From Pseudobutyrivibrio sp. (GTDB lineage Bacteria > Bacillota > Clostridia > Lachnospirales > Lachnospiraceae): a stretch of DNA of 64,000 bases. Numbering within the stretch: position 1 is the first letter of the stretch; each line of letters opens with the position of its first letter. Shown here piece by piece: positions 1 through 64,000 of this stretch. The stretch lies in the NCBI GenBank assembly GCA_024697025.1, contig JAILGH010000024.1:1-64000 (forward strand). Direction: 5' to 3'. Under the pieces are notes generated by a model. That model saw only the letters and a program-made list of their open reading frames with translations, had not been told where the DNA came from and made no database searches. Made by a program: the position numbers and the translations under genes.

Positions 1-1298
1 CATACTACTGGATTGGTTGTAGGAATATATTTTATTTTATCCAATAATTTTTCATATTCAGTTTTGTCAAACTGAGAATTTTTAAATTTGCATTCCCCAA
101 CTAAAAGAATTTGTTTTCCATTCTTTCCCAGCAAATCAATTTCAATTTGCTTCTGTTTTCTCTCTTCATCTAATACTGTATCCTGGTAGTCTGTAATATC
201 AGTAAGAATAGGGAAATCATCTACACCTGCATGTGACAAAAGATATTCCTTTGCCATTTTTTCAAATACTTTTCCCATAAAATCATGTAAATGATCTTTT
301 ACCGCAGAATAAAAATAGGCTTCACCGTTATCTGCATTTATAAGACTGGTTGCTCTATTTACATATTTGAACCAAAATTCAAGCATACTATCATTAAGAA
401 TATAATACGGTTTCTTTGTAACTCGCCTTTCCAGCAATTCGGCCTTAACAAGTACTTTTAATGGATAAGTCACTTCATCAACCCCAACATACGATGCAAT
501 TTCACTATTCTTTGTATGCCCAGTTGCTACTGCAGAAATAATAGAATTGTATAATGCTGGATTTTTTTTGTCGTTACTGACTACCGTTTTAATTTGCTCT
601 TCTGAAAAGTATCCACCAACAGAATAAAACTGGTCAATTATATTTTCTTCCAAAGATTCCGATACATCAAACTGTTCGATATACTTTGCAACACCATTTG
701 TAAGTCCATAACAAATAGCTTTTTCTTCGTTAGTATATCCATCCAGAAATTCTGCAGTTTCAATATAATTAAAAGGACGCAACTTTAATTCTATGTCGCT
801 TCTACCATGTAAAGGAGCTGTTTCTGCCAATACTTCATCCTTCATAAAACTAACCAAAGAGCCGCATATTATAAAGAACAGATTACCTTTTTTCCACTTT
901 GTATCAATCTGCTTCTGAAGAACAGACTGAATATAAGGGCACTGTTTTGCAAGATAAGGATATTCATCTATAAAAAAAACTATTCTTTCCTTTTCAGCCT
1001 GTTTTCCTATATAATCAAATAAATTTTCAAAACTATTAAAACTAATATTTCCTAATAATTCCGGTGACAAGGCGTTTAAAACAGATTCCGTCATCATAGA
1101 TAATAGTTCTGCCTCGCCTCGTTCAACTGCTGTGAAAGATATGCTCTTGCAGTCATGATCACGCATGAATTTATTAATAAGTTTCGTTTTACCAATTCGA
1201 CGACGTCCATACAGAACAGTCATTACAAAACCACTCTGTTTAAATTTCTTACCAAGAATTCTTAATTCTGTTGTTCTACCTCTAAATATATCCTGCAT
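1..1298 (-). CDS. AAA ATPase with C-terminal DUF234-type nuclease-like domain (3' end outside window)
   Basis: About 432 residues are visible; the stop lies beyond the left edge. The start ATG at 1298 follows a GGAGGT ribosome site. The N-terminus carries a P-loop (GRRRIGKTKL, about residue 30) and a Walker B motif (IVFFIDEYPYL), as in the archaeal-type ATPases paired with DUF234. The C-terminal part contains EIDLLG followed by VGECKF, which fits the E-D-ExK core of PD-(D/E)xK nucleases and matches DUF234. Family members are common in Firmicutes and archaea and poorly characterised; roles in DNA metabolism or toxin-like defence have been suggested. Cytoplasmic by sequence. An inverted repeat sits upstream at 1330-1360. 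The family assignment is firm, the function unknown. Confidence 0.85.
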   Translation of the reverse strand, partial: MQDIFRGRTTELRILGKKFKQSGFVMTVLYGRRRIGKTKLINKFMRDHDCKSISFTAVERGEAELLSMMTESVLNALSPELLGNISFNSFENLFDYIGKQAEKERIVFFIDEYPYLAKQCPYIQSVLQKQIDTKWKKGNLFFIICGSLVSFMKDEVLAETAPLHGRSDIELKLRPFNYIETAEFLDGYTNEEKAICYGLTNGVAKYIEQFDVSESLEENIIDQFYSVGGYFSEEQIKTVVSNDKKNPALYNSIISAVATGHTKNSEIASYVGVDEVTYPLKVLVKAELLERRVTKKPYYILNDSMLEFWFKYVNRATSLINADNGEAYFYSAVKDHLHDFMGKVFEKMAKEYLLSHAGVDDFPILTDITDYQDTVLDEERKQKQIEIDLLGKNGKQILLVGECKFKNSQFDKTEYEKLLDKIKYIPTTNPVV

Positions 1299-1329
1299 AT
1301 GGCACCTCCATAAGTCGTAATCAATCTCA

Positions 1330-1360
1330 CCGAAGTTCACTTCGCCTAAATGAACTTCGG
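1330..1360. promoter_or_regulatory. 10-bp inverted repeat upstream of the ATPase gene
   Basis: Perfect arms CCGAAGTTCA and TGAACTTCGG are separated by 11 bp, 32 bp upstream of the ATPase start. It could be an operator or a leader hairpin. There is no T-run, so a terminator is unlikely. Confidence 0.5.
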
Positions 1361-1394
1361 TAAAATAATTATATACATAAATACACCAACTAGC

Positions 1395-1433
1395 AAGCAA
1401 AAGAGCAGCTACCTCTTTCGAGATAACTGCTCT
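1395..1433 (-). terminator. Rho-independent terminator of the GNAT gene
   Basis: Arms AGAGCAG and CTGCTCT extend inwards through TAyCTC/GAGATA pairing around a short loop. On the minus strand the hairpin is followed by TTTT. A closely related hairpin ends the preceding operon at 2072-2119. Confidence 0.75.
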
Positions 1434-1502
1434 ATGTAACACTCATTATTCAATTAGGTCGACAAACTTGAATTTGTGCGATTAACTTCCAAATTTAATG
1501 CA

Positions 1503-1952
1503 CTATTCCTTTTCCATATAGACAAATACGAGTTCATCCGTAATATTTTCCTCTTTGAACTTCTTATATCCCATCTTCTCATAAAGCCTAATATTATCTA
1601 TGCTTCTTGTGCTCGTAAAGAGTTCAAAACGCTTATTTGGATAATACCTTTCTATCTCGCAAAGAAGCTTTTTACCATATCCTTTTTTCTGTTCGTCCGG
1701 ATGTACCATAAGCTTACCGATATATACTGTATTCTCATTAGACTTAGAGCGTACTGAGCCTATGATGTTTCCTATATCATCGACCATCTTCAGAATTGTT
1801 CCTTTTTTGAATTCTGTCTCAAGTTCGGATAGCGTCTCCTTAAGCGGAGGTATGTCGTTACTTCCAAATAGAGCTGCCTCACTTTGATACGCCAGGTACT
1901 GAAGATCTAAAATCTCCCGAAGATCAGTATTATCGGCCCTCACAATATTCAT
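1503..1952 (-). CDS. GNAT family N-acetyltransferase
   Basis: 149 residues, a normal length for a single GNAT domain that transfers an acetyl group from acetyl-CoA to an amine. The acetyl-CoA binding motif A is visible at residues 83-97 (VHPDEQKKGYGKKLL), including Q88-x-x-G91-x-G93. The C-terminal NIRLYEKMGYKKF is the usual motif B region. The ATG at 1952 follows GAAAGGAAA. It is monocistronic: hairpin terminators lie on both sides. The substrate cannot be read from the sequence. Confidence 0.9.
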   Translation of the reverse strand: MNIVRADNTDLREILDLQYLAYQSEAALFGSNDIPPLKETLSELETEFKKGTILKMVDDIGNIIGSVRSKSNENTVYIGKLMVHPDEQKKGYGKKLLCEIERYYPNKRFELFTSTRSIDNIRLYEKMGYKKFKEENITDELVFVYMEKE

Positions 1953-2071
1953 ATGGGTTATTTCCTTTCATACATAAAACTGGAATATAATTTTCCTCTA
2001 AAAATTTCGATTTGTTTATTTCACTGTTTTCAATTATATCGAATCTCTATCTATCAGAGAATACACTATTC

Positions 2072-2119
2072 AAAAAAACAGAAAAAAAGAACAGTTACCT
2101 CTTCAGAGATAACCGCTCT
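2072..2119 (-). terminator. Terminator downstream of the small membrane protein gene
   Basis: The stem GTTACCTCT/AGAGATAAC extends outwards, with a long T-rich stretch following on the minus strand (positions 2088 down to 2072). It ends the methyltransferase and small-membrane-protein unit. The 235 bp between it and 2355 holds no gene that I can support. Confidence 0.75.
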
Positions 2120-2354
2120 TATGTAAAATATGTTGGTAAAACTATCTCTCCTAGGCTTACCAAACTTCATGGCGTTTGAATGCTCTTTTTGTTCCAGCTT
2201 TGTGCCAGTTCTGTTCCAGCACAATCAATTTCACGTGATTTTACGTGACTTTATGAGCTTTGTCATTTTTAGAATAAACCTGAAGTATATTACCATATTT
2301 ATAGGAATATCTCCACCCTATAAAATGAACCTAAGTGGCTGCAACCTCAAATCT

Positions 2355-2588
2355 TCAAAACTTGTTACACACCCAAGCAGCAACAGCTGACACCGCTGGA
2401 AAAATTATTAACAGCTTAACCAACTGACTCTTAATGTTGTACCCATACTTCCTATTCTCATAAACACTTTCTACCTCAGGAAAATAAAACTGGAAGAAAT
2501 AAAACTTCATAAGCAAAAAGTAATCAAAAAAAATCATAAGTGTAATTGCTAAACAAAATACCAATGTCAAAAATACTGTTAAAAACAT
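2355..2588 (-). CDS. small two-helix membrane protein
   Basis: 77 residues with one hydrophobic segment at about residues 3-35 (FLTVFLTLVFCLAITLMIFF) and a second at about 57-73 (LVKLLIIFPAVSAVAAWVC). An AGGAAGA ribosome site precedes the ATG. It starts 28 bp after the methyltransferase stop on the same strand, so the two are probably one transcript. No family recognised; it may act with the membrane-anchored methyltransferase. Confidence 0.6.
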   Translation of the reverse strand: MFLTVFLTLVFCLAITLMIFFDYFLLMKFYFFQFYFPEVESVYENRKYGYNIKSQLVKLLIIFPAVSAVAAWVCNKF

Positions 2589-2616
2589 ATTTGTCTTCCT
2601 TTACAGCTTTACACTT

Positions 2617-3381
2617 TTATTTTTTTCCCATAAGAATTGCCGAGCCTGAAAGCCCCATCCAGATAGACTCCCATTTACTCATGAACATTCCATTTGTTGT
2701 ATCAACAAGCTTCACTTCTTCATAGCCCATATCCTTAAGTTTTTTCACAAAGCTTTCCATATCTCCGTACTTAGCTTTGGACATAATGTCGTGGATAGCA
2801 AAAGTGCCCCCCCTCTTTAATGTCCTAAGAGTTTCAAGAAGAATTGCCTGTCTATCCTTACTTGGAATATTGTGATAAACATAATTACTAGTTACAGCAT
2901 CAAAAGTCTCATCTGCAAAATCCAGCTTACAAGCATCTCCCTGCTGAAATGAAGTGTTATTTACACCTTCTGCTTTTGAATTGCTCTCGCAGAGGTTCTT
3001 GCTAAATGAAGCATATTCCTTGCCCCATCGGTCAATTCCTATAATCTGCGCATTCAAATTTTTCTTGGCGCAAGCAATACTTAATGCTCCGCTACCGCAT
3101 CCTACGTCAAGGCATTTTCCGCCGTCAGGAATCTCCACATATGAAGACACTCCTTCAATAATCTGCTTTGACATCTGTCTTTTCCCATCATACGAAAAAG
3201 CTCTGTACATTAAATGCATCCATATACTGACCAAACAAAAAATCAATGTAAGTACGATACAAATTGTTCCTATAATAGAATGATCAAATAAAAAATACGC
3301 CAACACAAGAAAAACAACAGCTACCGCTTGTGTTCCATGCACCATCTCCTTGGGCATCCAATTCTTATAATCTGGTTTCAT
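2617..3381 (-). CDS. membrane-anchored class I SAM-dependent methyltransferase
   Basis: 254 residues from the ATG at 3381, chosen because GGGAGG precedes it and because an upstream ATG at 3417 overlaps the probable -10 box. The N-terminal ~60 residues form two hydrophobic helices (AVAVVFLVLAYFLF and a second containing IVLTLIFCLVSIW). A Rossmann methyltransferase domain follows, with motif I LDVGCGSGALSI at about 91-102, an acidic residue at GIDRWG, and motif IV DAVTSNYVYHN. The architecture (two TM helices plus a Methyltransf_11/25-like domain) recurs in uncharacterised Firmicutes proteins. The substrate is unknown, perhaps a lipid or membrane-proximal small molecule. A palindrome overlaps its promoter at 3431-3446. 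Confidence 0.85.
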   Translation of the reverse strand: MKPDYKNWMPKEMVHGTQAVAVVFLVLAYFLFDHSIIGTICIVLTLIFCLVSIWMHLMYRAFSYDGKRQMSKQIIEGVSSYVEIPDGGKCLDVGCGSGALSIACAKKNLNAQIIGIDRWGKEYASFSKNLCESNSKAEGVNNTSFQQGDACKLDFADETFDAVTSNYVYHNIPSKDRQAILLETLRTLKRGGTFAIHDIMSKAKYGDMESFVKKLKDMGYEEVKLVDTTNGMFMSKWESIWMGLSGSAILMGKK

Positions 3382-3399
3382 AATATCCTCCCATGATCT

Positions 3400-3446
3400 A
3401 AAATGTTGTGATTTCATAATACCACATTTTGTTAGTCATGGCTAAC
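3400..3446 (-). promoter_or_regulatory. promoter with 16-bp operator-like palindrome
   Basis: On the minus strand GTTAGCCATGACTAAC (3431-3446) is an inverted repeat with one G/T asymmetry. A TATTAT -10-like box lies 18 bp downstream of TTAGCC, so the palindrome would cover the -35 region. This is the usual position of a repressor operator (for example TetR or MarR type). Inferred, not matched to a known site. Confidence 0.5.
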
Positions 3447-3450
3447 CAAA

Positions 3451-3918
3451 TTACGGTATTTGCAAATTCCACTTCGCATTCGCTTTATCTAGCAAGACAT
3501 TAACCTCTTGTTGGTGCCTGTCCAAATATTCTTGGTCATCCTCATATCGCGTTTTATATCGACTATCAAGATAGATTTCTCTCGACAGATTATCCTCAAC
3601 GATAATAACTCCCATCTCATTAATTCCACCATAAAAAGGTTTCATCCATATAATTAACGTGCAGTCTGGATATTTAAATTCCTCTGCCTCTTGAGCCAAG
3701 TCCACATATGTCAGCGCCAAATTACCGCCTTCGTACATCGCAAAATATGGCAACGCGACAGAATAGTTAAATCCATCTTCATCTACATAAACATCCCATG
3801 AATCGGATAAGCGATATAGTTCAATTTTCCAGCATAGGTACTGTCTAAGCATCCCCACATACCATATCAAAAGATATAGTAAAACCACTAAAGGAATGAT
3901 ACCAACTCTCTTTTTCAT
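3451..3918 (-). CDS. hypothetical protein with N-terminal membrane anchor
   Basis: 155 residues. Positions 5-25 (VGIIPLVVLLYLLIWYVGML) form one membrane helix or uncleaved signal; the rest is soluble, acidic and aromatic-rich, with a charged C-terminal helix (about 125-145). A GGGGGG-rich ribosome site precedes the ATG. The next gene on this strand begins about 70 bp downstream with its own promoter, so this is probably a separate unit. No family recognised. Confidence 0.6.
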   Translation of the reverse strand: MKKRVGIIPLVVLLYLLIWYVGMLRQYLCWKIELYRLSDSWDVYVDEDGFNYSVALPYFAMYEGGNLALTYVDLAQEAEEFKYPDCTLIIWMKPFYGGINEMGVIIVEDNLSREIYLDSRYKTRYEDDQEYLDRHQQEVNVLLDKANAKWNLQIP

Positions 3919-4141
3919 ACGCGCCCCCCAGTATTAAGAAACCTTCATAACTAATGTCAGTATAACATAATAAAAAGTTACGCCTTCTTGCCGTTAGAGA
4001 GTAATGTTGAAATTGGATGCTGCCACCCCAAATTTGTTTATTAGAGTATCTTCATAAAGTTTTTTCACCTAAATGGAAAAAAAAGAATTTTTTTATTGAA
4101 CTATTAATAGGAACAAAAAAATAATTATGGAGGATAACACT

Positions 4142-6439
4142 ATGGGTAGTATCTTTGACGTTAATAAAGAAAATGACTTGAATGTAGAAAAAATAACACC
4201 AGAATTCATGCGTAAAAAAATCAGCGAACTAAAGGAAAAAATTAACACCACCACAGTCAGCGACAAAACGACCCTAGAAAACGAACTATTCACCTATGAG
4301 ACTTTGTTAAGCATGGAAGAAATGAACGAAGCGAATGCGCAAGATAATAAAACTAATGAAAGGAATGTGCAATCTAGCCAGAGCAATACGACTGCTAGTG
4401 TCTCTCACAAAGAGTTAGATAATATGCAAGAAGAAGTATCCAATCAAGTTAATAAGGAAAATCAAAAAAAATTTAACAAAGATGTCTTCGGCAATATGCT
4501 CTCTGAGTTAGATACCCTAATTGACAACCGAAAATTTAACAATGATAAACAAAAGTTAGCTGATGATATACAATCGCTTCGTGAAAAATGTAATTCTTTT
4601 ATTATGAATATTAATGCAACAAAACAATTAAACGCATATTCAAAATTTACAAAAAATGTAGTTCGAAAATACGAAGTCTACCAAAAGAAACTTGACAATT
4701 TGTCAAAAAAACTTAACACAAATGACTACAATAATGATATGTTTGAAAATGATAAAACTATGTTGCAGACTCTCAAATCCGATATTGAAAAATATAGTCT
4801 AGAAGTTTTTCTCAATATTAATTTGAAAGTTCGAGGTAAAGATTCATTTATAAAAATTGCTAGTAATAAACTTGAGGACTGCAATACTATAATCAATTAT
4901 TTAAAAAAAGATGGCGGTTCTAACGATAAAATTGCCACTGATTATATAAACTGCCGCAATAAATTTAATGCTATATTAAATAATTATGAAAAGGGAAGTT
5001 TAGACCAATTGACTAAAACAGAGTTTTCTACACTCTATGACTCCCTAGAATATAGTCTACATATGTTAGATACATTAAATAATAGATACGAGATTGAAAA
5101 TAGTTGGCTAAACAATCAGAAACAAATTGCACGCCAGAATAATAAGGTTGATTCGATTCCAAAACGTTCAACTAGTCTTAATTACACTGCATTAATACAA
5201 GCTAGGAATGAAATCGCCTCAAAGCGCACGCACCTTGAAACTGAAATTTCAAATATAAATAACGAATCAGAAAAAAAATATATAAATCAGCAAATCAAAG
5301 ATTTAAAAGAAATCGAGAGTATCTTTAATAAAAAAATAAATGATTTTAAAGAAAAATGGACACGAAAAGACATAGATGAATTAATTAATTGTAATAATAA
5401 ACTAGTGGAACGAGTCCTGACCAATATAGATAATATAAAAAAACTATTTACTTTAAAGGACATAATTTCATGCGATTATAATAAATATTATAAAAAATAT
5501 AAGGCTCTTGAGGAAAAATGTGATAACAATTACGCGGAGAAAATGTTATCTTTTATTATTTCTGATATTGAGAAAAAGATAGATAAAATAGCCTCTATCG
5601 AAAAAGAGCTAAACGAAAGAATCAATAATTCTACCTTTAGTGAAGCCAACGAATTTGTTAGTGATTACTATAAATTACTCTCAGATTTAGATGACAGAAT
5701 TTCTACTATGAAAAATGTTACAGACAATCTTTTAGAATTTAAAAAGATATCGTCAACAACCAAAGAAAACTATCAATCAATTATTAAAGCAGAACAAAAA
5801 AAGGCTTCTCCAGAAACCGAAAAAACAAATCAAACCACTACTAAAAACAATGAAAATCCTGCTGATACTTTTGCGACAGATTTTTATGGCAGTTTGAATG
5901 ATGAGTTAACTAGATTGGAGGGCAACCTAATTAATAAAGCAAATGAAATGCTTTATCCAGATTGTAGCAGTACGTTTAATCCCGACGCTTTAGGTGAAAT
6001 CCTTAAAAAACACAGAAAAACTCTTAATACAATTGTCGAGATTCCTAGCCTAAAAAAAGAAATAGATACTCTACTAAGTAAAGTTGATGATACTATTGAA
6101 AATAACAACAATATCAAAAATAAAAAACCATTACTTGGTATTTCTGATGAATTATTAGATCTCAGATATACAATCTATATATCACACGCTAGCAGATCGG
6201 TGGCTGATTATGATGAGCTCCAAAAAAGCTTTAAGGAATTAAATGACAGATATTCTGCCATTGTCCCTCCAATCAAACTACCAATTATAAATAATATAGA
6301 AAGCAGTAAATCAGAAGAAAGTTATAAGCTAGACGAAAACCATGCTAGCGCTACGATATCTCTTAGCTCTGACGGTGCTAGTGAAAAACAGAGAACATCG
6401 CGAAACTTTCAGCAATCCCCAGTAATCAAACTAAAATAA
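4142..6439 (+). CDS. large AT-rich coiled-coil protein of unknown function
   Basis: 765 residues from the ATG at 4142, which has GGAGG 6 bp upstream; an ATG at 4127 overlaps that site and is unlikely to be used. There is no signal peptide or membrane segment. Most of the protein is predicted long helices rich in K, E, N and D with heptad-like spacing (for example around 10-50, 130-240, 350-420 and 430-520), broken by N/S/T/Q-rich linkers at about 60-95 and 560-590. It is more AT-rich than neighbouring metabolic genes, and Asn and Lys are over-represented. No domain recognised. It faces two other coiled-coil genes (7582-9632) across an AraC gene. Acquired DNA is possible; the role is unknown. 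Confidence 0.7.
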   Translation: MGSIFDVNKENDLNVEKITPEFMRKKISELKEKINTTTVSDKTTLENELFTYETLLSMEEMNEANAQDNKTNERNVQSSQSNTTASVSHKELDNMQEEVSNQVNKENQKKFNKDVFGNMLSELDTLIDNRKFNNDKQKLADDIQSLREKCNSFIMNINATKQLNAYSKFTKNVVRKYEVYQKKLDNLSKKLNTNDYNNDMFENDKTMLQTLKSDIEKYSLEVFLNINLKVRGKDSFIKIASNKLEDCNTIINYLKKDGGSNDKIATDYINCRNKFNAILNNYEKGSLDQLTKTEFSTLYDSLEYSLHMLDTLNNRYEIENSWLNNQKQIARQNNKVDSIPKRSTSLNYTALIQARNEIASKRTHLETEISNINNESEKKYINQQIKDLKEIESIFNKKINDFKEKWTRKDIDELINCNNKLVERVLTNIDNIKKLFTLKDIISCDYNKYYKKYKALEEKCDNNYAEKMLSFIISDIEKKIDKIASIEKELNERINNSTFSEANEFVSDYYKLLSDLDDRISTMKNVTDNLLEFKKISSTTKENYQSIIKAEQKKASPETEKTNQTTTKNNENPADTFATDFYGSLNDELTRLEGNLINKANEMLYPDCSSTFNPDALGEILKKHRKTLNTIVEIPSLKKEIDTLLSKVDDTIENNNNIKNKKPLLGISDELLDLRYTIYISHASRSVADYDELQKSFKELNDRYSAIVPPIKLPIINNIESSKSEESYKLDENHASATISLSSDGASEKQRTSRNFQQSPVIKLK

Positions 6440-6450
6440 ATTCATTAACA

Positions 6451-6497
6451 GGCCTCCTATGATAAATATTTCAACTATCATAGGAGGCCCATTTTTT
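6451..6497 (+). terminator. terminator of the 4142-6439 gene
   Basis: The arms GGCCTCCTATGATA and TATCATAGGAGGCC are a perfect 14-bp stem with an 11-bp loop, followed by CATTTTTTAT. Confidence 0.9.
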
Positions 6498-6526
6498 ATC
6501 TAACACCCCTACTAACAACCCCTGGC

Positions 6527-6588
6527 CCTAGGGGACGGGGTTAGTGGCTCATTTTCATTTTGGTCCTATAACCCCGTCCCTATGGACC
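6527..6588. repeat. REP-like hairpin repeat, full copy
   Basis: The arms contain GGGACGGGGTTAGTGG and its imperfect complement ending CCCCGTCCCTATGG, around a loop rich in CATTTTCATTTT. The same core recurs at 7523-7578, 9753-9794 and 18777-18806. The right arm lies inside the final codons of the AraC gene. Repeats with a GGGGACGGG core are known as REP elements mobilised by Y1 (IS200-like/RAYT) transposases; no such gene is in this window. Confidence 0.75.
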
Positions 6589-7450
6589 TTACTGGTACGA
6601 GCTCTATGTAGCCTCGCTCACCTCTAGGTTCAAGTTGGATTCTAGGATTGCTATCATCCCATTCATAGCCTATGAATTCTGGGTTGTATTTTTTCTCAGC
6701 TTCCCAGATTTCACCTATGGCTGTTTTGTAATCTTCCTCCGCAAATGGTTCACCTCTAAACATCAAGTACTTAGCAGCAGGAAGTGTTATTGTTTCAAAA
6801 CCATCAGGTACGATTCCTGAGTAGTCCATTTCCACTTCTACGCCTTGTACATACTCATTAGTGACAGGCTTTCTAAGTTCTTTTGGAAGCCACAGGCAAA
6901 CCGGCTCGCCACTTATAGATTTAATGCTGGTTAAAAGTCCCCACACATCGCATCCAACTTCCTCACAGTAGCTAAAGTATTCATTTGCCTTAATGCCTCT
7001 CTTGATAATGACTTTGCGTTCAGGTCTTTCAACTAACTGGATAAAAATATTTCTTACGTCACTCATATTACTCACTTTCCTTTCCTCAGATTCTATTAGG
7101 TAAGGAGTAAAAAGCCAGACTGGAACTGGGCTTGTAGAGTATTCTTTGGGGTTGCAACCAAACTCTTTTCTGAACGCGCGCTGGTATCCATCCACACTCT
7201 CAAAGCCCATATCCATCGCAACTTCAAGAACGGTTACATTTTCATCTCTTAATCTTAGTGCAGATTTGGACAGTTTTAGACGTCTAATATAAACTGCCGG
7301 TGTCATATTCAAGTGTTTAATAAAAAGCTTCCTAGCGTACCAAGGTGAAAATGCTGACACCCTTGCAAGGTCGCCTATATTAATCTCCTCTGAAATATGC
7401 TCACTTATATAATCCTGCATTAATCTAACCGCTTCTTTGTGTTCCTTCAT
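6566..7450 (-). CDS. AraC-family regulator with GyrI-like effector domain
   Basis: 294 residues from the ATG at 7450, preceded by AAGGAGA; upstream in-frame ATGs run into repeat DNA. Residues about 1-105 form the double helix-turn-helix DNA-binding domain (first helix pair near YISEHISEEINIGDLA, second near VTVLEVAMDMGFESVDGYQR). Residues about 125-290 form a GyrI/SOUL-like ligand-binding domain, as in Rob/SoxS-like multidrug regulators of Firmicutes. The last residues (SIGTGL) are encoded by the REP-like repeat at 6527-6588. It probably senses a hydrophobic or cationic ligand; no obvious efflux target is adjacent. Confidence 0.88.
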   Translation of the reverse strand: MKEHKEAVRLMQDYISEHISEEINIGDLARVSAFSPWYARKLFIKHLNMTPAVYIRRLKLSKSALRLRDENVTVLEVAMDMGFESVDGYQRAFRKEFGCNPKEYSTSPVPVWLFTPYLIESEERKVSNMSDVRNIFIQLVERPERKVIIKRGIKANEYFSYCEEVGCDVWGLLTSIKSISGEPVCLWLPKELRKPVTNEYVQGVEVEMDYSGIVPDGFETITLPAAKYLMFRGEPFAEEDYKTAIGEIWEAEKKYNPEFIGYEWDDSNPRIQLEPRGERGYIELVPVRSIGTGL

Positions 7451-7522
7451 CTGCTTATCTCCTTGTGAGCACATGATATTATATAAGACAAAATCATTTC
7501 TCGACATTTTTTGCTTTTTTAA

Positions 7523-7578
7523 GAACGGAGTCAATGGCTCACTTTCGTTATGGTCCACTAACCCCGTCCCCTAGGTCC
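7523..7578. repeat. REP-like hairpin repeat, second copy
   Basis: GAACGGAGTCAATGG pairs imperfectly with CCACTAACCCCGTCC around a loop containing CTCACTTTCGTTATGG. It occupies the space between the AraC start and the end of the 7582-9123 gene. Same family as 6527-6588. Confidence 0.7.
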
Positions 7579-7581
7579 ACA

Positions 7582-9123
7582 TTACTGATGATTCACTTTT
7601 ATAGAAAGTTTTTCCTCCATCGCACCACCTAGGTTGGTCGCATCTTTGAGTGATCTATGTGGTCCATCTTCCTTATTTGTATTCTTTACATAATGCTCAA
7701 CAAACGCCCTAGTTTCCTGCGATAATCCTCCCATTATCTCAAGTAACAACCGATTGTCAGCAACTACAGGAACGCTAGGTGCTTCACTCTGCATTCCATG
7801 ATTCAATGTTGTGTTAGACTCAATTGGTGCAACTGGACTTACTTCATCTAGCACTTTAGGAGCTTCATCTTGCTTATTTTTTCTATTTAGAATACTTTTA
7901 AGACCTTTAATATTTTTTAAAGCATTTGTTATCTTGATTTTTTTTGCTAAATTTCTTAAGAAATTTTTTTCGTTTGGCGTGTTTGGCAATGGCTTGGTAT
8001 CTTTCTCTGTTTTGCTCAGGGACTGGTTTGTTGGTATATCTGGCAATGGCGTAACTGGCAATGGCTTATCTGGCAATGGCTTGTTAACATTCACATTTAT
8101 ATTATTAACCTTAGACACTGTCGACTCAGTGCTCAAATTATTAGCTTGTCCTGTCTCTTGTCTCTCTCCAGATTCTGTATTCTCAATATTCAAATGTATT
8201 GACTTCTGGTGTGCAACCCCTTCCACCCGTTTAACGGTTTGCTCTATTTGTCTAACCTCAACATTATCTTCATTATCGAGTCGAGAATTCTTCTTTTCTG
8301 TTTCACTTATGCCAGTAAATATGTTATCATGTTCAATCCTTTTACCATTTTTTTTATAATAGCCGACAAAAGCTCTATAATTATTAAACAACCCTTTTTT
8401 AGGAGGATCTGCTGATTCCCCCTTTGAAATACTTCTAGTTTTTTCCTTATCATCCACTGGCTTTGGGTCTGCTGTAGTTGCTGATTCCTCAGATGTTTCT
8501 TCTACATTATTATCATATAACACTTCTTTCAATGGATGCCCAACAGATTTAGCTTGTTTAATCATTCTAGAAGAATTCTCTTGGAACGATTTACTACTCC
8601 CCCTTGCAGGAGGCACTGGTTTTTCCCCTCCTTTAACCAAATCTTTCCTTGAATTATTCTGCAATAGAACTTCTTTATCTTTACCTTGTATATTATCCGT
8701 TGATTGTGGCGTCATATTTTGCTCAGCTATAGGAGTATCCGCCAAGGATTTGATATCATCCAAACTCATAGAAGAATTGATTTCATAATTATATTCTTGA
8801 CCTGGAACATCAATATCCCAATAATCTTGGTCATCCGCGTATCCAATAGGCGTAGTTGGTGGTTCTGACCTTTCCCCTTCAGCCCTTGAACCGTTTTCTA
8901 TTATCTCGTTATAGACATTAGCCATCTGCACCTTTGAGCCATCTAAGAAATAATCATTTAGTAATCTCTTTATATCATTATTTTTTTGTATTTTCGTGTC
9001 GAACAATACGTTTAATTCATTAATTTTTCCTTCAATATTGCTAACTTGATTATTAATACCTTGCATCTCACGATCGATTAGAGCAATATCTCGAAATCCG
9101 AATTTTTTTATTTCACCTTCCAT
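7582..9123 (-). CDS. proline-rich, coiled-coil hypothetical protein
   Basis: 513 residues, soluble. A short coiled coil opens the protein (about 10-65, DREMQGINNQVSNIEGKINE). A long low-complexity, charged region follows, with PxxP-type motifs: KPVPPAR at about 165, then a pentapeptide series of the form (K/T)PLP(D/V) at about 345-365 and KPLPNTP slightly later. A helical C-terminal region contains QETRAFVEHYVKN. The ATG at 9123 lies inside the end of the upstream gene (16-bp overlap), so translation is probably coupled. No family recognised. The proline-rich motifs resemble protein-protein interaction ligands; this is descriptive only. Confidence 0.65.
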   Translation of the reverse strand: MEGEIKKFGFRDIALIDREMQGINNQVSNIEGKINELNVLFDTKIQKNNDIKRLLNDYFLDGSKVQMANVYNEIIENGSRAEGERSEPPTTPIGYADDQDYWDIDVPGQEYNYEINSSMSLDDIKSLADTPIAEQNMTPQSTDNIQGKDKEVLLQNNSRKDLVKGGEKPVPPARGSSKSFQENSSRMIKQAKSVGHPLKEVLYDNNVEETSEESATTADPKPVDDKEKTRSISKGESADPPKKGLFNNYRAFVGYYKKNGKRIEHDNIFTGISETEKKNSRLDNEDNVEVRQIEQTVKRVEGVAHQKSIHLNIENTESGERQETGQANNLSTESTVSKVNNINVNVNKPLPDKPLPVTPLPDIPTNQSLSKTEKDTKPLPNTPNEKNFLRNLAKKIKITNALKNIKGLKSILNRKNKQDEAPKVLDEVSPVAPIESNTTLNHGMQSEAPSVPVVADNRLLLEIMGGLSQETRAFVEHYVKNTNKEDGPHRSLKDATNLGGAMEEKLSIKVNHQ

Positions 9124-9632
9124 TTTTTAGTGTTAGCCAAAACCCCCACTAAATTATTAAATTCACTTTGATACTGTTTCATTCTCTGATCATTCTGATC
9201 AAATACAAGCTTATATAATTCTTGGCGGTTTCTGAGATTATCTATGTCCTTTTCTATTTGAGCTGTTTTTTCAACAATATCCATAGTTTGCTCAACAATT
9301 TTGGGAACAATAATAACATTTTTCTCTATTATTTCTTCTATTTCACTATTTACCTCGTCTATGTTGGGTTTTATTGAATTGAATCTATTTTCTATATCTT
9401 TTAAACTTATCCCATCCTGACTTTCAGATTCTTTCCTTATATCATCCCTAATCTCTTCTACCGCTCCAACTAACTGTTTGCACAAGATATCTCTTACGTC
9501 ATAATCTTCTTCAAATATTTTTTCAGTTTCAAGTTTATGCTCATTCTCTTTCAAACGTTTTAATGCATCATTAATTTCCGCGCTTAATCTTTCTTTCGAA
9601 ACTCCAGATTGTTGTGTATTATTTCCTGCCAT
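9108..9632 (-). CDS. coiled-coil hypothetical protein
   Basis: 174 residues, almost entirely helical and acidic, with heptad-like runs from about 15-50 and 75-160. No signal or membrane segment. A strong AAGGAGGT ribosome site lies 8 bp before the ATG. Its last codons overlap the start of the 513-residue gene, so the pair forms a two-gene unit and the products may form a complex. No family recognised. Confidence 0.65.
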   Translation of the reverse strand: MAGNNTQQSGVSKERLSAEINDALKRLKENEHKLETEKIFEEDYDVRDILCKQLVGAVEEIRDDIRKESESQDGISLKDIENRFNSIKPNIDEVNSEIEEIIEKNVIIVPKIVEQTMDIVEKTAQIEKDIDNLRNRQELYKLVFDQNDQRMKQYQSEFNNLVGVLANTKKWKVK

Positions 9633-9711
9633 ATTAATTACCTCCTTATAGCATCCTATATCGTCTCCCCATACTTATAATTCAAAAAAATTTTTCATTT
9701 TTTTCCAAACA

Positions 9712-9744
9712 ACAGAAAAAAGCTCCGACACTTGGTCGAAGCTT
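9712..9744 (-). terminator. terminator after the 9796-10296 lipoprotein gene
   Basis: AAGCTTCGA pairs with TCGGAGCTT on the minus strand around a short loop, followed by TTTTTTCTG. Confidence 0.75.
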
Positions 9745-9752
9745 AATCTTTC

Positions 9753-9794
9753 GGTTCACTTCATTTTGGACCACTAACCCCGTCCCCCTGGTCC
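9753..9794. repeat. REP-like repeat, one arm only
   Basis: Contains loop-like TTCACTTCATTTTGG and one arm ACCACTAACCCCGTCCCC, matching the 6527 and 7523 copies. The other arm is missing, its place taken by terminator sequence. It lies 1 bp from the lipoprotein stop. Confidence 0.65.
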
Positions 9795-9795
9795 A

Positions 9796-10296
9796 TTACT
9801 CTACGTAATCCCACACATTGAATCTCAAGCCGGTATCTTCTTCTTCGTCGATGATGCCTGGGACGTACTGAGTGGAGTGGGTATCTCCAGTAGCTCTGTC
9901 GATGTAAAAATACTCATGGGAGCCTGTATATGATCTAAAATCAACCACGATTTCATCGGCACCTTCCTCAGATGTAACGATACAATATACCGGTGCCTCT
10001 CCATCATAGTCCTCCAAGCCAGGATTCTCCTCTGTGGTGATATATTTCCAAATAGCTTCACTTGCCATGTCATCTGTAAGCTCCTTTTGGGTTGAATCCT
10101 CAGACTGGCTGGCATCATCTATTTCTGTATCTACATCTATTGTTTCCTCCACCGCAGACGCCTCCTCTGTAGATGCAGCCTCATCAGAAAGCTGAGTCTG
10201 CTGAACGTTTTCCTCAACCTCTTCAGTATCTGAGCTTCCGCAACCAACAAACATTAATCCTATAACCATTAAAGGTAATAACTTTCTAAACTTCAT
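9796..10296 (-). CDS. putative lipoprotein
   Basis: 166 residues with a lipoprotein signal peptide (MKFRKLLPLMVIGLMF then lipobox VGCG, lipidated Cys about residue 19). An acidic Ser/Thr/Glu linker (about 22-70) precedes a C-terminal domain of about 90 residues containing VYCIVTSEEGADEIVVDFRSYTG and a YIDRATGD turn, which resembles PepSY-like or small lipoprotein folds. GGAGGATAA precedes the ATG. Probably anchored on the outer face of the membrane. Function unknown. Confidence 0.75.
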   Translation of the reverse strand: MKFRKLLPLMVIGLMFVGCGSSDTEEVEENVQQTQLSDEAASTEEASAVEETIDVDTEIDDASQSEDSTQKELTDDMASEAIWKYITTEENPGLEDYDGEAPVYCIVTSEEGADEIVVDFRSYTGSHEYFYIDRATGDTHSTQYVPGIIDEEEDTGLRFNVWDYVE

Positions 10297-10370
10297 ATAA
10301 CATTATCCTCCTTATTAAAAAATTCCCTTGCTATATATTACCACATTTAACGCTAAGGATAAAATTGCAC

Positions 10371-10403
10371 TAAAAAACACCTCCGCTTTCCAGAGGTGTT
10401 TCT
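10371..10403 (-). terminator. terminator of the xylosidase/ABC operon
   Basis: AACACCTC pairs with GAGGTGTT; on the minus strand the stem is followed by TTTTTTAG. Confidence 0.85.
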
Positions 10404-10418
10404 TCATCATCTCATATT

Positions 10419-12419
10419 TTAATGACTACAAAGTTCCTTGCCTGCATCTTCTGCTGTAGCAAATGGTCCAGGAATTACATCAGCGCCACGGTGATTTCCT
10501 GCGAAATCATAATCAAATGTAATTGGTGTACCATCAGGATTTTCAAACTTCTGCTGTGGCTCAAAAGCCTCCCCCAAAGTCTCAGTTGAAATCATATCAA
10601 CCTTAAATCCTTCAAGAACATCATAAATATTGGTATCAATAAAATAGCTACCGTTCTTCTCAACCACATCCACATAAACCTTTCCTGATTTATCCGTAAA
10701 TGCGTTATTCTCCTTCTTGTATGCTGCTGCACCTTCAAAGTATGCATTGCCGTCAATCCAAACTGGAAGGTGTGCAAAATGAGAAGGCTCATGCTTCATC
10801 ATATTTGGATACTCTACCTCCAAATCAAACTGAGGAAGCCACTCATCATAAGTAGGATACTCATCGAAGCAATAAGTTCCCACCTTTCTGTTTTCGAAAT
10901 AAGTCTTGCTTGGGTCTGAGTCATTTAAAAGCTCAAGGTCTTTAGCTGGCCACTTTTGTATAAATATATTATTGTAAATGCGGTCATCACCATGAAGTAT
11001 GGTCATAAATCCCATTACCTCTGTCCTGTGCTGCATGTGATATGGAGTGTATCTCCATGTGGTTCCATCCCCAACATAGGTAAATGAGCCGGCACAAAGG
11101 TTATGAACCATAGCCACGCCCTGAGTTGCAATACGAAGCGAAACATCTGACAGAAGAATATTATTGTCTATGAGAGTTGGTCCATGGCTAACCTCAACAA
11201 ATAAATCCTGACAGGTCATTCCACCCTTAAGCTGCTTTGCAAAATCAGGACACATATTGTCATGAAGCAAATTCTGAGTGATTCTTGTACCCTGAGCCTC
11301 CCAGTCGCACCAGATTCCCATTGTACAATGGTGAATGTGATTGCGTCGCATAATTACATCAATAGCAGCATGCATTTTTATTCCTGCTATCTCTGCTCCG
11401 CCAAGCTCCATCATATTGTTGATATGATGAATATGGTTGTCTTCTATAATACTAAATACGCCCCCCATGCGTCCGATAATTCCACCCTGCTCGCAGTGGT
11501 GAATGTTGTTTCGGCGGATTATATGACCACCAATTTTTTCCTTGAGCCAGCCATAATACTGACCACGACATACAGAATCTCTCTCCATCTGAGTTGGACT
11601 CTTTACATGCCTTGTTGTGTAGAAGTTGCTATTTTCAGGGTCAAAGTAACGACCTACGCATATACCTGCGCACTTACTTCCCCAAATTTCACAGTCCTCA
11701 ATAATCCAACCCTTGCTCCAATGTGGGCTAATCATTCCATCCTGATAAGCAGCTGGTGGAGCCCAAGTTGTTGCAGCTTTATTGATGTTAAAACCGCTGA
11801 CTGTGATAAACCCTACGCCTTCCTCGCTTGGCATAAAGCATTCACGCCTTACGGTAATCTCAACATTTTCTTTGTTAGGGTTTGCGCCTCCAAAGTTTGC
11901 ATAGATTATTGTCTCATCATTCTTTTCATCCTGCTCTGCAAACCATTTCCTGCGAGAATTCTCAGGGTCCCAAGAGCACTCGTAAACCTTTCCCTCAAGG
12001 CACTCGTCAATACTTAATGCCTCATATAATGCCTGGTCATTTAGCCAAACGCAGCCTGTATGCTTATTAGGAGTTGCAAAGTACCAGTCACCATAAACAA
12101 GAGTTGTATATGGATTGTAGTTACCAAATACACTGTTCTTAACCTTGGCTACCCACACATCATCCTTGAATTTCTCCCAACTAGTAACCTTTTCTGCACC
12201 TGTTATAACTGCCCCAAGAGGCTTCTCGCTTTTATAGACAATTCGATTGTCCTCGGTTCCAGCATTAACTGGATTAACATACTCACGGTATGTTCCAGGA
12301 GCAACTAAAATTTCATCTCCCGGCATTGCTATTTTTGCTGCATCGTTAATTATTCTGAAAGGTAATTCCTTTGTGCCATTTCCATCGTGCTTAGCATTTA
12401 CATTTACATAAATTGTCAT
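10419..12419 (-). CDS. GH120 beta-xylosidase (right-handed beta-helix)
   Basis: 666 residues, no signal peptide, so intracellular. It matches the GH120 family typified by the Thermoanaerobacterium beta-xylosidase XylC throughout, from the NAKHDGNGTKELPF opening through WAPPAAYQDG, HWSKGWIIED and the repeated NHIHH coils of the beta-helix. The family's catalytic pair is visible: Asp372 in CDWEAQGTR (nucleophile in XylC) and Glu409 in FVEVSHGP (acid/base). These are 37 residues apart here against 23 in XylC as I recall it, so there is an insertion of about 14 residues between them. It is the last gene of an ABC sugar-import operon, so it probably cleaves imported xylo-oligosaccharides to xylose. 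Confidence 0.9.
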   Translation of the reverse strand: MTIYVNVNAKHDGNGTKELPFRIINDAAKIAMPGDEILVAPGTYREYVNPVNAGTEDNRIVYKSEKPLGAVITGAEKVTSWEKFKDDVWVAKVKNSVFGNYNPYTTLVYGDWYFATPNKHTGCVWLNDQALYEALSIDECLEGKVYECSWDPENSRRKWFAEQDEKNDETIIYANFGGANPNKENVEITVRRECFMPSEEGVGFITVSGFNINKAATTWAPPAAYQDGMISPHWSKGWIIEDCEIWGSKCAGICVGRYFDPENSNFYTTRHVKSPTQMERDSVCRGQYYGWLKEKIGGHIIRRNNIHHCEQGGIIGRMGGVFSIIEDNHIHHINNMMELGGAEIAGIKMHAAIDVIMRRNHIHHCTMGIWCDWEAQGTRITQNLLHDNMCPDFAKQLKGGMTCQDLFVEVSHGPTLIDNNILLSDVSLRIATQGVAMVHNLCAGSFTYVGDGTTWRYTPYHMQHRTEVMGFMTILHGDDRIYNNIFIQKWPAKDLELLNDSDPSKTYFENRKVGTYCFDEYPTYDEWLPQFDLEVEYPNMMKHEPSHFAHLPVWIDGNAYFEGAAAYKKENNAFTDKSGKVYVDVVEKNGSYFIDTNIYDVLEGFKVDMISTETLGEAFEPQQKFENPDGTPITFDYDFAGNHRGADVIPGPFATAEDAGKELCSH

Positions 12420-12434
12420 ACATACCCTCTTTCT

Positions 12435-13304
12435 TTAACCTTTAACTGCACCCGACATCATACCTTTTACAAGCTTATCTTGGAAAACAATAAACAAAAT
12501 AATCATTGGTAAAACCGACAGTGTCAAAACCGCCATAATCATTGGAATATTCATTGCATGCTCACCCTTGAACTGACCAAGAACAAGTGGAAGTGTCTTG
12601 TTTTCAGGACTGATAATCAAGGTATTTGCAAAGGCAAATTCGTTCCACATTGAAACGCCATTATATATAGCAAGTGTTGAAAGTCCTGATTTTGAAAGTG
12701 GCAAAATCAAAAAGAAAAATGATTGATATCTATTACATCCATCAATTTCTGCGGACTCTTCAATTTCCTTTGGAATAGTTTTCATAAAAGCGGTGAGAAT
12801 AAAGATTGACATTGGAAGAGAAAACGCCACGTATGGACCAATCAATGCCTTTAGAGAGTCATAAAATCCCACCGCAGTCGTTAGCTTAAAAATTGGGATG
12901 AGAGTTACGTGCATAGGAACTGACATCATCGCAACTATCATCGCATAAATCCATGGGTTCAGCTTAAAGCGCATTCTTGAAAGTGGATAAGCAGCAAAGG
13001 ATGAAATTATAAGCATCAGTATCAGCGATACGCCAACTACGATGACACTTCGAAGAAAATATCCGAAAAATCCCTTTTCTACTACCGTCACAAAATTCTC
13101 GAAAAACCATGGATCAGGCAGATGAAATACGCCCTGCTGGAGCATATCAAACTGCTTTCGAAATGAATTCATTATCATAAAAAAGAACGGCGTAAGTGTA
13201 ATGATTAGCATGACACATGCAAAGAAAATCGCAATAGCCCATGCAATTTTTGATTTTACTTTTGCCTTACGGTAGTCCGCATCTTTTATATTTTCTTTTG
13301 CCAT
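12435..13304 (-). CDS. sugar ABC transporter permease, MalG type
   Basis: 289 residues with six hydrophobic segments and the EAA loop of carbohydrate permeases (EIEESAEIDGCNRYQSFF, about 188-205), which contacts the ATPase subunit. The C-terminal KGMMSGAVKG is typical of MalG/AraQ-like proteins. It starts 3 bp after the stop of the MalF-type partner, so the two are tightly coupled. No ATPase gene is in the operon; a shared MsmK-type ATPase encoded elsewhere is the usual solution. Confidence 0.93.
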   Translation of the reverse strand: MAKENIKDADYRKAKVKSKIAWAIAIFFACVMLIITLTPFFFMIMNSFRKQFDMLQQGVFHLPDPWFFENFVTVVEKGFFGYFLRSVIVVGVSLILMLIISSFAAYPLSRMRFKLNPWIYAMIVAMMSVPMHVTLIPIFKLTTAVGFYDSLKALIGPYVAFSLPMSIFILTAFMKTIPKEIEESAEIDGCNRYQSFFFLILPLSKSGLSTLAIYNGVSMWNEFAFANTLIISPENKTLPLVLGQFKGEHAMNIPMIMAVLTLSVLPMIILFIVFQDKLVKGMMSGAVKG

Positions 13305-13306
13305 AA

Positions 13307-14218
13307 TTAATCCACCTCCTTCACTTTAAATACTTTGTTAAAGATTAGAGCAATAGCCGTTATGAGAATAAACATTCCCGCTGCTACCGTCGAACCATAA
13401 CCCATGTTGAATTGCTGGAAGGAAAGCTTATACATGTATGTTGCCATAAGCTCTGTAGACCCTGCCGGTCCGCCTTGAGTCATGTTCCAAATCATATCAA
13501 AGTACTTCAGCGAACCTATAAGTGACATAGTACATGCCGTCTTAAAAATAGGTCCAAGAAGTGGAATCGCTATATGCTTAATGTACTGCCATCTAGTTGC
13601 CCCATCAAGGACTGCAGCTTCATAAATCGATGTGTCGATATTGCCATATCCGGCAATAAAATAAACCATGTAAAATGGAGTGAACTGCCATGCCATAACA
13701 CCGATTACAGTATAAAGTGCATTTGGCGCAGTTCCCAAAAGATCAATTGTTGTCCTCTTGCCTTGGATAATTGTAGCAAGAGAAGAAATAATACCGCCGT
13801 TAGTTGCAAGCGCATAGTTAAAAAGAAATGCAATGGCAACTGAGCTCATTAAATATGGAAGAAACCAAATAACCTTAAAGATATTAAATTTCTTTCCACC
13901 TGCATCTAAAAATGTTGCAAGAAGCATACCTAGTGGTATCTGCAATAAAATTGAAAATACCATTACTATCAAATTGTGCTTGAATGATTTCCAAAACATT
14001 TCATCGTGGATAAGTGTTTTCCAATTCTCAAGTCCCACGAAAAATCTGTCTGAAGAAATACCATTCCATTTGTAACCGCTTATTACAAACGTATCAATAA
14101 CTGGATAAATAATAAAAATAGTTATAAGCAAAAGCGCAGGTATCAGAAACACAGTTGCGGCCCTGGCTGTACTTTTTGCCTTAGCCTGCGCAAGGCTTAT
14201 TTTATTTTCTTTTCCCAC
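13307..14218 (-). CDS. sugar ABC transporter permease, MalF type
   Basis: 303 residues with six membrane segments. The N-terminal helix follows a basic stretch (KAKSTARAATVFLIPALLL), and the EAA loop is at about 205-222 (YEAAVLDGATRWQYIKHI). It pairs with the MalG-type permease immediately downstream to form the membrane channel of a carbohydrate uptake-1 (CUT1) importer, with substrate delivered by the lipoprotein encoded upstream. RBS GGAGGGAGATAA. Confidence 0.93.
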   Translation of the reverse strand: MGKENKISLAQAKAKSTARAATVFLIPALLLITIFIIYPVIDTFVISGYKWNGISSDRFFVGLENWKTLIHDEMFWKSFKHNLIVMVFSILLQIPLGMLLATFLDAGGKKFNIFKVIWFLPYLMSSVAIAFLFNYALATNGGIISSLATIIQGKRTTIDLLGTAPNALYTVIGVMAWQFTPFYMVYFIAGYGNIDTSIYEAAVLDGATRWQYIKHIAIPLLGPIFKTACTMSLIGSLKYFDMIWNMTQGGPAGSTELMATYMYKLSFQQFNMGYGSTVAAGMFILITAIALIFNKVFKVKEVD

Positions 14219-14263
14219 GTTATCTCCCTCCTCTGCGTTTTGTAATACCCCAATAGTTTTAAA

Positions 14264-14291
14264 TGCCCCCAGAGCCTAAGCCCTGAGGGCA
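14264..14291 (-). other. intercistronic hairpin between binding protein and permeases
   Basis: On the minus strand TGCCCTCAG pairs with CTGGGGGCA over 9 bp, with no strong T-run after it. Such hairpins after binding-protein genes often stabilise the upstream message or attenuate read-through, giving more binding protein than permease. Confidence 0.55.
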
Positions 14292-14322
14292 GCCTTCATC
14301 ACTATCAACAGCAGATTAAAAA

Positions 14323-15726
14323 TTACTGTTCAGCAATTGCTTTCTTCATTGCATCATCCTGCTCTTTACCAATCTGCTCAGGTGTCTTTTCAAGTCCAAA
14401 GAGCTCTGTCATGCAATCCTTGTGTACTTCTGTAACAGATGCTGGTAGATACTGGTCATACCAAAGCTGTACGTTTGAAGCATCAAAGAATACCTTAACA
14501 ACTTCCTTGTTGTTTGGATCTTCGATTTTTGAATCAAATCCCTTGATTGAAGGAATGTTTCCACCGTCCATCTGCATCTGGTTGTATGTATCATCGTTGT
14601 AGTACTGAGTTGCTAATACATAACATGCATCAAGCATATCCTGGTCAACTGAGCCGTCTTCCTTGAAGCAGTTAAATGAGAAACCATTACCGATTGCTGT
14701 TCCAATTTCAACGTCCTGAGGAACGCCCTTTTCCTTAGCTTCTGTATCCTCTGGGAAACGGAAAACGCCGATGTTTTCGTTGTACCAATCTTCGTTATCT
14801 GCCTTGATACCAGCTACCTGCCATGAACCATGGAGCATCATAGCTGCAGAGCCATCATAGAGAAGTGCTCTATCCTGGTTGTCATCAGCTGTAAGTGAGT
14901 TAACACCATCTGGGAAGTATCCCTTCTTAACCCAATCTTGAATCTTTGTGCCTGCATAGATAAATGCGTCACTTGTAAATGAACCGCCATTCTCCTGAGT
15001 GTAAGCTGCATCAAACTCAGCATTTCCTGAATGACGAGCTACTAAATACATGTAGTACATAGAGCCGGTCCACTTTGAAGCATTTGCAAGAGAAAATGGA
15101 GTGTATCCATTTTTCTTAAGTGTAGCGCAAACATCCTCAAGCTCATCTATAGTTGTTGGAACCTCAAGTCCAAGGTCTTTGAAAATTGTCTTGTTATAGA
15201 AAATGTCACAACCTGAAAGTCCACCAAATGGGATAGCAAGCATCTTGCCATCATATGTTGACTGTGCAACTGAAGCATCGATGAAATCAGGATGATCATA
15301 CTTTGCATACATATCAGTTATGTCATTTGCAAAGCCTGACTTGTAATACTCAGCCATAGGACCGCCGCCCCAGTGAATATACATGTTAGGTGCCTGGCCT
15401 GAACTCATTGCTACTACAAGCTGCTGCTTATAGTTATCATTCTGCTGGTGTACCTGATTAACAGTAATGTTTGGATAGTCAGCCATAAATCTCTGAACTG
15501 CACCTTCTTGAGCGCTCTTTGCTGGCTCTTCTGTTGCAATATCCCAAAGTGTAATTGTCATTGGTTCAGTAGTGAGTTCTGGAAGATTTTTTCCATCGGT
15601 CTGCTTTTCACCTGGTGCTTTTGCAGCTGTATCAGGTCCTGCAGATGAAGAATTGCCTCCGCATCCAACCAGTGTTGTAGCAGTTAGAACTGTTGCCAAG
15701 ATTGTGGCAAAAACCTTTTTGTTCAT
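14323..15726 (-). CDS. extracellular sugar-binding lipoprotein of the ABC importer
   Basis: 467 residues. Lipoprotein signal with lipobox LVGCGG (Cys about 22), a Ser/Lys linker, then a family 1 solute-binding protein fold: TITLWDIATEEPAKSA, FMADYPNITV, and the hinge and loop regions SGQAPNMYIHWGGG and GNGFSFNCF. First gene of the operon with two permeases and the GH120 enzyme, so the likely ligand is xylo-oligosaccharide. Ribosome site GAGGAGGG. A promoter and AraC-type direct repeats lie upstream (15802-15864). Confidence 0.92.
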   Translation of the reverse strand: MNKKVFATILATVLTATTLVGCGGNSSSAGPDTAAKAPGEKQTDGKNLPELTTEPMTITLWDIATEEPAKSAQEGAVQRFMADYPNITVNQVHQQNDNYKQQLVVAMSSGQAPNMYIHWGGGPMAEYYKSGFANDITDMYAKYDHPDFIDASVAQSTYDGKMLAIPFGGLSGCDIFYNKTIFKDLGLEVPTTIDELEDVCATLKKNGYTPFSLANASKWTGSMYYMYLVARHSGNAEFDAAYTQENGGSFTSDAFIYAGTKIQDWVKKGYFPDGVNSLTADDNQDRALLYDGSAAMMLHGSWQVAGIKADNEDWYNENIGVFRFPEDTEAKEKGVPQDVEIGTAIGNGFSFNCFKEDGSVDQDMLDACYVLATQYYNDDTYNQMQMDGGNIPSIKGFDSKIEDPNNKEVVKVFFDASNVQLWYDQYLPASVTEVHKDCMTELFGLEKTPEQIGKEQDDAMKKAIAEQ

Positions 15727-15768
15727 ACTTTACCCTCCTCTTAGTTTAGTAACCTCTTTTCCCTTTTT

Positions 15769-15788
15769 CGAAACAATATCATGTTTCG
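15769..15788. promoter_or_regulatory. inverted repeat in the operon leader
   Basis: CGAAACA and TGTTTCG are separated by 6 bp, just downstream of the probable -10 box at 15802-15807 and upstream of the binding-protein gene. It may be a second operator (a LacI- or GntR-like repressor) or a leader hairpin. Confidence 0.4.
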
Positions 15789-15801
15789 CTCCTAATAAAA
15801 T

Positions 15802-15864
15802 ATTATATTAGTTTTTACCTTTTCGCTTGTGGAAAATTGCTATCTACCATACCAAAATTGCTAT
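15802..15864 (-). promoter_or_regulatory. activator-dependent promoter with two AraC-type direct repeats
   Basis: On the minus strand a perfect TATAAT lies at 15807-15802, with a poor -35 (ACAAGC at 15830-15825). Immediately upstream are two identical 11-bp repeats, ATAGCAATTTT at 15833-15843 and 15854-15864, spaced 21 bp, i.e. two helical turns. This is the classical layout for an AraC-family activator abutting -35. A near copy (ATAGCAACTTT, 15977-15987) precedes the regulator gene itself. Confidence 0.65.
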
Positions 15865-16021
15865 TCTGTTTGTGTATATTTCCTTACTTAACATCCAAAA
15901 TAAGTCATTTATTACAACAAAATGCCGTCTATGGCCTTACCAACAGCAATTATTATGTTATAATGTTCTAAATCTAAAAGTTGCTATTTTTAAATTTTAG
16001 GTTTTGGAGAATAAATGCTAT

Positions 16022-16984
16022 ATGAAAAATCAATGTACTAGTAACAAAGAAAATGTTCCACACAAAATTAATACCAGTTTGAGGATGTTTATAAATCAGT
16101 ATCACGCTGACTTCCCTCCTCACTGGCACACAGACGTTGAGATTATTTTGCCTAAAGAGGCACCTTACAAAATCGTTTGTGCAAATCAAACTTATCACGT
16201 AGATATTGGAGATATTCTGTTTATATGTCCTACTGTTCTGCACGAGATTTTCTCTCTTTCCCCTGGAACCAGAGTCTATATTCAGGCAGATTTTTCTAGA
16301 TTCAGTGCCCTTACTGAAATAGATAAGGCCTTCAATCTTATGGCGCCAGCTCTTCATATCAAGAAAAGCACCTGCCCACCTGAAATCTATGATTATCTCT
16401 GCAATTGCATAGATGAAATCATGAAACTATATTTTGGCTCAACCACGCCAATTAGCACTCACCGTGGAGTGGACGAAAGGCGAATTTCCGTTACAGAGCT
16501 CACTCCATATGATGAGCTTGAAATATATTCTATCCTTATGCAGTTCATTGCATGCTGCGGCAAAAATATAAACAAGCTGCGGGAGGAGGATTTAGAATCA
16601 AACTCTTCCAAAAACAATATTTCCTTGAGCAATGTATGCGCCTACATTTCTGAGCACTTTACTGAGGATATCACCCTTGAAAGCGCCTCAGCATACGCAG
16701 GCTTTAGCAAATATCATTTTGAAAGAATCTTCAGCGAGTATACAGGCGTAACCTTCTATCAATACATCTTGCAGCTAAGGATAAACTACGCAAAAACACT
16801 TTTGGCAAACCCAGAGCTTACTGTTACAGATATTTCTTATCAGGCAGGTTTTGCAAGCTGCCCAGCCTTTACACGTGCTTTCAAAAAAAGCACAGGCTAT
16901 CCTCCATCACAGTTTAGAGTGATGAACGAACAGAAGCACCCACTTAGTGCTAACCCGCATTTTGCAGAATATAAATTAAGCTAA
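16022..16984 (+). CDS. AraC-family activator of the xylo-oligosaccharide operon
   Basis: 320 residues from the ATG at 16022 (GGAGA 11 bp upstream); a TTG at 16004 is an alternative but overlaps that ribosome site. The N-terminal half is a cupin-type sugar-sensing domain (FPPHWHTDVEIILPKE with His ligands, DIGDILFICPTVLHEI). The C-terminal ~100 residues hold two helix-turn-helix motifs (ITLESASAYAGFSKYHFERI; VTDISYQAGFASCPAFTRAF). It is divergent from the ABC/GH120 operon, and its presumed sites lie between them at 15833-15864 and 15977-15987. Probably a xylose/xylo-oligosaccharide-responsive activator, perhaps also autoregulated. Confidence 0.9.
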   Translation: MKNQCTSNKENVPHKINTSLRMFINQYHADFPPHWHTDVEIILPKEAPYKIVCANQTYHVDIGDILFICPTVLHEIFSLSPGTRVYIQADFSRFSALTEIDKAFNLMAPALHIKKSTCPPEIYDYLCNCIDEIMKLYFGSTTPISTHRGVDERRISVTELTPYDELEIYSILMQFIACCGKNINKLREEDLESNSSKNNISLSNVCAYISEHFTEDITLESASAYAGFSKYHFERIFSEYTGVTFYQYILQLRINYAKTLLANPELTVTDISYQAGFASCPAFTRAFKKSTGYPPSQFRVMNEQKHPLSANPHFAEYKLS

Positions 16985-17007
16985 GGATTGTTATTCAAAT
17001 TAAACGC

Positions 17008-17050
17008 AAAAAGCCCCCAAGGATTTAGATTAACTCTAACCCTTGGGGGC
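17008..17050. terminator. shared terminator of convergent genes
   Basis: GCCCCCAAGG pairs with CCTTGGGGGC around an 18-nt loop containing a second small stem (TTAGATTAACTCTAA). On the minus strand it is followed by TTTTTGCG; the plus side lacks a strong T-run. Confidence 0.85.
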
Positions 17051-17066
17051 AATAATATTTATGCCT

Positions 17067-18665
17067 TTATACTTTTTCTATTTTCTCTACCAGCCCTTTG
17101 TCGTTGAAGTAAAGCTTAAATCTCTTAACATCGCTTCCAATGTACTTAGCAAAATCATCTTTAGACTTTGCCTTACCATCTTCTACATACTCAAAATCAT
17201 CAGCAAGCTTGTATACATAGTCGTATTCACCAGTTCTTTCTTCTGTCTCTTCTTCACCTGCTGGATTTCCAACACTCTTTCCCTCAAGAGCATTTGAAGC
17301 CTTATCATATGAAGCCTCAACCTGGAGGAAATTATTAGTTGTGTCAACACTATCCATTACAGTAACTTCGCCATTGCCATCAATCGCTAAGTACCTAACT
17401 CTTAGAACCTTGTAGTAAAATCTCCAGCCAATATCGTTTATGTCGTCATGCACATAATTAGGAAGTGCCACATATGTGCTATCCCCTATCCTAGTAATGG
17501 CGTTATCTGGTATATTCTGTTCGAAGACTCCATCCTCAACTTGCTCGTCTACAAAATCCTTTGCGATAACTTTCTTGTCATCAACAGTCTCATAGTACAC
17601 AAGATCACCATGAGGCCTAGCGTCCTTATCGTAACCGCTTAATGTATAACTGCCTGGAGTATAAGTTACAAAGCTTACTTTGCCACTGTCATCAACATAC
17701 ATGTTGCCCTCTTCCATCTTGGAATTGTCATACAGCACACTAAGGCTATTTTCTGCTCCTGCCGTTGCCTCAACACACATTCCTCCATTCCAAAAATTTC
17801 CAGAGCCTTCATAATCAGCAAAACTTACGTAAATCTTATCATTATTTGTAGCAAAATCCTCTACCTGCCAGTTAATAAGGAATTCATCATTAGTTTCTTT
17901 TTCTGGGTTAATAGTTCCAAGGCAAACCTCAGATTTATCAGCAGGATTCAACTCCCAGAAAGTAAAATTAGTACTATCATCTCCATCGCTCTCAGCCTGA
18001 TAGATGTATACCTTGCCGTTAGACGAGCCTAAGTATTCACATCTTTTAGCTGTCTTGCTATATACTTCTTCACCATCCTTATATATATAGGCGTATGATT
18101 CATCTGTATCATAATTAGTATAGCCAGTTACAATGTATCCATTTTCAGCATCAACATTTAACACAGCACCCTGAATATTATCAGCAGGCTTAACCTCTTT
18201 AGTGTCTATGTTTAAAGTATATGTCTTAAAACGATCATCTTCCTTCTTTGTAAGGTAGAACAATCCATCGAGATAATAAATCTCGTGACATCCATCGTCC
18301 TCCGCAATAGTTTCAACCTGCTTGGTCTTTGGATCATAGGCACATATCTCTGACTTCTTGGAATACTCTGTGGTTAGTCCTCCTCTCCACAGGTTAGTGT
18401 ACTCACTGTTTAGGCTTGCATCAGAAAAAGTTTCCGCATCGTATTTTCTAAAATAAACCTTATCATTAACGCTTACGAAAAATGTGCCGTTTCCTTCAAC
18501 GACATCATCCTTATGTAACTCGTTAGTTTTAACATCATCCTGTGCATTTGCTGCAGCTTCCTGAGTCTCATTCGACTCTGTCTTTTGGTTACTAACATCA
18601 GCCTTACCGCATCCTGATACTAGCAATGTCACTGTCAACAATGGTAACAGTCTTTTCATTTTCAT
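17067..18665 (-). CDS. large putative lipoprotein, probable beta-propeller
   Basis: 532 residues with a lipoprotein signal (MKMKRLLPLLTVTLLVSGCG; Cys about 19) and an acidic linker. The remainder shows repeated strand-rich units with recurring tyrosine/aspartate turns such as KVYFRKYDAETF, KIYVSFADYEG and STYVALPNYVHDD, resembling DUF5050-like propeller lipoproteins of Clostridia. An AAGGAGG site precedes the ATG. No transport or enzyme motif seen; perhaps a cell-surface binding protein. Family assignment is tentative. Confidence 0.65.
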   Translation of the reverse strand: MKMKRLLPLLTVTLLVSGCGKADVSNQKTESNETQEAAANAQDDVKTNELHKDDVVEGNGTFFVSVNDKVYFRKYDAETFSDASLNSEYTNLWRGGLTTEYSKKSEICAYDPKTKQVETIAEDDGCHEIYYLDGLFYLTKKEDDRFKTYTLNIDTKEVKPADNIQGAVLNVDAENGYIVTGYTNYDTDESYAYIYKDGEEVYSKTAKRCEYLGSSNGKVYIYQAESDGDDSTNFTFWELNPADKSEVCLGTINPEKETNDEFLINWQVEDFATNNDKIYVSFADYEGSGNFWNGGMCVEATAGAENSLSVLYDNSKMEEGNMYVDDSGKVSFVTYTPGSYTLSGYDKDARPHGDLVYYETVDDKKVIAKDFVDEQVEDGVFEQNIPDNAITRIGDSTYVALPNYVHDDINDIGWRFYYKVLRVRYLAIDGNGEVTVMDSVDTTNNFLQVEASYDKASNALEGKSVGNPAGEEETEERTGEYDYVYKLADDFEYVEDGKAKSKDDFAKYIGSDVKRFKLYFNDKGLVEKIEKV

Positions 18666-18774
18666 ATCAACATCATCCTCCTTATGTTTATATCAATATA
18701 CCATACCCTTTTATACCTGCCACGTCAAATCATTCCTGGCTGTTACTATTCACAGTCTCTTTGATTTTAATTCT

Positions 18775-20481
18775 CTAATGACCCGCTGACTCCGTCCCTA
18801 TGGACCAAATTGAGTCGGCTATATTTAGGGTTGATCGTCTGTGTGACACAAGAACCACTGTCTTTTCTTCCGCCTCCTCCTTAATTGATTTAAGGATAAT
18901 ACCCTCATTTAATGCATCTAAAACACTGGTTGGCTCATCCAACAGCACCAGATTGGCATCGTGTAAAAAAGCTCTGGCAAGGCCAATTCTTTGCTTTTCC
19001 CCTGAGGAAATAGAGTATCCGTCCTCTCCTATAACTGTGTTGTAGCCCTGAGGCAAGGTCTCTATAAAATCATGTAGGCTGGCCTTTTTAGCAGCTGCTG
19101 CAATCTCCTCCATTGTTGCATCAGCCTTTGCAATGGCTATATTTTTGGCGATAGTGTCATGGCTAATCCAAGTATCCTGGGTGACAAATGACTGGTTAGC
19201 TCTCAAAGATTTAGTATTAATTCTCTTTACCAAAACAGCCTTTCCCGCCTGATTACTGTAGTAAATTCCTCCGTCATTCACATCCCAAAATCTCATCAAA
19301 AGCTTAAGCATAGTTGATTTACCAGAACCGCTAGCTCCATGGATTCCAAGGATGTGCCCCTTTTTTACTGCTAGGGTTGTTCCAGTAAGAACAGGGGTCT
19401 CGTCGTAGCCAAATTTCACATCCTTTGCAACCACTAGCACATTCTTTGGACTGTTGTTTAAATCTATATCTGTGCCCTCAATTACTTCATCTACCTTTGG
19501 CTCCTCATCAAGCAAATCTAGGATACGCTTGCCGCTGGCTATAGCTTGATTCAAGTTGCTAGATACTGCTGCAAGAGCGGCCACCGGCCTAAAGGCACTA
19601 ACTGTTGCTACTACAGCTACAACCAGTTGATTAAAGCTTACCTTGTCCTTCGCATATGCGATATACATTACCACAAGTATTATTGCTGCAAATATATTGG
19701 TGGTAACTGTAATGAGCATCCTTTGATTCTTCTCAAATTCCACTAACTCTGATTTGGTATCAGCCAAATTGTCGGAACGTTTAACTATCTCTTTGACAGT
19801 CTTATGACCACTCTGATACTGGATGGTCTCATCAATGCCGTAGATTGTGCTTAGGATAAAGCTGTCCATTTTACCAAAGGCATTTCTATATTCCAAGCTA
19901 GCAGGATAGCTATTTATTTCACTGGAAATAGGAACCATTCCTCCCACTGTGACAAAACCAATTGCAGCCACAACTCCAGCCACTGGAAACAGATATCCAA
20001 TGTAAAGAGACATAACAATTGCCACTATTGCGGACACTGCAACAGGGGCCACAGTGCCTGCAAAGAAAGCTTCAAGCGTCTCAACATCACTGGTTATTAT
20101 AGCGATGAGATTGCCCTTTTCCCTTGTCTCAAGCTTGGCTGGACAAAGTTTACGCAGGGCAGTAAACACCTTCTCCCTTGTAAGGGAAAGAACGTTGATA
20201 GCCACGTAGTTGTTGCAATACTGCTCGCCTAGGCGAAAAACTCCTCGTCCCACTCCAAGTCCCACAAGTATAATTGCAAACATTTTTATTGAAGGTCGCA
20301 CCGATGGATTAAGGAAATTCTCCGCTGTTATAGCTACTGCCTTTGCTCCAATAACCGCCAAAAATATTCCGCATAAACGACTTAACACCCCAAGGATGAC
20401 TCCCGTAGTCATCACACTCTTCAGAGGTCGAACTAACTTTAGCAAACGGGATATGATGGCAAATTCAGATATATTTTCCAT
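18775..20481 (-). CDS. ABC transporter, fused permease-ATPase (CydC-like half)
   Basis: 568 residues: six membrane helices in the first ~300, then an ATPase domain with Walker A GASGSGKS, signature SISSGEKQR and Walker B LVLLDEPTS. The catalytic Glu after Walker B is present. It starts directly after the stop of its partner (TAA then ATG), so the two form a heterodimeric exporter. CydDC-like exporters move thiols or related compounds, but with no cydAB nearby the substrate is open. The final residues (WSIGTESAGH) come from a REP-like repeat at 18777-18806. Confidence 0.85.
   Translation of the reverse strand: MENISEFAIISRLLKLVRPLKSVMTTGVILGVLSRLCGIFLAVIGAKAVAITAENFLNPSVRPSIKMFAIILVGLGVGRGVFRLGEQYCNNYVAINVLSLTREKVFTALRKLCPAKLETREKGNLIAIITSDVETLEAFFAGTVAPVAVSAIVAIVMSLYIGYLFPVAGVVAAIGFVTVGGMVPISSEINSYPASLEYRNAFGKMDSFILSTIYGIDETIQYQSGHKTVKEIVKRSDNLADTKSELVEFEKNQRMLITVTTNIFAAIILVVMYIAYAKDKVSFNQLVVAVVATVSAFRPVAALAAVSSNLNQAIASGKRILDLLDEEPKVDEVIEGTDIDLNNSPKNVLVVAKDVKFGYDETPVLTGTTLAVKKGHILGIHGASGSGKSTMLKLLMRFWDVNDGGIYYSNQAGKAVLVKRINTKSLRANQSFVTQDTWISHDTIAKNIAIAKADATMEEIAAAAKKASLHDFIETLPQGYNTVIGEDGYSISSGEKQRIGLARAFLHDANLVLLDEPTSVLDALNEGIILKSIKEEAEEKTVVLVSHRRSTLNIADSIWSIGTESAGH
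18777..18806. repeat. REP-like repeat arm within the 3' end of an ABC gene
   Basis: Shares GTCCCTATGGACC and the preceding CCGTCCC core with the 6527-6588 copy. It supplies the last nine or so codons and the stop of the ABC gene. Only one arm is present. Confidence 0.65.
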
Positions 20482-22215
20482 TTACTCCACCCCCTTTGCG
20501 AAACGCTCTAGCTCTTTTTGTCTGTTGAAAAGATTGGCGTATTCCATATTGATTTGCATAAGCTCTTGATGGGTGCCCTCCTCAGCAATGACTCCGTTTG
20601 AAAGCATGAAAATCTTGTCTGAGTGAACCACGTTGCTTAATCGATGTGATATAAGGATTATGGTTCTGCCCATTTCCCTAGAAAGCTTCTCCACAAGATT
20701 CATGATTATCTTTTCTGATTCCACATCTATATTGCTAGTGGCTTCGTCAAATATGTAAAGGGAAGCATTCTTTAGCAGTGCTCTTGCAAAGCTCAAGCGC
20801 TGTCTCTGCCCACCAGATATATTGCTGCCCCCTTCTGCAAGCTGAAAAGTAAGTCCACCCTTATCCTTCAATTCGTCCCAGAGATTGACTAGTCTAAGAA
20901 CATTTCTCAGTCGCTTGTCGTCTGCCTTTGGATTGCCAAGCAAAAGGTTGTCCTTGATAGTACCCGGGAAAATGTAACTGTCGCCCACTGTAGTCACAAG
21001 TTGCATAAGAGCATCCTCGCTAATGGAGCTAAGCTCCTTGCCATTGATTTTGATTGAACCGGAGTAAGCCCTATTTTGCTTTCTTAAAATCTTTGCAATG
21101 GTGGACTTGCCTGCTCCAGAAGTACCCACTATAGAGACCATTCCACCAGATGGTATAAGCATGGAGATATTCTCCAAAACCTTTTTGCCATCGTAGGCAA
21201 AGGAAACATTGTTAAAGGTGATTCTAACAGGCTCCTTTGCAAGCTCTCCCTTACCCTGTATTGGCTCTCTGATGGCTAGAAATTCAAAGATTTTGTCAGC
21301 AGACTTCATGCCGTTCATGCCAATGTTAAAGTATTCTCCAAGCTTCCTAAGGGGTGCAAAATATTCCAATGACAAAAATAGGAAAATCACTGCTGCAAAA
21401 ATGCTGATTTTGTTATTCAAAAACTCCTGCACCAAAAATACTAAGCTTACTGCAGTGCAGCAATAAGTGATAATATCAAGGATAAAGGTACATTTCACCT
21501 GCATAGATAAATTCTTTAAAGCCATGTCCCTAAACTTATCCGCTCTACTTGCAAGCTCCTGATCTGCCGTCTCATCCGCCTCATAGATTTTTAGGGTAGT
21601 CATGCCATTTATTTTCTCTAAAAAACTGCCTCCTAGCTCGTAGTAAACCTTCAAGTAGTTTTCCATTTTTTTGCCAGAAAGCCTCATTACAACTGCAAGC
21701 ACTATTAAAAATACAGGCACGCAAACTAAAAGGGAGAAGGCCGATCTAGAATTACAGAATAATAAAATTGCAAATAATGTGATTGATGCTATTATCGAAT
21801 ATGCGAATTGAATAATATATTTGCCAAAGTAGACTTCAAGCTGCTCTACACCCTCACCCATCATCTGGGTAATCTGTGCCGAGGATACCTTTTGGCGATA
21901 GGCACCTCCAAGTTTAAGCAACTTTTCATAGATTATCTTTCTCATTTGGCTCTTAACATCGGCGCTGGCTTCAAAGGAAGCGTCTGTGTGAAGCTTACCA
22001 AAGAAAGCGCTTCCCACTACGCCCACTGCTGCCACCACCAAGTATAAGGCCAAGTCATATAATTCAAGCTCTTTGTTATAAATGTCCGAAATGGTTATGG
22101 CAATAGCACCCACTGTCAAAAGATGTGACACTAGGCCTAACCATTTCCACAGTATTGCAAGGATAACGTATTTTCTGCCATCCTTTAGCATTTTCAAAAA
22201 CCGAACCTTAATCAT
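20482..22215 (-). CDS. ABC transporter, fused permease-ATPase (CydD-like half)
   Basis: 577 residues from the ATG at 22215, chosen for the GGGGAAGAG site before it. Six membrane helices, then an ATPase with Walker A GTSGAGKS, signature NISGGQRQR and Walker B LYIFDEATS. The catalytic Glu is present, so both ATP sites of the heterodimer look competent. First gene of the exporter pair, about 100 bp downstream of the debranching-type enzyme. Confidence 0.87.
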   Translation of the reverse strand: MIKVRFLKMLKDGRKYVILAILWKWLGLVSHLLTVGAIAITISDIYNKELELYDLALYLVVAAVGVVGSAFFGKLHTDASFEASADVKSQMRKIIYEKLLKLGGAYRQKVSSAQITQMMGEGVEQLEVYFGKYIIQFAYSIIASITLFAILLFCNSRSAFSLLVCVPVFLIVLAVVMRLSGKKMENYLKVYYELGGSFLEKINGMTTLKIYEADETADQELASRADKFRDMALKNLSMQVKCTFILDIITYCCTAVSLVFLVQEFLNNKISIFAAVIFLFLSLEYFAPLRKLGEYFNIGMNGMKSADKIFEFLAIREPIQGKGELAKEPVRITFNNVSFAYDGKKVLENISMLIPSGGMVSIVGTSGAGKSTIAKILRKQNRAYSGSIKINGKELSSISEDALMQLVTTVGDSYIFPGTIKDNLLLGNPKADDKRLRNVLRLVNLWDELKDKGGLTFQLAEGGSNISGGQRQRLSFARALLKNASLYIFDEATSNIDVESEKIIMNLVEKLSREMGRTIILISHRLSNVVHSDKIFMLSNGVIAEEGTHQELMQINMEYANLFNRQKELERFAKGVE

Positions 22216-22314
22216 TATCTCTTCCCCGTTTACATGAAATATCACATATATATTTTCAGATTTCCTAGACTCTATATGTTTTAGAAAGAATCTACTCGTA
22301 AATTTGATTACTAT

Positions 22315-24354
22315 TTAGGACTCAAGTAAATTATAAGCTCTAAGAATCTCTCCAACAGCACCTGCACTTGCGAAGCATCCTGCCCCCACCGGCTGTTGCC
22401 CCTCTTCATACTTTTCAGAAATCTGACCGATACAGTTGTTTACTAACTGTTGCTCCACTGTACTGATAAGCTCCTTGGCTTCCTCGATAGACTGTGCGCT
22501 TCCAGCACCAACCTTTAAGTAGGCTTCCACAAATGGTCCAATAAAAAATCCGTAAGACTCTAAATCCTCACCACTTTTCAGCGCAATGCCATCATAGAGA
22601 CTGTCCTTAATAACTCTAACAATTGACTTTTCCTTCTCTGGGTCAAGCATGGTAAATGGAAGGCTTACTGCAAATATCTGATTTGGGCGAAGTGTAGAAT
22701 CCTTATACTCATCATCTACAACATCGTACAAGTATCCTCCCTCCTCGTACCAAAACTCTGAGTCGAATGCTTCCTTAACCCAAATAGCAAGCTGACTACA
22801 TCCACCTGCATAGGCAAGATAATTCTCTGGCTTGTTGTGGGTACGTCTTGCTATACCTCTAGAAATCTCTTCCATTGTCATAAGAGCATTGTACCAAAGA
22901 GCATTTATCTCAACAGGCTTTCCGTGGCGAAGTACCACTTCCTTGCCCTTTTCATTCACATCCATCCAGGTGATTGGCTCCTTGCCATCACCGGCTTTCA
23001 TCAAGGCGTCATCGTCCATTCCGATGCCATACTTGGTGCCCTTTCTATAGGCTCCCATTATCTCTTGAAGGCTAGGATAAATGAAATCTTCTACAAACTT
23101 CCATGCCTCATCCGTATTTACGTATTTAAGATAATTGTACACTGCATAAAAATACCAAAGAGCAGTATCTCCATTATTATAGCTAGGACTCTTGTCGTCC
23201 TCTGGATACATATTTGGCAACAGACCATTTTTAATAAGCTTTGAATACGCCAACAGGATAGACTTGGCATCATCAAATCTCTTGGTCTCCAGGCAAACAC
23301 CAGTAAATGCTATCATGGCATCCCTGCCACCATCTGTGTTCCATGGATATCCGGCCACAATAGACTTCTTGCCATTAGAACTTCTATCTACAATAAACTG
23401 ATTTGCTGCCACTGTAAGAACTGTAGCAAGCTCATCATCCTCAGGCAACTCTGCCTTTTCTATCAATTCCGCTATGCGGTTCTTTTCCTTTTCGATTTCG
23501 ATGAAGGCTGTATCCTTCTCGATTGAAGCAACAGTAGCAGGCTCGCTCTTCCTTCTACCTGATGTCTCCTTAACATCTACAGTACAAACAAAAGATGCCT
23601 TAGACACTCCGCCTTCCTCAACCTCCATAACAAAATCGTATGGCTTAAGATGACAATCAAGCCCATCTCTACCATTGTCTATCTCGTATTGAAGCTCCAT
23701 GTTCTCGTCGTAAATATTATTACGCTTTACCATCTCGCAACCAGCACTTACAACAGCAACTCTAACATCCTTGTTGCTCACTGGAGAATAGTAGAAACCT
23801 ATATTGCCGCTCTCCTCATCCCGTACCTCCTTGAAGACCTCCGGTGGCAACTCCCACCTTAGGTCATCTACAGTCATCAAGCTACCGCAAGGTCGATAGT
23901 TAACAAGTGGAGTAATGACAACGCCGGCCGCAGGGCCATTATTTTCTAACGTATATGCGATAACGCACTGGTTCTTTCCCTGAACAAGAGCTATTGTCTT
24001 GGTAAGACGCATGCCTCCCGCCTCGTACTCATAGGTGATAGTTCCATCGTACCTAAATGACTTTAGATGCATATTGCCCTGGTTAAACTCGCTTGTATAT
24101 GGGCCCTTATGCTGTGCCGTAGTCAAATCGTATATACGGCTTCCACAAACTAATCTCTCATTAGTTTTAGAAAACACCAAATATCTCTCAACTGGTGGAT
24201 GCAGGCTAGCAATCAAATAGCCCTGGTGAGTGCGCATGTGAGCACCGACAATGCTACTACCTGCGTAGCCACCAAGGCCATTTGTCAAGAGCCACTCCCT
24301 ATAAAGGCCACTCCTATAGTTAGTCAATTTATCATAAACAAACTCGAACTTCAT
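22315..24354 (-). CDS. glycogen-debranching-type alpha-1,6-glucosidase (GH133-like)
   Basis: 679 residues from the ATG at 24354, with GGAG 9 bp upstream. The N-terminal ~230 residues match the GDE_N_bis beta-sandwich (EWLLTNGLGGYAGSS opening). The C-terminal (alpha/alpha)6 barrel contains GYPWNTDGGRDAMIAF and LWYFYAVYNYL, typical of bacterial/archaeal amylo-alpha-1,6-glucosidase. It would remove single glucose stubs at branch points in glycogen. No signal peptide. It precedes the ABC pair with no clear terminator between, but no other glycogen genes are adjacent. Confidence 0.87.
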   Translation of the reverse strand: MKFEFVYDKLTNYRSGLYREWLLTNGLGGYAGSSIVGAHMRTHQGYLIASLHPPVERYLVFSKTNERLVCGSRIYDLTTAQHKGPYTSEFNQGNMHLKSFRYDGTITYEYEAGGMRLTKTIALVQGKNQCVIAYTLENNGPAAGVVITPLVNYRPCGSLMTVDDLRWELPPEVFKEVRDEESGNIGFYYSPVSNKDVRVAVVSAGCEMVKRNNIYDENMELQYEIDNGRDGLDCHLKPYDFVMEVEEGGVSKASFVCTVDVKETSGRRKSEPATVASIEKDTAFIEIEKEKNRIAELIEKAELPEDDELATVLTVAANQFIVDRSSNGKKSIVAGYPWNTDGGRDAMIAFTGVCLETKRFDDAKSILLAYSKLIKNGLLPNMYPEDDKSPSYNNGDTALWYFYAVYNYLKYVNTDEAWKFVEDFIYPSLQEIMGAYRKGTKYGIGMDDDALMKAGDGKEPITWMDVNEKGKEVVLRHGKPVEINALWYNALMTMEEISRGIARRTHNKPENYLAYAGGCSQLAIWVKEAFDSEFWYEEGGYLYDVVDDEYKDSTLRPNQIFAVSLPFTMLDPEKEKSIVRVIKDSLYDGIALKSGEDLESYGFFIGPFVEAYLKVGAGSAQSIEEAKELISTVEQQLVNNCIGQISEKYEEGQQPVGAGCFASAGAVGEILRAYNLLES

Positions 24355-24422
24355 AAAAATATACTCCAATCTATCCCTTGAAGAATATTTTACCTATTTT
24401 CGCCCCAAATAACTAGTGTTAC

Positions 24423-25054
24423 CGCAAAAAAACCACCACAACTCCCCATAATTTTTGTCCCTCGCCTGGGCCCCAGCCCTTTCCAGTGCGGGGGTTTACG
24501 TCGCATGAATATCTTGTTTTTCTAATGTGCGTTCACCATCCCCTTTTCATGTGTCTTTTACACGTCGGTACAATTTTGCATCGGATGCTTTTTATTGGCG
24601 GACACACATAAACTTAAGCAAAATGGATTTCAGCTTTTATAAATACAACTTGGGTGATTTTGGAATGAGCATAGTAAAATAGCAGCAGATTTTGCACAGT
24701 ATAAGCACGCGAAGCCAGGACGGCTGAGCGAGCCCGAAAATGAGAACGGACTCGATTTAGAGGGCGGTGCTTATACTGACAAAATCCGCTGCGTTATTTT
24801 ACTTGGGCGAATGTAACATGAACCCAAGTGCTATTTATAAAAGTTGAAATCTATTTGAGAACATCAAGTGTCCGCTCTAAAAAGAATCCTTGCAAAATAG
24901 TTCAGTCGAGTACAAAGACACATGGTTGACGCCTCACCAGCACATAAGAAAAACTACAATATTCGCGAAATTGTAAACCCCCGCACTGGAAAGGGCCGGG
25001 GCCCAGGCGGGGGTTGAAAGTCAAAGTATTAAGTTGTGGTGGTTATTTTTTGCG
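24423..25054. repeat. 632-bp palindromic element A with conserved apical segment
   Basis: The two halves are imperfect reverse complements over about 285 bp each, centred near 24738. Matching pairs include CCACCACAACT at the outer ends, GGGCCC-rich basal arms with CCTTTCCAGTGCGGGGG, CATGTGTCTTT, CTTTTATAAATA, AAAATC..GCTG and GTATAAGCAC. The central 64 nt (24706-24769) is not palindromic as a whole but holds two smaller stems and is nearly identical to element B. The right outer arm runs into the last codons of the oxidoreductase gene. This region otherwise holds no gene. It could encode a large structured RNA or be a foldback mobile element; no known family recognised. Confidence 0.85.
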
Positions 25055-27835
25055 TTTGCCCTTGAATGTGACTTTGATAGCCTGCTTCAATCCATTAGGG
25101 AGGACATATTTGAGCTTGTCCTCGGATGGAGTCATCTTTGAGCATTCTGGGTGCTCACGATACAGGTGGATGGCATCAAATTCGCACTTGGTTGTACATA
25201 CGCCACATCCGATACATTTGTTTTCGTCTACTACAGAGGCGCCACACTTCAAGCATCTCGCAGTTTCCTTTTTGATTTGCTCTTCGGTGAATTCTACAGT
25301 CTTGTCACGGAAGCTGAGCTGTCCGTCAACTGTAGTTTTGCTAACACCAGGAATCTGACGTGGACTGTGGTCATAATCGTCTATGCGAATGTTGTCCTTG
25401 TCCAGTTCTATGAAGTCGCGGCGGTTACGTCCGATAGTAAGCGAGCTATGTGGCTGCACAAATCTGTGGATAGAGATTGCGCCTTCACGGCCTGCTGCAA
25501 TTGCATCAATTGCAAACTTAGGGCCTGTGTACATGTCACCACCAACAAAAATATCTGGTTGGTCTGTCTGGTATGTAAGTGGGTCAGCCTTTGGTCCACG
25601 CTCAACGACAACCTTGGAATCCTTGAATAAGTCTCCATATATGCTGCGCTGACCAACCGAGAAGATAACGTGCTTGCAATCAACTGTAATGGTGTCGTTC
25701 TCGTCATACTGTGGTGAGAATTTACCTGACTCATCATAAACGCGAGTACATTTCTTTAAAATGATACCGGATACGGCACCATTTTCATCGGTAAGGACTT
25801 CCTTAGGTCCCCAACCACAGTTGAGCTCTACACCCTCAGCCTCTACGATTTCAATTTCCTCTGGTGATGCAGGCATAATGTCTCTTGTCTCAAGACAGTA
25901 CATAGATACCTTTTGTGTGCCAACTCGGCGAGCAGAACGAGCCACATCAATAGCTACGTTACCACCTCCGATGACTACAAGGTCGCCCTTGATATCGTAC
26001 TTTTCATTTTCAGATACTTCGTGAAGGAAATCCACCGCTGTCTGTGTACCTATAGCATCATCGCCTGGTACTCCTGGCTTATTGCCGCCCTGACAACCGA
26101 TGGCTACATAAAATGCCTTGTAGCCCTGAGCACGAAGCTCATCTAACGTGATATCCTTTCCTACTTCAACTCCGCACTTAATCTCTACGCCAAGAGCCTT
26201 GATGATATCTATCTCGGCGTCGATGACATAGTTTTCAAGTACAAATGATGGAATACCATATCTAAGCATACCACCTGGATATTTACTCTTTTCAAATATA
26301 GTTGGCTTGTATCCCTTCAGTGCAAGATAGTATGCACAGGAAAGACCTGCAGGGCCTGCACCAACAATAGCTACCTTTTCTGTAAACTCACCCTTCTGTG
26401 AAGGAACAATCTTCTTTGGAATAAATCTGGTCTCAGCCTTTAAATCCATCTCGGCTAAGAATCTCTTTACTTCATCTATGGCGATGGCTTCATCAATAGT
26501 TCCACGGGTACACGCTGTCTCGCAACGTCTATTACATACTCGACCACAGATTGCTGGAAGCGGATTGTCCTGCTTGATAAGAGCAAGAGCCTCCTTGTAA
26601 CGTCCCTGAGCTGCCATGCGAAGATATCCCTGAATAGCAATATGTGCAGGACATGCCGTCTTACAAGGTGCTGTACCTGTATCGTAGCAGTTGATTCTGT
26701 TGGTATCGCGATAGTCATCGTTCCAATCATCAACTGTCCATCGTTTTTCTGTAGGAAGAACCTGCTTTGGATACTCTATTTCGCTGCCATCTGCTGTACA
26801 AAGCTTTTGACCAAGCTTAACAGCACCTGCAGGACAATTTTCAACACACTTGCCGCAGGCAACACAATCCTCAGCGGTAACTCTTGCAACATAAGCTGAG
26901 CGAGACATGTTTGGTGTGTTGAAAAGCTGTGAGGTACGAAGAGCGTAACATACATTTACATTACAATTGCAGATAGCAAAAATCTTGTTCTCGCCATCGA
27001 TGTTTGTAATCTGATGTACAAAGCCGTTGTCCTCAGCCTGCTTAAATATATCAAGAGCCTCTTCCTTGGTGATATATACGCCACCCTTGTTAGTCTCTAC
27101 TACATAGTCGGCCATATCGCCAACTGCTATACACCATCCCTCTGGATCGTCTGCACAGCCTTCGTCATAAGTCTTTCTAGATAGACGACAAGAGCATGGC
27201 GACTTGGCATACTTACCCTCGTACTTATCGAGCCAGTAAGAAATCTTCTCTAAATCAATTGCCTGCTGCTCCATTCCTATTGCTTCCTCAACAGGAATGA
27301 CGTGCATTCCAATACCTGCACCACCTGGAGGAACCATGTGAGTCAAGCCCTCAAGCGGAAGGCGGCTCATCCTCTCAAAGAATCGTCCCATCTCTGGGTG
27401 CTCTTCAAGAAAATCTTGATTCATATTAGAAAACTCAGCAGAACCTGGAACAAACATAGGAAGTACCCACTGCTTTTCGTGGGCTTCATTCTCATAGTTC
27501 CACTCCAAAAGACCAGTCCAGCTGGCTTTCTCCAACCTTTCCTCCAAAGTCTTCTCATCTAGGCCTGTAATATCTAAAAGCTGTTCAAATGTCTTTGGCT
27601 TTCTGATACCGCCCATAGAAAGAGCAAGCTCAGCTATCTCCTTGGTAGGAGCAAGATTTGCTACAGCCCAGTATTCTGGGTCATATTTGGTAATTTTTTG
27701 CAGGCCAAGCTTAATCTTGGCTCTGTCAGTAATCACCTTGCCAAGCTTTAGGATTTCTGGACGAAGGTCCTCATCCTTTAAATCTTCTACCCAATCAGGA
27801 TAAAAATCACCAAGTCTATCTGGTCCTATTCCCAT
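25043..27835 (-). CDS. FAD/iron-sulfur NAD(P)-dependent oxidoreductase (GltD/NfnB-like, extended)
   Basis: 930 residues. Residues 1-310 form an N-terminal domain with unusual Cys clusters (SPCSCR about 212; ICNCNVNVC about 288). A 4Fe-4S motif follows at C324/C327/C330/C334, then a GltD-type Cys domain (CKTACPAHI; CGRVCNRRCETAC) at about 390-445. The FAD site is GAGPAG at 492-497, an NAD(P) site is IGGGNVAIDVA, and a C-terminal ferredoxin-like part (CIGCGVCTTKC) lies near the end. This is the GltD/NfnB/DPD-like fold used to pass electrons between NAD(P)H and ferredoxin or a partner. It lies 63 bp downstream of hypB. RBS AAAGGAGG. The partner is unknown. Confidence 0.85.
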   Translation of the reverse strand: MGIGPDRLGDFYPDWVEDLKDEDLRPEILKLGKVITDRAKIKLGLQKITKYDPEYWAVANLAPTKEIAELALSMGGIRKPKTFEQLLDITGLDEKTLEERLEKASWTGLLEWNYENEAHEKQWVLPMFVPGSAEFSNMNQDFLEEHPEMGRFFERMSRLPLEGLTHMVPPGGAGIGMHVIPVEEAIGMEQQAIDLEKISYWLDKYEGKYAKSPCSCRLSRKTYDEGCADDPEGWCIAVGDMADYVVETNKGGVYITKEEALDIFKQAEDNGFVHQITNIDGENKIFAICNCNVNVCYALRTSQLFNTPNMSRSAYVARVTAEDCVACGKCVENCPAGAVKLGQKLCTADGSEIEYPKQVLPTEKRWTVDDWNDDYRDTNRINCYDTGTAPCKTACPAHIAIQGYLRMAAQGRYKEALALIKQDNPLPAICGRVCNRRCETACTRGTIDEAIAIDEVKRFLAEMDLKAETRFIPKKIVPSQKGEFTEKVAIVGAGPAGLSCAYYLALKGYKPTIFEKSKYPGGMLRYGIPSFVLENYVIDAEIDIIKALGVEIKCGVEVGKDITLDELRAQGYKAFYVAIGCQGGNKPGVPGDDAIGTQTAVDFLHEVSENEKYDIKGDLVVIGGGNVAIDVARSARRVGTQKVSMYCLETRDIMPASPEEIEIVEAEGVELNCGWGPKEVLTDENGAVSGIILKKCTRVYDESGKFSPQYDENDTITVDCKHVIFSVGQRSIYGDLFKDSKVVVERGPKADPLTYQTDQPDIFVGGDMYTGPKFAIDAIAAGREGAISIHRFVQPHSSLTIGRNRRDFIELDKDNIRIDDYDHSPRQIPGVSKTTVDGQLSFRDKTVEFTEEQIKKETARCLKCGASVVDENKCIGCGVCTTKCEFDAIHLYREHPECSKMTPSEDKLKYVLPNGLKQAIKVTFKGKRKK

Positions 27836-27898
27836 ATTAATTATTTCCTCCTTTAGACTCCTACGACCTTATAAATTAAATACTCCTCTCAAAAAGAC

Positions 27899-28567
27899 TC
27901 ATCGAAAGTCGTTTACCTGGCCCCTCAACCAGTTAATCCAGCCCTCAAATCCCTCACCAGTCTTTGCTGAAATATAAAAAATCTCAGCGTCAGGATTGAG
28001 CTCATGTATGCGCTTTTCTACTGCGTCCTTTGAAAAATCGCTAAACACTGCCAGTGTGTCGCATTTGTTGATAAGCACCACATCACAAACCGAAAACATC
28101 AGTGGGTACTTGTATGGCTTGTCGTCTCCTTCTGGTACAGAAAGAATCATAACGTTTTTGATTGAACCGGTATCAAATTCCGCTGGACAAACCAAATTAC
28201 CAACATTTTCCAGGAAGACCAAGTCTAAACCCTCAGTGCCAAATTCGTGTAATCCCTGTCTAGTCATATCGGCATCCAGGTGACACATGCCTCCTGTATG
28301 TATCTGAATTGCACGGACTCCAGCCTCTGTGATTGTTGCCGCGTCCACATCAGAATCAATATCTGCCTCCATTACGCCAATTTCCATCTCGTCCTTAAGT
28401 CTTGCAATAGTCTGACATAAGGTGGTTGTCTTTCCAGAACCTGGAGCTGACATAAGGTTTATCAAAAATGTCTTTTGTTCCTTTAGCTCCTGTCTGAGTC
28501 TGTCTGCATCAGCATCATTGTCCTCAAAAATGCTCTGCTTTACTTCGATAATTTTGTAGTCTAACAT
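27899..28567 (-). CDS. hypB: HypB, GTPase for nickel insertion into hydrogenase
   Basis: 222 residues from the ATG at 28567 with GGGAGG before it. P-loop SAPGSGKTT, G2/G3 region EADIDSDVDAA, G4 motif NKCD, and the family-specific ENVGNLVCPAEFD are all present. The metal-binding GGMCHLDA is intact, but there is no N-terminal His-rich nickel store or CxxCGC motif. In [NiFe]-hydrogenase or urease maturation HypB acts with HypA; neither HypA nor a hydrogenase is nearby. It is the first gene before the Fe-S/FAD oxidoreductase. Confidence 0.92.
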   Translation of the reverse strand: MLDYKIIEVKQSIFEDNDADADRLRQELKEQKTFLINLMSAPGSGKTTTLCQTIARLKDEMEIGVMEADIDSDVDAATITEAGVRAIQIHTGGMCHLDADMTRQGLHEFGTEGLDLVFLENVGNLVCPAEFDTGSIKNVMILSVPEGDDKPYKYPLMFSVCDVVLINKCDTLAVFSDFSKDAVEKRIHELNPDAEIFYISAKTGEGFEGWINWLRGQVNDFR

Positions 28568-28880
28568 TTGCCCTCCCAATTCCTTCTCTATTAAATTTTA
28601 GTGTATAAGAGTTAGTAAACTCAAACTGGCAAAATCAGTTTCCCAAACAATAATATACTATTTTCTCCAAATTTTTGTCAAATCCTTTATTTTTCAAACC
28701 CGTATATTTTCTATTACAAAGCATCTTTAATACACGTGTGTCTATTAAATTTATGAAGTGTTTGTGAACTACAATATTTTTTCAAACTTTTTCAATATAA
28801 TTATCAAACACCAACAGAAATATTAATTGCGACCTAATTATATTTGCACTCAGCGCGAGTTTTTGGGGAGGCGAAGAGGC
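28568..28880. other. divergent intergenic region
   Basis: Separates minus-strand hypB from the plus-strand transglutaminase-like gene. AT-rich, with an inverted repeat GTGTTTG (28758-28764) and CAAACAC (28805-28811). No gene or recognised riboswitch seen. Promoters for both genes must lie here. Confidence 0.5.
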
Positions 28881-29723
28881 ATGGATAATTGGACCACAAA
28901 ACGAACCATCACTAATAGAATAATTGCCCTTGCGGCAATAGCAACAACTCTGTTACTTACTTCAAGTAACATTATAGTAGCACGTGCTTGTGAAAATACT
29001 GGTAAATCTAGCTGCTTATATGAAAATTATCTTTCTGCAGAGGACAAAATTATTTATAACCAGATTTACGAAGCAATTATTGACTACAATGAGGAGTTGT
29101 TCTATCTGAAGCATCCTGTGTCAGAGGCTAATTTGGAGATTATTATGAATGCTTTATTCAATGATCACCCTGAGCTTTTCTGGGCAAATACCTCTTACCA
29201 GTATGCGGTTGATAGCTTCAATGTAGCTCACAAGGTTAAATTGAAGTATGGCATTAGCAAAGATGAGTTGTCTAACGCTAAGGCCAACTATGAAAATGCC
29301 ATTGCAAATATTGTTTCAGGCGCATCTCAATATAGTTCTGATATTGATAAGGAGAAATATATTCACGACAGTATCTGTTCAATGAACACCTACTGCGCTT
29401 CTAACGCACTCAATCAAAGTGCTTATTCTGCTCTTGCCACTGGTTCTTCGGTCTGCGCGGGATATGCAAGGGCATTCCAGGTTGTATGCAACAAATCGGG
29501 AATCCCTTGCTATTACATCACTGGTGAGTCACGAGGGCAGACTCACGCTTGGAATATAGTCTATATCAACGGCAGCTATTACAACGTTGATTTAACCTGG
29601 GACGACTGCATTGCAGATGCCACCGGCAGAAATGACTATACCTACTTTAACAAGAGCGATTTGTCCTTCAGTAAGGACCATATCCGCTCAACTCAGTCAG
29701 CTCAGCTGGCAAGTTGTTATTGA
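28881..29723 (+). CDS. secreted transglutaminase-like protein
   Basis: 280 residues from the ATG at 28881, with GGGGAGG 10 bp upstream. A signal-type hydrophobic segment is at about 13-35 (IIALAAIATTLLLTSSNIIV). A transglutaminase/CYK3-like domain occupies about 130-240 with the catalytic triad Cys192 (SSVCAGYA), His222 (QTHAWN) and Asp237 (YNVDLTWDD). Such proteins are usually cysteine proteases or cross-linking enzymes at the cell surface. It is convergent with the sortase/adhesin pair and shares a terminator with it, so a joint surface function is possible but not shown. Confidence 0.85.
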   Translation: MDNWTTKRTITNRIIALAAIATTLLLTSSNIIVARACENTGKSSCLYENYLSAEDKIIYNQIYEAIIDYNEELFYLKHPVSEANLEIIMNALFNDHPELFWANTSYQYAVDSFNVAHKVKLKYGISKDELSNAKANYENAIANIVSGASQYSSDIDKEKYIHDSICSMNTYCASNALNQSAYSALATGSSVCAGYARAFQVVCNKSGIPCYYITGESRGQTHAWNIVYINGSYYNVDLTWDDCIADATGRNDYTYFNKSDLSFSKDHIRSTQSAQLASCY

Positions 29724-29751
29724 AATTCAAACTGCTCATTTTTAAAATACG

Positions 29752-29782
29752 AAAGGGACTTAGGTCATTCCTAAGTCCCTTT
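29752..29782. terminator. bidirectional terminator
   Basis: AAAGGGACTTAGG pairs perfectly with CCTAAGTCCCTTT around TCATT. TTTTGC follows on the plus strand; A-rich sequence on the other side serves the convergent sortase gene. Confidence 0.9.
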
Positions 29783-29799
29783 TGCTATTTTAAATAAAT

Positions 29800-30387
29800 T
29801 TAAATTCTATCAGCGATTATGACTAATCGATGTGTTGCAATATAAATAGGTGTGCAAGTGTAAAGTGTCAACTGCTCTTTGCCTGGTGTGGATTCTAGAA
29901 CTGACAAATCCTCTGGCTCAACCACCTTTATTTCTTTAACCATGTAGGTATAGGTATCAGTGGCTGTATCCACATAGATTAAATCTCCCGTTTCCACCTC
30001 ATCCAAGCGATTGAAGAATTTGCCGAAGCTATAATTCCTGTGACCGGCAACTACACAGTTGCCTTCATTTCCTGCAAGGGCGGTACCCTCCTGGTGTCCA
30101 AGAGAGTCTGCCAATATATCTCGACTGACTCCCTCTCTAACAGGGTTTTCCGAGTCAATGCTTGGTATTCTAAGAATGTAAAGCATATCCCCTGAAACTG
30201 CTGGGTTGCCACCTTTCTTTTCCTTAAATGCCTCACCGCTTTTGATGTATTCCTTGTACTCCTCCACTGTGTTTTTGCGGGAGTAATACTGCTTTATGTT
30301 CAAAATCAAAGAGATTAGGAATAATCCAAAGCCAAGGGCTATTAAAATCAGGCCAATTGCCTTTGCAATAGTAAATTTCTTAAACAT
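29800..30387 (-). CDS. sortase of the adjacent adhesin
   Basis: 195 residues from the ATG at 30387, 1 bp after the adhesin stop; a longer start would overlap the adhesin. One N-terminal membrane helix (about 8-30), then the sortase barrel with His116 (VVAGHRN), Cys178 (TLYTCTP) and Arg187 (THRLVI), the full catalytic set. Sequence around the Cys is closest to class D/E-type enzymes, but I cannot assign the class. It presumably recognises the LAKTG signal of the adhesin and links it to peptidoglycan. No pilin-type lid helix seen. Confidence 0.9.
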   Translation of the reverse strand: MFKKFTIAKAIGLILIALGFGLFLISLILNIKQYYSRKNTVEEYKEYIKSGEAFKEKKGGNPAVSGDMLYILRIPSIDSENPVREGVSRDILADSLGHQEGTALAGNEGNCVVAGHRNYSFGKFFNRLDEVETGDLIYVDTATDTYTYMVKEIKVVEPEDLSVLESTPGKEQLTLYTCTPIYIATHRLVIIADRI

Positions 30388-30388
30388 C

Positions 30389-33300
30389 TTACTTTTTAAT
30401 ATTCTTTCTACGGCCAAAGAGTAATACAAATCCAAGGCTCATAATTGCAAGTGAAATTACATAAGCCATAACTGTTCCAATAAATCCACCTGTCTTTGCA
30501 AGTCTAGGTGCACCTGCATTAGCGTTAGTGCCATCTATAACAGCATTATTATCCATCATGACTATGTCGTTTTCCTTGATGATTAATCCATCTGGATCAA
30601 CACTCTTAACAACTGGATATTGTGTCTTTGCTGGACCTCCATTATTATCATTATTTCCGCCACCATTTGTGCTCTGTGCAGGAGCTGCCTCATCCTTCTT
30701 TGGCTCTTCTGGTGTAGCAGGGTCTGTAGGATCTGCTGGGTCAGTTGGGTCTGCTGGCTCTGCTGGCTCTACCGGAACAACTGGCTCCTCTGGTGTAAGC
30801 TTAGGCTGTAGCTTCTCACCTAATTGTGCTGGTGTAGCACTTGCATACTCTGGACTGCTAGCTGATTTAACCTTCATATCATTGACTACATCACCCTCGC
30901 CATTTTCCTTACCAACAACCTTGATAGTAAGTGGCTCTACTGGGTCGTAGCCCTCTAATGTTTCCTCAGGCATAAATACATATTCATCCTGATAATTAAG
31001 GTCATACTTGGCTGCGCCAGTTTCCTCATCATAATCTGTTGGCTCTACAAGCTCAGCCTTACCAGTCTCCTTGTTAAGTCTGTAAAGGTTGAACTTCATT
31101 GCCTTGAACTGCTCTGGCTCAAGCCCCATATCCTCTGGATCAAAGACTACTGAAGCCTTAGCATCCTCGTCATAATCATCCTCAAATGTAACTGTAGGAT
31201 TCTCTGAGTCAAGGGTTGTTCCGTCAACTTTGAGCTTGCCACCTGGTAATACTTCTATTTCGTAGGCCTTCTCATCAGTGATTTCCTTGTAACCAACTGG
31301 TGAGCTTACCTCGATAACCTTGTACTTGCCCTCAGATAGTACTATTGGCTTTGGTGCACCGTTTGATGTCCATGTCTCACCAATCTGGTTGCCATCCTCA
31401 TCAACTATCTTGAATGTACCGCCTTCCAGCTCGTTCTTCTGGTCTGCAGAAACATTGCTAACATTAAACTCTACAGAATCCTTTGGAACATCAATCATAA
31501 CTACCTTGTCTGCATTAGTCCAAGTGTTGTCAGCATTTCTAATCATAAGCTGATCATCAACCACCTTGAATATTACAGGCTCAGCCTCATTGTAGCCATA
31601 AGGCACCTTGTCCTCACTGAGGGTGTAAACTGTCTCATAGCTTGCCACAAATGCATGTCCCTGACTGTCTGCATCCAATGTGGTCCAGCTATCTGCAGTC
31701 TTGGTCTCCTTGGTTGCTTCCCATTTGATAGAAAGCTTGGCATCCTTAACCGGATTGCCCTGACCATCCTCTTTAAATATCTTGATATCCTTGGTATGTC
31801 TACCGTTAGTGATGATATTGTCGTTCTTTGCCTGGACTGCATTGTTGTAGCCCTTTACTGTGGTATGAACTTCCTTACCATCTTTAAGCTCAGGGATAAT
31901 CTCATAACCCTCTGGAGCCTCTGTCTCCTTAAGGATATAAGTGTGATTTTCAGCAAGCTTACCTACAAACATAATCTCGCCGTTTTCATCACTTTCAGAT
32001 TTACCAACAAGCTTGTTGTCCTTTTCTGGGTCGTAAAGCTCAAACTTACCACCAGAAAGCTTAACTTCCTCATCGTTGGCATCACGTAACTCTGAAATGT
32101 AGTATGTGTACTTATCAAGCTTTACGTTTGTAAAGTCGTTTGCAGAGAATGACTGGTCTGCCTTGTTAGCACCAGCGTCGCCATATCCCTTTAATACAAC
32201 ATCATTTCCAAAGTCGTTTGCCTTTTTATCTAACATACTAGCTGTGTATGTAAGAATATAAGCCTTGTTACCTGGGTCCTTTGGAACAGCAACCTTAAGC
32301 ACTGTCTTGGAACCAGTTTCATCGATTGTATAATCCAAATCAGAAACAGCCGATACTGCAGATAACTCTCCATCAGCTGATACTGAAGCCTCTGAAAGTA
32401 CGATTGTCTCATCATCAAGCACCATACTTCCACCTAAAGTATCCTCAATATAAACCTTGTCGATTGTTCCAGTGTAAAGCTGCTGCTGAGCTGGATTAAT
32501 CTTAACTGTGTATCTTACAATCTCTTTGTTGGTTGAATCCTGCACACCTTTCTTGGTGATTACATTATTAACAACCTCTGTCTGAGTTGGCTCTGTTGTA
32601 GTATCAATTGAGTATTCTGTGCTCTTTAAGCTTGCAGAGTTTGTAATGTTAAACTTGCCTGTATTCTCAAATACTTCACCATCACGAACCTTGGCCTTGA
32701 AAGTAATTGTCTGCACATCGTCAATATCGCCAAGATTAAATGTTAAGGTGTTGCCTGAAAGTGTTGTATCAGCAACATTTGAAGAGCCATCAACATACTC
32801 TAATCTATCCTCTAAGACATCTGTAATTACAACATTTGTCATTGACATCTTGTTGCTATTTACAGTGAGAGTGTATTCGATAGTATGATCATTGTAATTG
32901 TATTTGCTAGCAGTCTTTTTAAGGACATTACTTTCATAAGTCTTGCTAGCTTGATCTTTTACAGGCTCATTGCCATCTGACTCCAAAGTAACTTCGTTAG
33001 TATACTTTCTAGAATTGTTGCTAGCCCAAATCTCATTTTCAGTAGTGTCATTTAGCTTGGTAGTAACAACAAAATCAACCCTAGTTTCACCAATATCTCC
33101 AAGTCTAAATACTACTGTTTCACCGTTGTCTTCTATTGTAATAGCAGACTCACTGATACCAGCCAAGCCACTAATTCCATCAAATCTTGTGCCTGCAGGA
33201 AGCTTATCTGTTACAACAACTCCTCTAAGGTCTTCCTTACTTCTGTTGACAATAACATCCCATGTGATTGTGTGATTTACAAGGTCAACGGCCTTGGCTT

Positions 33301-35611
33301 TCTTTTCGATAGCAGCCTTGGCAGACATTAAATCACCAGAAAATGGCTTTTTAATAGTAGGACCTACAACATCTACATATTCACCAGTTCCAGCTGATTC
33401 ATATTTATAGGTAATGTTTGCAGAATTCTCCGGTACTGGATAATTCTTCTTTAGATATTTATCAAAGTCTTTGATTTTGGTTGTATATGTAACTACATAT
33501 TTGGCATCACCTGACATCTTTTTAGTGAAGCTGATTTTTTGAACATCCTTTTTAGAATCATCCAGTTCATAGTCCTCACCCTTCACTAAAACATTACCGG
33601 TTGTAGCGTTTACCACCTTAAGGTTTTCAACAAAAACTTCTACACCATCTGCCACCTTAATAGTATCAGTTAATACAACATCACTCAGGGTGAAGCCATT
33701 GTTTTGTACTTCTACTGTCCAATCAGAAACACCCCAGACACCATCTGCATCTGTCTTTTTAGTAACTTCTCCGCCGGACTTAGCCACCCAGGATTTAACT
33801 GTTCTTGACACATGCTCTGATGCAGAATCATTTATACTAAGGGCATCATAATCTGCGCCTTTAGGTGATGAAACTGTAATCTTATTAGAAACATCTTTTT
33901 CAACGACTGTATCAGATGTTGCATCCTTTGTAAGAGCTACAAAATCAACCTTCGTTTTATACTGGAATTGTGTAACTGCATTTGGCTCGTTGTTTTTGTA
34001 CTCCCAATTCAAGGTACTGCCTGAATTGGTGGCTGTAACTTCGCCACTACCTTCTGTCACTTTAAATGAATTCTTAACATAATCCTGACCAGCACTAAAT
34101 TCATCCTTGAAGGTATAACCCTTTTCGTATTGAATTGGGTTGGCATTGTTTTTGACAGTAACCGTCCAAGTAATGAAGCCCTCTGAATCAATGTCAGACT
34201 TGGTCTTTTCAACTGTAGGAGGCTTTGCCATAAATTCATCAACCTTGATGTTGTACTTTGCTTTATCTCCAAAGGCAAGCTCGTAAGAATCCTGACCTGC
34301 ATCTGCTTCCTCATCTAAGTTGAGCTGTAAATCAAAGCCTGCGTATGCCTCAGAAGAATCCTCCATCTCTGTAAATGCATCTGAAATAGTAAGGAAAGCA
34401 TTTCCTTCACTGTCAAAGTTAATCTCACCAAGTACAAGCTCACCACTCTTTACAGTGATGCCACCTGCATCAGTTCTTATACAAATACTTGGTATACCAG
34501 GAATCTTGTACCTCTCTCCTGGATGCACAACCAAATCATTACCTGCATGCTTTTCCTGTCCCTTTGGAGCGATAGTCATATTGTTGAAGACATAATCAAC
34601 ATGCAATGTATCCTTTAAAGAAACTGCATCTCCGCTCTTAATAGGTACATTCTTTCCATCAACAACCTTGTAAAGCTTTGCTGTATCAATCAAAGCATTT
34701 TCATCAAGGCCTTCCGTGGAACCACCATTGTCTTCTACGCTGACTACAACGTAAGGAGAAAAATGCTCAGCATTAAACACTACCTTGTCAGCACCAAGAC
34801 TAGCATCTACCTTTTCAGCATTATTCATTCCATCATCAAGATGGAACACCTGCATATCCTTAGAATCGTCGGCCTTGACCTCTGAGGTATCTATATTTGC
34901 AAATGTAACCTTAACCTTGCCATTTGCCGGTTGAATCTCATTTCCATTTGCATCAAAAATAGTAATATCGAAAGCCTTAACCTCTGTAATAATCTTGTCC
35001 TCTAGAAGCTCAGACTCTACAGCAGATTCGATTGCTTCAATATCACTCTTGCTTTTAATTTCGGTGGCCTTAAAATAAGCCCCTTCTGGAAGAACATCTA
35101 CATCAGCCCACAGAGTAATCTCTACTCCGCCAACTGTGATAGTCTTTGAAAATGGCTCCTTGTCGTCCTCTTCCTCATCCTCTTCTTCCTCAGTCTCTTC
35201 GGCATCTAAATCCTCTGATTCTTCGACTTCATCTTGGATTTCAGAAGTTTCCTCTTGAACGGCATCTACCACTTCAATGATTGGCTCATCTTCCTTAGGC
35301 TCGCCCTCTTTTGCCTGGCCTTCCTCTGGCAGACTTTCATCATTATCTCCTGTCTGCTCCTTTGGCTCTTCACCCACCTGTTCTTCAGTTTTAGAACTTT
35401 CTGGATTGTTTTGGAATTCTCCCTGTGATTCTGTGGCCTGTTCATCTGTTGACAGGCTAACTTCCTCGGCACCTGACTCTGATGATTCTGCTACACTTTC
35501 CTCTGTAACAACAGTCTCTTCAGAATTATTTGCTCTTGCTACTGACCCTAGACTAAGGGTATTGATAACGACAAAAGCACCGAGAAGTACTGCAAGCACT
35601 CTCTTCTTCAT
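30389..35611 (-). CDS. 1740-residue LPXTG-like cell-wall adhesin
   Basis: Signal peptide at about 1-27 (MKKRVLAVLLGAFVVINTLS...ARA), then an acidic Glu/Asp/Ser-rich stretch (~28-155). A domain opening TITVGGVEITLWAD follows (~155-300). Several isopeptide/DUF11-like beta domains come next (~460-1190) with repeated WTVxVxN strands. At least four SpaA/Cna-B-like domains lie at ~1200-1610 (GGKFELYD, GGTFKIVDEDG). A Pro/Asp repeat (DPTDPADPTDP) spans the wall before the sorting signal LAKTGG, a membrane helix and GRRKNIKK. Its sortase follows directly. GAGGATAA precedes the ATG. Probably a long stalk for host or plant-fibre attachment; the ligand is unknown. Confidence 0.9.
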   Translation of the reverse strand: MKKRVLAVLLGAFVVINTLSLGSVARANNSEETVVTEESVAESSESGAEEVSLSTDEQATESQGEFQNNPESSKTEEQVGEEPKEQTGDNDESLPEEGQAKEGEPKEDEPIIEVVDAVQEETSEIQDEVEESEDLDAEETEEEEDEEEDDKEPFSKTITVGGVEITLWADVDVLPEGAYFKATEIKSKSDIEAIESAVESELLEDKIITEVKAFDITIFDANGNEIQPANGKVKVTFANIDTSEVKADDSKDMQVFHLDDGMNNAEKVDASLGADKVVFNAEHFSPYVVVSVEDNGGSTEGLDENALIDTAKLYKVVDGKNVPIKSGDAVSLKDTLHVDYVFNNMTIAPKGQEKHAGNDLVVHPGERYKIPGIPSICIRTDAGGITVKSGELVLGEINFDSEGNAFLTISDAFTEMEDSSEAYAGFDLQLNLDEEADAGQDSYELAFGDKAKYNIKVDEFMAKPPTVEKTKSDIDSEGFITWTVTVKNNANPIQYEKGYTFKDEFSAGQDYVKNSFKVTEGSGEVTATNSGSTLNWEYKNNEPNAVTQFQYKTKVDFVALTKDATSDTVVEKDVSNKITVSSPKGADYDALSINDSASEHVSRTVKSWVAKSGGEVTKKTDADGVWGVSDWTVEVQNNGFTLSDVVLTDTIKVADGVEVFVENLKVVNATTGNVLVKGEDYELDDSKKDVQKISFTKKMSGDAKYVVTYTTKIKDFDKYLKKNYPVPENSANITYKYESAGTGEYVDVVGPTIKKPFSGDLMSAKAAIEKKAKAVDLVNHTITWDVIVNRSKEDLRGVVVTDKLPAGTRFDGISGLAGISESAITIEDNGETVVFRLGDIGETRVDFVVTTKLNDTTENEIWASNNSRKYTNEVTLESDGNEPVKDQASKTYESNVLKKTASKYNYNDHTIEYTLTVNSNKMSMTNVVITDVLEDRLEYVDGSSNVADTTLSGNTLTFNLGDIDDVQTITFKAKVRDGEVFENTGKFNITNSASLKSTEYSIDTTTEPTQTEVVNNVITKKGVQDSTNKEIVRYTVKINPAQQQLYTGTIDKVYIEDTLGGSMVLDDETIVLSEASVSADGELSAVSAVSDLDYTIDETGSKTVLKVAVPKDPGNKAYILTYTASMLDKKANDFGNDVVLKGYGDAGANKADQSFSANDFTNVKLDKYTYYISELRDANDEEVKLSGGKFELYDPEKDNKLVGKSESDENGEIMFVGKLAENHTYILKETEAPEGYEIIPELKDGKEVHTTVKGYNNAVQAKNDNIITNGRHTKDIKIFKEDGQGNPVKDAKLSIKWEATKETKTADSWTTLDADSQGHAFVASYETVYTLSEDKVPYGYNEAEPVIFKVVDDQLMIRNADNTWTNADKVVMIDVPKDSVEFNVSNVSADQKNELEGGTFKIVDEDGNQIGETWTSNGAPKPIVLSEGKYKVIEVSSPVGYKEITDEKAYEIEVLPGGKLKVDGTTLDSENPTVTFEDDYDEDAKASVVFDPEDMGLEPEQFKAMKFNLYRLNKETGKAELVEPTDYDEETGAAKYDLNYQDEYVFMPEETLEGYDPVEPLTIKVVGKENGEGDVVNDMKVKSASSPEYASATPAQLGEKLQPKLTPEEPVVPVEPAEPADPTDPADPTDPATPEEPKKDEAAPAQSTNGGGNNDNNGGPAKTQYPVVKSVDPDGLIIKENDIVMMDNNAVIDGTNANAGAPRLAKTGGFIGTVMAYVISLAIMSLGFVLLFGRRKNIKK

Positions 35612-36152
35612 AAATTATCCTCACAAACACCTAAAAAATATATTACAACTATTCGACTCCCCGCTCACTGAATAGCTATAATTTAGAATATAAAAAGAAC
35701 CCTACCTGATACTCCTAAGGATTCTCTCCTCTCAAATATAAACTCTTTTCAGCCTATCGTCAATTAATTGTAGGCAAAAATCGCTTTTCTTAGACATTTC
35801 ATATAATGTTGCGTCATTAACGCCATTCAGCCAAACAATATGCCACAATTGTCGCAATTGTTTATTAATAAAATTTATCAAAAATACTCCCTACATTTGC
35901 ATTTATATTGTATGTCTTTATTTTTGCAGAAAAAAAACAATGAAAAATGCTGCAAAAAATCGAAGAGAAATATGAGTACCATTTTGGTAGAGTTCTAATT
36001 AGCAACCTCATTAGCCACTTTATAAGAAAATGCTTTTAAAATCCCTATAAAATGACAAAGGGCGAGCCTACTTTCATAGACTCACCCCACCAAATTTACT
36101 TTTTATTTTAAGAATCCTGCCTAGCAGAACTCAAGGTATTTACCAATGAAAT
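35612..36152. other. AT-rich intergenic region before the adhesin gene
   Basis: 540 bp between the adhesin start and the glyA stop. It holds the glyA terminator (36060-36087) and presumably the adhesin promoter. A direct repeat CAATTGT is visible near 35850-35865. I see no gene. Confidence 0.5.
36060..36087 (-). terminator. glyA terminator
   Basis: On the minus strand GGGTGAGTCTA pairs with TAGGCTCGCCC (two G-U pairs), followed by TTTGTCATTTT. Confidence 0.75.
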
Positions 36153-37418
36153 TTAAAGCTCAGCCTTAAACTCTGCATCCCCTGGAAGTGGATACTTGTC
36201 GGTAAGAGACTTGATAATAGCTCTTGCCTTTTCTACTCCAGCCTCGCCCTCTTTGATAACTACAGCGATTGCCTCTGCAACCTGATCAAAGTCAGCTTCC
36301 TTAAGTCCGCGAGTTGTTGCAGCTGGTGTACCAAGACGGATACCAGATGTAACGAATGGTGACTTAGGATCGTTTGGAATAGTATTTTTATTTGCAGTAA
36401 TGTGTGCATCATCAAGAAGCTTCTCAACAACCTTTCCTGTAAGGTCAAATGGAGTAAGATCGATAAGCATAAGATGGTTGTCTGTACCGTCAGAAACAAT
36501 CTTGATGCCTCTGTCCTGTAATCCCTTACAAAGTGCCTGAGCATTCTTAACAACCTGCTTGCCGTACTCCTTGAAAGAAGGATCAAGAGCTTCCTTGAAG
36601 CAAACAGCCTTGCCTGCTAACACGTGCATTAAAGGACCACCTTGGATACCTGGGAATACTGCCTTGTTAAAGTTGAACTTTTCGTTTGCCTCAGCAGTAG
36701 CCATAATCATACCACCTCTTGGTCCACGAAGAGTTTTGTGAGTAGTTGTTGTAACAATATCAGCATATGGAACTGGGCTCTCATGAACACCTGCTGCAAC
36801 AAGACCAGCGATGTGTGCCATGTCTACAAAGAGAACTGCTCCAACCTTATCGCAGATTTCTCTAAATCTCTTGAAATCAATCTTGCGGCAGTATGCTGAT
36901 GCACCAGCGATAATCATCTTTGGCTTGCACTCAACAGCAATGCGCTCTACCTCATCATAATCAATAACTCCATGGTCATTTACACCATAAGGAACGATGT
37001 TAAAGTATACACCAGAGAAGTTGGCTGGAGAACCATGAGTAAGGTGTCCGCCGTGATCAAGGTTCATACCCATTACAGTATCTCCCGGCTTTAAAACTGC
37101 AAACTGCACTGCCATGTTAGCCTGTGCACCTGAATGTGGCTGTACGTTTACATACTCGCATCCGAAAAGCTCTTTTGCTCTTTCTCTTGCAAGCTCCTCT
37201 ACAACGTCTACCTCTTGGCAGCCACCGTAGTAACGCTTTCCTGGATAACCCTCAGCGTATTTGTTGGTGAGAACTGAGCCCATTGCAGACATTACTGCAG
37301 GAGATACCCAGTTTTCAGAAGCGATGAGCTCGATATGCTCTGACTGGCGATTGTACTCTTTGACAATTGCCTCTGCCACTTCTGGATCAGTGTTTTTGAT
37401 GTCCTTTAATGTGTACAT
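36153..37418 (-). CDS. glyA: serine hydroxymethyltransferase
   Basis: 421 residues, full length. Converts serine and tetrahydrofolate to glycine and methylene-tetrahydrofolate using PLP. The PLP lysine is K228 in [23 protein letters not shown] and [13 protein letters not shown] near the N-terminus are hallmarks, as is DMAHIAGL. It starts 54 bp after the GGDEF/EAL gene and may be co-transcribed with ilvE and that gene. Cytoplasmic. Confidence 0.97.
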
Positions 37419-37471
37419 TACATTCCCTTTCTATGTTTTTAAAATAGTTCTATGTGAACCGTCGCCGGTAA

Positions 37472-40111
37472 TCACTGAAGATAACGTTTTTCAAACTCAT
37501 CCCTTGTAAGAGGCTTGTCAAAGTAAAAGCCCTGTGCTAGGTTGACTGAAAACTTGCCAATCATATCAATCTGCTTGTCGTACTCGACACCCTCAACGCA
37601 GACATCCACATCAAGTGAATCTGCAAGCTCTGCAATGGTCTTGACGAAAGCTTCTGAGAAATGATCGGAACCCATATCTGAAACAAATGCTCTGTCGATT
37701 TTGATTGTATCAATCGGCATGCTGCGGATATGGTTTAATGATGAATATCCTGTACCAAAATCATCAAGTGCCACACGACATCCCAAGGCTCTTATTGCCT
37801 CAAGAATCTTGATCATTCTTTCCATGTCGTTGATGGCAAGTGACTCTGTAACCTCAAGAGTAAGACTCTTAGGATCGATAGCTGTAAGCTGAAGCGCCTC
37901 ATTAATCTTGTCCATAATATCAGGTTGTCTAAGCTGCACTACCGAAAGATTGACATTGACCTTGTACTCTGGGTGGCCAAAATCATTCCAGTGTTTACAT
38001 GCCTTTGAAGCCTCAATAAGCACATGATTGCCAATGGCGTTGATAAGCTTTAAGTGCTCTGCCTGTGGTATAAACTGATCTGGTAAAACTAGTCCATACT
38101 CTGGAGAATTCCATCTGACCAATGCCTCTGCGCCACAGCATCTTGGCACACCATCCACAAACTCCATGATCGGCTGATAGTAAACCTCAAACTCCTTGCA
38201 ACCATCCTCAACAGCCTTGCGCATGGCCTGCTCCATCTTGACCTTTTCTGCCATAAATACATCTGAAGAATCATTGTAGTACTCGAAGCGATTCTTGCCC
38301 TTATTCTTGGCACCGTGCAGAGCAATGTTTAGTCTAGTAAGAATGCTAGATGAATCAGTAATATCTGCTGGTGCCTTTACACCGCCCATACTGATTGTGC
38401 AATAGTATTCCTGGCCGTTAAGGGTCCATGGATTATCAAATAAATTCATTATACGTTTAATAATGAAGTCAAGGTTCTCGTAGTTCTCATGGTCTACAAG
38501 TACAGCAAACTCATCGCCGCCAACGCGGTAGCACTTGCCTTTGATGAAGGAAATATCGTTGATACTATGGGCAATGTACTCTAACAAGTCATCGCCAACC
38601 TGATAGCCCAAGCCCTCGTTGACACTGGCAAAATCGTCTAAATCAATCATAAGGACTGCAAACATCTTGTTTAAGGTAGTTGCCACATGGTATTCCATGG
38701 CAATGTCCTTTTCGCATGCCTGTCTATTGTATAGGCCAGTAAGAATATCCTCCTGGGCCTGCTTTTCTACCTTTTTCTGGTAGATGCGAAGGTCGGTGGT
38801 GTCATAGAAAGTGATAAGTCTAACATCTCTTTCATCCACCCACTTAATGTTGGCTACTGAAATATCAAACCACTTGCCTGAACCGTTGGCTGAATAACCG
38901 TTAAGCTCTGGCAAATCATATCGCTTATCAAAGATAATCTCCTCGATAGCGATTCTATCTATCTCGTTTTCAAACATCCTTGAAAAGGTGTCGTTGGTGT
39001 ATAACAAAGTGTTGTCATTTAAGTCTGCTACAACTACACCGTATCCAGCATTTCTCAATATTGCCTCTAAAGCATTATATGAGCTGGCCAAGGAATTGGT
39101 AGTAATCTTTTTGATTAAGATAGTGTGCAAAATACGCTTTACATCATTTGCAAATCGCAAATCATCCACACTCCATTGTCTTTCCTTATCAACTGATAAA
39201 AAGCAAAGATACATTGCAGTAGCATCGTTGATATTAATAGGAAGAAAAATGCCTGCCTTAATTCCATACTTTGCAAAAAACACCTCAAACAACTCTGGGA
39301 GAGCTGCGTTACTTGAAATGGTATAAGGCTTGCCATTCATAAAAGGAAGCTCAACTGTTGGAACAGCCTGAAACTTATCCTTAAGTGACTCGGCATCCTC
39401 TGCCACCCACTCACAAATCATATCAGCAGAAATACTGCTTTCATCAATCTGCAAAAGGGCTGTATGTGTACAATCTATATACTTACCTGACTCTCTAAGA
39501 ATGTCCTCGGAAGTCTTGGAAAAAGGACTATCCGACTCCATGAGACGCAAAATGTCTGTCATGATTTCATTCTTGCGGAGCTTGTATTCAATTTCTTTTT
39601 CAATGTTCTTTTCTTCTGATAGCTCTTGTCTAAGAGCATGACTCTTCATCTTTTCTGCAAAGTAATACTTGGTAAGAGTCTCAATCAGATAAATGGATTT
39701 CTCGTAGGCCTCTGCTGTTGTAATGCGAAGCCCCTCTGGCAAAAGCTTGTCCTCTGGGATGCGGTTGGCATCAACTCCAAGACAAAGCCAAACACCTAGC
39801 AATTTGCCTGCGGTGTCTCTAATAGCCACTCCCCTATATATAAGAAAATCCTCTGTGCCAAAGCGTTCCACAACATTCTCTGCAACGCCATCCACAAAGG
39901 AATCAAAAATCTCTCGTCTCAGCTCTGGGGTAAAATTTGCATCAACATACTCCTCCTCAGGCTTGCTGCCTGAGAAGGATGTTATTTGACCATGAATCTT
40001 ACCAACGCACATGATATACATGTCGTTGGTCTTACAGAATGCATCCTGTAAAGATTGCATATCGTCACTGTTAATATCTAATTCAAAATTTACTCTATAA
40101 CTGTAGTCCAT
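37472..40111 (-). CDS. GAF/PAS-GGDEF-EAL cyclic-di-GMP turnover protein
   Basis: 879 residues from the ATG at 40111 (GAGGA 9 bp upstream); it overlaps the ilvE stop by 22 bp. No membrane helices. An N-terminal sensory region (1-180) is followed by a short coiled coil, a GAF-like domain (~210-340) and a PAS domain (~355-465). The GGDEF domain has an intact RVGGDEF (~550). The EAL domain has EALVRW, NLS, LEVTES, DDFGTGYSS, KIDRAF and CVEGVE, all metal and catalytic positions present. Both cyclase and phosphodiesterase activity are therefore possible. The overlap with ilvE suggests translational coupling. Confidence 0.9.
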   Translation of the reverse strand: MDYSYRVNFELDINSDDMQSLQDAFCKTNDMYIMCVGKIHGQITSFSGSKPEEEYVDANFTPELRREIFDSFVDGVAENVVERFGTEDFLIYRGVAIRDTAGKLLGVWLCLGVDANRIPEDKLLPEGLRITTAEAYEKSIYLIETLTKYYFAEKMKSHALRQELSEEKNIEKEIEYKLRKNEIMTDILRLMESDSPFSKTSEDILRESGKYIDCTHTALLQIDESSISADMICEWVAEDAESLKDKFQAVPTVELPFMNGKPYTISSNAALPELFEVFFAKYGIKAGIFLPININDATAMYLCFLSVDKERQWSVDDLRFANDVKRILHTILIKKITTNSLASSYNALEAILRNAGYGVVVADLNDNTLLYTNDTFSRMFENEIDRIAIEEIIFDKRYDLPELNGYSANGSGKWFDISVANIKWVDERDVRLITFYDTTDLRIYQKKVEKQAQEDILTGLYNRQACEKDIAMEYHVATTLNKMFAVLMIDLDDFASVNEGLGYQVGDDLLEYIAHSINDISFIKGKCYRVGGDEFAVLVDHENYENLDFIIKRIMNLFDNPWTLNGQEYYCTISMGGVKAPADITDSSSILTRLNIALHGAKNKGKNRFEYYNDSSDVFMAEKVKMEQAMRKAVEDGCKEFEVYYQPIMEFVDGVPRCCGAEALVRWNSPEYGLVLPDQFIPQAEHLKLINAIGNHVLIEASKACKHWNDFGHPEYKVNVNLSVVQLRQPDIMDKINEALQLTAIDPKSLTLEVTESLAINDMERMIKILEAIRALGCRVALDDFGTGYSSLNHIRSMPIDTIKIDRAFVSDMGSDHFSEAFVKTIAELADSLDVDVCVEGVEYDKQIDMIGKFSVNLAQGFYFDKPLTRDEFEKRYLQ

Positions 40112-41154
40112 CCATATTTGTCCTCGAGCCTTCCCCACTGAATACCTGTCAAGGTATCGTAAAGCTTCTGTGTAAGCTCGCCTGTTTTACCTCCATTTAT
40201 TACAACAACATCGTCCACATAACGGAGCTCTCCAACTGGAGAAATAACTGCTGCTGTTCCTGTACCGAAGACTTCTTCAAGCTTGCCTTCATGAGCTGCT
40301 TTCATAAGGTCATCAATTGCAAGACGCTCTTCACGAACTGTATAACCCCAATCCTTAAGTAAGTGGATCATAGAATCTCTAGTAACACCTGGAAGAACTG
40401 TTCCAACTGTAGGAGCTGTCCAAATCTCACCATCAATCTTGAACATGATGTTCATTGTACCAACTTCCTCAACGTACTTTCTCTCATTACCGTCAAGCCA
40501 TAATACCTGAGAGTATCCAAGCTTCTCAGCCTTAACCTGGCCGGCGATAGAACCAGCATAGTTTCCACCGCATTTAGTGAATCCTGTGCCACCTGCAACT
40601 GCTCGTACTAATTCATTTTCTACTAAAATCTTAACTGGGTCAAGTCCTGTTGCATAATAAGCTCCAACTGGACAACAAAGTATCATAAACTTGTAAGATT
40701 TTGCCATGTGAACACCAAGTGCTGACTCAGTTGCAAACATGAATGGTCTTATATAAAGTGAGGTATCTTTCTCAGATGGTACCCACGCTTCTTCGACTTT
40801 GACTAAAGCCTTAATTGCCTCTACAAAATCCTCCACAGGGAAACCTGGCATGCAAAGTCTCTCGTTAGACTTAATCATTCTCTTTGCATTCATCTCTGGT
40901 CTGAAAAGCTGAATCTTGCCGTCCTCACGACGATATGCCTTCAAACCTTCAAATGTCTCCTGTGCGTAATGAAGAGTCATACATGCTGGATCAAGCTCGA
41001 TTGGTCCTTCTGGGACTATTCTAGCATCATGCCATCCAATTTCTCTGTCCCAATCACAAATAAACATGTAATCAGTCATGTACTTTCCAAAACCAAGGTT
41101 GTTCCAATCTGGCTTTTCCTTTAATTTTTCGCGTTTTTCAAATCTGATTTCCAT
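40090..41154 (-). CDS. ilvE: branched-chain amino acid aminotransferase
   Basis: 354 residues from the ATG at 41154 (GGAGG 4-8 bp upstream). A class IV PLP aminotransferase, transferring the amino group between glutamate and the keto acids of Val, Leu and Ile. The PLP lysine is near residue 194 (GGTGFTKCGGNYAGS). YAQETFEGLKAYR and VEEVGTMNIMF are typical of the eukaryote/Firmicute-like IlvE type. Its stop overlaps the following GGDEF/EAL gene. Palindrome B lies just upstream; no T-box leader is recognisable. Confidence 0.95.
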   Translation of the reverse strand: MEIRFEKREKLKEKPDWNNLGFGKYMTDYMFICDWDREIGWHDARIVPEGPIELDPACMTLHYAQETFEGLKAYRREDGKIQLFRPEMNAKRMIKSNERLCMPGFPVEDFVEAIKALVKVEEAWVPSEKDTSLYIRPFMFATESALGVHMAKSYKFMILCCPVGAYYATGLDPVKILVENELVRAVAGGTGFTKCGGNYAGSIAGQVKAEKLGYSQVLWLDGNERKYVEEVGTMNIMFKIDGEIWTAPTVGTVLPGVTRDSMIHLLKDWGYTVREERLAIDDLMKAAHEGKLEEVFGTGTAAVISPVGELRYVDDVVVINGGKTGELTQKLYDTLTGIQWGRLEDKYGWTTVIE

Positions 41155-41247
41155 CTTAGCCTCCAACTATACAAATGCGTATGATAATAATCTTTATCAT
41201 TATCCAACTTTTTTTCCTTCACGTCAACACTTTAGTGCGCTAAATCA

Positions 41248-41875
41248 TTCACTATCCTCAGGTTCTCCACAGTGTCCCTGTAATCCCCGGCCCCAAGGCC
41301 CCCTGGTCCCTATGGATAGTGGGGCAATTTTCACGAATATTTTAGCTTTTCAATATGCAAAAAGGGAGCATCCCGCATGTGTCTTGTTGCAGGATGAACT
41401 GTTTTGAGAAAGGTTAATCTGGTGCGGACACCTGTAGCTTTTATATATGAGTTTCCAATACAGAAGTCACCTGGTTTCATGTTACATTCACTAAGTAAAA
41501 TCACAAAGCAGGTTTTGTTAGTATAAACACCGCCCTCTAAATCGAGTCCGTTCTCATTTTCGGGCTCGCTTCGCCGTCCTGGCTCAGCGTGTTTATACTA
41601 TTCAAAACCTGCTTTTATTTTACTAAGTTCATTCCAAAATCAACCAGGTAACTTCTGTTTCGGAAATTCATATGACAATTAATTATTGGTGTGTCCGCGC
41701 TGCAGTTAACCTTTCTCAAAACTGTACAGCCTTGCAAAAGATACATGCTAATAAAAGATGCGACACTTTGCATATATGAAAAGCAAAATATTCTTGTGAA
41801 GCCCCACTATCCATAGGGACCAGGGGGCCTTGGGGCCGGGGACATTCAGTACATTTAGAACCTGTGAATAGTAAC
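41248..41875. repeat. ~628-bp palindromic element B with the same apical segment
   Basis: The halves are imperfect reverse complements centred near 41561. Basal arms contain the perfect pair CCCCGGCCCCAAGGCCCCCT and its complement with TCCCTATGGATAGTGGGGC, flanked by CAGGTTCT/AGAACCTG. Inner pairs include GTTTTGAGAAAGGTTAA, CCTGGTT, CTTAGTAAAAT-type pairs, CAAAACCTGC and AGTATAAACA. The apical 64 nt (41528-41591) matches element A (24769-24706, reverse strand) at 60 positions. The element lies between divergent ilvE and the EAL gene. No coding capacity supported. Confidence 0.85.
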
Positions 41876-41914
41876 GTAAGATTTTGTGAAATCGGCAAAA
41901 TGTTTTTAGGGCTG

Positions 41915-41923
41915 TGATATAAT
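41915..41923 (+). promoter_or_regulatory. extended -10 promoter of the EAL gene
   Basis: TGATATAAT is a perfect extended -10 box 31 bp upstream of the start codon at 41955. No good -35 is present, as is usual for this promoter class. Confidence 0.55.
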
Positions 41924-41954
41924 TCAGATAAATATATGTTATGGGGCAAAATAT

Positions 41955-43862
41955 ATGAATATTTACACTCAAGTATGTGGGCTAGTTATTGTTGCTATGC
42001 TCATTTTTTTCTATAAACGACAGCCAACCATGGGGCTGAATTCCGAGCGTCGTTTCAAAGTTGTTTTGTTTGCCATCTTAGGTTGTGTGCTTTGTGATAT
42101 AGCATCTTGTTACTTCATTGTTAATGCAAGCAGATACACTCCATTTGTTGTTAATAGCATCAGTAAAGTCTATCTACTTTTTCTTCAAGTAGTTGCTTTT
42201 TCGACCTTGGCCTATGAACTGGCTGATATATTTGAATTCTATGGAAGTAAGCTCGAAAAAATGATAGCTATTTGCTATCAGGGAATCTGCATCATCGGCT
42301 TGGGCTTTACCCTATATCTTCCTATAGAAATATATTACGACGGGGATATTCTGTACACTTACGGTGCAGCGCCTGTTGCCACCTATTGCTTTGTTGGCTT
42401 TTATGTTTTTTCTATTTTACTTTCACTGCTTGTACTTAGACGCCACATTAAGCCAACAAGAGTTAAAGCCCTTTCGGCTTGGATGTGCATTTGGACCATT
42501 GCAGCTGGAATCCAGTTCGTGCATCCCCAGCATTTGATTGTCAGTTTTGCGTCATGCCTTGGTGCATTAATCATGTACTTTGAAATCGAGAATCCTCAAA
42601 GTGCTATTTCAAGAAAGACAGGACATTTTAGTTCCGGTGTTATCAGAGAGTACTTTGACAACTTGTACCAAAACAAAAAAAAGTTTTCTCTGATGATGAT
42701 TTCCTTTAGAAGTTCAACTAATGCTAACGGTGATACAAAGCTTTTGCGAAAAACATCAGAGCTTTTGTCAGAATTTCTTTTCTCAATTGATTCTGCAAAG
42801 GTGTTTGATACAGCGGAAGGTTACTTCCTATTAGTATTTGACAATATGGATTTTGTTGAAAGCACCAAGTTTAGGATTTCAACATACTTCCAATCAATAG
42901 AAAACAACCCAGATATTTCAAAGGCTATCACGTTACTTAGACCGTTTTATACAATCATTCCAAACGGCCATATTTCAAGTAGTGCCGACGAATTGCTTTT
43001 GCTTTTGGCCTCCTACTCTCCTAACAACCAAAAGGAGCTTTTAGGTGACGAGATTATTTTAGATGATTCTATCCTAAAGGATGTGCAGTTAGAAAAGCTT
43101 GCTGAAAATCATGTAATAGAAGCCATGGAAAATGACAGGATTGAGGTACACTACCAGCCTATTTATGATATAGCAACAGAAAAGTTTACCTCGGCCGAAG
43201 CCCTTGTTCGTATCAGAACTTCTGGCGGCAAGCTGCTTTATCCTGATACCTTTATTCCTATTGTTGAGGAAACTGGACGAATCATTCCTCTTTCCGATGC
43301 AATTTATCGCAAGACTTTGTCCTTTATGAAGTCCTATCATGTGGAGCGTCTCGGGGTAGAAAGAATCGAGTTGAACCTGTCTGTAAGACAGGGGGAACAT
43401 CCACTTTTTGTTAACCGATTCATGGGGATTTTGGAAGAGTTCAATATCAATCCAGATTTGCTTAACTTGGAAATCACAGAGACCAATTCCTTACACAGTA
43501 AGGAAAACCTCTTAGCTAATATGAAAAAACTTGAAGAATATGGCTTATCATTTTCGCTGGATGATTTTGGTTCTGGCAGTTCTAATCTTAACTACATGAT
43601 TGAGATGCCAGTTGGAATAGTAAAGCTTGATAGAGATTTGTCCGGAGCGTACTTTAAGAATGACAAGGCGCAGGCCATTGTAAAGGCAGTTATCGCCATG
43701 GCTCATTCAATGAATATCAAGCTGATTGCCGAGGGAATCGAAACCAAGGACGAGTTTGATACCATGAAAACTCTAGGTGTTGATTACATCCAGGGATTTT
43801 ATTTTTCAAGACCACTGCCTGAGCATGAGTTTTTGAAATTCATGCAGGAGCACAATCTCTAA
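41955..43862 (+). CDS. membrane EAL-domain cyclic-di-GMP phosphodiesterase with degenerate GGDEF
   Basis: 635 residues. Residues ~1-215 form about seven hydrophobic helices, a membrane sensor unit. A GGDEF-like domain (~225-370) lacks the active-site signature; the expected loop reads TAEGYFLLVF. The EAL domain (~385-630) keeps EALVRI, NLSVRQ, LEITET, LDDFGSGSSN, KLDRDL and IAEGIE, so phosphodiesterase activity is likely. GGGGC before the ATG. Possibly co-transcribed with the flavin-reductase-like gene 80 bp downstream. It probably lowers cyclic-di-GMP in response to an external signal. Confidence 0.9.
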   Translation: MNIYTQVCGLVIVAMLIFFYKRQPTMGLNSERRFKVVLFAILGCVLCDIASCYFIVNASRYTPFVVNSISKVYLLFLQVVAFSTLAYELADIFEFYGSKLEKMIAICYQGICIIGLGFTLYLPIEIYYDGDILYTYGAAPVATYCFVGFYVFSILLSLLVLRRHIKPTRVKALSAWMCIWTIAAGIQFVHPQHLIVSFASCLGALIMYFEIENPQSAISRKTGHFSSGVIREYFDNLYQNKKKFSLMMISFRSSTNANGDTKLLRKTSELLSEFLFSIDSAKVFDTAEGYFLLVFDNMDFVESTKFRISTYFQSIENNPDISKAITLLRPFYTIIPNGHISSSADELLLLLASYSPNNQKELLGDEIILDDSILKDVQLEKLAENHVIEAMENDRIEVHYQPIYDIATEKFTSAEALVRIRTSGGKLLYPDTFIPIVEETGRIIPLSDAIYRKTLSFMKSYHVERLGVERIELNLSVRQGEHPLFVNRFMGILEEFNINPDLLNLEITETNSLHSKENLLANMKKLEEYGLSFSLDDFGSGSSNLNYMIEMPVGIVKLDRDLSGAYFKNDKAQAIVKAVIAMAHSMNIKLIAEGIETKDEFDTMKTLGVDYIQGFYFSRPLPEHEFLKFMQEHNL

Positions 43863-43941
43863 GCACAATTTTAATTTGTAATTTTGGGAGAATAAGTTTT
43901 AGGTCATAAGCATTTTATCAACACAGAAAGTGAGGAAATCT

Positions 43942-44466
43942 ATGCATACCTTTCAACCTTACCCAATTAACATGTTAGAATGGAATCCAATTAGAAAACT
44001 TGCAGAGGAAGGAGTTGCTGTGGTGACCGAATCTGGCGGAAAGGTAAATGCCACCTCGTCTCACAACGGCGGTGTAGGTCATATCTGGGGCCGCAACGTG
44101 CTCTACGCTTTCTTGCGCAACACGCGCTACACCAAGGAGCTTTTGGATGAAAGTGAGTTTTTCTCTGCCTGCTTCTTTGATATGAATGATAAAAATAACG
44201 TCCAGCTTATGAAGGTTCTCGACCAGCTAAGCGGACGTAACGAAGATAAATTGGCTCAGTGCAAAGTGGACATCGGACATTTCCTCAACGTGCCATATAT
44301 TGACGACGCCAACTTTATTATCCTTTGCAGAAAGATTGCCTCTGTTCCTATGACAGAAAACACAATCTTAGATCCAAAGATTCTAAAGGATTACTACACC
44401 GACAGACACATGGATGATTTCCACACCATGTACATAGGTGAGATAATGGATATTAGAGCAAGATAA
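43942..44466 (+). CDS. flavin-reductase-like domain protein
   Basis: 174 residues from the ATG at 43942 (GAGGAAA before it). The sequence NATSSHNGGVGHIWGRNV and FFSACFFD follow the pattern of the flavin reductase-like (FMN-binding split barrel) family in anaerobes. Cytoplasmic, no signal. It probably binds FMN; the electron partner is unknown. Terminator at 44492-44522 shared with the convergent chemoreceptor. Confidence 0.75.
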   Translation: MHTFQPYPINMLEWNPIRKLAEEGVAVVTESGGKVNATSSHNGGVGHIWGRNVLYAFLRNTRYTKELLDESEFFSACFFDMNDKNNVQLMKVLDQLSGRNEDKLAQCKVDIGHFLNVPYIDDANFIILCRKIASVPMTENTILDPKILKDYYTDRHMDDFHTMYIGEIMDIRAR

Positions 44467-44491
44467 CTTTTCAACACCTCTTCTAAACGTA

Positions 44492-44522
44492 AAAAGCGGG
44501 TCTGGAAATCCAGACCCGTTTA
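44492..44522. terminator. bidirectional terminator
   Basis: CGGGTCTGGA pairs perfectly with TCCAGACCCG around AA; AAAAAG lies on one side and GTTTAATT on the other. Confidence 0.9.
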
Positions 44523-44532
44523 ATTATTCTAT

Positions 44533-46212
44533 CTAAAATCCTGCGGCCTTATCCTGCACATGGAAGAATGACATCTCTTCATCCAATTCCTTTGCTATAT
44601 CATTTAATCCGCTAGCCTTATCTGACAATACATTCATGGTCTCAGACAGTTCAAGCATTGATGCTTTTGTCTCTTCTGAGCTTGCAGCATTTTCCTGAGA
44701 AATAGATGAAAGCGAATTAATTGTATCAGATATACTGCCACTTGCCTTACCGGTCTTATTTACGTTATCAACGATTTCTCTTGTAAGAGAAATGGATTTG
44801 TTAATGTCATCTATAAGTGCATCAACCTGCTCTATTGTTCTGTGAATAGTGGTGCGCTGCTTGCCGATTGCCTCCTGCATGCTGCCCGCCTCTTCCATTG
44901 TCTTGCTTGAATCAGCAGAAAGGCCACGCATTGCTTCCTGAATATTTTGAGCAGCGTCTGCCGACTGGTCTGCAAGCTGACGGATTTCATCAGCAACAAC
45001 TGCAAATCCTTTTCCAGCTTCACCGGCTCTTGCAGCCTCTATGCTGGCATTTAAAGAAAGCAAATTAGTTTGAGCTGCAATGGCATCTATGATAGTAACC
45101 GCCTCACTGATTGTTGAAACAGCTGTGTTGGTATTTCCAATAAGCTCTACAATTCCATCAATGGCTTCAATACTCTCTCTTGTGGATGTACGAAGCTCTG
45201 AAAGCATCTCCTGACTTGCGGCAGAATTTTCCTGCATGGAATCAGAAAGCCCCTGCATAGTCTCGGCATTATTTGTAATCAAACTAACAGCATCATTAAT
45301 CTCATTAACATTTTCAACAGCCTCTTGAAGTGACTCAGCCTGGCTGGATGCTCCGGCTGCCACATGAGATACTGAATTCGTTACACTGTCAGCAGTCTCA
45401 GTAATCTTTCGAACTGTATCTGTTAAATATTCTGCAGAGCTGTCTACATTGTCAGAGGTAAGCCTTGCATTTCCGATAACGCCCCTAAGCTTCTCAGCCA
45501 TTTCAAATAATGAAGAGGACATCTCCCCTAACTCATCATTTCTGGCTTTTACCTTCTCACTTAAAGAAATAGCCAAATCGCCGTCAGCCATCCGCTTAAC
45601 AGCTGCAACATTTTCCGAAAGCGCCTTAACGACCTGCCATACATACAAAACAGCAATCACCGTAAATATTGCTACAAAAAGTGCTCCCATAGCTGCTGTT
45701 CTAAGCATTCGAATATTGATATACTCATCGATTTCAGACTTTAGCTGCCCTACAAAGGCCATGCCATAGACTTCACCTGAACTATCCTTTAGCGGCTCAT
45801 AAGCAACGTAGTAAGGCTCGCCATTAATAATAACGCCCTCAGCCTGAAAACTGTTATTGTTCTTAAGCACCGCCTCGATGACCGCTTCGCTTGCCTGAGT
45901 TCCAACTACTCCAGGAATACTTGAGCGCACTCGAGTATCGCCTTCGAAATAGGTGTAATCGTAACCTGTCTCATTTGACATGTCACTTTCCAATGTTTCT
46001 GTTACTGCTCCACTTTCAGGTGTTGCATAGTTCAAAACCATGGCATAAGACTTGCAAGCTGCCAATACACCTGTCTTAACCTCACCCTCAACACCGCGCC
46101 TTAGACTGACTACACCAATGATGGTTAAAATAATACCAACCAGTGCTAGCTGTAGCCAAACCAATACAGGCATAATAATCTTCAAAGAAATTCCTTTTTT
46201 CCGTTTACTCAT
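44533..46212 (-). CDS. methyl-accepting chemotaxis protein
   Basis: 559 residues from the ATG at 46212 (AAGGGGG upstream). N-terminal membrane helix (~10-35), an extracellular single Cache-type sensor (~40-170, with [16 protein letters not shown] before the second helix), membrane helix at ~178-200, HAMP at ~200-255, then a long signalling coiled coil. The hairpin tip that contacts CheA/CheW is intact: [20 protein letters not shown] and [12 protein letters not shown]. No CheR-binding pentapeptide. Implies a motile or chemotactic organism. The Cache fold suggests a small organic ligand. Confidence 0.95.
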
Positions 46213-46320
46213 TTTAACCCCCTTCAATCATTCCCCCCTATGAATTGATTGAACAGTAAACCTTTGCATCGCGAGTGAATCAATTTAGCCAATTATACCT
46301 CAAAAATAGGTTCAAAATGT

Positions 46321-46345
46321 GAAAAAGGACAGCCTGTGGCTGCCC
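46321..46345 (-). terminator. terminator of the rel-hisS gene group
   Basis: On the minus strand GGGCAGCC pairs with GGCTGTCC around ACA, followed by TTTTTCAC. Confidence 0.85.
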
Positions 46346-46383
46346 TAAAAAAATTTTATACCAGTTGCTTCCTAATCAAAAAT

Positions 46384-47643
46384 CTATCTATTGAAAAACT
46401 CTACGAATTCTTCGTATCCATCATTTGAAAGCTGTTCTTTCTGGAACTTTTTATTCTTGTTCATGCGGACAACAAGGACTGTCTGTCCATCTGCTCTTGC
46501 GGCCTTTGCCTGCGCCATTACCTCAGCAAGCTTTTCTGCGGGATAACCTTTTTCCACAAGATAAGCTACCTTCTTGCTAGCACCAGGAACCTTAAATCCT
46601 TGTTCCATAAGAAGAAGGATAATTCTCTCAAATCCAATTGAGAATCCGCAAGCTGGTGTGTTTTGACCAGTGAAGTTGCCAATCATCTTGTCGTAGCGTC
46701 CACCGCCACCGCAGCTTCCGCCAAACTCTGGGATAGCAATCTCAAAAATAGTGCCTGTGTAGTAGCTCATACCACGTACAAGTGTAGGATCAAATACTAA
46801 TTCAAACTGTGCTTCCTTGGTAGCATTAACTGCTGCTGCAATCTCGCGCATCCAGTCTGCAACCTCAACATCAAGATACTCTCCAAGCTTATCAAGAAGA
46901 ATATCCATACCTGCTGCAACATCCTTGACATCATTTAATGCCTCGAAAAGTCCAACATATTTATCGATAGACTCCTGTGGGTATCCTGCCTCAAGAAGCT
47001 CTGCAGAAACGCCCTCAAGACCAATCTTGTCCATCTTATCAAGAGTGATAAAGATTGAATCGTAATTATCCTCAGCAAATCCGGCATAAGCTGCCATTGC
47101 CTTTAAGATACGACGCTCGTTAATACGAATCTCGAAGTTTTTGAAACCGATGCGACCAAGTGTAGTTGTTGTTGCAAGAATAAGCTCGATTTCTGCAAGG
47201 TTACTTGGCTCACCAAGAATATCGATATCGCACTGAGTGAACTGTCTGTAACGACCACGCTGAGGTCTGTCTGCTCGCCAAACAGAACCAATCTGAAGTG
47301 CCTTAAATGGTGATGAAAGCTCATTAGCATGATTTGAATAAAAACGGCAAAGTGGTACTGTAAGATCGTATCTCATACCAAAATCAACAACCTGTTCCTC
47401 TGTTGTAGCCTCTGGGATATTGAGCTTCTCGCCTCTTTTCATAACCTTGAAAATAAGCTTTTCATTCTCTCCACCCTGCTTGTTGGAAAGGTTGCCGATA
47501 GACTCCATGGCTGGTGTCTCAATAGGTGTAAATCCAAATGAGCGATATGTATCCTTTATAATAGATGTAACATAGTCGCGAACTTCCATTTCATAAGGAA
47601 GTATATCCTTCATTCCGTTAACTGGTTTCTTGTTTAAAGCCAT
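46384..47643 (-). CDS. hisS: histidyl-tRNA synthetase
   Basis: 419 residues, full length for bacterial HisRS. Charges tRNA-His. Class II motif 2 is visible (WRADRPQRGRYRQFTQCD), the histidine-specific loop reads LVRGMSYYTGTIFEI, and motif 3 is GFSIGFERI. A C-terminal anticodon domain ends the protein. It overlaps hemZ by 10 bp. In Clostridia hisS commonly follows rel, an MBL hydrolase and hemZ, as here. Confidence 0.96.
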   Translation of the reverse strand: MALNKKPVNGMKDILPYEMEVRDYVTSIIKDTYRSFGFTPIETPAMESIGNLSNKQGGENEKLIFKVMKRGEKLNIPEATTEEQVVDFGMRYDLTVPLCRFYSNHANELSSPFKALQIGSVWRADRPQRGRYRQFTQCDIDILGEPSNLAEIELILATTTTLGRIGFKNFEIRINERRILKAMAAYAGFAEDNYDSIFITLDKMDKIGLEGVSAELLEAGYPQESIDKYVGLFEALNDVKDVAAGMDILLDKLGEYLDVEVADWMREIAAAVNATKEAQFELVFDPTLVRGMSYYTGTIFEIAIPEFGGSCGGGGRYDKMIGNFTGQNTPACGFSIGFERIILLLMEQGFKVPGASKKVAYLVEKGYPAEKLAEVMAQAKAARADGQTVLVVRMNKNKKFQKEQLSNDGYEEFVEFFNR

Positions 47644-49130
47644 TTCAAATCCTCTCTAAGTCTTTCACGTTTTCTATCTATCATTTCATCAATTCTGTCC
47701 ATGTAAAGCTGAACATCTTTGACATTCTCACATCGAGTAACTGTCTTGCCATGGTCTGCAACAAACTTGCAAGCACAGCCACAGCCAAGTGCCATTATAG
47801 TTTGTTTTTCTTCCATTATCAAGATATTATATAATCCTTCTGTTCCAGAAGTAGCATATCCTATGTTTTCAAGGTTAGCTGCCATGTTCTTTTGACGGTA
47901 TAAATAATAAGGACTCATGCCCATTTCCTTGGCTGCATCAAGACATATATCCATGTGCTTTTGAGAATTCTCAATCAGGTAATCCTCGTAAGCCTCCCTG
48001 TCATAATTTAATCTAGCAGAATGCTTTAGCGCCAAAGAATGCACCGTCAAATTGTCTGGAGCAAGCTTTTTAATTTCTGATAAGGTGTATTCAACATCCT
48101 CCAAAGTCTCCCCTGGAAGTCCCAAAATAAGGTCCATATTGATGTTGTTAAATCCAAGCTCTCTTGCCCAGCCAAATACTCTGTGAATATCCTCCACCTT
48201 GTGGAATCGGCCAATCAAATCCAGAGTCTTTTGGTTCATGGTCTGGGGATTGATGGAAATTCTTGAAACCGGATGCTTCTTCATCACCTGAAGCTTTTCG
48301 TAGGTGATAGAATCCGGGCGTCCTGCCTCCACTGTATATTCAAGAATAGAATTAGTGTCGAAATATTTGTCCACAAGTGTAAGCAATTTATCTAAATGCT
48401 CTGCATCAAGAGATGTAGGCGTGCCGCCTCCAATATAGATGGTAGTAAGGCTTTTATCCTTGCAAGCTTCGGCTGTAAATGCCATCTCCTTTTCAAGAGC
48501 GGCAAGATAATCGTCAAGCTTTTTAGTCCAAAGTCCAATCGGGTAAGAAGTAAATGAACAATAAAGGCAGGTGCTTGGGCAAAATGGAATGCCAATATAT
48601 ACCGAATATCCATTGTCATAATCAATCTTGGAAAGAAGCTTGTGCTCGTTGTGGGATACCTCGAGGCTAAGGTCAATTTTGGCCTGAGAGGTGAGATATG
48701 TCTCCTTCATATAGGAAGTAATCGCCTCATCGCTGGCACCTTCCTCTATCATTCCAAGAGAAATCTTGGTTGGTCGAATACCTGTAAGGGTGCCCCAAGG
48801 CAAATCCTTGCCAGTGCGTTCATGAAGGCTCTCGTAGATAGCCAACTTCAGACGATTCTTGGTGTCCGGTCTGTTGGAATAGTCGATGTCAATCTGTCTG
48901 CCATCTAGGGTAAGGACGTTGTCCGAATACTGCACATCCATGGTAAAAAGGATATCTTGCTCATCTGTGTTCTGCTGGTCTAAGTCTTGTCCGCCATCAC
49001 TTGTATCCTTAGATAGCTGCTTAAGTACATCCTCTGTGCCAATCTTTACTTCTTCCTTGGGATAAAAGGCCTTTACCAGAGAATATATATCATATTCAAA
49101 ATTATCTTCGTTTAACTTTACATATATCAT
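47634..49130 (-). CDS. hemZ: HemZ-type radical SAM coproporphyrinogen dehydrogenase-like protein
   Basis: 498 residues from the ATG at 49130, with GGAG 9 bp before it; an ATG at 49145 overlaps that site. The radical SAM cluster motif CPSTCLYCSF (CX3CX2C) sits at about 175, followed by IYIGGGTPTSL. The N-terminal ~160-residue domain is typical of HemZ rather than HemN. The family is annotated as oxygen-independent coproporphyrinogen III oxidase, though activity of HemZ itself is weakly established. Lies in the conserved rel-MBL-hemZ-hisS order. Confidence 0.88.
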   Translation of the reverse strand: MIYVKLNEDNFEYDIYSLVKAFYPKEEVKIGTEDVLKQLSKDTSDGGQDLDQQNTDEQDILFTMDVQYSDNVLTLDGRQIDIDYSNRPDTKNRLKLAIYESLHERTGKDLPWGTLTGIRPTKISLGMIEEGASDEAITSYMKETYLTSQAKIDLSLEVSHNEHKLLSKIDYDNGYSVYIGIPFCPSTCLYCSFTSYPIGLWTKKLDDYLAALEKEMAFTAEACKDKSLTTIYIGGGTPTSLDAEHLDKLLTLVDKYFDTNSILEYTVEAGRPDSITYEKLQVMKKHPVSRISINPQTMNQKTLDLIGRFHKVEDIHRVFGWARELGFNNINMDLILGLPGETLEDVEYTLSEIKKLAPDNLTVHSLALKHSARLNYDREAYEDYLIENSQKHMDICLDAAKEMGMSPYYLYRQKNMAANLENIGYATSGTEGLYNILIMEEKQTIMALGCGCACKFVADHGKTVTRCENVKDVQLYMDRIDEMIDRKRERLREDLKWL

Positions 49131-49219
49131 TTTAAAAATCTCCATTCACAGGGTAACCGAAAATCGTTTCATACAGTGTTTTCATAGATTTCTGAAATAA
49201 AACTGTACTTTCATAAATT

Positions 49220-49241
49220 AAGGTCAGGAAATCCTGACCTT
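49220..49241. other. perfect hairpin upstream of hemZ
   Basis: AAGGTCAGGA and TCCTGACCTT around AA, between the MBL gene stop and hemZ. No T-run on the minus strand, so it may be a processing or attenuating hairpin rather than a full terminator. Confidence 0.5.
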
Positions 49242-49262
49242 GCTGCTTAAAAACCTATGAAT

Positions 49263-49883
49263 CTAAAGATACATATTATATTTTCGCTCGTCGCCTATAG
49301 TTGTTGCACTTTCGTGGCCTGTATAGCAGATAGTATCATCTGGTAAATCCATAAGCTTGGTCTTGATACTATTAACAAGCTGTGACATTGAGCCGCCAGG
49401 GAAATCTGTGCGACCAACCGAACCACAAAATAGAGTGTCACCGGTGAACACTATGCCTTCCTTTTCAAAATAAAAGCAGCAGCCACCAGCTGTGTGACCT
49501 GGTGTAGCAAGGCATTTAAAATGCAAACCTGCTAAGTCTACCTCTTGGTCATCCTTCAAAAAAATATCAGCCTTATAAGCTGTTGGAACTGCAATCATTG
49601 TTGAAAGGTTAATCTCTGGGTCGGCAAGAGTCTCCCTTTCGCCCTCGTATGCATACACCTTGATGCCGTACTCTGCAGCAATCTCAGCTGCTGCACCTGC
49701 GTGATCAAAGTGCCCGTGTGTCAAAAGAATCGCTACTGGTGTAGCACCTGACTCCTCTACCCCTGCCTTGATACGCTTAGGAGATGAGCCTGGATCTATG
49801 ATAATTGATTGATTGGTTTCCTCGTTAATCGCCAGATAGCAGTTCATTGCGCAAACTGGCAACAATATGTGTTTAACTTTCAT
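49263..49883 (-). CDS. metallo-beta-lactamase-fold hydrolase (glyoxalase II-like)
   Basis: 206 residues. Metal ligands visible: THGHFDHAG (about 56-64), a further His in TPGHTAGG, Asp in FTGDTLF and a C-terminal His in YTGHES. The length and motif match the short YcbL-like glyoxalase II group, hydrolases of thioesters or related small molecules. It starts 1 bp after the rel stop, so it is translationally coupled with it. The substrate is not assignable. Confidence 0.92.
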   Translation of the reverse strand: MKVKHILLPVCAMNCYLAINEETNQSIIIDPGSSPKRIKAGVEESGATPVAILLTHGHFDHAGAAAEIAAEYGIKVYAYEGERETLADPEINLSTMIAVPTAYKADIFLKDDQEVDLAGLHFKCLATPGHTAGGCCFYFEKEGIVFTGDTLFCGSVGRTDFPGGSMSQLVNSIKTKLMDLPDDTICYTGHESATTIGDERKYNMYL

Positions 49884-49884
49884 T

Positions 49885-52188
49885 CTATCCTCTTGGTCTT
49901 TCTACGTCGATGATGGATTCAACCTGCTTAATCTTTTCAACCAAAGACTTAAGCTGCTCGCGGCTCTGAGTGCCAAACTTGATAGTAATGGTAGCCACGC
50001 CCTGCTTGCTAGTCTTGGAATGGATTGAATCAATATCTATCTCTCTTTCGGTAAATATTCTTGTAATATCAACCAAAAGTCCTGTACGGTTGTTGCCGTA
50101 AATATTGATTTCGGTGAGATATACACCGCCCTGTTTGCCTTCTTCCTGAGCATCCTGTGCCCACTCAGCCTCGATTAATCTCTCCTTCTCAAACTCAGGA
50201 AGATTAATCATGTTGATACAGTCAGTTCGGTGAATTGAAACACCTCTACCCCTTGTAACAAAGCCCACAATTTCATCGCCTGGCACTGGGTTGCAACACT
50301 TAGAAAAGCGCACAGATACATCATATAGACCGCTAACAGTAATACCGTTTTTAGACTTTGGTCTAATCTTCTCGGCGCTGCCTGAATGCTCTTCAAGAAC
50401 CTCCTCATCAGTAACCTTAACAGGATGATCCTTTTGCCAAGCAGTAAACATTCTATTGATAACGGCACCTTCCTTGATGGCACCCTGGCCAACTGCTGCA
50501 AGGGTATCCTCCCAGCTATGGAAGCCGTATTTATTCTTAACAAGCTCCTGGTATCTAGGCTTATTAATCTCGCCTAAATCCACGCCCTTTTGCTTTGCAG
50601 AGTTAATAAGCAATTCCTTGCCCTTAAGGATATTCTCATCCTTAGACTGGCTGCGGAACCACTGGTTAATCTTGTTCTTGGCCTGTGATGACTTGACAAT
50701 ATTGAGCCAGTCACGGCTAGGACCGTTAGTATTTTGAGAGGTGACGATTTCGATTCTGTCACCATTTTGAATAACATAATCAATAGGTACAAGCTTGCCG
50801 TTAACCTTGGCACCAATCATTCTGTTACCAACTGCAGAATGGATTGCGTAGGCAAAATCAATCGGTGTTGAACCATTAGGAAGATTCTTAACGTCTCCTG
50901 AAGGAGTAAAACAAAATACTGTATCAGAGAATAAATTAAGATCGGATTTTAATAATGAAGAAAACTCCTTGTTGTCGGAAATCTCCTGCTGCCACTCAAG
51001 AATCTCGCGGAGCCAAGAAAGCTTCTCCTCTTCGCCTACAACTGAAGAGCCCTCGCCGCTCTCCTTGTATTTCCAGTGAGCTGCGATACCGTATTCGCTG
51101 GTGCGGTGCATTTCGTATGTACGAATCTGAATCTCGAAAGGTGCACCGTTAGGTCCAATGACAGTGGTGTGCAAAGACTGATACATGTTTGGCTTTGGCA
51201 TAGCAATGTAATCCTTAAAACGACCTGGGATAGGTGTATACATCTCGTGGATTACGCCAAGTGCAGCGTAACAATCCTTGATAGAATCAACAATGATACG
51301 AACTGCAAACAAGTCATATATCTGGTCGATAGTCTTGTGCTGGTTGACCATCTTCTTGTAAATACTAAAGAAATGCTTTGCACGGCCATAGACTTCTGCA
51401 TCAATATCAGCAGCCTTTATGTGCTTAGAAACATCCTCAACCAAAGAGTTAATGTACTCAGTACGCTGGCTCTTTCTAAGGGCAATCTTTTCAACCAAAT
51501 CATAATATGCCTCTGGCTCAAGATACTTAAGAGATAAATCATCTAGCTCAATCTTGACCCTGCTAATACCTAGACGCTGAGCCAAAGGCGCGTAGATTTC
51601 CATGGTCTCTCTAGCCTTTTCCTTTTGCTTTTCAGGACGCATGTACTTGAGGGTACGCATATTGTGGAGTCTATCTGCAAGCTTGATAAGAATGACACGG
51701 ATATCCTTAGCCATGGCAAGGAACATCTTACGCAAGTTCTCAGCCTGTATCTCAACCTTGTCAGCATCATAATTTAACTGGCCCAACTTGGTAACGCCGT
51801 CTACAAGCTCTGCAACTTCTTCTGAGAATATCTCAGCAAGCTCCTCCTTAGTGTAAATGGTATCCTCCACAACATCGTGAAGAATTCCTGCCACAATTGT
51901 TTCCTTATCTAATTCTAAATCAGCAAGGATAATTGCCACACAAAGTGGATGAATAATATAAGGCTCACCAGACTTGCGTACCTGACCATCATGGGCCTGG
52001 GATGCAACTTGATAAGCCTTCTCAATCATTGATATATCAGTATTTGGATGGTATTTCTGAACACGCGAAATAAGCTCCTTGTAGAGCTCTTCCGGGTTGA
52101 CAAAGTCAGTAGTAGCGATGACACCGCGATTTTCACCAGAGATATTGCGTTCTAGCATTTCTAAATCTGTCTTGTCTCTTTCAGCCAC
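49885..52188 (-). CDS. rel: Rel bifunctional (p)ppGpp synthetase/hydrolase
   Basis: 767 residues, the usual length. The HD hydrolase domain (~50-200) has HDVVEDT; the synthetase domain is at ~245-370 (YQSLHTTVIGPNG, EIQIRT). TGS follows (FTPSGDVKNLPNGSTPIDFA) at ~405-465, and a C-terminal ACT domain ends the protein (VDITRIFTEREIDIDSIHS). Makes and degrades the stringent-response alarmone. First gene of the rel-MBL-hemZ-hisS cluster. Confidence 0.97.
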   Translation of the reverse strand: MAERDKTDLEMLERNISGENRGVIATTDFVNPEELYKELISRVQKYHPNTDISMIEKAYQVASQAHDGQVRKSGEPYIIHPLCVAIILADLELDKETIVAGILHDVVEDTIYTKEELAEIFSEEVAELVDGVTKLGQLNYDADKVEIQAENLRKMFLAMAKDIRVILIKLADRLHNMRTLKYMRPEKQKEKARETMEIYAPLAQRLGISRVKIELDDLSLKYLEPEAYYDLVEKIALRKSQRTEYINSLVEDVSKHIKAADIDAEVYGRAKHFFSIYKKMVNQHKTIDQIYDLFAVRIIVDSIKDCYAALGVIHEMYTPIPGRFKDYIAMPKPNMYQSLHTTVIGPNGAPFEIQIRTYEMHRTSEYGIAAHWKYKESGEGSSVVGEEEKLSWLREILEWQQEISDNKEFSSLLKSDLNLFSDTVFCFTPSGDVKNLPNGSTPIDFAYAIHSAVGNRMIGAKVNGKLVPIDYVIQNGDRIEIVTSQNTNGPSRDWLNIVKSSQAKNKINQWFRSQSKDENILKGKELLINSAKQKGVDLGEINKPRYQELVKNKYGFHSWEDTLAAVGQGAIKEGAVINRMFTAWQKDHPVKVTDEEVLEEHSGSAEKIRPKSKNGITVSGLYDVSVRFSKCCNPVPGDEIVGFVTRGRGVSIHRTDCINMINLPEFEKERLIEAEWAQDAQEEGKQGGVYLTEINIYGNNRTGLLVDITRIFTEREIDIDSIHSKTSKQGVATITIKFGTQSREQLKSLVEKIKQVESIIDVERPRG

Positions 52189-52279
52189 GATATCACCACC
52201 TTCCGAAAAAAATTTTTATTGAATATTATATAATTTCACATGGCAAAATGCAATAAACACAATAGCTAGATAATCATTT

Positions 52280-52717
52280 TTAGCTTGCCTTTGGTTCTCC
52301 ATATTCCCTAATCATAGATTCATAAGAAATCACCCACTGTTTGCCAAACTTACAGACATCTATACCAAGCAACAATTTGCCATATATAATAGCTCTTCTA
52401 AGGGTACTTTCATTTAATCCCCACATTTCTGTAGCATCTCTTAACGACATAAGTCCATCGAATGGTGAATCAATCTTTTTTCCATGTTCCCATAGCTCAT
52501 CGCAGGATAAGTCAAAATCATCGCTCCATACTATTCCGTATCCCCCAACATCGACCTTAGCTGATTTAAATAATTCGTCATTTTCAATGAGATTTTTAAA
52601 AACCTGATGTTCTTCTGCAAGAGCTGCAACATCATATATCTTTCTCTGGCCCTCAGTAAAATGTACACTCAGCCTACTATCTGGAAGAACCTGTATATCT
52701 TTTATTTTATGAAACAT
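52280..52717 (-). CDS. DUF2442 protein with helix-turn-helix
   Basis: 145 residues. The N-terminal ~75 residues match DUF2442 (LSVHFTEGQRKIYDV, GYGIVWSDDFDLSCDELW). The C-terminal part (~88-140) resembles a MerR-like/excisionase helix-turn-helix (SLRDATEMWGLNESTLRRAI). It follows the DUF4160 gene by 14 bp. DUF4160-DUF2442 pairs are recurrent in bacteria and are often called candidate toxin-antitoxin modules. The helix-turn-helix makes it the likely autorepressor or antitoxin. Confidence 0.8.
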   Translation of the reverse strand: MFHKIKDIQVLPDSRLSVHFTEGQRKIYDVAALAEEHQVFKNLIENDELFKSAKVDVGGYGIVWSDDFDLSCDELWEHGKKIDSPFDGLMSLRDATEMWGLNESTLRRAIIYGKLLLGIDVCKFGKQWVISYESMIREYGEPKAS

Positions 52718-52731
52718 GTCATCCTCCTATT

Positions 52732-52986
52732 CTAATCTAATGGTGCTATTTTAATAAAATCCTGAGTTTCCCATATTTTTAACAATTCTTCTCTATGTAA
52801 TGAAATCCATTTCAATACTAAACTTAATATTTTAGGAGGTAGTTCCCCCTCAATTACTCTATCAGTTTGAAAATCTATTGCTGCAACATCATCTCCATAA
52901 ATAGCATGAATATGTGGTGGGTTATGTTCACTGGACAGAAAATACATCCGGATTACAATCCCATTGAATCTTGATATAACTGGCAT
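52732..52986 (-). CDS. DUF4160 protein
   Basis: 84 residues, matching DUF4160: PVISRFNGIVIRMYF, then EHNPPHIHAIYGDDVAAID. The conserved PPHIHA is intact. First gene of a two-gene unit with DUF2442. GAAGGAGT precedes the ATG. A perfect palindrome covers its promoter at 53009-53028. Biochemical function not established. Confidence 0.85.
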   Translation of the reverse strand: MPVISRFNGIVIRMYFLSSEHNPPHIHAIYGDDVAAIDFQTDRVIEGELPPKILSLVLKWISLHREELLKIWETQDFIKIAPLD

Positions 52987-53004
52987 ACTTTACTCCTTCG
53001 TAGT

Positions 53005-53028
53005 TATTATATCACGGTACCGTGATAT
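53005..53028 (-). promoter_or_regulatory. promoter under a perfect 20-bp palindrome
   Basis: ATATCACGGTACCGTGATAT (53009-53028) is a perfect palindrome. On the minus strand its last bases run into TATAAT, a consensus -10 box for the DUF4160 gene. A dimeric repressor bound here would block the promoter; the helix-turn-helix DUF2442 protein is the obvious candidate. Confidence 0.75.
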
Positions 53029-53183
53029 TTTAAATACAGAATCTACATATATCAGGGGTTCTCTGTACAAATCTCGCTTTTTTTGGTATTATTTTAAAGA
53101 TTTTGATTTTTAGTTGGACTTACTATGTTTTGCTTAGTTTTCCAACTTATCTTTTTATATATTAAATAACGAAAGGAAACACT

Positions 53184-54824
53184 ATGATTCAAGCTAATAA
53201 CGTCACTCTTCGTTTTGGCAAGAAGGCCCTTTTCGAAGAGGTTAATATCAAATTTACCGAAGGAAACTGCTACGGTATCATCGGTGCCAACGGTGCAGGT
53301 AAGTCTACATTCCTTAAGATTTTATCTGGACAGCTTGAGCCTACAAGCGGTGAGATTACAATGAGCCCAGGCAACCGCCTCTCATTCTTGGAGCAGGATC
53401 ACTTCAAGTATGATGAGTTCACAGCTCTTGATACTGTTATCATGGGTAATCAGCGTCTCTACGACATCATGAAGGAAAAGGACGCTATCTATATGAAGGA
53501 AGACTTCTCAGATGAGGATGGTATCCGCGCTGCAGAGCTTGAGACAGAGTTTGCAGAGATGGATGGTTGGAACGCAGAGGCTGATGCGGCAACACTCCTT
53601 AACGGTCTTGGAGTTGAAACAGAGTTCCACTACACTCTCATGTCAGAACTTCCAGGTGCATTAAAGGTCAAGATTCTTCTTGCACGTGCACTTTTTGGTT
53701 CACCAGATGTACTTCTTCTCGATGAGCCTACCAACCACCTTGATTTAGATGCTATTGGCTGGCTTGAGGAGTTCCTTATCAACTTTGAGAATACTGTCAT
53801 CGTCGTATCCCATGACCGTTACTTCCTCAACAAGGTATGTACACATACAGCAGATATCGACTATGGCAAGATTCAGCTTTACGCTGGTAACTATGATTTC
53901 TGGTATCAGTCTTCACAGCTTATCATCCAGCAGCGTAAAGAGGCTAACAAGAAAAAGGAAGAGCAGATTAAGGAATTACAGGAGTTCATTCAGAGATTCT
54001 CTGCTAACGCTTCTAAGTCAAAGCAGGCTACATCACGTAAGCGTGCCCTTGAAAAAATTCAGCTTGATGACATCCGTCCTTCAAGCCGTAAATATCCATA
54101 TATCGACTTTAGACCAGCACGTGAAATCGGTAATGAAGTACTTTCAGTTGAAAACATTACCAAGACTATCGATGGCGAGTTAATCCTCGACCACATTTCA
54201 TTTAACGTTGGTCGCGAAGACAAAATTGCATTTGTTGGTTCAAACGAGCGTGCAAAGACAGTATTGTTCCAGATTCTCGCTGGTGAGATGGAGCCAGACG
54301 AAGGAAGCTACAAGTGGGGTGTTACAACTTCACAGTCTTACTTCCCTAAGGACAACACCAAAATCTTTAACACTGACCTTCTCATTGTAGATTGGCTTAC
54401 ACAGTTCTCTGAAATCAAGGATGCTACTTATGTACGTGGTTTTCTTGGCCGTATGCTTTTCGCAGGTGATGATGGTGCCAAGAAGATGAAGGTATTATCC
54501 GGTGGTGAAAAGGTGCGTGTACTTCTCTCACGTATGATGATTGAGAATTCAAACGTTCTTATGCTTGATGAGCCTACTGACCACCTTGATATGGAAAGTA
54601 TCACAGCTCTCAACACTGGTCTTCAGAAGTTTGCAGGTGTTATCCTCTTCTCTTCTCGTGACCACGAAATTGTACAGACTACTGCCAACAGAATCATCGA
54701 AATCCTTCCGAACGGAAGCATGATTGACAAGATGACTACATACGACGAGTACCTTGAGTCAGACGAAATGGCTCGTAAGCGTACAGTCCTTGAGCTTTCA
54801 GCTGATGAGCTTGAAGATGACTAA
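53184..54824 (+). CDS. ABC-F ATPase, YbiT-like
   Basis: 546 residues, two ATPase domains joined by the ABC-F linker (~245-310, FSANASKSKQATSRK), no membrane part. Domain 1 has Walker A GANGAGKST and Walker B LLLDEPTNHLDLD; its signature is atypical (LPGALKVKI), which is a YbiT-family trait. Domain 2 has LSGGEKVRV and LMLDEPTDHLD, but a non-standard Walker A (GSNERAKTV) and SSRDHE where SHDxE/Q is usual, so its switch His appears replaced. ABC-F proteins act on ribosomes in translation regulation or antibiotic protection. Monocistronic. Confidence 0.9.
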   Translation: MIQANNVTLRFGKKALFEEVNIKFTEGNCYGIIGANGAGKSTFLKILSGQLEPTSGEITMSPGNRLSFLEQDHFKYDEFTALDTVIMGNQRLYDIMKEKDAIYMKEDFSDEDGIRAAELETEFAEMDGWNAEADAATLLNGLGVETEFHYTLMSELPGALKVKILLARALFGSPDVLLLDEPTNHLDLDAIGWLEEFLINFENTVIVVSHDRYFLNKVCTHTADIDYGKIQLYAGNYDFWYQSSQLIIQQRKEANKKKEEQIKELQEFIQRFSANASKSKQATSRKRALEKIQLDDIRPSSRKYPYIDFRPAREIGNEVLSVENITKTIDGELILDHISFNVGREDKIAFVGSNERAKTVLFQILAGEMEPDEGSYKWGVTTSQSYFPKDNTKIFNTDLLIVDWLTQFSEIKDATYVRGFLGRMLFAGDDGAKKMKVLSGGEKVRVLLSRMMIENSNVLMLDEPTDHLDMESITALNTGLQKFAGVILFSSRDHEIVQTTANRIIEILPNGSMIDKMTTYDEYLESDEMARKRTVLELSADELEDD

Positions 54825-54831
54825 AAATATG

Positions 54832-54858
54832 GCGCCCCTTAAGGGGGCGCTTTTTTTT
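54832..54858 (+). terminator. ABC-F gene terminator
   Basis: GCGCCCC pairs with GGGGCGC around a short loop, followed by eight T. Confidence 0.95.
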
Positions 54859-54874
54859 GTTCTAAATACAAAAG

Positions 54875-54901
54875 AAAGAGACGCCAGCGGAGCGTCTCTT
54901 T
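54875..54901. other. perfect 10-bp hairpin between ABC-F terminator and micro-ORF
   Basis: AAAGAGACGC and GCGTCTCTTT with a 7-nt loop. It may be a second-stage terminator or the leader of the following micro-ORF. Confidence 0.5.
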
Positions 54902-54920
54902 CAAAAGGGAGAATAATGTT

Positions 54921-54995
54921 ATGAAAAAATTGTATCTCTTTCGAGATGATTATATATTAACTGATAATTATGTTCAAGCTAAGTCTAAAGTGTGA
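54921..54995 (+). CDS. possible 24-residue micro-ORF
   Basis: An ATG with AAAGGGAG 8-10 bp upstream opens MKKLYLFRDDYILTDNYVQ and five further residues before TGA. It stands alone between the ABC-F terminator and the pyruvate kinase stop. Coding is unproven; there is no homologue I recognise. Confidence 0.25.
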   Translation: MKKLYLFRDDYILTDNYVQAKSKV

Positions 54996-55024
54996 ATTGT
55001 CTGTGAATAATAAAAGTTATCAGC

Positions 55025-56440
55025 CTATTGAATTGTTTCCACCTTTATAGTGTTTGTATTGCCTACGCTTCCGTCAATTGGACCACCTGTAAGTACTACA
55101 TTATCGCCGGCTTTAAGGTCTAACATCTGCTGAACACGGCCTACTGCATAGTAGAACATAACATCAAGTGAAGAGAACTTATCTACTAGAACTGGTGTAA
55201 CGCCCCAGCTCATTCCAAGCTTTCTCCATACCTTTTTGTCCGTTGTCATGGCAACGATGTCAACTGGGCAACGGAAACGACTAACCATACGAGCTGTACG
55301 ACCAGACATTGTACAAGCAACGATTGCCTTAGCATCTACGTCGATAGCCATTGAACATGTTGAGTGACTAACAGCATCTTGAGTAGAGCGAATCTCAACA
55401 TCTTCTCTATGGAAACGTCTTGTATAAGAAATATCTGCCTCAGTTTCCTCAGCAATCTCAGCCATAGTAGCAACTGCCTGAACTGGATATTTACCCTGAG
55501 CACTCTCACCAGAAAGCATGATTGCGCTAGTACCATCATAAACAGCATTGGCAACGTCTGAAATCTCAGCACGTGTAGGACGTGGATTGGTAATCATTGA
55601 CTCAAGCATCTCTGTGGCAGTGATAACTCTCTTGCCAAGGACACGACACTTTGAAATAAGTTCCTTTTGAATTGCTGGAAGCTTTACAAAAGGAATCTCA
55701 ACGCCAAGATCGCCACGGGCAACCATAATGCCGTCGCAGAGTTCACAAATCTCCTCGATGTTATCTACACCTGGCTGATTCTCAATCTTTGCAATAATAT
55801 CAATATTATCGCCACCATTTGCATGAAGGAAGTCCTTAAGCTCCTCCAAATCCTTCTTAGTTGAAACAAAAGATGCGGCGATGTAATCAACATCATTTTC
55901 AATGCCAAAAAGAATATCCTTCTTGTCCTGCTCTGAAAGATATGGACCTGACATAACTTTGTTAGGGAAACTCATGGACTTCTTATTGCTCATGGTTCCT
56001 CCTGTTGTACACTTGGTAATAACGTCCTTTCCCTTGATGTCTGTAACTTCAAAGAAAACAATACCGTTGCAAACAGAAAGCGTATCACCTACTGCAAGGT
56101 CCTTGTGAAGGTTCTTGTGGCTAACAGAAACTCTAGTCTCATCACCCTCAACATCTTCTGTGGTAAATGTAAATACATCTCCTTCTTTAACTGTAACTGA
56201 GCCATCCTTAAATGTACCAATACGGTACTCTGGGCCCTTTGTATCAAGCATGATTGCAATTGGAAGATTGAGATTCATACGAACCTTCTTTACCAAATCC
56301 ATCTTCATGCCCTGCTCCGCATGGTCACCATGGGAAAAGTTCATTCTAGCAACATTCATTCCGGCCTTTGCCATAGCTGTGAGAGTTTCCTCATTCATGC
56401 TTGCTGGACCGATTGTACAAATAATCTTTGTCTTTCTCAT
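55025..56440 (-). CDS. pyk: pyruvate kinase
   Basis: 471 residues from the ATG at 56440 (GAGGAG upstream), followed by the canonical opening MRKTKIICTIGPAS. Transfers phosphate from PEP to ADP. The active-site region contains AKIENQPGVDNI and MVARGDLGVEIP. It lacks the extra C-terminal PEP-utiliser domain found in Bacillus. The B-domain and allosteric C-domain are complete. Monocistronic. Confidence 0.96.
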   Translation of the reverse strand: MRKTKIICTIGPASMNEETLTAMAKAGMNVARMNFSHGDHAEQGMKMDLVKKVRMNLNLPIAIMLDTKGPEYRIGTFKDGSVTVKEGDVFTFTTEDVEGDETRVSVSHKNLHKDLAVGDTLSVCNGIVFFEVTDIKGKDVITKCTTGGTMSNKKSMSFPNKVMSGPYLSEQDKKDILFGIENDVDYIAASFVSTKKDLEELKDFLHANGGDNIDIIAKIENQPGVDNIEEICELCDGIMVARGDLGVEIPFVKLPAIQKELISKCRVLGKRVITATEMLESMITNPRPTRAEISDVANAVYDGTSAIMLSGESAQGKYPVQAVATMAEIAEETEADISYTRRFHREDVEIRSTQDAVSHSTCSMAIDVDAKAIVACTMSGRTARMVSRFRCPVDIVAMTTDKKVWRKLGMSWGVTPVLVDKFSSLDVMFYYAVGRVQQMLDLKAGDNVVLTGGPIDGSVGNTNTIKVETIQ

Positions 56441-56611
56441 TCTATACTCCTCTATATGATGATATTGATTCCCGCCGATTTTGCTGGCAGGAAACATGTT
56501 TACCTAAAAAAAACGAAATCCAAACAATAATAACACCATTTACCCCTTACGTAAACTAGATATGTACATATTATATCAAAAATTTTAAATATGGGTGAAC
56601 TGAGCAAAACA

Positions 56612-56858
56612 CAGTATGAGTATGACTTACTTCATATCAAAAAAATGTCATACTGTTATCTATAAATTTAAAGATGGCGACGAAAAAAAAGTATGACTTT
56701 CAATTATATATGAGAGTCATACTTTTTTACTGGTATTATAAGTTTTACTTATTCAAAATCTGTGTATAGTCATACTTCCATAACAGATTTTATTATAAGA
56801 ATCGCTCAAATTAAGCCTAAATCAGTATCACTTTTAAAAAAGAGCCAAAAGTCATACT
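56612..56858. repeat. cluster of six AGTATGAC/GTCATACT octamers
   Basis: AGTATGAC at 56619 and 56690; its complement GTCATACT at 56647, 56716, 56769 and 56851. The inner pair (56684-56729) forms an AAAAAAGTATGACT hairpin with T-runs on both sides and could act as a bidirectional terminator. The rest of the 495-bp region (56441-56936) holds no gene. Confidence 0.6.
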
Positions 56859-56936
56859 CCAAAAGTAAAAATGTTTTCCTGCCACCTAAGCAAATTCTTA
56901 CTTACACAATTATCACGTTGCTAGTGAATTACTTAC

Positions 56937-57188
56937 TTAGAAAAGTCCTAAAAATTTCTTCTCATAAGGCTCTGACTTCATCCACTCAACTGAATATCCT
57001 GTCTCGCCAACAGCAGCAACTAACATATTTTCATCTGGAATCTCCTCTGAGATAAATGAAGCTTCACCTTTGGTATATGAGCTCTTCACTTTCTTTGCTT
57101 CGGGTACCTTTTTGCGAATTACATCATTTACATGTGCCTCGCACATGCCACACATCATTCCATCAATTTTTAACATTGTTTTATACAT
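56937..57188 (-). CDS. small heavy-metal-associated (HMA) domain protein
   Basis: 83 residues. A ferredoxin-like HMA fold with the metal-binding MMCGMCEAHV (MxCxxC) near the N-terminus; otherwise divergent. Such proteins carry Cu(I) or other soft metals, but no copper ATPase is adjacent. GAGGTG precedes the ATG. Follows the decayed hydrolase by 11 bp. Confidence 0.75.
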   Translation of the reverse strand: MYKTMLKIDGMMCGMCEAHVNDVIRKKVPEAKKVKSSYTKGEASFISEEIPDENMLVAAVGETGYSVEWMKSEPYEKKFLGLF

Positions 57189-57199
57189 ATTTTACACCT

Positions 57200-57571
57200 C
57201 TAAACCTCATGAATAAGGTCATAAATACGAAGTCCCTCATCATCGCCACTATAAGGATAATCATAAAATGCCTCTTTAACCATAGGAAAAAATGGATAGC
57301 AATGAAACATTCCTTCACCAACAATCATTTCATAATCCACGCCATACTTTTTCATAACCTTTTCAAAGGATGGTGCGCAAGCGTATAAGGTTTCATCCGA
57401 ACCATAATTAAACGTGATAGGTGGACTATTGGTAAAATCTCCCTTCTGGAGCCAAATCATGTATTTCATTAATATATGGAACAATTCCAAGTGCGAGATT
57501 TCCACCCGAAGAAGACCCAAGTATCGATATGGCCTTAAGCTCATATATCCCCCTGTATTCAAAAATATAAT
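57200..57571 (-). pseudogene. alpha/beta hydrolase pseudogene
   Basis: Two frames carry pieces of one alpha/beta hydrolase (Abhydrolase_3/HSL type). One frame (57571 to the TAG at 57426) has FEYRGIYELKAISIL and the nucleophile elbow GSSSGGNLALG. The other (57562-57200) has the C-terminal SPPITFNYGSDETLYA with the acid Asp and GMFHCYP with the catalytic His. The N-terminal half is missing, about 100 residues of lid and core between the two pieces are absent, and the frame is broken. The open reading frame of 120 codons here is therefore a remnant. Confidence 0.8.
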
Positions 57572-57647
57572 TAAAAAAATGGAGGCACCTTCAAAATATT
57601 ATGGGCGTAGCTATAGACTAAGCGACCAAAATACTTTAGATGCCTCC
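57572..57647 (-). terminator. eno terminator, long hairpin
   Basis: On the minus strand GGAGGCATC..AAAGTATTTTGG pairs with CCATAATATTTTGAAGGTGCCTCC, followed by ATTTTTTTAA. The T-run coincides with the truncated 5' end of the hydrolase remnant. Confidence 0.8.
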
Positions 57648-57657
57648 AAAAAAATTA

Positions 57658-58992
<1,335 letters not shown>

Positions 58993-59022
58993 CTATTTGC
59001 GTCTTGAGTCAATAGAAAGTGC

Positions 59023-59141
59023 GAGCTCCTTATTTATGGCAAGAGGTAGCAACTCTAAATAATAAAAAGGAGCTCTGCAATGATTTACACTATAGTTAGA
59101 AGAATCTAACCATAAGTAGATTAACAGAACTCCTTTATTTC
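59023..59141 (-). promoter_or_regulatory. mutually exclusive hairpin arms upstream of eno
   Basis: Three related arms: GAGCTCCTTATTTAT (59023-59037), ATAATAAAAAGGAGCTCTG (59059-59077) and CAGAACTCCTTTATTTC (59125-59141). On the minus strand, arms 3 and 2 form a stem followed by TTTTTATTATTT, a terminator shape; arms 2 and 1 form an alternative stem. A small hairpin GTTAGA/TCTAAC lies within the first. This could simply terminate the 49-residue peptide message, or attenuate transcription into eno. Confidence 0.5.
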
Positions 59142-59219
59142 TTCAATTAATTATGCGATTGTTAATTGATATAATTTATCAATTAGTCTAGTTCTTACTT
59201 TTCAAGTTAAACCTTTAAT

Positions 59220-59369
59220 CTATGCGTTAAATACCTGCTCAGTTAATACTTGCGCACTAACATTCTTTCTATAAATCTCTTTGCCATAGTGTGGATCCCA
59301 CCTTGCAACACTTCCTGCCATTGCAAATATCACACTAACAGCTACTAACTTACTAACAATCTTCTTCAT
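59220..59369 (-). CDS. 49-residue secreted peptide precursor
   Basis: GGAGGAAAGAGAA precedes an ATG opening MKKIVSKLVAVSVIFAMAGS, a clear signal peptide with probable cleavage after VA about residue 22. The mature part, about 27 residues, starts RWDPHYGKEIYRKN and ends VFNA; it is basic and has no cysteine. It lies between the dockerin gene and enolase on the same strand. Function unknown: it may be a secreted signal, an antimicrobial peptide or a remnant of a larger secreted protein. Confidence 0.6.
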   Translation of the reverse strand: MKKIVSKLVAVSVIFAMAGSVARWDPHYGKEIYRKNVSAQVLTEQVFNA

Positions 59370-59512
59370 TTCTCTTTCCTCCTAATAAATTACAATTAAT
59401 ATACATTTTTTCTCAAACGGCAATATTGTAACGCAATTTTATTTTTGATGATTGCCGTTTCTTGCTGAGAATTTATTAAATCATGCCATAATTTATTAGG
59501 AATATTTAATTA

Positions 59513-60763
59513 TTAAATAGATTGCTTTAGTAAGTCTAAATCGGTAGCGTCAACTTTGCCGTCAGAATTCATATCACCATTAACTAATATAGCAAGGGAA
59601 GTCTCACCGCCATTATTGATATAATTTTCAAGTACTAGCACATCCGAGTAATCAACTTTATCATCGTTGTTAACATTGCCCTTGATGATAACGCCGCTAA
59701 CCTCCGGTTGAGGAACTTGCATAACAGAATCATGTGTCTCCACTCCATTTTCATCAAGCTTTGTAATCTCGATTTCCTTTGGCCAGAAGTACTCATTCTT
59801 CTGAGGTGTTTCATCTGTTAAAAGAACCAATCCTGCATCAGGAGGAGCCATCTTACCGCTGCGCTCCACAAAACGCTCCTTTACAGTTCCGTCATCCTTG
59901 AATGTAATGTAACCGTCCTCAAAATACTGTGTATCATAAAAATCTATCAAACGATAATGAATTACTTCATTTTTAAATTTGTCTTCCAACTTAGTCTGAC
60001 TAAAATCATAGAGAGTTGGATAAGCAAATTCGCCTTCATATACTAAAGAATAAGCATTACTGAAGGTTCTAAAAGATGATAAATACATGTCTCGCTCAGT
60101 AATGGTCTTGTATACGTGAGTGTCAATTGGCATTGGCTCAGCATCATCCCGGACATAGGTAACGCATTCCATCTTAGTAGCAAGAACTGTGTAAGGCACA
60201 TCAAGCTCAGGATGATTAAAAATACCATCAGTCCATTTCATTGTGCCATCTGTCTGCTTCCTAAAATGATAGTCGCCTCTGTCGGAAATCTTTTTCTGAT
60301 TTTCCGTGCCATAGTTCTCATAGTGACCGGTATCTGTGATTTCCTTCTCCACAGGAAAATCTGGCATTACACGGTAAACGCCCTTCTCCCATACAGCCTT
60401 ACTTCCATCATTGTACACGCAGTCCAACTCGTAAACACCATATGTCCAATCTCCCCATTTATACTGAGGATTACAATTGTGGGCATTCACCCAAATGTCC
60501 TTGAGATTGCCTGCGTTGATTTCTATTCCATCTCTGGTTTTCATACCATACAAATCAGAATAGTCATCAAATACCCCATCCTTAACTACACCTGAAATAG
60601 CCAAGTTCTCATATGTGTTGGCCATTTTAAGTGTCAAGGTTTTGCCTGTTGCATCCGGTGGATTTCCTTCGAATCTCACATATGCATTAGCTGTCAAAGA
60701 TGTCACGCTGATGGACAGCGCAAGCGAGGCAGCACACGCTGCCAGTTTGTAAAACTTTTTCAT
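59513..60763 (-). CDS. secreted protein with C-terminal dockerin domain
   Basis: 416 residues. Signal peptide about 1-27 (LAACAASLALSISVTSLTANA). The central ~300 residues are Trp/Tyr/Asp-rich beta-type sequence of no recognised family. The last ~60 residues are a type I dockerin: two EF-hand-like repeats, NVNNDDKVDYSDVLVLENYI and DMNSDGKVDATDLDLLKQSI. Dockerins bind cohesins in cellulosomes, but they also occur in isolated proteins of rumen bacteria. No scaffoldin or cohesin gene is in view. GGGG-rich ribosome site. Confidence 0.85.
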   Translation of the reverse strand: MKKFYKLAACAASLALSISVTSLTANAYVRFEGNPPDATGKTLTLKMANTYENLAISGVVKDGVFDDYSDLYGMKTRDGIEINAGNLKDIWVNAHNCNPQYKWGDWTYGVYELDCVYNDGSKAVWEKGVYRVMPDFPVEKEITDTGHYENYGTENQKKISDRGDYHFRKQTDGTMKWTDGIFNHPELDVPYTVLATKMECVTYVRDDAEPMPIDTHVYKTITERDMYLSSFRTFSNAYSLVYEGEFAYPTLYDFSQTKLEDKFKNEVIHYRLIDFYDTQYFEDGYITFKDDGTVKERFVERSGKMAPPDAGLVLLTDETPQKNEYFWPKEIEITKLDENGVETHDSVMQVPQPEVSGVIIKGNVNNDDKVDYSDVLVLENYINNGGETSLAILVNGDMNSDGKVDATDLDLLKQSI

Positions 60764-60797
60764 TTCACTACCCCCTTTAAAGATACTACTGTCTTAC

Positions 60798-60813
60798 CCG
60801 TAACTTATTACGG
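60798..60813. promoter_or_regulatory. CCGTAA inverted repeat upstream of the dockerin gene
   Basis: CCGTAA and TTACGG spaced 4 bp, 35 bp upstream of the start; a possible operator or leader hairpin. Confidence 0.35.
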
Positions 60814-60926
60814 ATATGTTACAATTTATCAGACAATAACACATCTTATAGGCAGCTGCAATAATATTTTGTATATTTTGCCATAATTACCTATAAAAGG
60901 GGTGCTCTTTTGGTGGAGAATGCCTA

Positions 60927-60947
60927 AAAATCCCTTTATTTAAGGGA
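60927..60947 (-). terminator. terminator overlapping the LD-carboxypeptidase stop codon
   Basis: On the minus strand TCCCTT and AAGGGA form a stem around the TAA stop, followed by TTTTTAGG. The last codons therefore belong to the terminator. Confidence 0.75.
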
Positions 60948-61976
60948 ATAGTTCAATGTTATATTATCGCCTTGAGTACTTACAGTCGTGTAGGCTCCAG
61001 AGATAATAGGTACCATTGGTGCCAAATGTCCCACGTCCGCATCCATTAGCATAGGAACGTTGTATTTTCCAAGAATTCCTGTAACAGCTGTGTACTGATC
61101 AAGTCCCATCAGCTCTTCCTTCCAAGCAGCCAAAGGACGTCCCACAATAAATCCCTTTGCATTCTTGAACCAACCTGCTCTATCCAAGTTCCAAAGGGCG
61201 CGTCTAATCGACATCACATTTAAATCGCAGGCTTCAATAAACCAAATAACGCCCGTGTCCTTATATTTCTCATTAAATGAATCCACGTTATCGTACTTAG
61301 TCCCAACAAGGTTAGCCAAGCAGTCAAGACATCCCCCAGTAATTATTCCAGAAAAATCAGGGAGTCGATTAACCTGAGCCTGTCCCAAAAATTGCTTTAA
61401 CTCTTTCTTTTCAGTCACATTGAAAGTGGCAAAGGGATTATCCTCAGTCTTTAAGGATTCAATTTCAAACTTGTTGTATCCCTCCACTGTCAAGGTCTTG
61501 CCAGTGATTAAATCTATAGTGTCCTCCAAAGATTTATGAAGCTGACTTTGACCAAAAGCCCCAATACTTGGCCCGTAGATAGAAGCAACATCGCAGATTG
61601 TGTTAAGCAGAAAAGTGAAATTGGTATTGTCCGAATAGCCCATGTACCATTTTGGATTCGCCTCATTAATAGCATCAAAATCCACATGGTCCAAAGTCTC
61701 ACACATAAGCTCACCGCCGCCGCAGGTAATTAACATATCGTTGTCTTGGCTTACATAAAAATCTGTAAGCTCTCTGCCGCAGTTTTCCGGAGTTGAACTG
61801 ATACCTATTCCATCGCTCTTTCTGCAATTTGGCCCCTCTATAATTGTATAGCCCATCCCCTGAAATCGCTTAATTGCTGCATCCATACAGCTCTTATATG
61901 GTTCAAATGAACATCCAAAGGATGGAGCTACAAGGCCTATAGTACCGTTTTCTTTAATAAATTCTGGGTATCGCAT
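60936..61976 (-). CDS. LD-carboxypeptidase (S66 family)
   Basis: 346 residues. Serine peptidase that trims D-amino acids from muropeptides in cell-wall recycling, or acts on microcin-like conjugates (MccF type). Conserved elements are GLVAPS at the start, the nucleophile Ser in MGYSDNTN, Glu in FIEACD and the catalytic His in DVGHLAPM. No signal peptide, so cytoplasmic. It starts 11 bp after a lipoprotein gene, in one operon. Confidence 0.9.
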   Translation of the reverse strand: MRYPEFIKENGTIGLVAPSFGCSFEPYKSCMDAAIKRFQGMGYTIIEGPNCRKSDGIGISSTPENCGRELTDFYVSQDNDMLITCGGGELMCETLDHVDFDAINEANPKWYMGYSDNTNFTFLLNTICDVASIYGPSIGAFGQSQLHKSLEDTIDLITGKTLTVEGYNKFEIESLKTEDNPFATFNVTEKKELKQFLGQAQVNRLPDFSGIITGGCLDCLANLVGTKYDNVDSFNEKYKDTGVIWFIEACDLNVMSIRRALWNLDRAGWFKNAKGFIVGRPLAAWKEELMGLDQYTAVTGILGKYNVPMLMDADVGHLAPMVPIISGAYTTVSTQGDNITLNYSLK

Positions 61977-61987
61977 GTCTTATCCTT

Positions 61988-63070
61988 TTATTCTACAACT
62001 GTAAATTCAACTGGCTTTTTGTTAGCGCCTTCCTTTTGTAGCTTTTCAAAAACTTCCTTGCCCTTATCGCCAGAAAGTTCCTCGCCGTCATCTGAAGGTT
62101 TTTCTCTATAGAAGCCGTAATAGTCTGCATCTGCGCTAATCTCTGCCTTGTAAATCAAAGAATTATTGTTGTTCATGAAATATACGCTGCATTCATCCTT
62201 ACCACAAGACCAAAGTTCGCCATCACCGTATGATAATGGATAATCCTTGTCAGTACCATCAGCATATCCAGCCATATCCACAACTCCATCTTTCTCACGA
62301 AGTGCAACAACATTTATTGAAACCATCTTGCCTGAACCGTTATCATATAACTGGTCTGAGACTAAAAGTATCTTTCCGTCATAACCATCAACATCAGCGT
62401 AGGCATAACCTTGGCCCTTCTCTAAGCATGAAATAGCTTCATCATAACTTTTGAAATCAAATTTGCCTGACTGCTCCTCTAAAAAATTCTCTGCGTAATC
62501 TTCTAATAATCCTGTATCCCATACAAGGCTCTCTGCAACAGCTGTAATATCAAATCCATCTAAATCAGGCGCTGAAGTTGATAATGAAAATACATATTTA
62601 GCCTCATCTATAAACCAAATAATAACATCAACATTCTCATCAGAGCCTAAATATCTCTTCTCCTGAGCTGCATAACCTCTCAATTCGCAGTCTTCTTCTG
62701 AAGTCCACTCATAATTGCAACCAGAAATATCTTCAAGCTGGTTGGCTGCCTTAAAACGCGCTGTATACTTCAAGCCGTCCAACTCAAAATCCATCTGAGC
62801 TATCTTCTGCTCTTCGTTAATGCTAAATCTGGTATTTTCTGCTCCATCAACAAGATAAAAGCCTGCTCCCATTATTTGACCAATCTCTTCCTCTGATGAT
62901 TCTCTCCAAGGGTTTGCCACCTGTGTTGAATCACTGGCATCATTTTCAGAAGTAAGGCTTTCTGCCTCGGCATCTTCGCTTATTGTATTTTCCTCTTTTG
63001 CTCCACAGCCAAAAAGAGTTGATAAACTAAAAATCATCGTCATAGCAATTAGCATTATTTTCTTGTTCAT
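61988..63070 (-). CDS. putative lipoprotein
   Basis: 360 residues with a lipoprotein signal (MNKKIMLIAMTMIFSLSTLF, lipobox LFGCG), an acidic linker (~28-55) and two approximate halves: a beta-rich domain (~60-195) and a C-terminal domain (~200-345) with SYDEAISCLEKGQGYAYADV. No family recognised. First gene of an operon with the LD-carboxypeptidase. GGAGGAATA before the ATG. Presumably surface-exposed. Confidence 0.7.
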   Translation of the reverse strand: MNKKIMLIAMTMIFSLSTLFGCGAKEENTISEDAEAESLTSENDASDSTQVANPWRESSEEEIGQIMGAGFYLVDGAENTRFSINEEQKIAQMDFELDGLKYTARFKAANQLEDISGCNYEWTSEEDCELRGYAAQEKRYLGSDENVDVIIWFIDEAKYVFSLSTSAPDLDGFDITAVAESLVWDTGLLEDYAENFLEEQSGKFDFKSYDEAISCLEKGQGYAYADVDGYDGKILLVSDQLYDNGSGKMVSINVVALREKDGVVDMAGYADGTDKDYPLSYGDGELWSCGKDECSVYFMNNNNSLIYKAEISADADYYGFYREKPSDDGEELSGDKGKEVFEKLQKEGANKKPVEFTVVE

Positions 63071-63090
63071 ATTATTCCTCCTTCGCTAAC

Positions 63091-63111
63091 TGTACTATTG
63101 TATATAGTACA
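63091..63111. promoter_or_regulatory. near-perfect inverted repeat TGTACTAT/ATAGTACA
   Basis: Arms TGTACTAT and ATAGTACA (with an extra AT in the spacer) 20 bp upstream of the lipoprotein start; a possible operator for the 61988-63070 operon. Confidence 0.45.
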
Positions 63112-63227
63112 CTAAGAATAATAGTTTTTACACGTTTTGTCAATAATCTGAACCTTAGCAGCAGATATAAATTGCATAAAATATCTTTCTATAATATCAT
63201 CTATTCCCCGGAGAAGATGTCAAATAT

Positions 63228-63255
63228 TTGACATTTTATTACATTTCTGTTACAA
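63228..63255 (+). promoter_or_regulatory. Pho-box-like repeats before the 5'-nucleotidase gene
   Basis: TTGACA, TTACAT and TTACAA occur at exact 11-bp spacing (63228, 63239, 63250). PhoP boxes of Firmicutes are tandem TT(A/C/T)ACA hexamers at 11-bp intervals. The gene downstream encodes a phosphate-releasing enzyme, which fits. The first hexamer could instead be a -35 element, with TACAAA as a weak -10. Confidence 0.55.
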
Positions 63256-63279
63256 ATAAATCGTCGTGTTCTTTCACAT

Positions 63280-63299
63280 TTAGCCACAACTGTGGCTAA
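63280..63299. other. hairpin in the 5'-nucleotidase leader
   Basis: TTAGCCACA and TGTGGCTAA around AC; 100 bp upstream of the start codon, with no T-run after it. Confidence 0.45.
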
Positions 63300-63399
63300 G
63301 TTTCTTAATCTTCGAAAAATCGGTTTTGCCCTTTAGCAAAGCCTTTACATATATAGAACTACTAAACATTTTTTTACAACAGAGGAGGATTAGAACGAA

Positions 63400-64000
63400 A
63401 TGAAGAAGAAAAAATTATTAAGAACTTTTGCGTCTTTAGCATTAGTCGGTGCACTTTTCGCCAGTCCAATTGCATCAGGAACAGCTTGTGCTTATAAATT
63501 GGAAGACGGATCAGAAATTTATGCTTCTAAAACTGTAAATAATCAAACTGTCAGCCATCTTTTAAATGAAGGTTCAGCAGGAAAGACTGTTATTCTTCAT
63601 ACGACAGACGTCCACGGGGCACTTATTAAATTGCCTTATGTTACCGCTTTAGAAAATAAATTAAAGGATCAGGGTGCTGATGTCGTCCTAATAGACGGTG
63701 GTGACTTCAGTTACGCTAAAGAGCATAAAGAAAAACCTGATGCTCCAGAAGAGTATGAATACATTAATAACAATAATGGTTTAAGTGCTGTTACGGTAAT
63801 GAACGCTATGGGCTACGATTATGTCACAATTGGTAATCATGAGTATGAAAATAAGCTTGCTTCCTTAGAGGAAATTCTTACTAATGCCAATTTTACACGT
63901 ATTAGTGCCAACGTATTTAAAAAAGATACTGGTAAAGCTGCTTATACAGAGCGAGTTCTTTATGGTATAGATGATGATTCAAAAGTCAAAATTGGTTTCT
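63400..64000 (+). CDS. secreted 5'-nucleotidase / metallophosphoesterase (3' end outside window)
   Basis: 200 residues visible. Signal peptide about 1-31 (FASLALVGALFASPIASGTACA). Metallophosphoesterase motifs follow in order: TTDVHG (DxH), IDGGDF (GD) and TIGNHEYE (GNHE), as in the UshA/YfkN-type 5'-nucleotidases that release phosphate from nucleotides outside the cell. GAGGAGG lies 11 bp before the ATG. Pho-box-like repeats upstream suggest phosphate-starvation control. The C-terminal substrate domain and any anchor are beyond the window. Confidence 0.85.
   Translation, partial: MKKKKLLRTFASLALVGALFASPIASGTACAYKLEDGSEIYASKTVNNQTVSHLLNEGSAGKTVILHTTDVHGALIKLPYVTALENKLKDQGADVVLIDGGDFSYAKEHKEKPDAPEEYEYINNNNGLSAVTVMNAMGYDYVTIGNHEYENKLASLEEILTNANFTRISANVFKKDTGKAAYTERVLYGIDDDSKVKIGF

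Follow-up and report, generated by a model that had tools for sequence, protein, structure and literature searches.

A multi-copy, probably mobile DNA palindrome of Pseudobutyrivibrio with a TwoAYGGAY motif at its apex

The long palindrome at positions 24423-25054 of the analysed window (the whole stretch of 64,000 nucleotides from a Pseudobutyrivibrio sp. contig) is one copy of a dispersed, multi-copy element. In a recently spread subfamily, copies end in inverted repeats and some are flanked by 7-8 bp duplications, and between genomes filled sites are found opposite empty ones. Many copies have a basal stem of their own with nearly perfect pairing, and the cores of the copies stay alike. These observations probably reflect a non-autonomous, MITE-like mobile palindrome of rumen Pseudobutyrivibrio that carries TwoAYGGAY at its apex and whose arms are rewritten by template switching. 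As a class, a mobile palindrome is ordinary; its behaviour, namely the formation of private, self-paired stems, is unusual.

The features of the two copies in the window that are discussed below (copies A and B) are as follows.

24423-25054, plus strand (the TwoAYGGAY orientation): whole palindromic element, copy A
24423-24443, unstranded: outermost left arm of copy A, pairing with 25032-25054
24459-24499, unstranded: left arm of the GC-rich basal stem specific to copy A; its innermost TTAC already belongs to the shared core
24496-24977, plus strand: core common to other copies in this genome, 80-94% identical over its whole length in four others
24659-24816, plus strand: apex of copy A, a sub-threshold match to RF01731 (TwoAYGGAY)
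24973-25013, unstranded: right arm of the copy-specific basal stem, copy A
25032-25054, unstranded: outermost right arm of copy A, overlapping the 3' end of the minus-strand gene 25043-27835
41251-41875, minus strand: copy B of the element; GTTACTATTCACAG lies at its higher-numbered end
41480-41638, minus strand: RF01731 match of copy B, 49.7 bits, above the gathering score
41862-41875, minus strand: terminal inverted repeat of copy B, exact at one end

A sequence-only reading had described a 632-bp palindrome at this place, and its arms are found where that reading put them. Complementary segments run from the base (24426-24443 with 25032-25049, 18 nt, 94% complementary) through the basal stem (24459-24499 with 24973-25013, 41 nt, 95%) and the core (24621-24655 with 24822-24856, 35 nt, 89%) to the apex (24697-24708 with 24767-24778, 12 nt, 100%). 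The predicted fold of the 632 nt reaches -310.7 kcal/mol, compared with -163.5 (sd 6.2) in 20 shuffled sequences, none of which folds as low (z -23.9), and the opposite strand is equally stable (-310.1, z -22.7). Neither a promoter-like nor a terminator-like site was found in 24300-25200.

Copy A lies between two minus-strand genes, a glycogen-debranching-type gene on the left (22315-24369; PF06202, PF12439) and a gene for an Fe-S/pyridine-nucleotide oxidoreductase on the right (25043-27835; PF07992, PF14691). The last codons and the stop codon of the latter are located inside the outermost right arm; the outer arm of the element is thus the inverse of the gene's own 3' end, which fits copying of the flank, short of proof. 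No terminal repeat or target duplication was recognised for copy A. In 20 relatives, the orthologue of 25043-27835 leads into other sequence and no element is present (330 bases 3' of the gene, compared by eye); because the neighbourhood is rearranged, no empty site can be read for copy A. As a separate observation downstream of this orthologue, five loci (L182, L185, L188, L191, and L198) carry a different palindromic insert of approx. 70-110 bp, seemingly in the loop of the gene's terminator, and a sixth, L196, has a CAACCCGT/ACGGGTTG stem identical to that of L182 and is insert-free (both by eye).

The apex is related to a catalogued motif. A scan of the window against Rfam gave a single match above threshold, TwoAYGGAY (RF01731), at 41480-41638 on the minus strand; it coincides with the second element of the sequence-only reading, and the DNA of copy A is 86% identical to it over 183 bases. 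Under laxer settings, the apex of copy A scores 37.7 bits against a cut-off of 43. In such a scan, copy A and three further copies (on C53, C7, and C69) reach 35.6-40.9 bits, below the cut-off, and the copy on C46 reaches 51; the cut-off is exceeded by 14 of the 15 covariance-model matches in this genome. Because the apices match RF01731, the palindrome can be regarded as a long-armed relative of the catalogued motif, and the proposal of a new long-hairpin RNA is not supported, the apex being already known to Rfam (37.7 bits in copy A, 49.7 bits in copy B). A lone new RNA was likewise dropped, given the Rfam matches and the copy number. A match to an OppA thermometer was rejected as chance (22.2 bits against a cut-off of 290). 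The fit is incomplete with regard to the loops that give the motif its name: copy A has only one exact AYGGAY (24746-24751), short of the motif's two loops, its other loop being AGGACGGC, and at least two exact AYGGAY are found in 25 of 112 copies. The TwoAYGGAY model spans 168 nt, which here form the tip of a mobile, multi-copy palindrome of approx. 600 bp. The family is typed as cis-regulatory in Rfam, whereas the copies described here lie in either orientation to genes; in a table of the discovery paper, it is classed as probably an RNA and not cis-regulatory (PMC2864571). In the passages of the TwoAYGGAY literature considered here, mobility is nowhere mentioned.

The element occurs far more often than the two copies of the sequence-only reading would suggest. 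DNA similarity identifies six places in this genome and the covariance model 15, two of which are in both sets; thus, there are at least 19 copies. Across genomes, the covariance model matches 29 of 61, comprising 27 of 29 of the genus, two of eight other members of the family, and none of 24 others of the order. None of 14 control genomes was matched by the RF01731 covariance model. Complete scans revealed 49 copies in Pseudobutyrivibrio sp. MD2005 (G022), 23 in G002, 20 in G032, and seven in G036. A scan with the core pattern gave 73 stretches, labelled as Pseudobutyrivibrio, Agathobacter ruminis, or Lachnospiraceae. Carriage by phages or plasmids was rejected, since a distant blastn search of the core gave no match in either, and viral contigs held no exact match to the core pattern. 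The set of 112 oriented copies used below comprises 49 from G022, 23 from G002, 17 from this genome (G000), 16 from G032, and seven from G036; it takes in 17 of the 19 places of this genome and 16 of the 20 matches of G032, contig-end, weak, and partial ones being excluded. Judged by titles and the opening lines of abstracts, the literature on Pseudobutyrivibrio palindromes holds nothing on this element, and a literature search for "miniature inverted-repeat" in Butyrivibrio found nothing. In G036, paired RF01731 matches approx. 400 bp apart and in opposite orientation were seen at two places (C47:139778-140356 and C33:53805-54433).

In Pseudobutyrivibrio, a copy consists of a common core of approx. 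460-480 bp followed outwards by the basal stem and a short internal loop. Outside this loop, 24 of the 112 copies have a 14-bp terminal inverted repeat, GTTACYATTCACAG, on both sides (at most three mismatches); all of these belong to G022 or this genome, and the remaining 88 copies tested are without it. Five of the 24 repeat-bearing copies, all from G022, are moreover flanked by direct repeats of 7-8 bp (TAGGGATT, AATAAATT, TCTTACTC, AAAAATCC, and GAGCTGG), whereas duplications of at least 7 bp arise in 1.3% of mismatched flank pairs. No target duplication was seen for copies A and B, and the copies of G002 have no common end. Of the 29 genomes of the genus, 23 contain the terminal repeat in exact form, and none contains the reversed sequence, used as a control. 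Among the 23 repeat-bearing genomes, 13 have recurrent pairs of the repeat spaced by approx. 192-195 bp; the same ends are shared by other palindromic elements, which are 192-194 and 252 bp long. No exact pair in the 29 genomes encloses a transposase, a search that degenerate ends would escape; the only exact pair 1-3 kb apart (1264 bp, in G005) contains no ORF of at least 90 aa.

Several smaller observations concern such ends. Other small palindromic elements ending in GTTACTATTCACAG are located at L283:274-467, L284:280-531, L376:608-799, and L377:533-725; between the elements of L376 and L377 (192-193 bp), a hairpin stem differs by paired changes (ACTTTCC/GGAAAGT versus ACTCCCC/GGGGAGT). 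In the window, a lone exact GTTACTATTCACAG at 18742-18755, next to the 3' end of the gene 18775-20481, is perhaps a remnant; 18500-19300 contains no inverted partner for it. At L135, L148, L149, and L081, terminator-like hairpins lie in both outer flanks in inverse orientation, their outer bases being common and their interiors different.

Comparison of two close species, G012 and G020, shows that the element is present at some orthologous sites and absent from others. Ten G020 loci were compared. For four of them, G012 has a filled orthologous site that matches throughout, and for one a site that matches in part; two have partial or short matches, and the copies at the remaining three (L342, L345, and L346) are absent from the orthologous G012 sites, the flanks of which are 91-97% identical. 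At the three empty sites, 41 bp, 11 bp, and a 5-bp overlap stand in place of 650, 575, and 622 bp, respectively. The empty site of L342 is a plain intrinsic terminator (an inverted repeat followed by six T) exactly at the element's place. At L346, the outer left 20-nt arm, GCCACCATCCACCTAATCCC, is the exact reverse complement of flanking sequence that is also present in the empty site; none of the 19,981 20-mers in a 20-kb stretch at this locus recurs in inverse within 700 bp. Such a trace would be expected if target DNA had been copied by snap-back at insertion. A deletion between GGGGG repeats in G012, instead of an insertion in G020, could give the same pattern, and the direction of the event at L346 is therefore not settled. 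A further search for empty sites (20 stretches of five genomes and all loci) gave one TwoAYGGAY case, which is among the three above; its thresholds missed two of these three, and the search is thus not exhaustive. Taken with the terminal inverted repeats and the five target duplications among 24 copies, the three insertion polymorphisms support the foldback mobile element that the sequence-only reading had named as its alternative. Within one genome (G025), similar sites likewise differ in the presence of a 208-bp palindromic stretch (L363 and L364 compared with L357), with a 5-bp overlap.

An unusual property of the element is the discrepancy between its cores and its basal stems. It was analysed in the 53 copies, among 89 of G000, G002, and G022, that have recognised core ends. 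Within the 60 bases examined, the stems are 24-57 bp long, and their pairing comprises 2252 matched positions as opposed to mismatches (75 transitions, 32 transversions) and 27 gap columns. The stem arms are GC-rich (61, 65, and 70%, compared with 40-42% in the flanks), with an excess of C over G in the left arm (35-48% C, 21-27% G). In G002, the copies L147, L148, and L150 have cores that are 96.8-97.6% identical and stems that are 51-58% identical (42-53% when the stems are shuffled), and each of these stems is nearly perfectly paired, although together they are about as unlike as shuffled ones. The pair L144/L149 is similar (core 98.0%, stem 64%). Related stems (mean 80-85%) are seen in four G022 pairs whose cores exceed 96%. 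Nine young G022 copies, selected for alignable stems, show arm-matched change in 158 of 1095 paired-paired stem cells and in only 32 of 5863 core cells; a further 194 stem cells are changed on one side only, which counts against the preferred reading. The stems do not appear to be captured spacers: a search with the window's own stem gave no match in phages (one stem searched in the collection), and blast of the 53 stems against 332 loci (1.43 Mb) returned only the stem's own place, the same place refetched, or related G022 copies.

At fixed loci, the stems behave differently. In the four fully orthologous G012/G020 pairs, 35 single-arm and two arm-matched changes were counted in 388 columns, and similarity in the stems is roughly that in the flanks. 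Because stems at fixed loci change slowly and one arm at a time, arm-matched change seems to accompany copying and not the passage of time. We infer that stems are rewritten between copies and not continually in place, in a comparison that joins different genomes. On the left side, repeat and core are separated by 58-62 bases in 14 of 18 copies despite the differing stems. The loop types on either side are arranged one way in three of the 18 copies and the other way in three, 12 being unclassed; since the two types change sides, the core appears to have been turned relative to the ends. In the orthologues L332 and L341, an apex patch is 58-81% identical within a core that is otherwise 96-100% identical, which looks like gene conversion from another copy.

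According to the preferred reading, a transposase acting in trans would have moved the copies. Template switching in the basal part of the hairpin, at or near the time of copying, would bring the two arms into agreement and occasionally reverse the core with respect to the ends; once in place, a stem would decay slowly, and ectopic gene conversion may help to hold the cores alike. Such a selfish palindrome would need no host function. Template switching is described as homogenising the arms of inverted repeats and inverting the spacer (PMC8604942) and has been proposed as a creator of RNA stems (PMC8794818). In these accounts, quasipalindromes share with the present element the homogenisation of arms and the inversion of spacers, and they are described for short repeats or for RNA genes at fixed loci. 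Unlike in quasipalindromes, arm change here seems tied to a mobile element and is mostly seen between copies. The GC-rich stem arms, C-rich on one side, are explained by neither neutral decay nor flank copying, and they go beyond what template switching alone explains. Tentatively, transposition might be linked to a fold-back synthesis of DNA by which every copy acquires new self-complementary basal arms, built in part from target DNA, and retains its core; a contribution of target DNA is suggested because the L346 arm is an exact inverted copy of its flank. If such a coupling exists, a mobile element would regularly provide itself with a new stem of its own.

Among known elements, bacterial MITEs are close in appearance: they too are short, gene-free, and dispersed and, as is seen in some copies here, have terminal inverted repeats and target duplications of 7-8 bp. 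Unlike MITEs, the element is palindromic nearly throughout, with private, near-perfect basal stems and a conserved three-way apex, and a partner transposase was not found among exact end matches in the 29 genomes. The REP, BIME, and REPIN palindromes are also high-copy and intergenic (PMC2817692, PMC3116915, PMC3733652); the present element exceeds a single REP (20-40 bp; PMC3733652) approx. 20-fold in length and, unlike REP/BIME, ends in some copies in terminal repeats with target duplications.

It is unlikely, in our judgement, that the copies are instead transcribed regulatory RNAs, i.e., that each is an RNA gene whose GGA loops bind and sequester CsrA and whose long stem protects the RNA. 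This explanation draws on the match of the apex to RF01731, which has been proposed to be a CsrA-binding sRNA (PMC4333381). Moreover, a csrA gene is encoded in this genome (92.4 bits), so CsrA may still be bound, and the copies retain the apex fold despite many Watson-Crick pair changes, with at least two Watson-Crick types at 36 of the 46 consensus pairs. A selected RNA fold, however, should tolerate G-U pairs and not A-C pairs, and the wobbles of the element are strand-symmetric when pairs predicted from both strands are used. In particular, the apices contain 23 G-U and 21 A-C pairs among 4216 Watson-Crick cells (G000 6 and 6, G002 1 and 2, G022 10 and 10, G032 6 and 3), compared with 35 and 0 among 1175 cells in an RNase P control from 20 genomes of the genus (Fisher 2.9e-7, the cells not being independent). 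The stems of the 53 copies show 36 G-U and 39 A-C. Because of this symmetry, there is no sign of selection on an RNA fold, and RNA-level selection was rejected for most copies after a first test and strand-controlled tests, none of which showed asymmetry; most copies look like decaying DNA, in a test that is blind to a few active copies among many dead ones. Also against an RNA gene stand the scarcity of copies with two exact AYGGAY and the lack of a promoter-like site around the window copy. Of 89 copies, 67 could be classed by gene context, and those among tandem genes lie in both orientations (20 sense, 24 antisense), which also speaks against the new long-hairpin RNA considered earlier.

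About as improbable is an explanation in which the palindromes benefit the host by strongly blocking transcription from both sides or by protecting 3' ends, in the manner of oversized REP/BIME, and are kept for that role. Convergent gaps are indeed over-represented among the 67 classed copies (19, compared with 20 of 160 background gaps) and divergent ones are rare (four); in addition, one element has replaced a terminator and another is found just behind one. The same bias would be expected, however, if insertions at promoters were simply weeded out. The window copy has no T-run terminator site, and the presence of copies differs between close species.

Still less likely is the insertion of the core into the loop of existing hairpins, e.g., terminators, with the private stems being old host hairpins. 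It would account for the terminator in the empty site of L342, for the excess in convergent gaps, and for the different small palindrome that seems to sit in the terminator loop of L182, the same stem lacking it in L196 (by eye). It is weakened by the finding that the stem of the filled site occurs in none of the three empty sites, and repeat-bearing copies have their terminal repeat outside the stem. That the stem is a mutational hot spot continually rewritten in place, as the unrelated stems beside near-identical cores in G002 and the arm-matched changes between paralogues in G022 might suggest, is highly improbable, and such hypermutation was rejected on the comparison of G012 and G020 orthologues, where stems differ about as much as flanks and almost always in one arm.

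With the preferred reading of a mobile palindrome, RF01731, catalogued as an RNA, would be recast as the tip of a mobile DNA element, at least in Pseudobutyrivibrio. The strand-symmetry test is simple and may expose other RNA families that are misfiled. Dozens of copies can serve as natural replicates that combine changing paired stems with unchanged neighbouring sequence; they would allow direct study of how long perfect hairpins arise and persist, a general question of RNA evolution (PMC8794818). As a minor observation on the RNase P RNA of the genus, the matches at L325, L326, L327, and L328 extend over 424-466 bases, compared with approx. 345 in most of the genus, and contain structured inserts of 78-120 bases.
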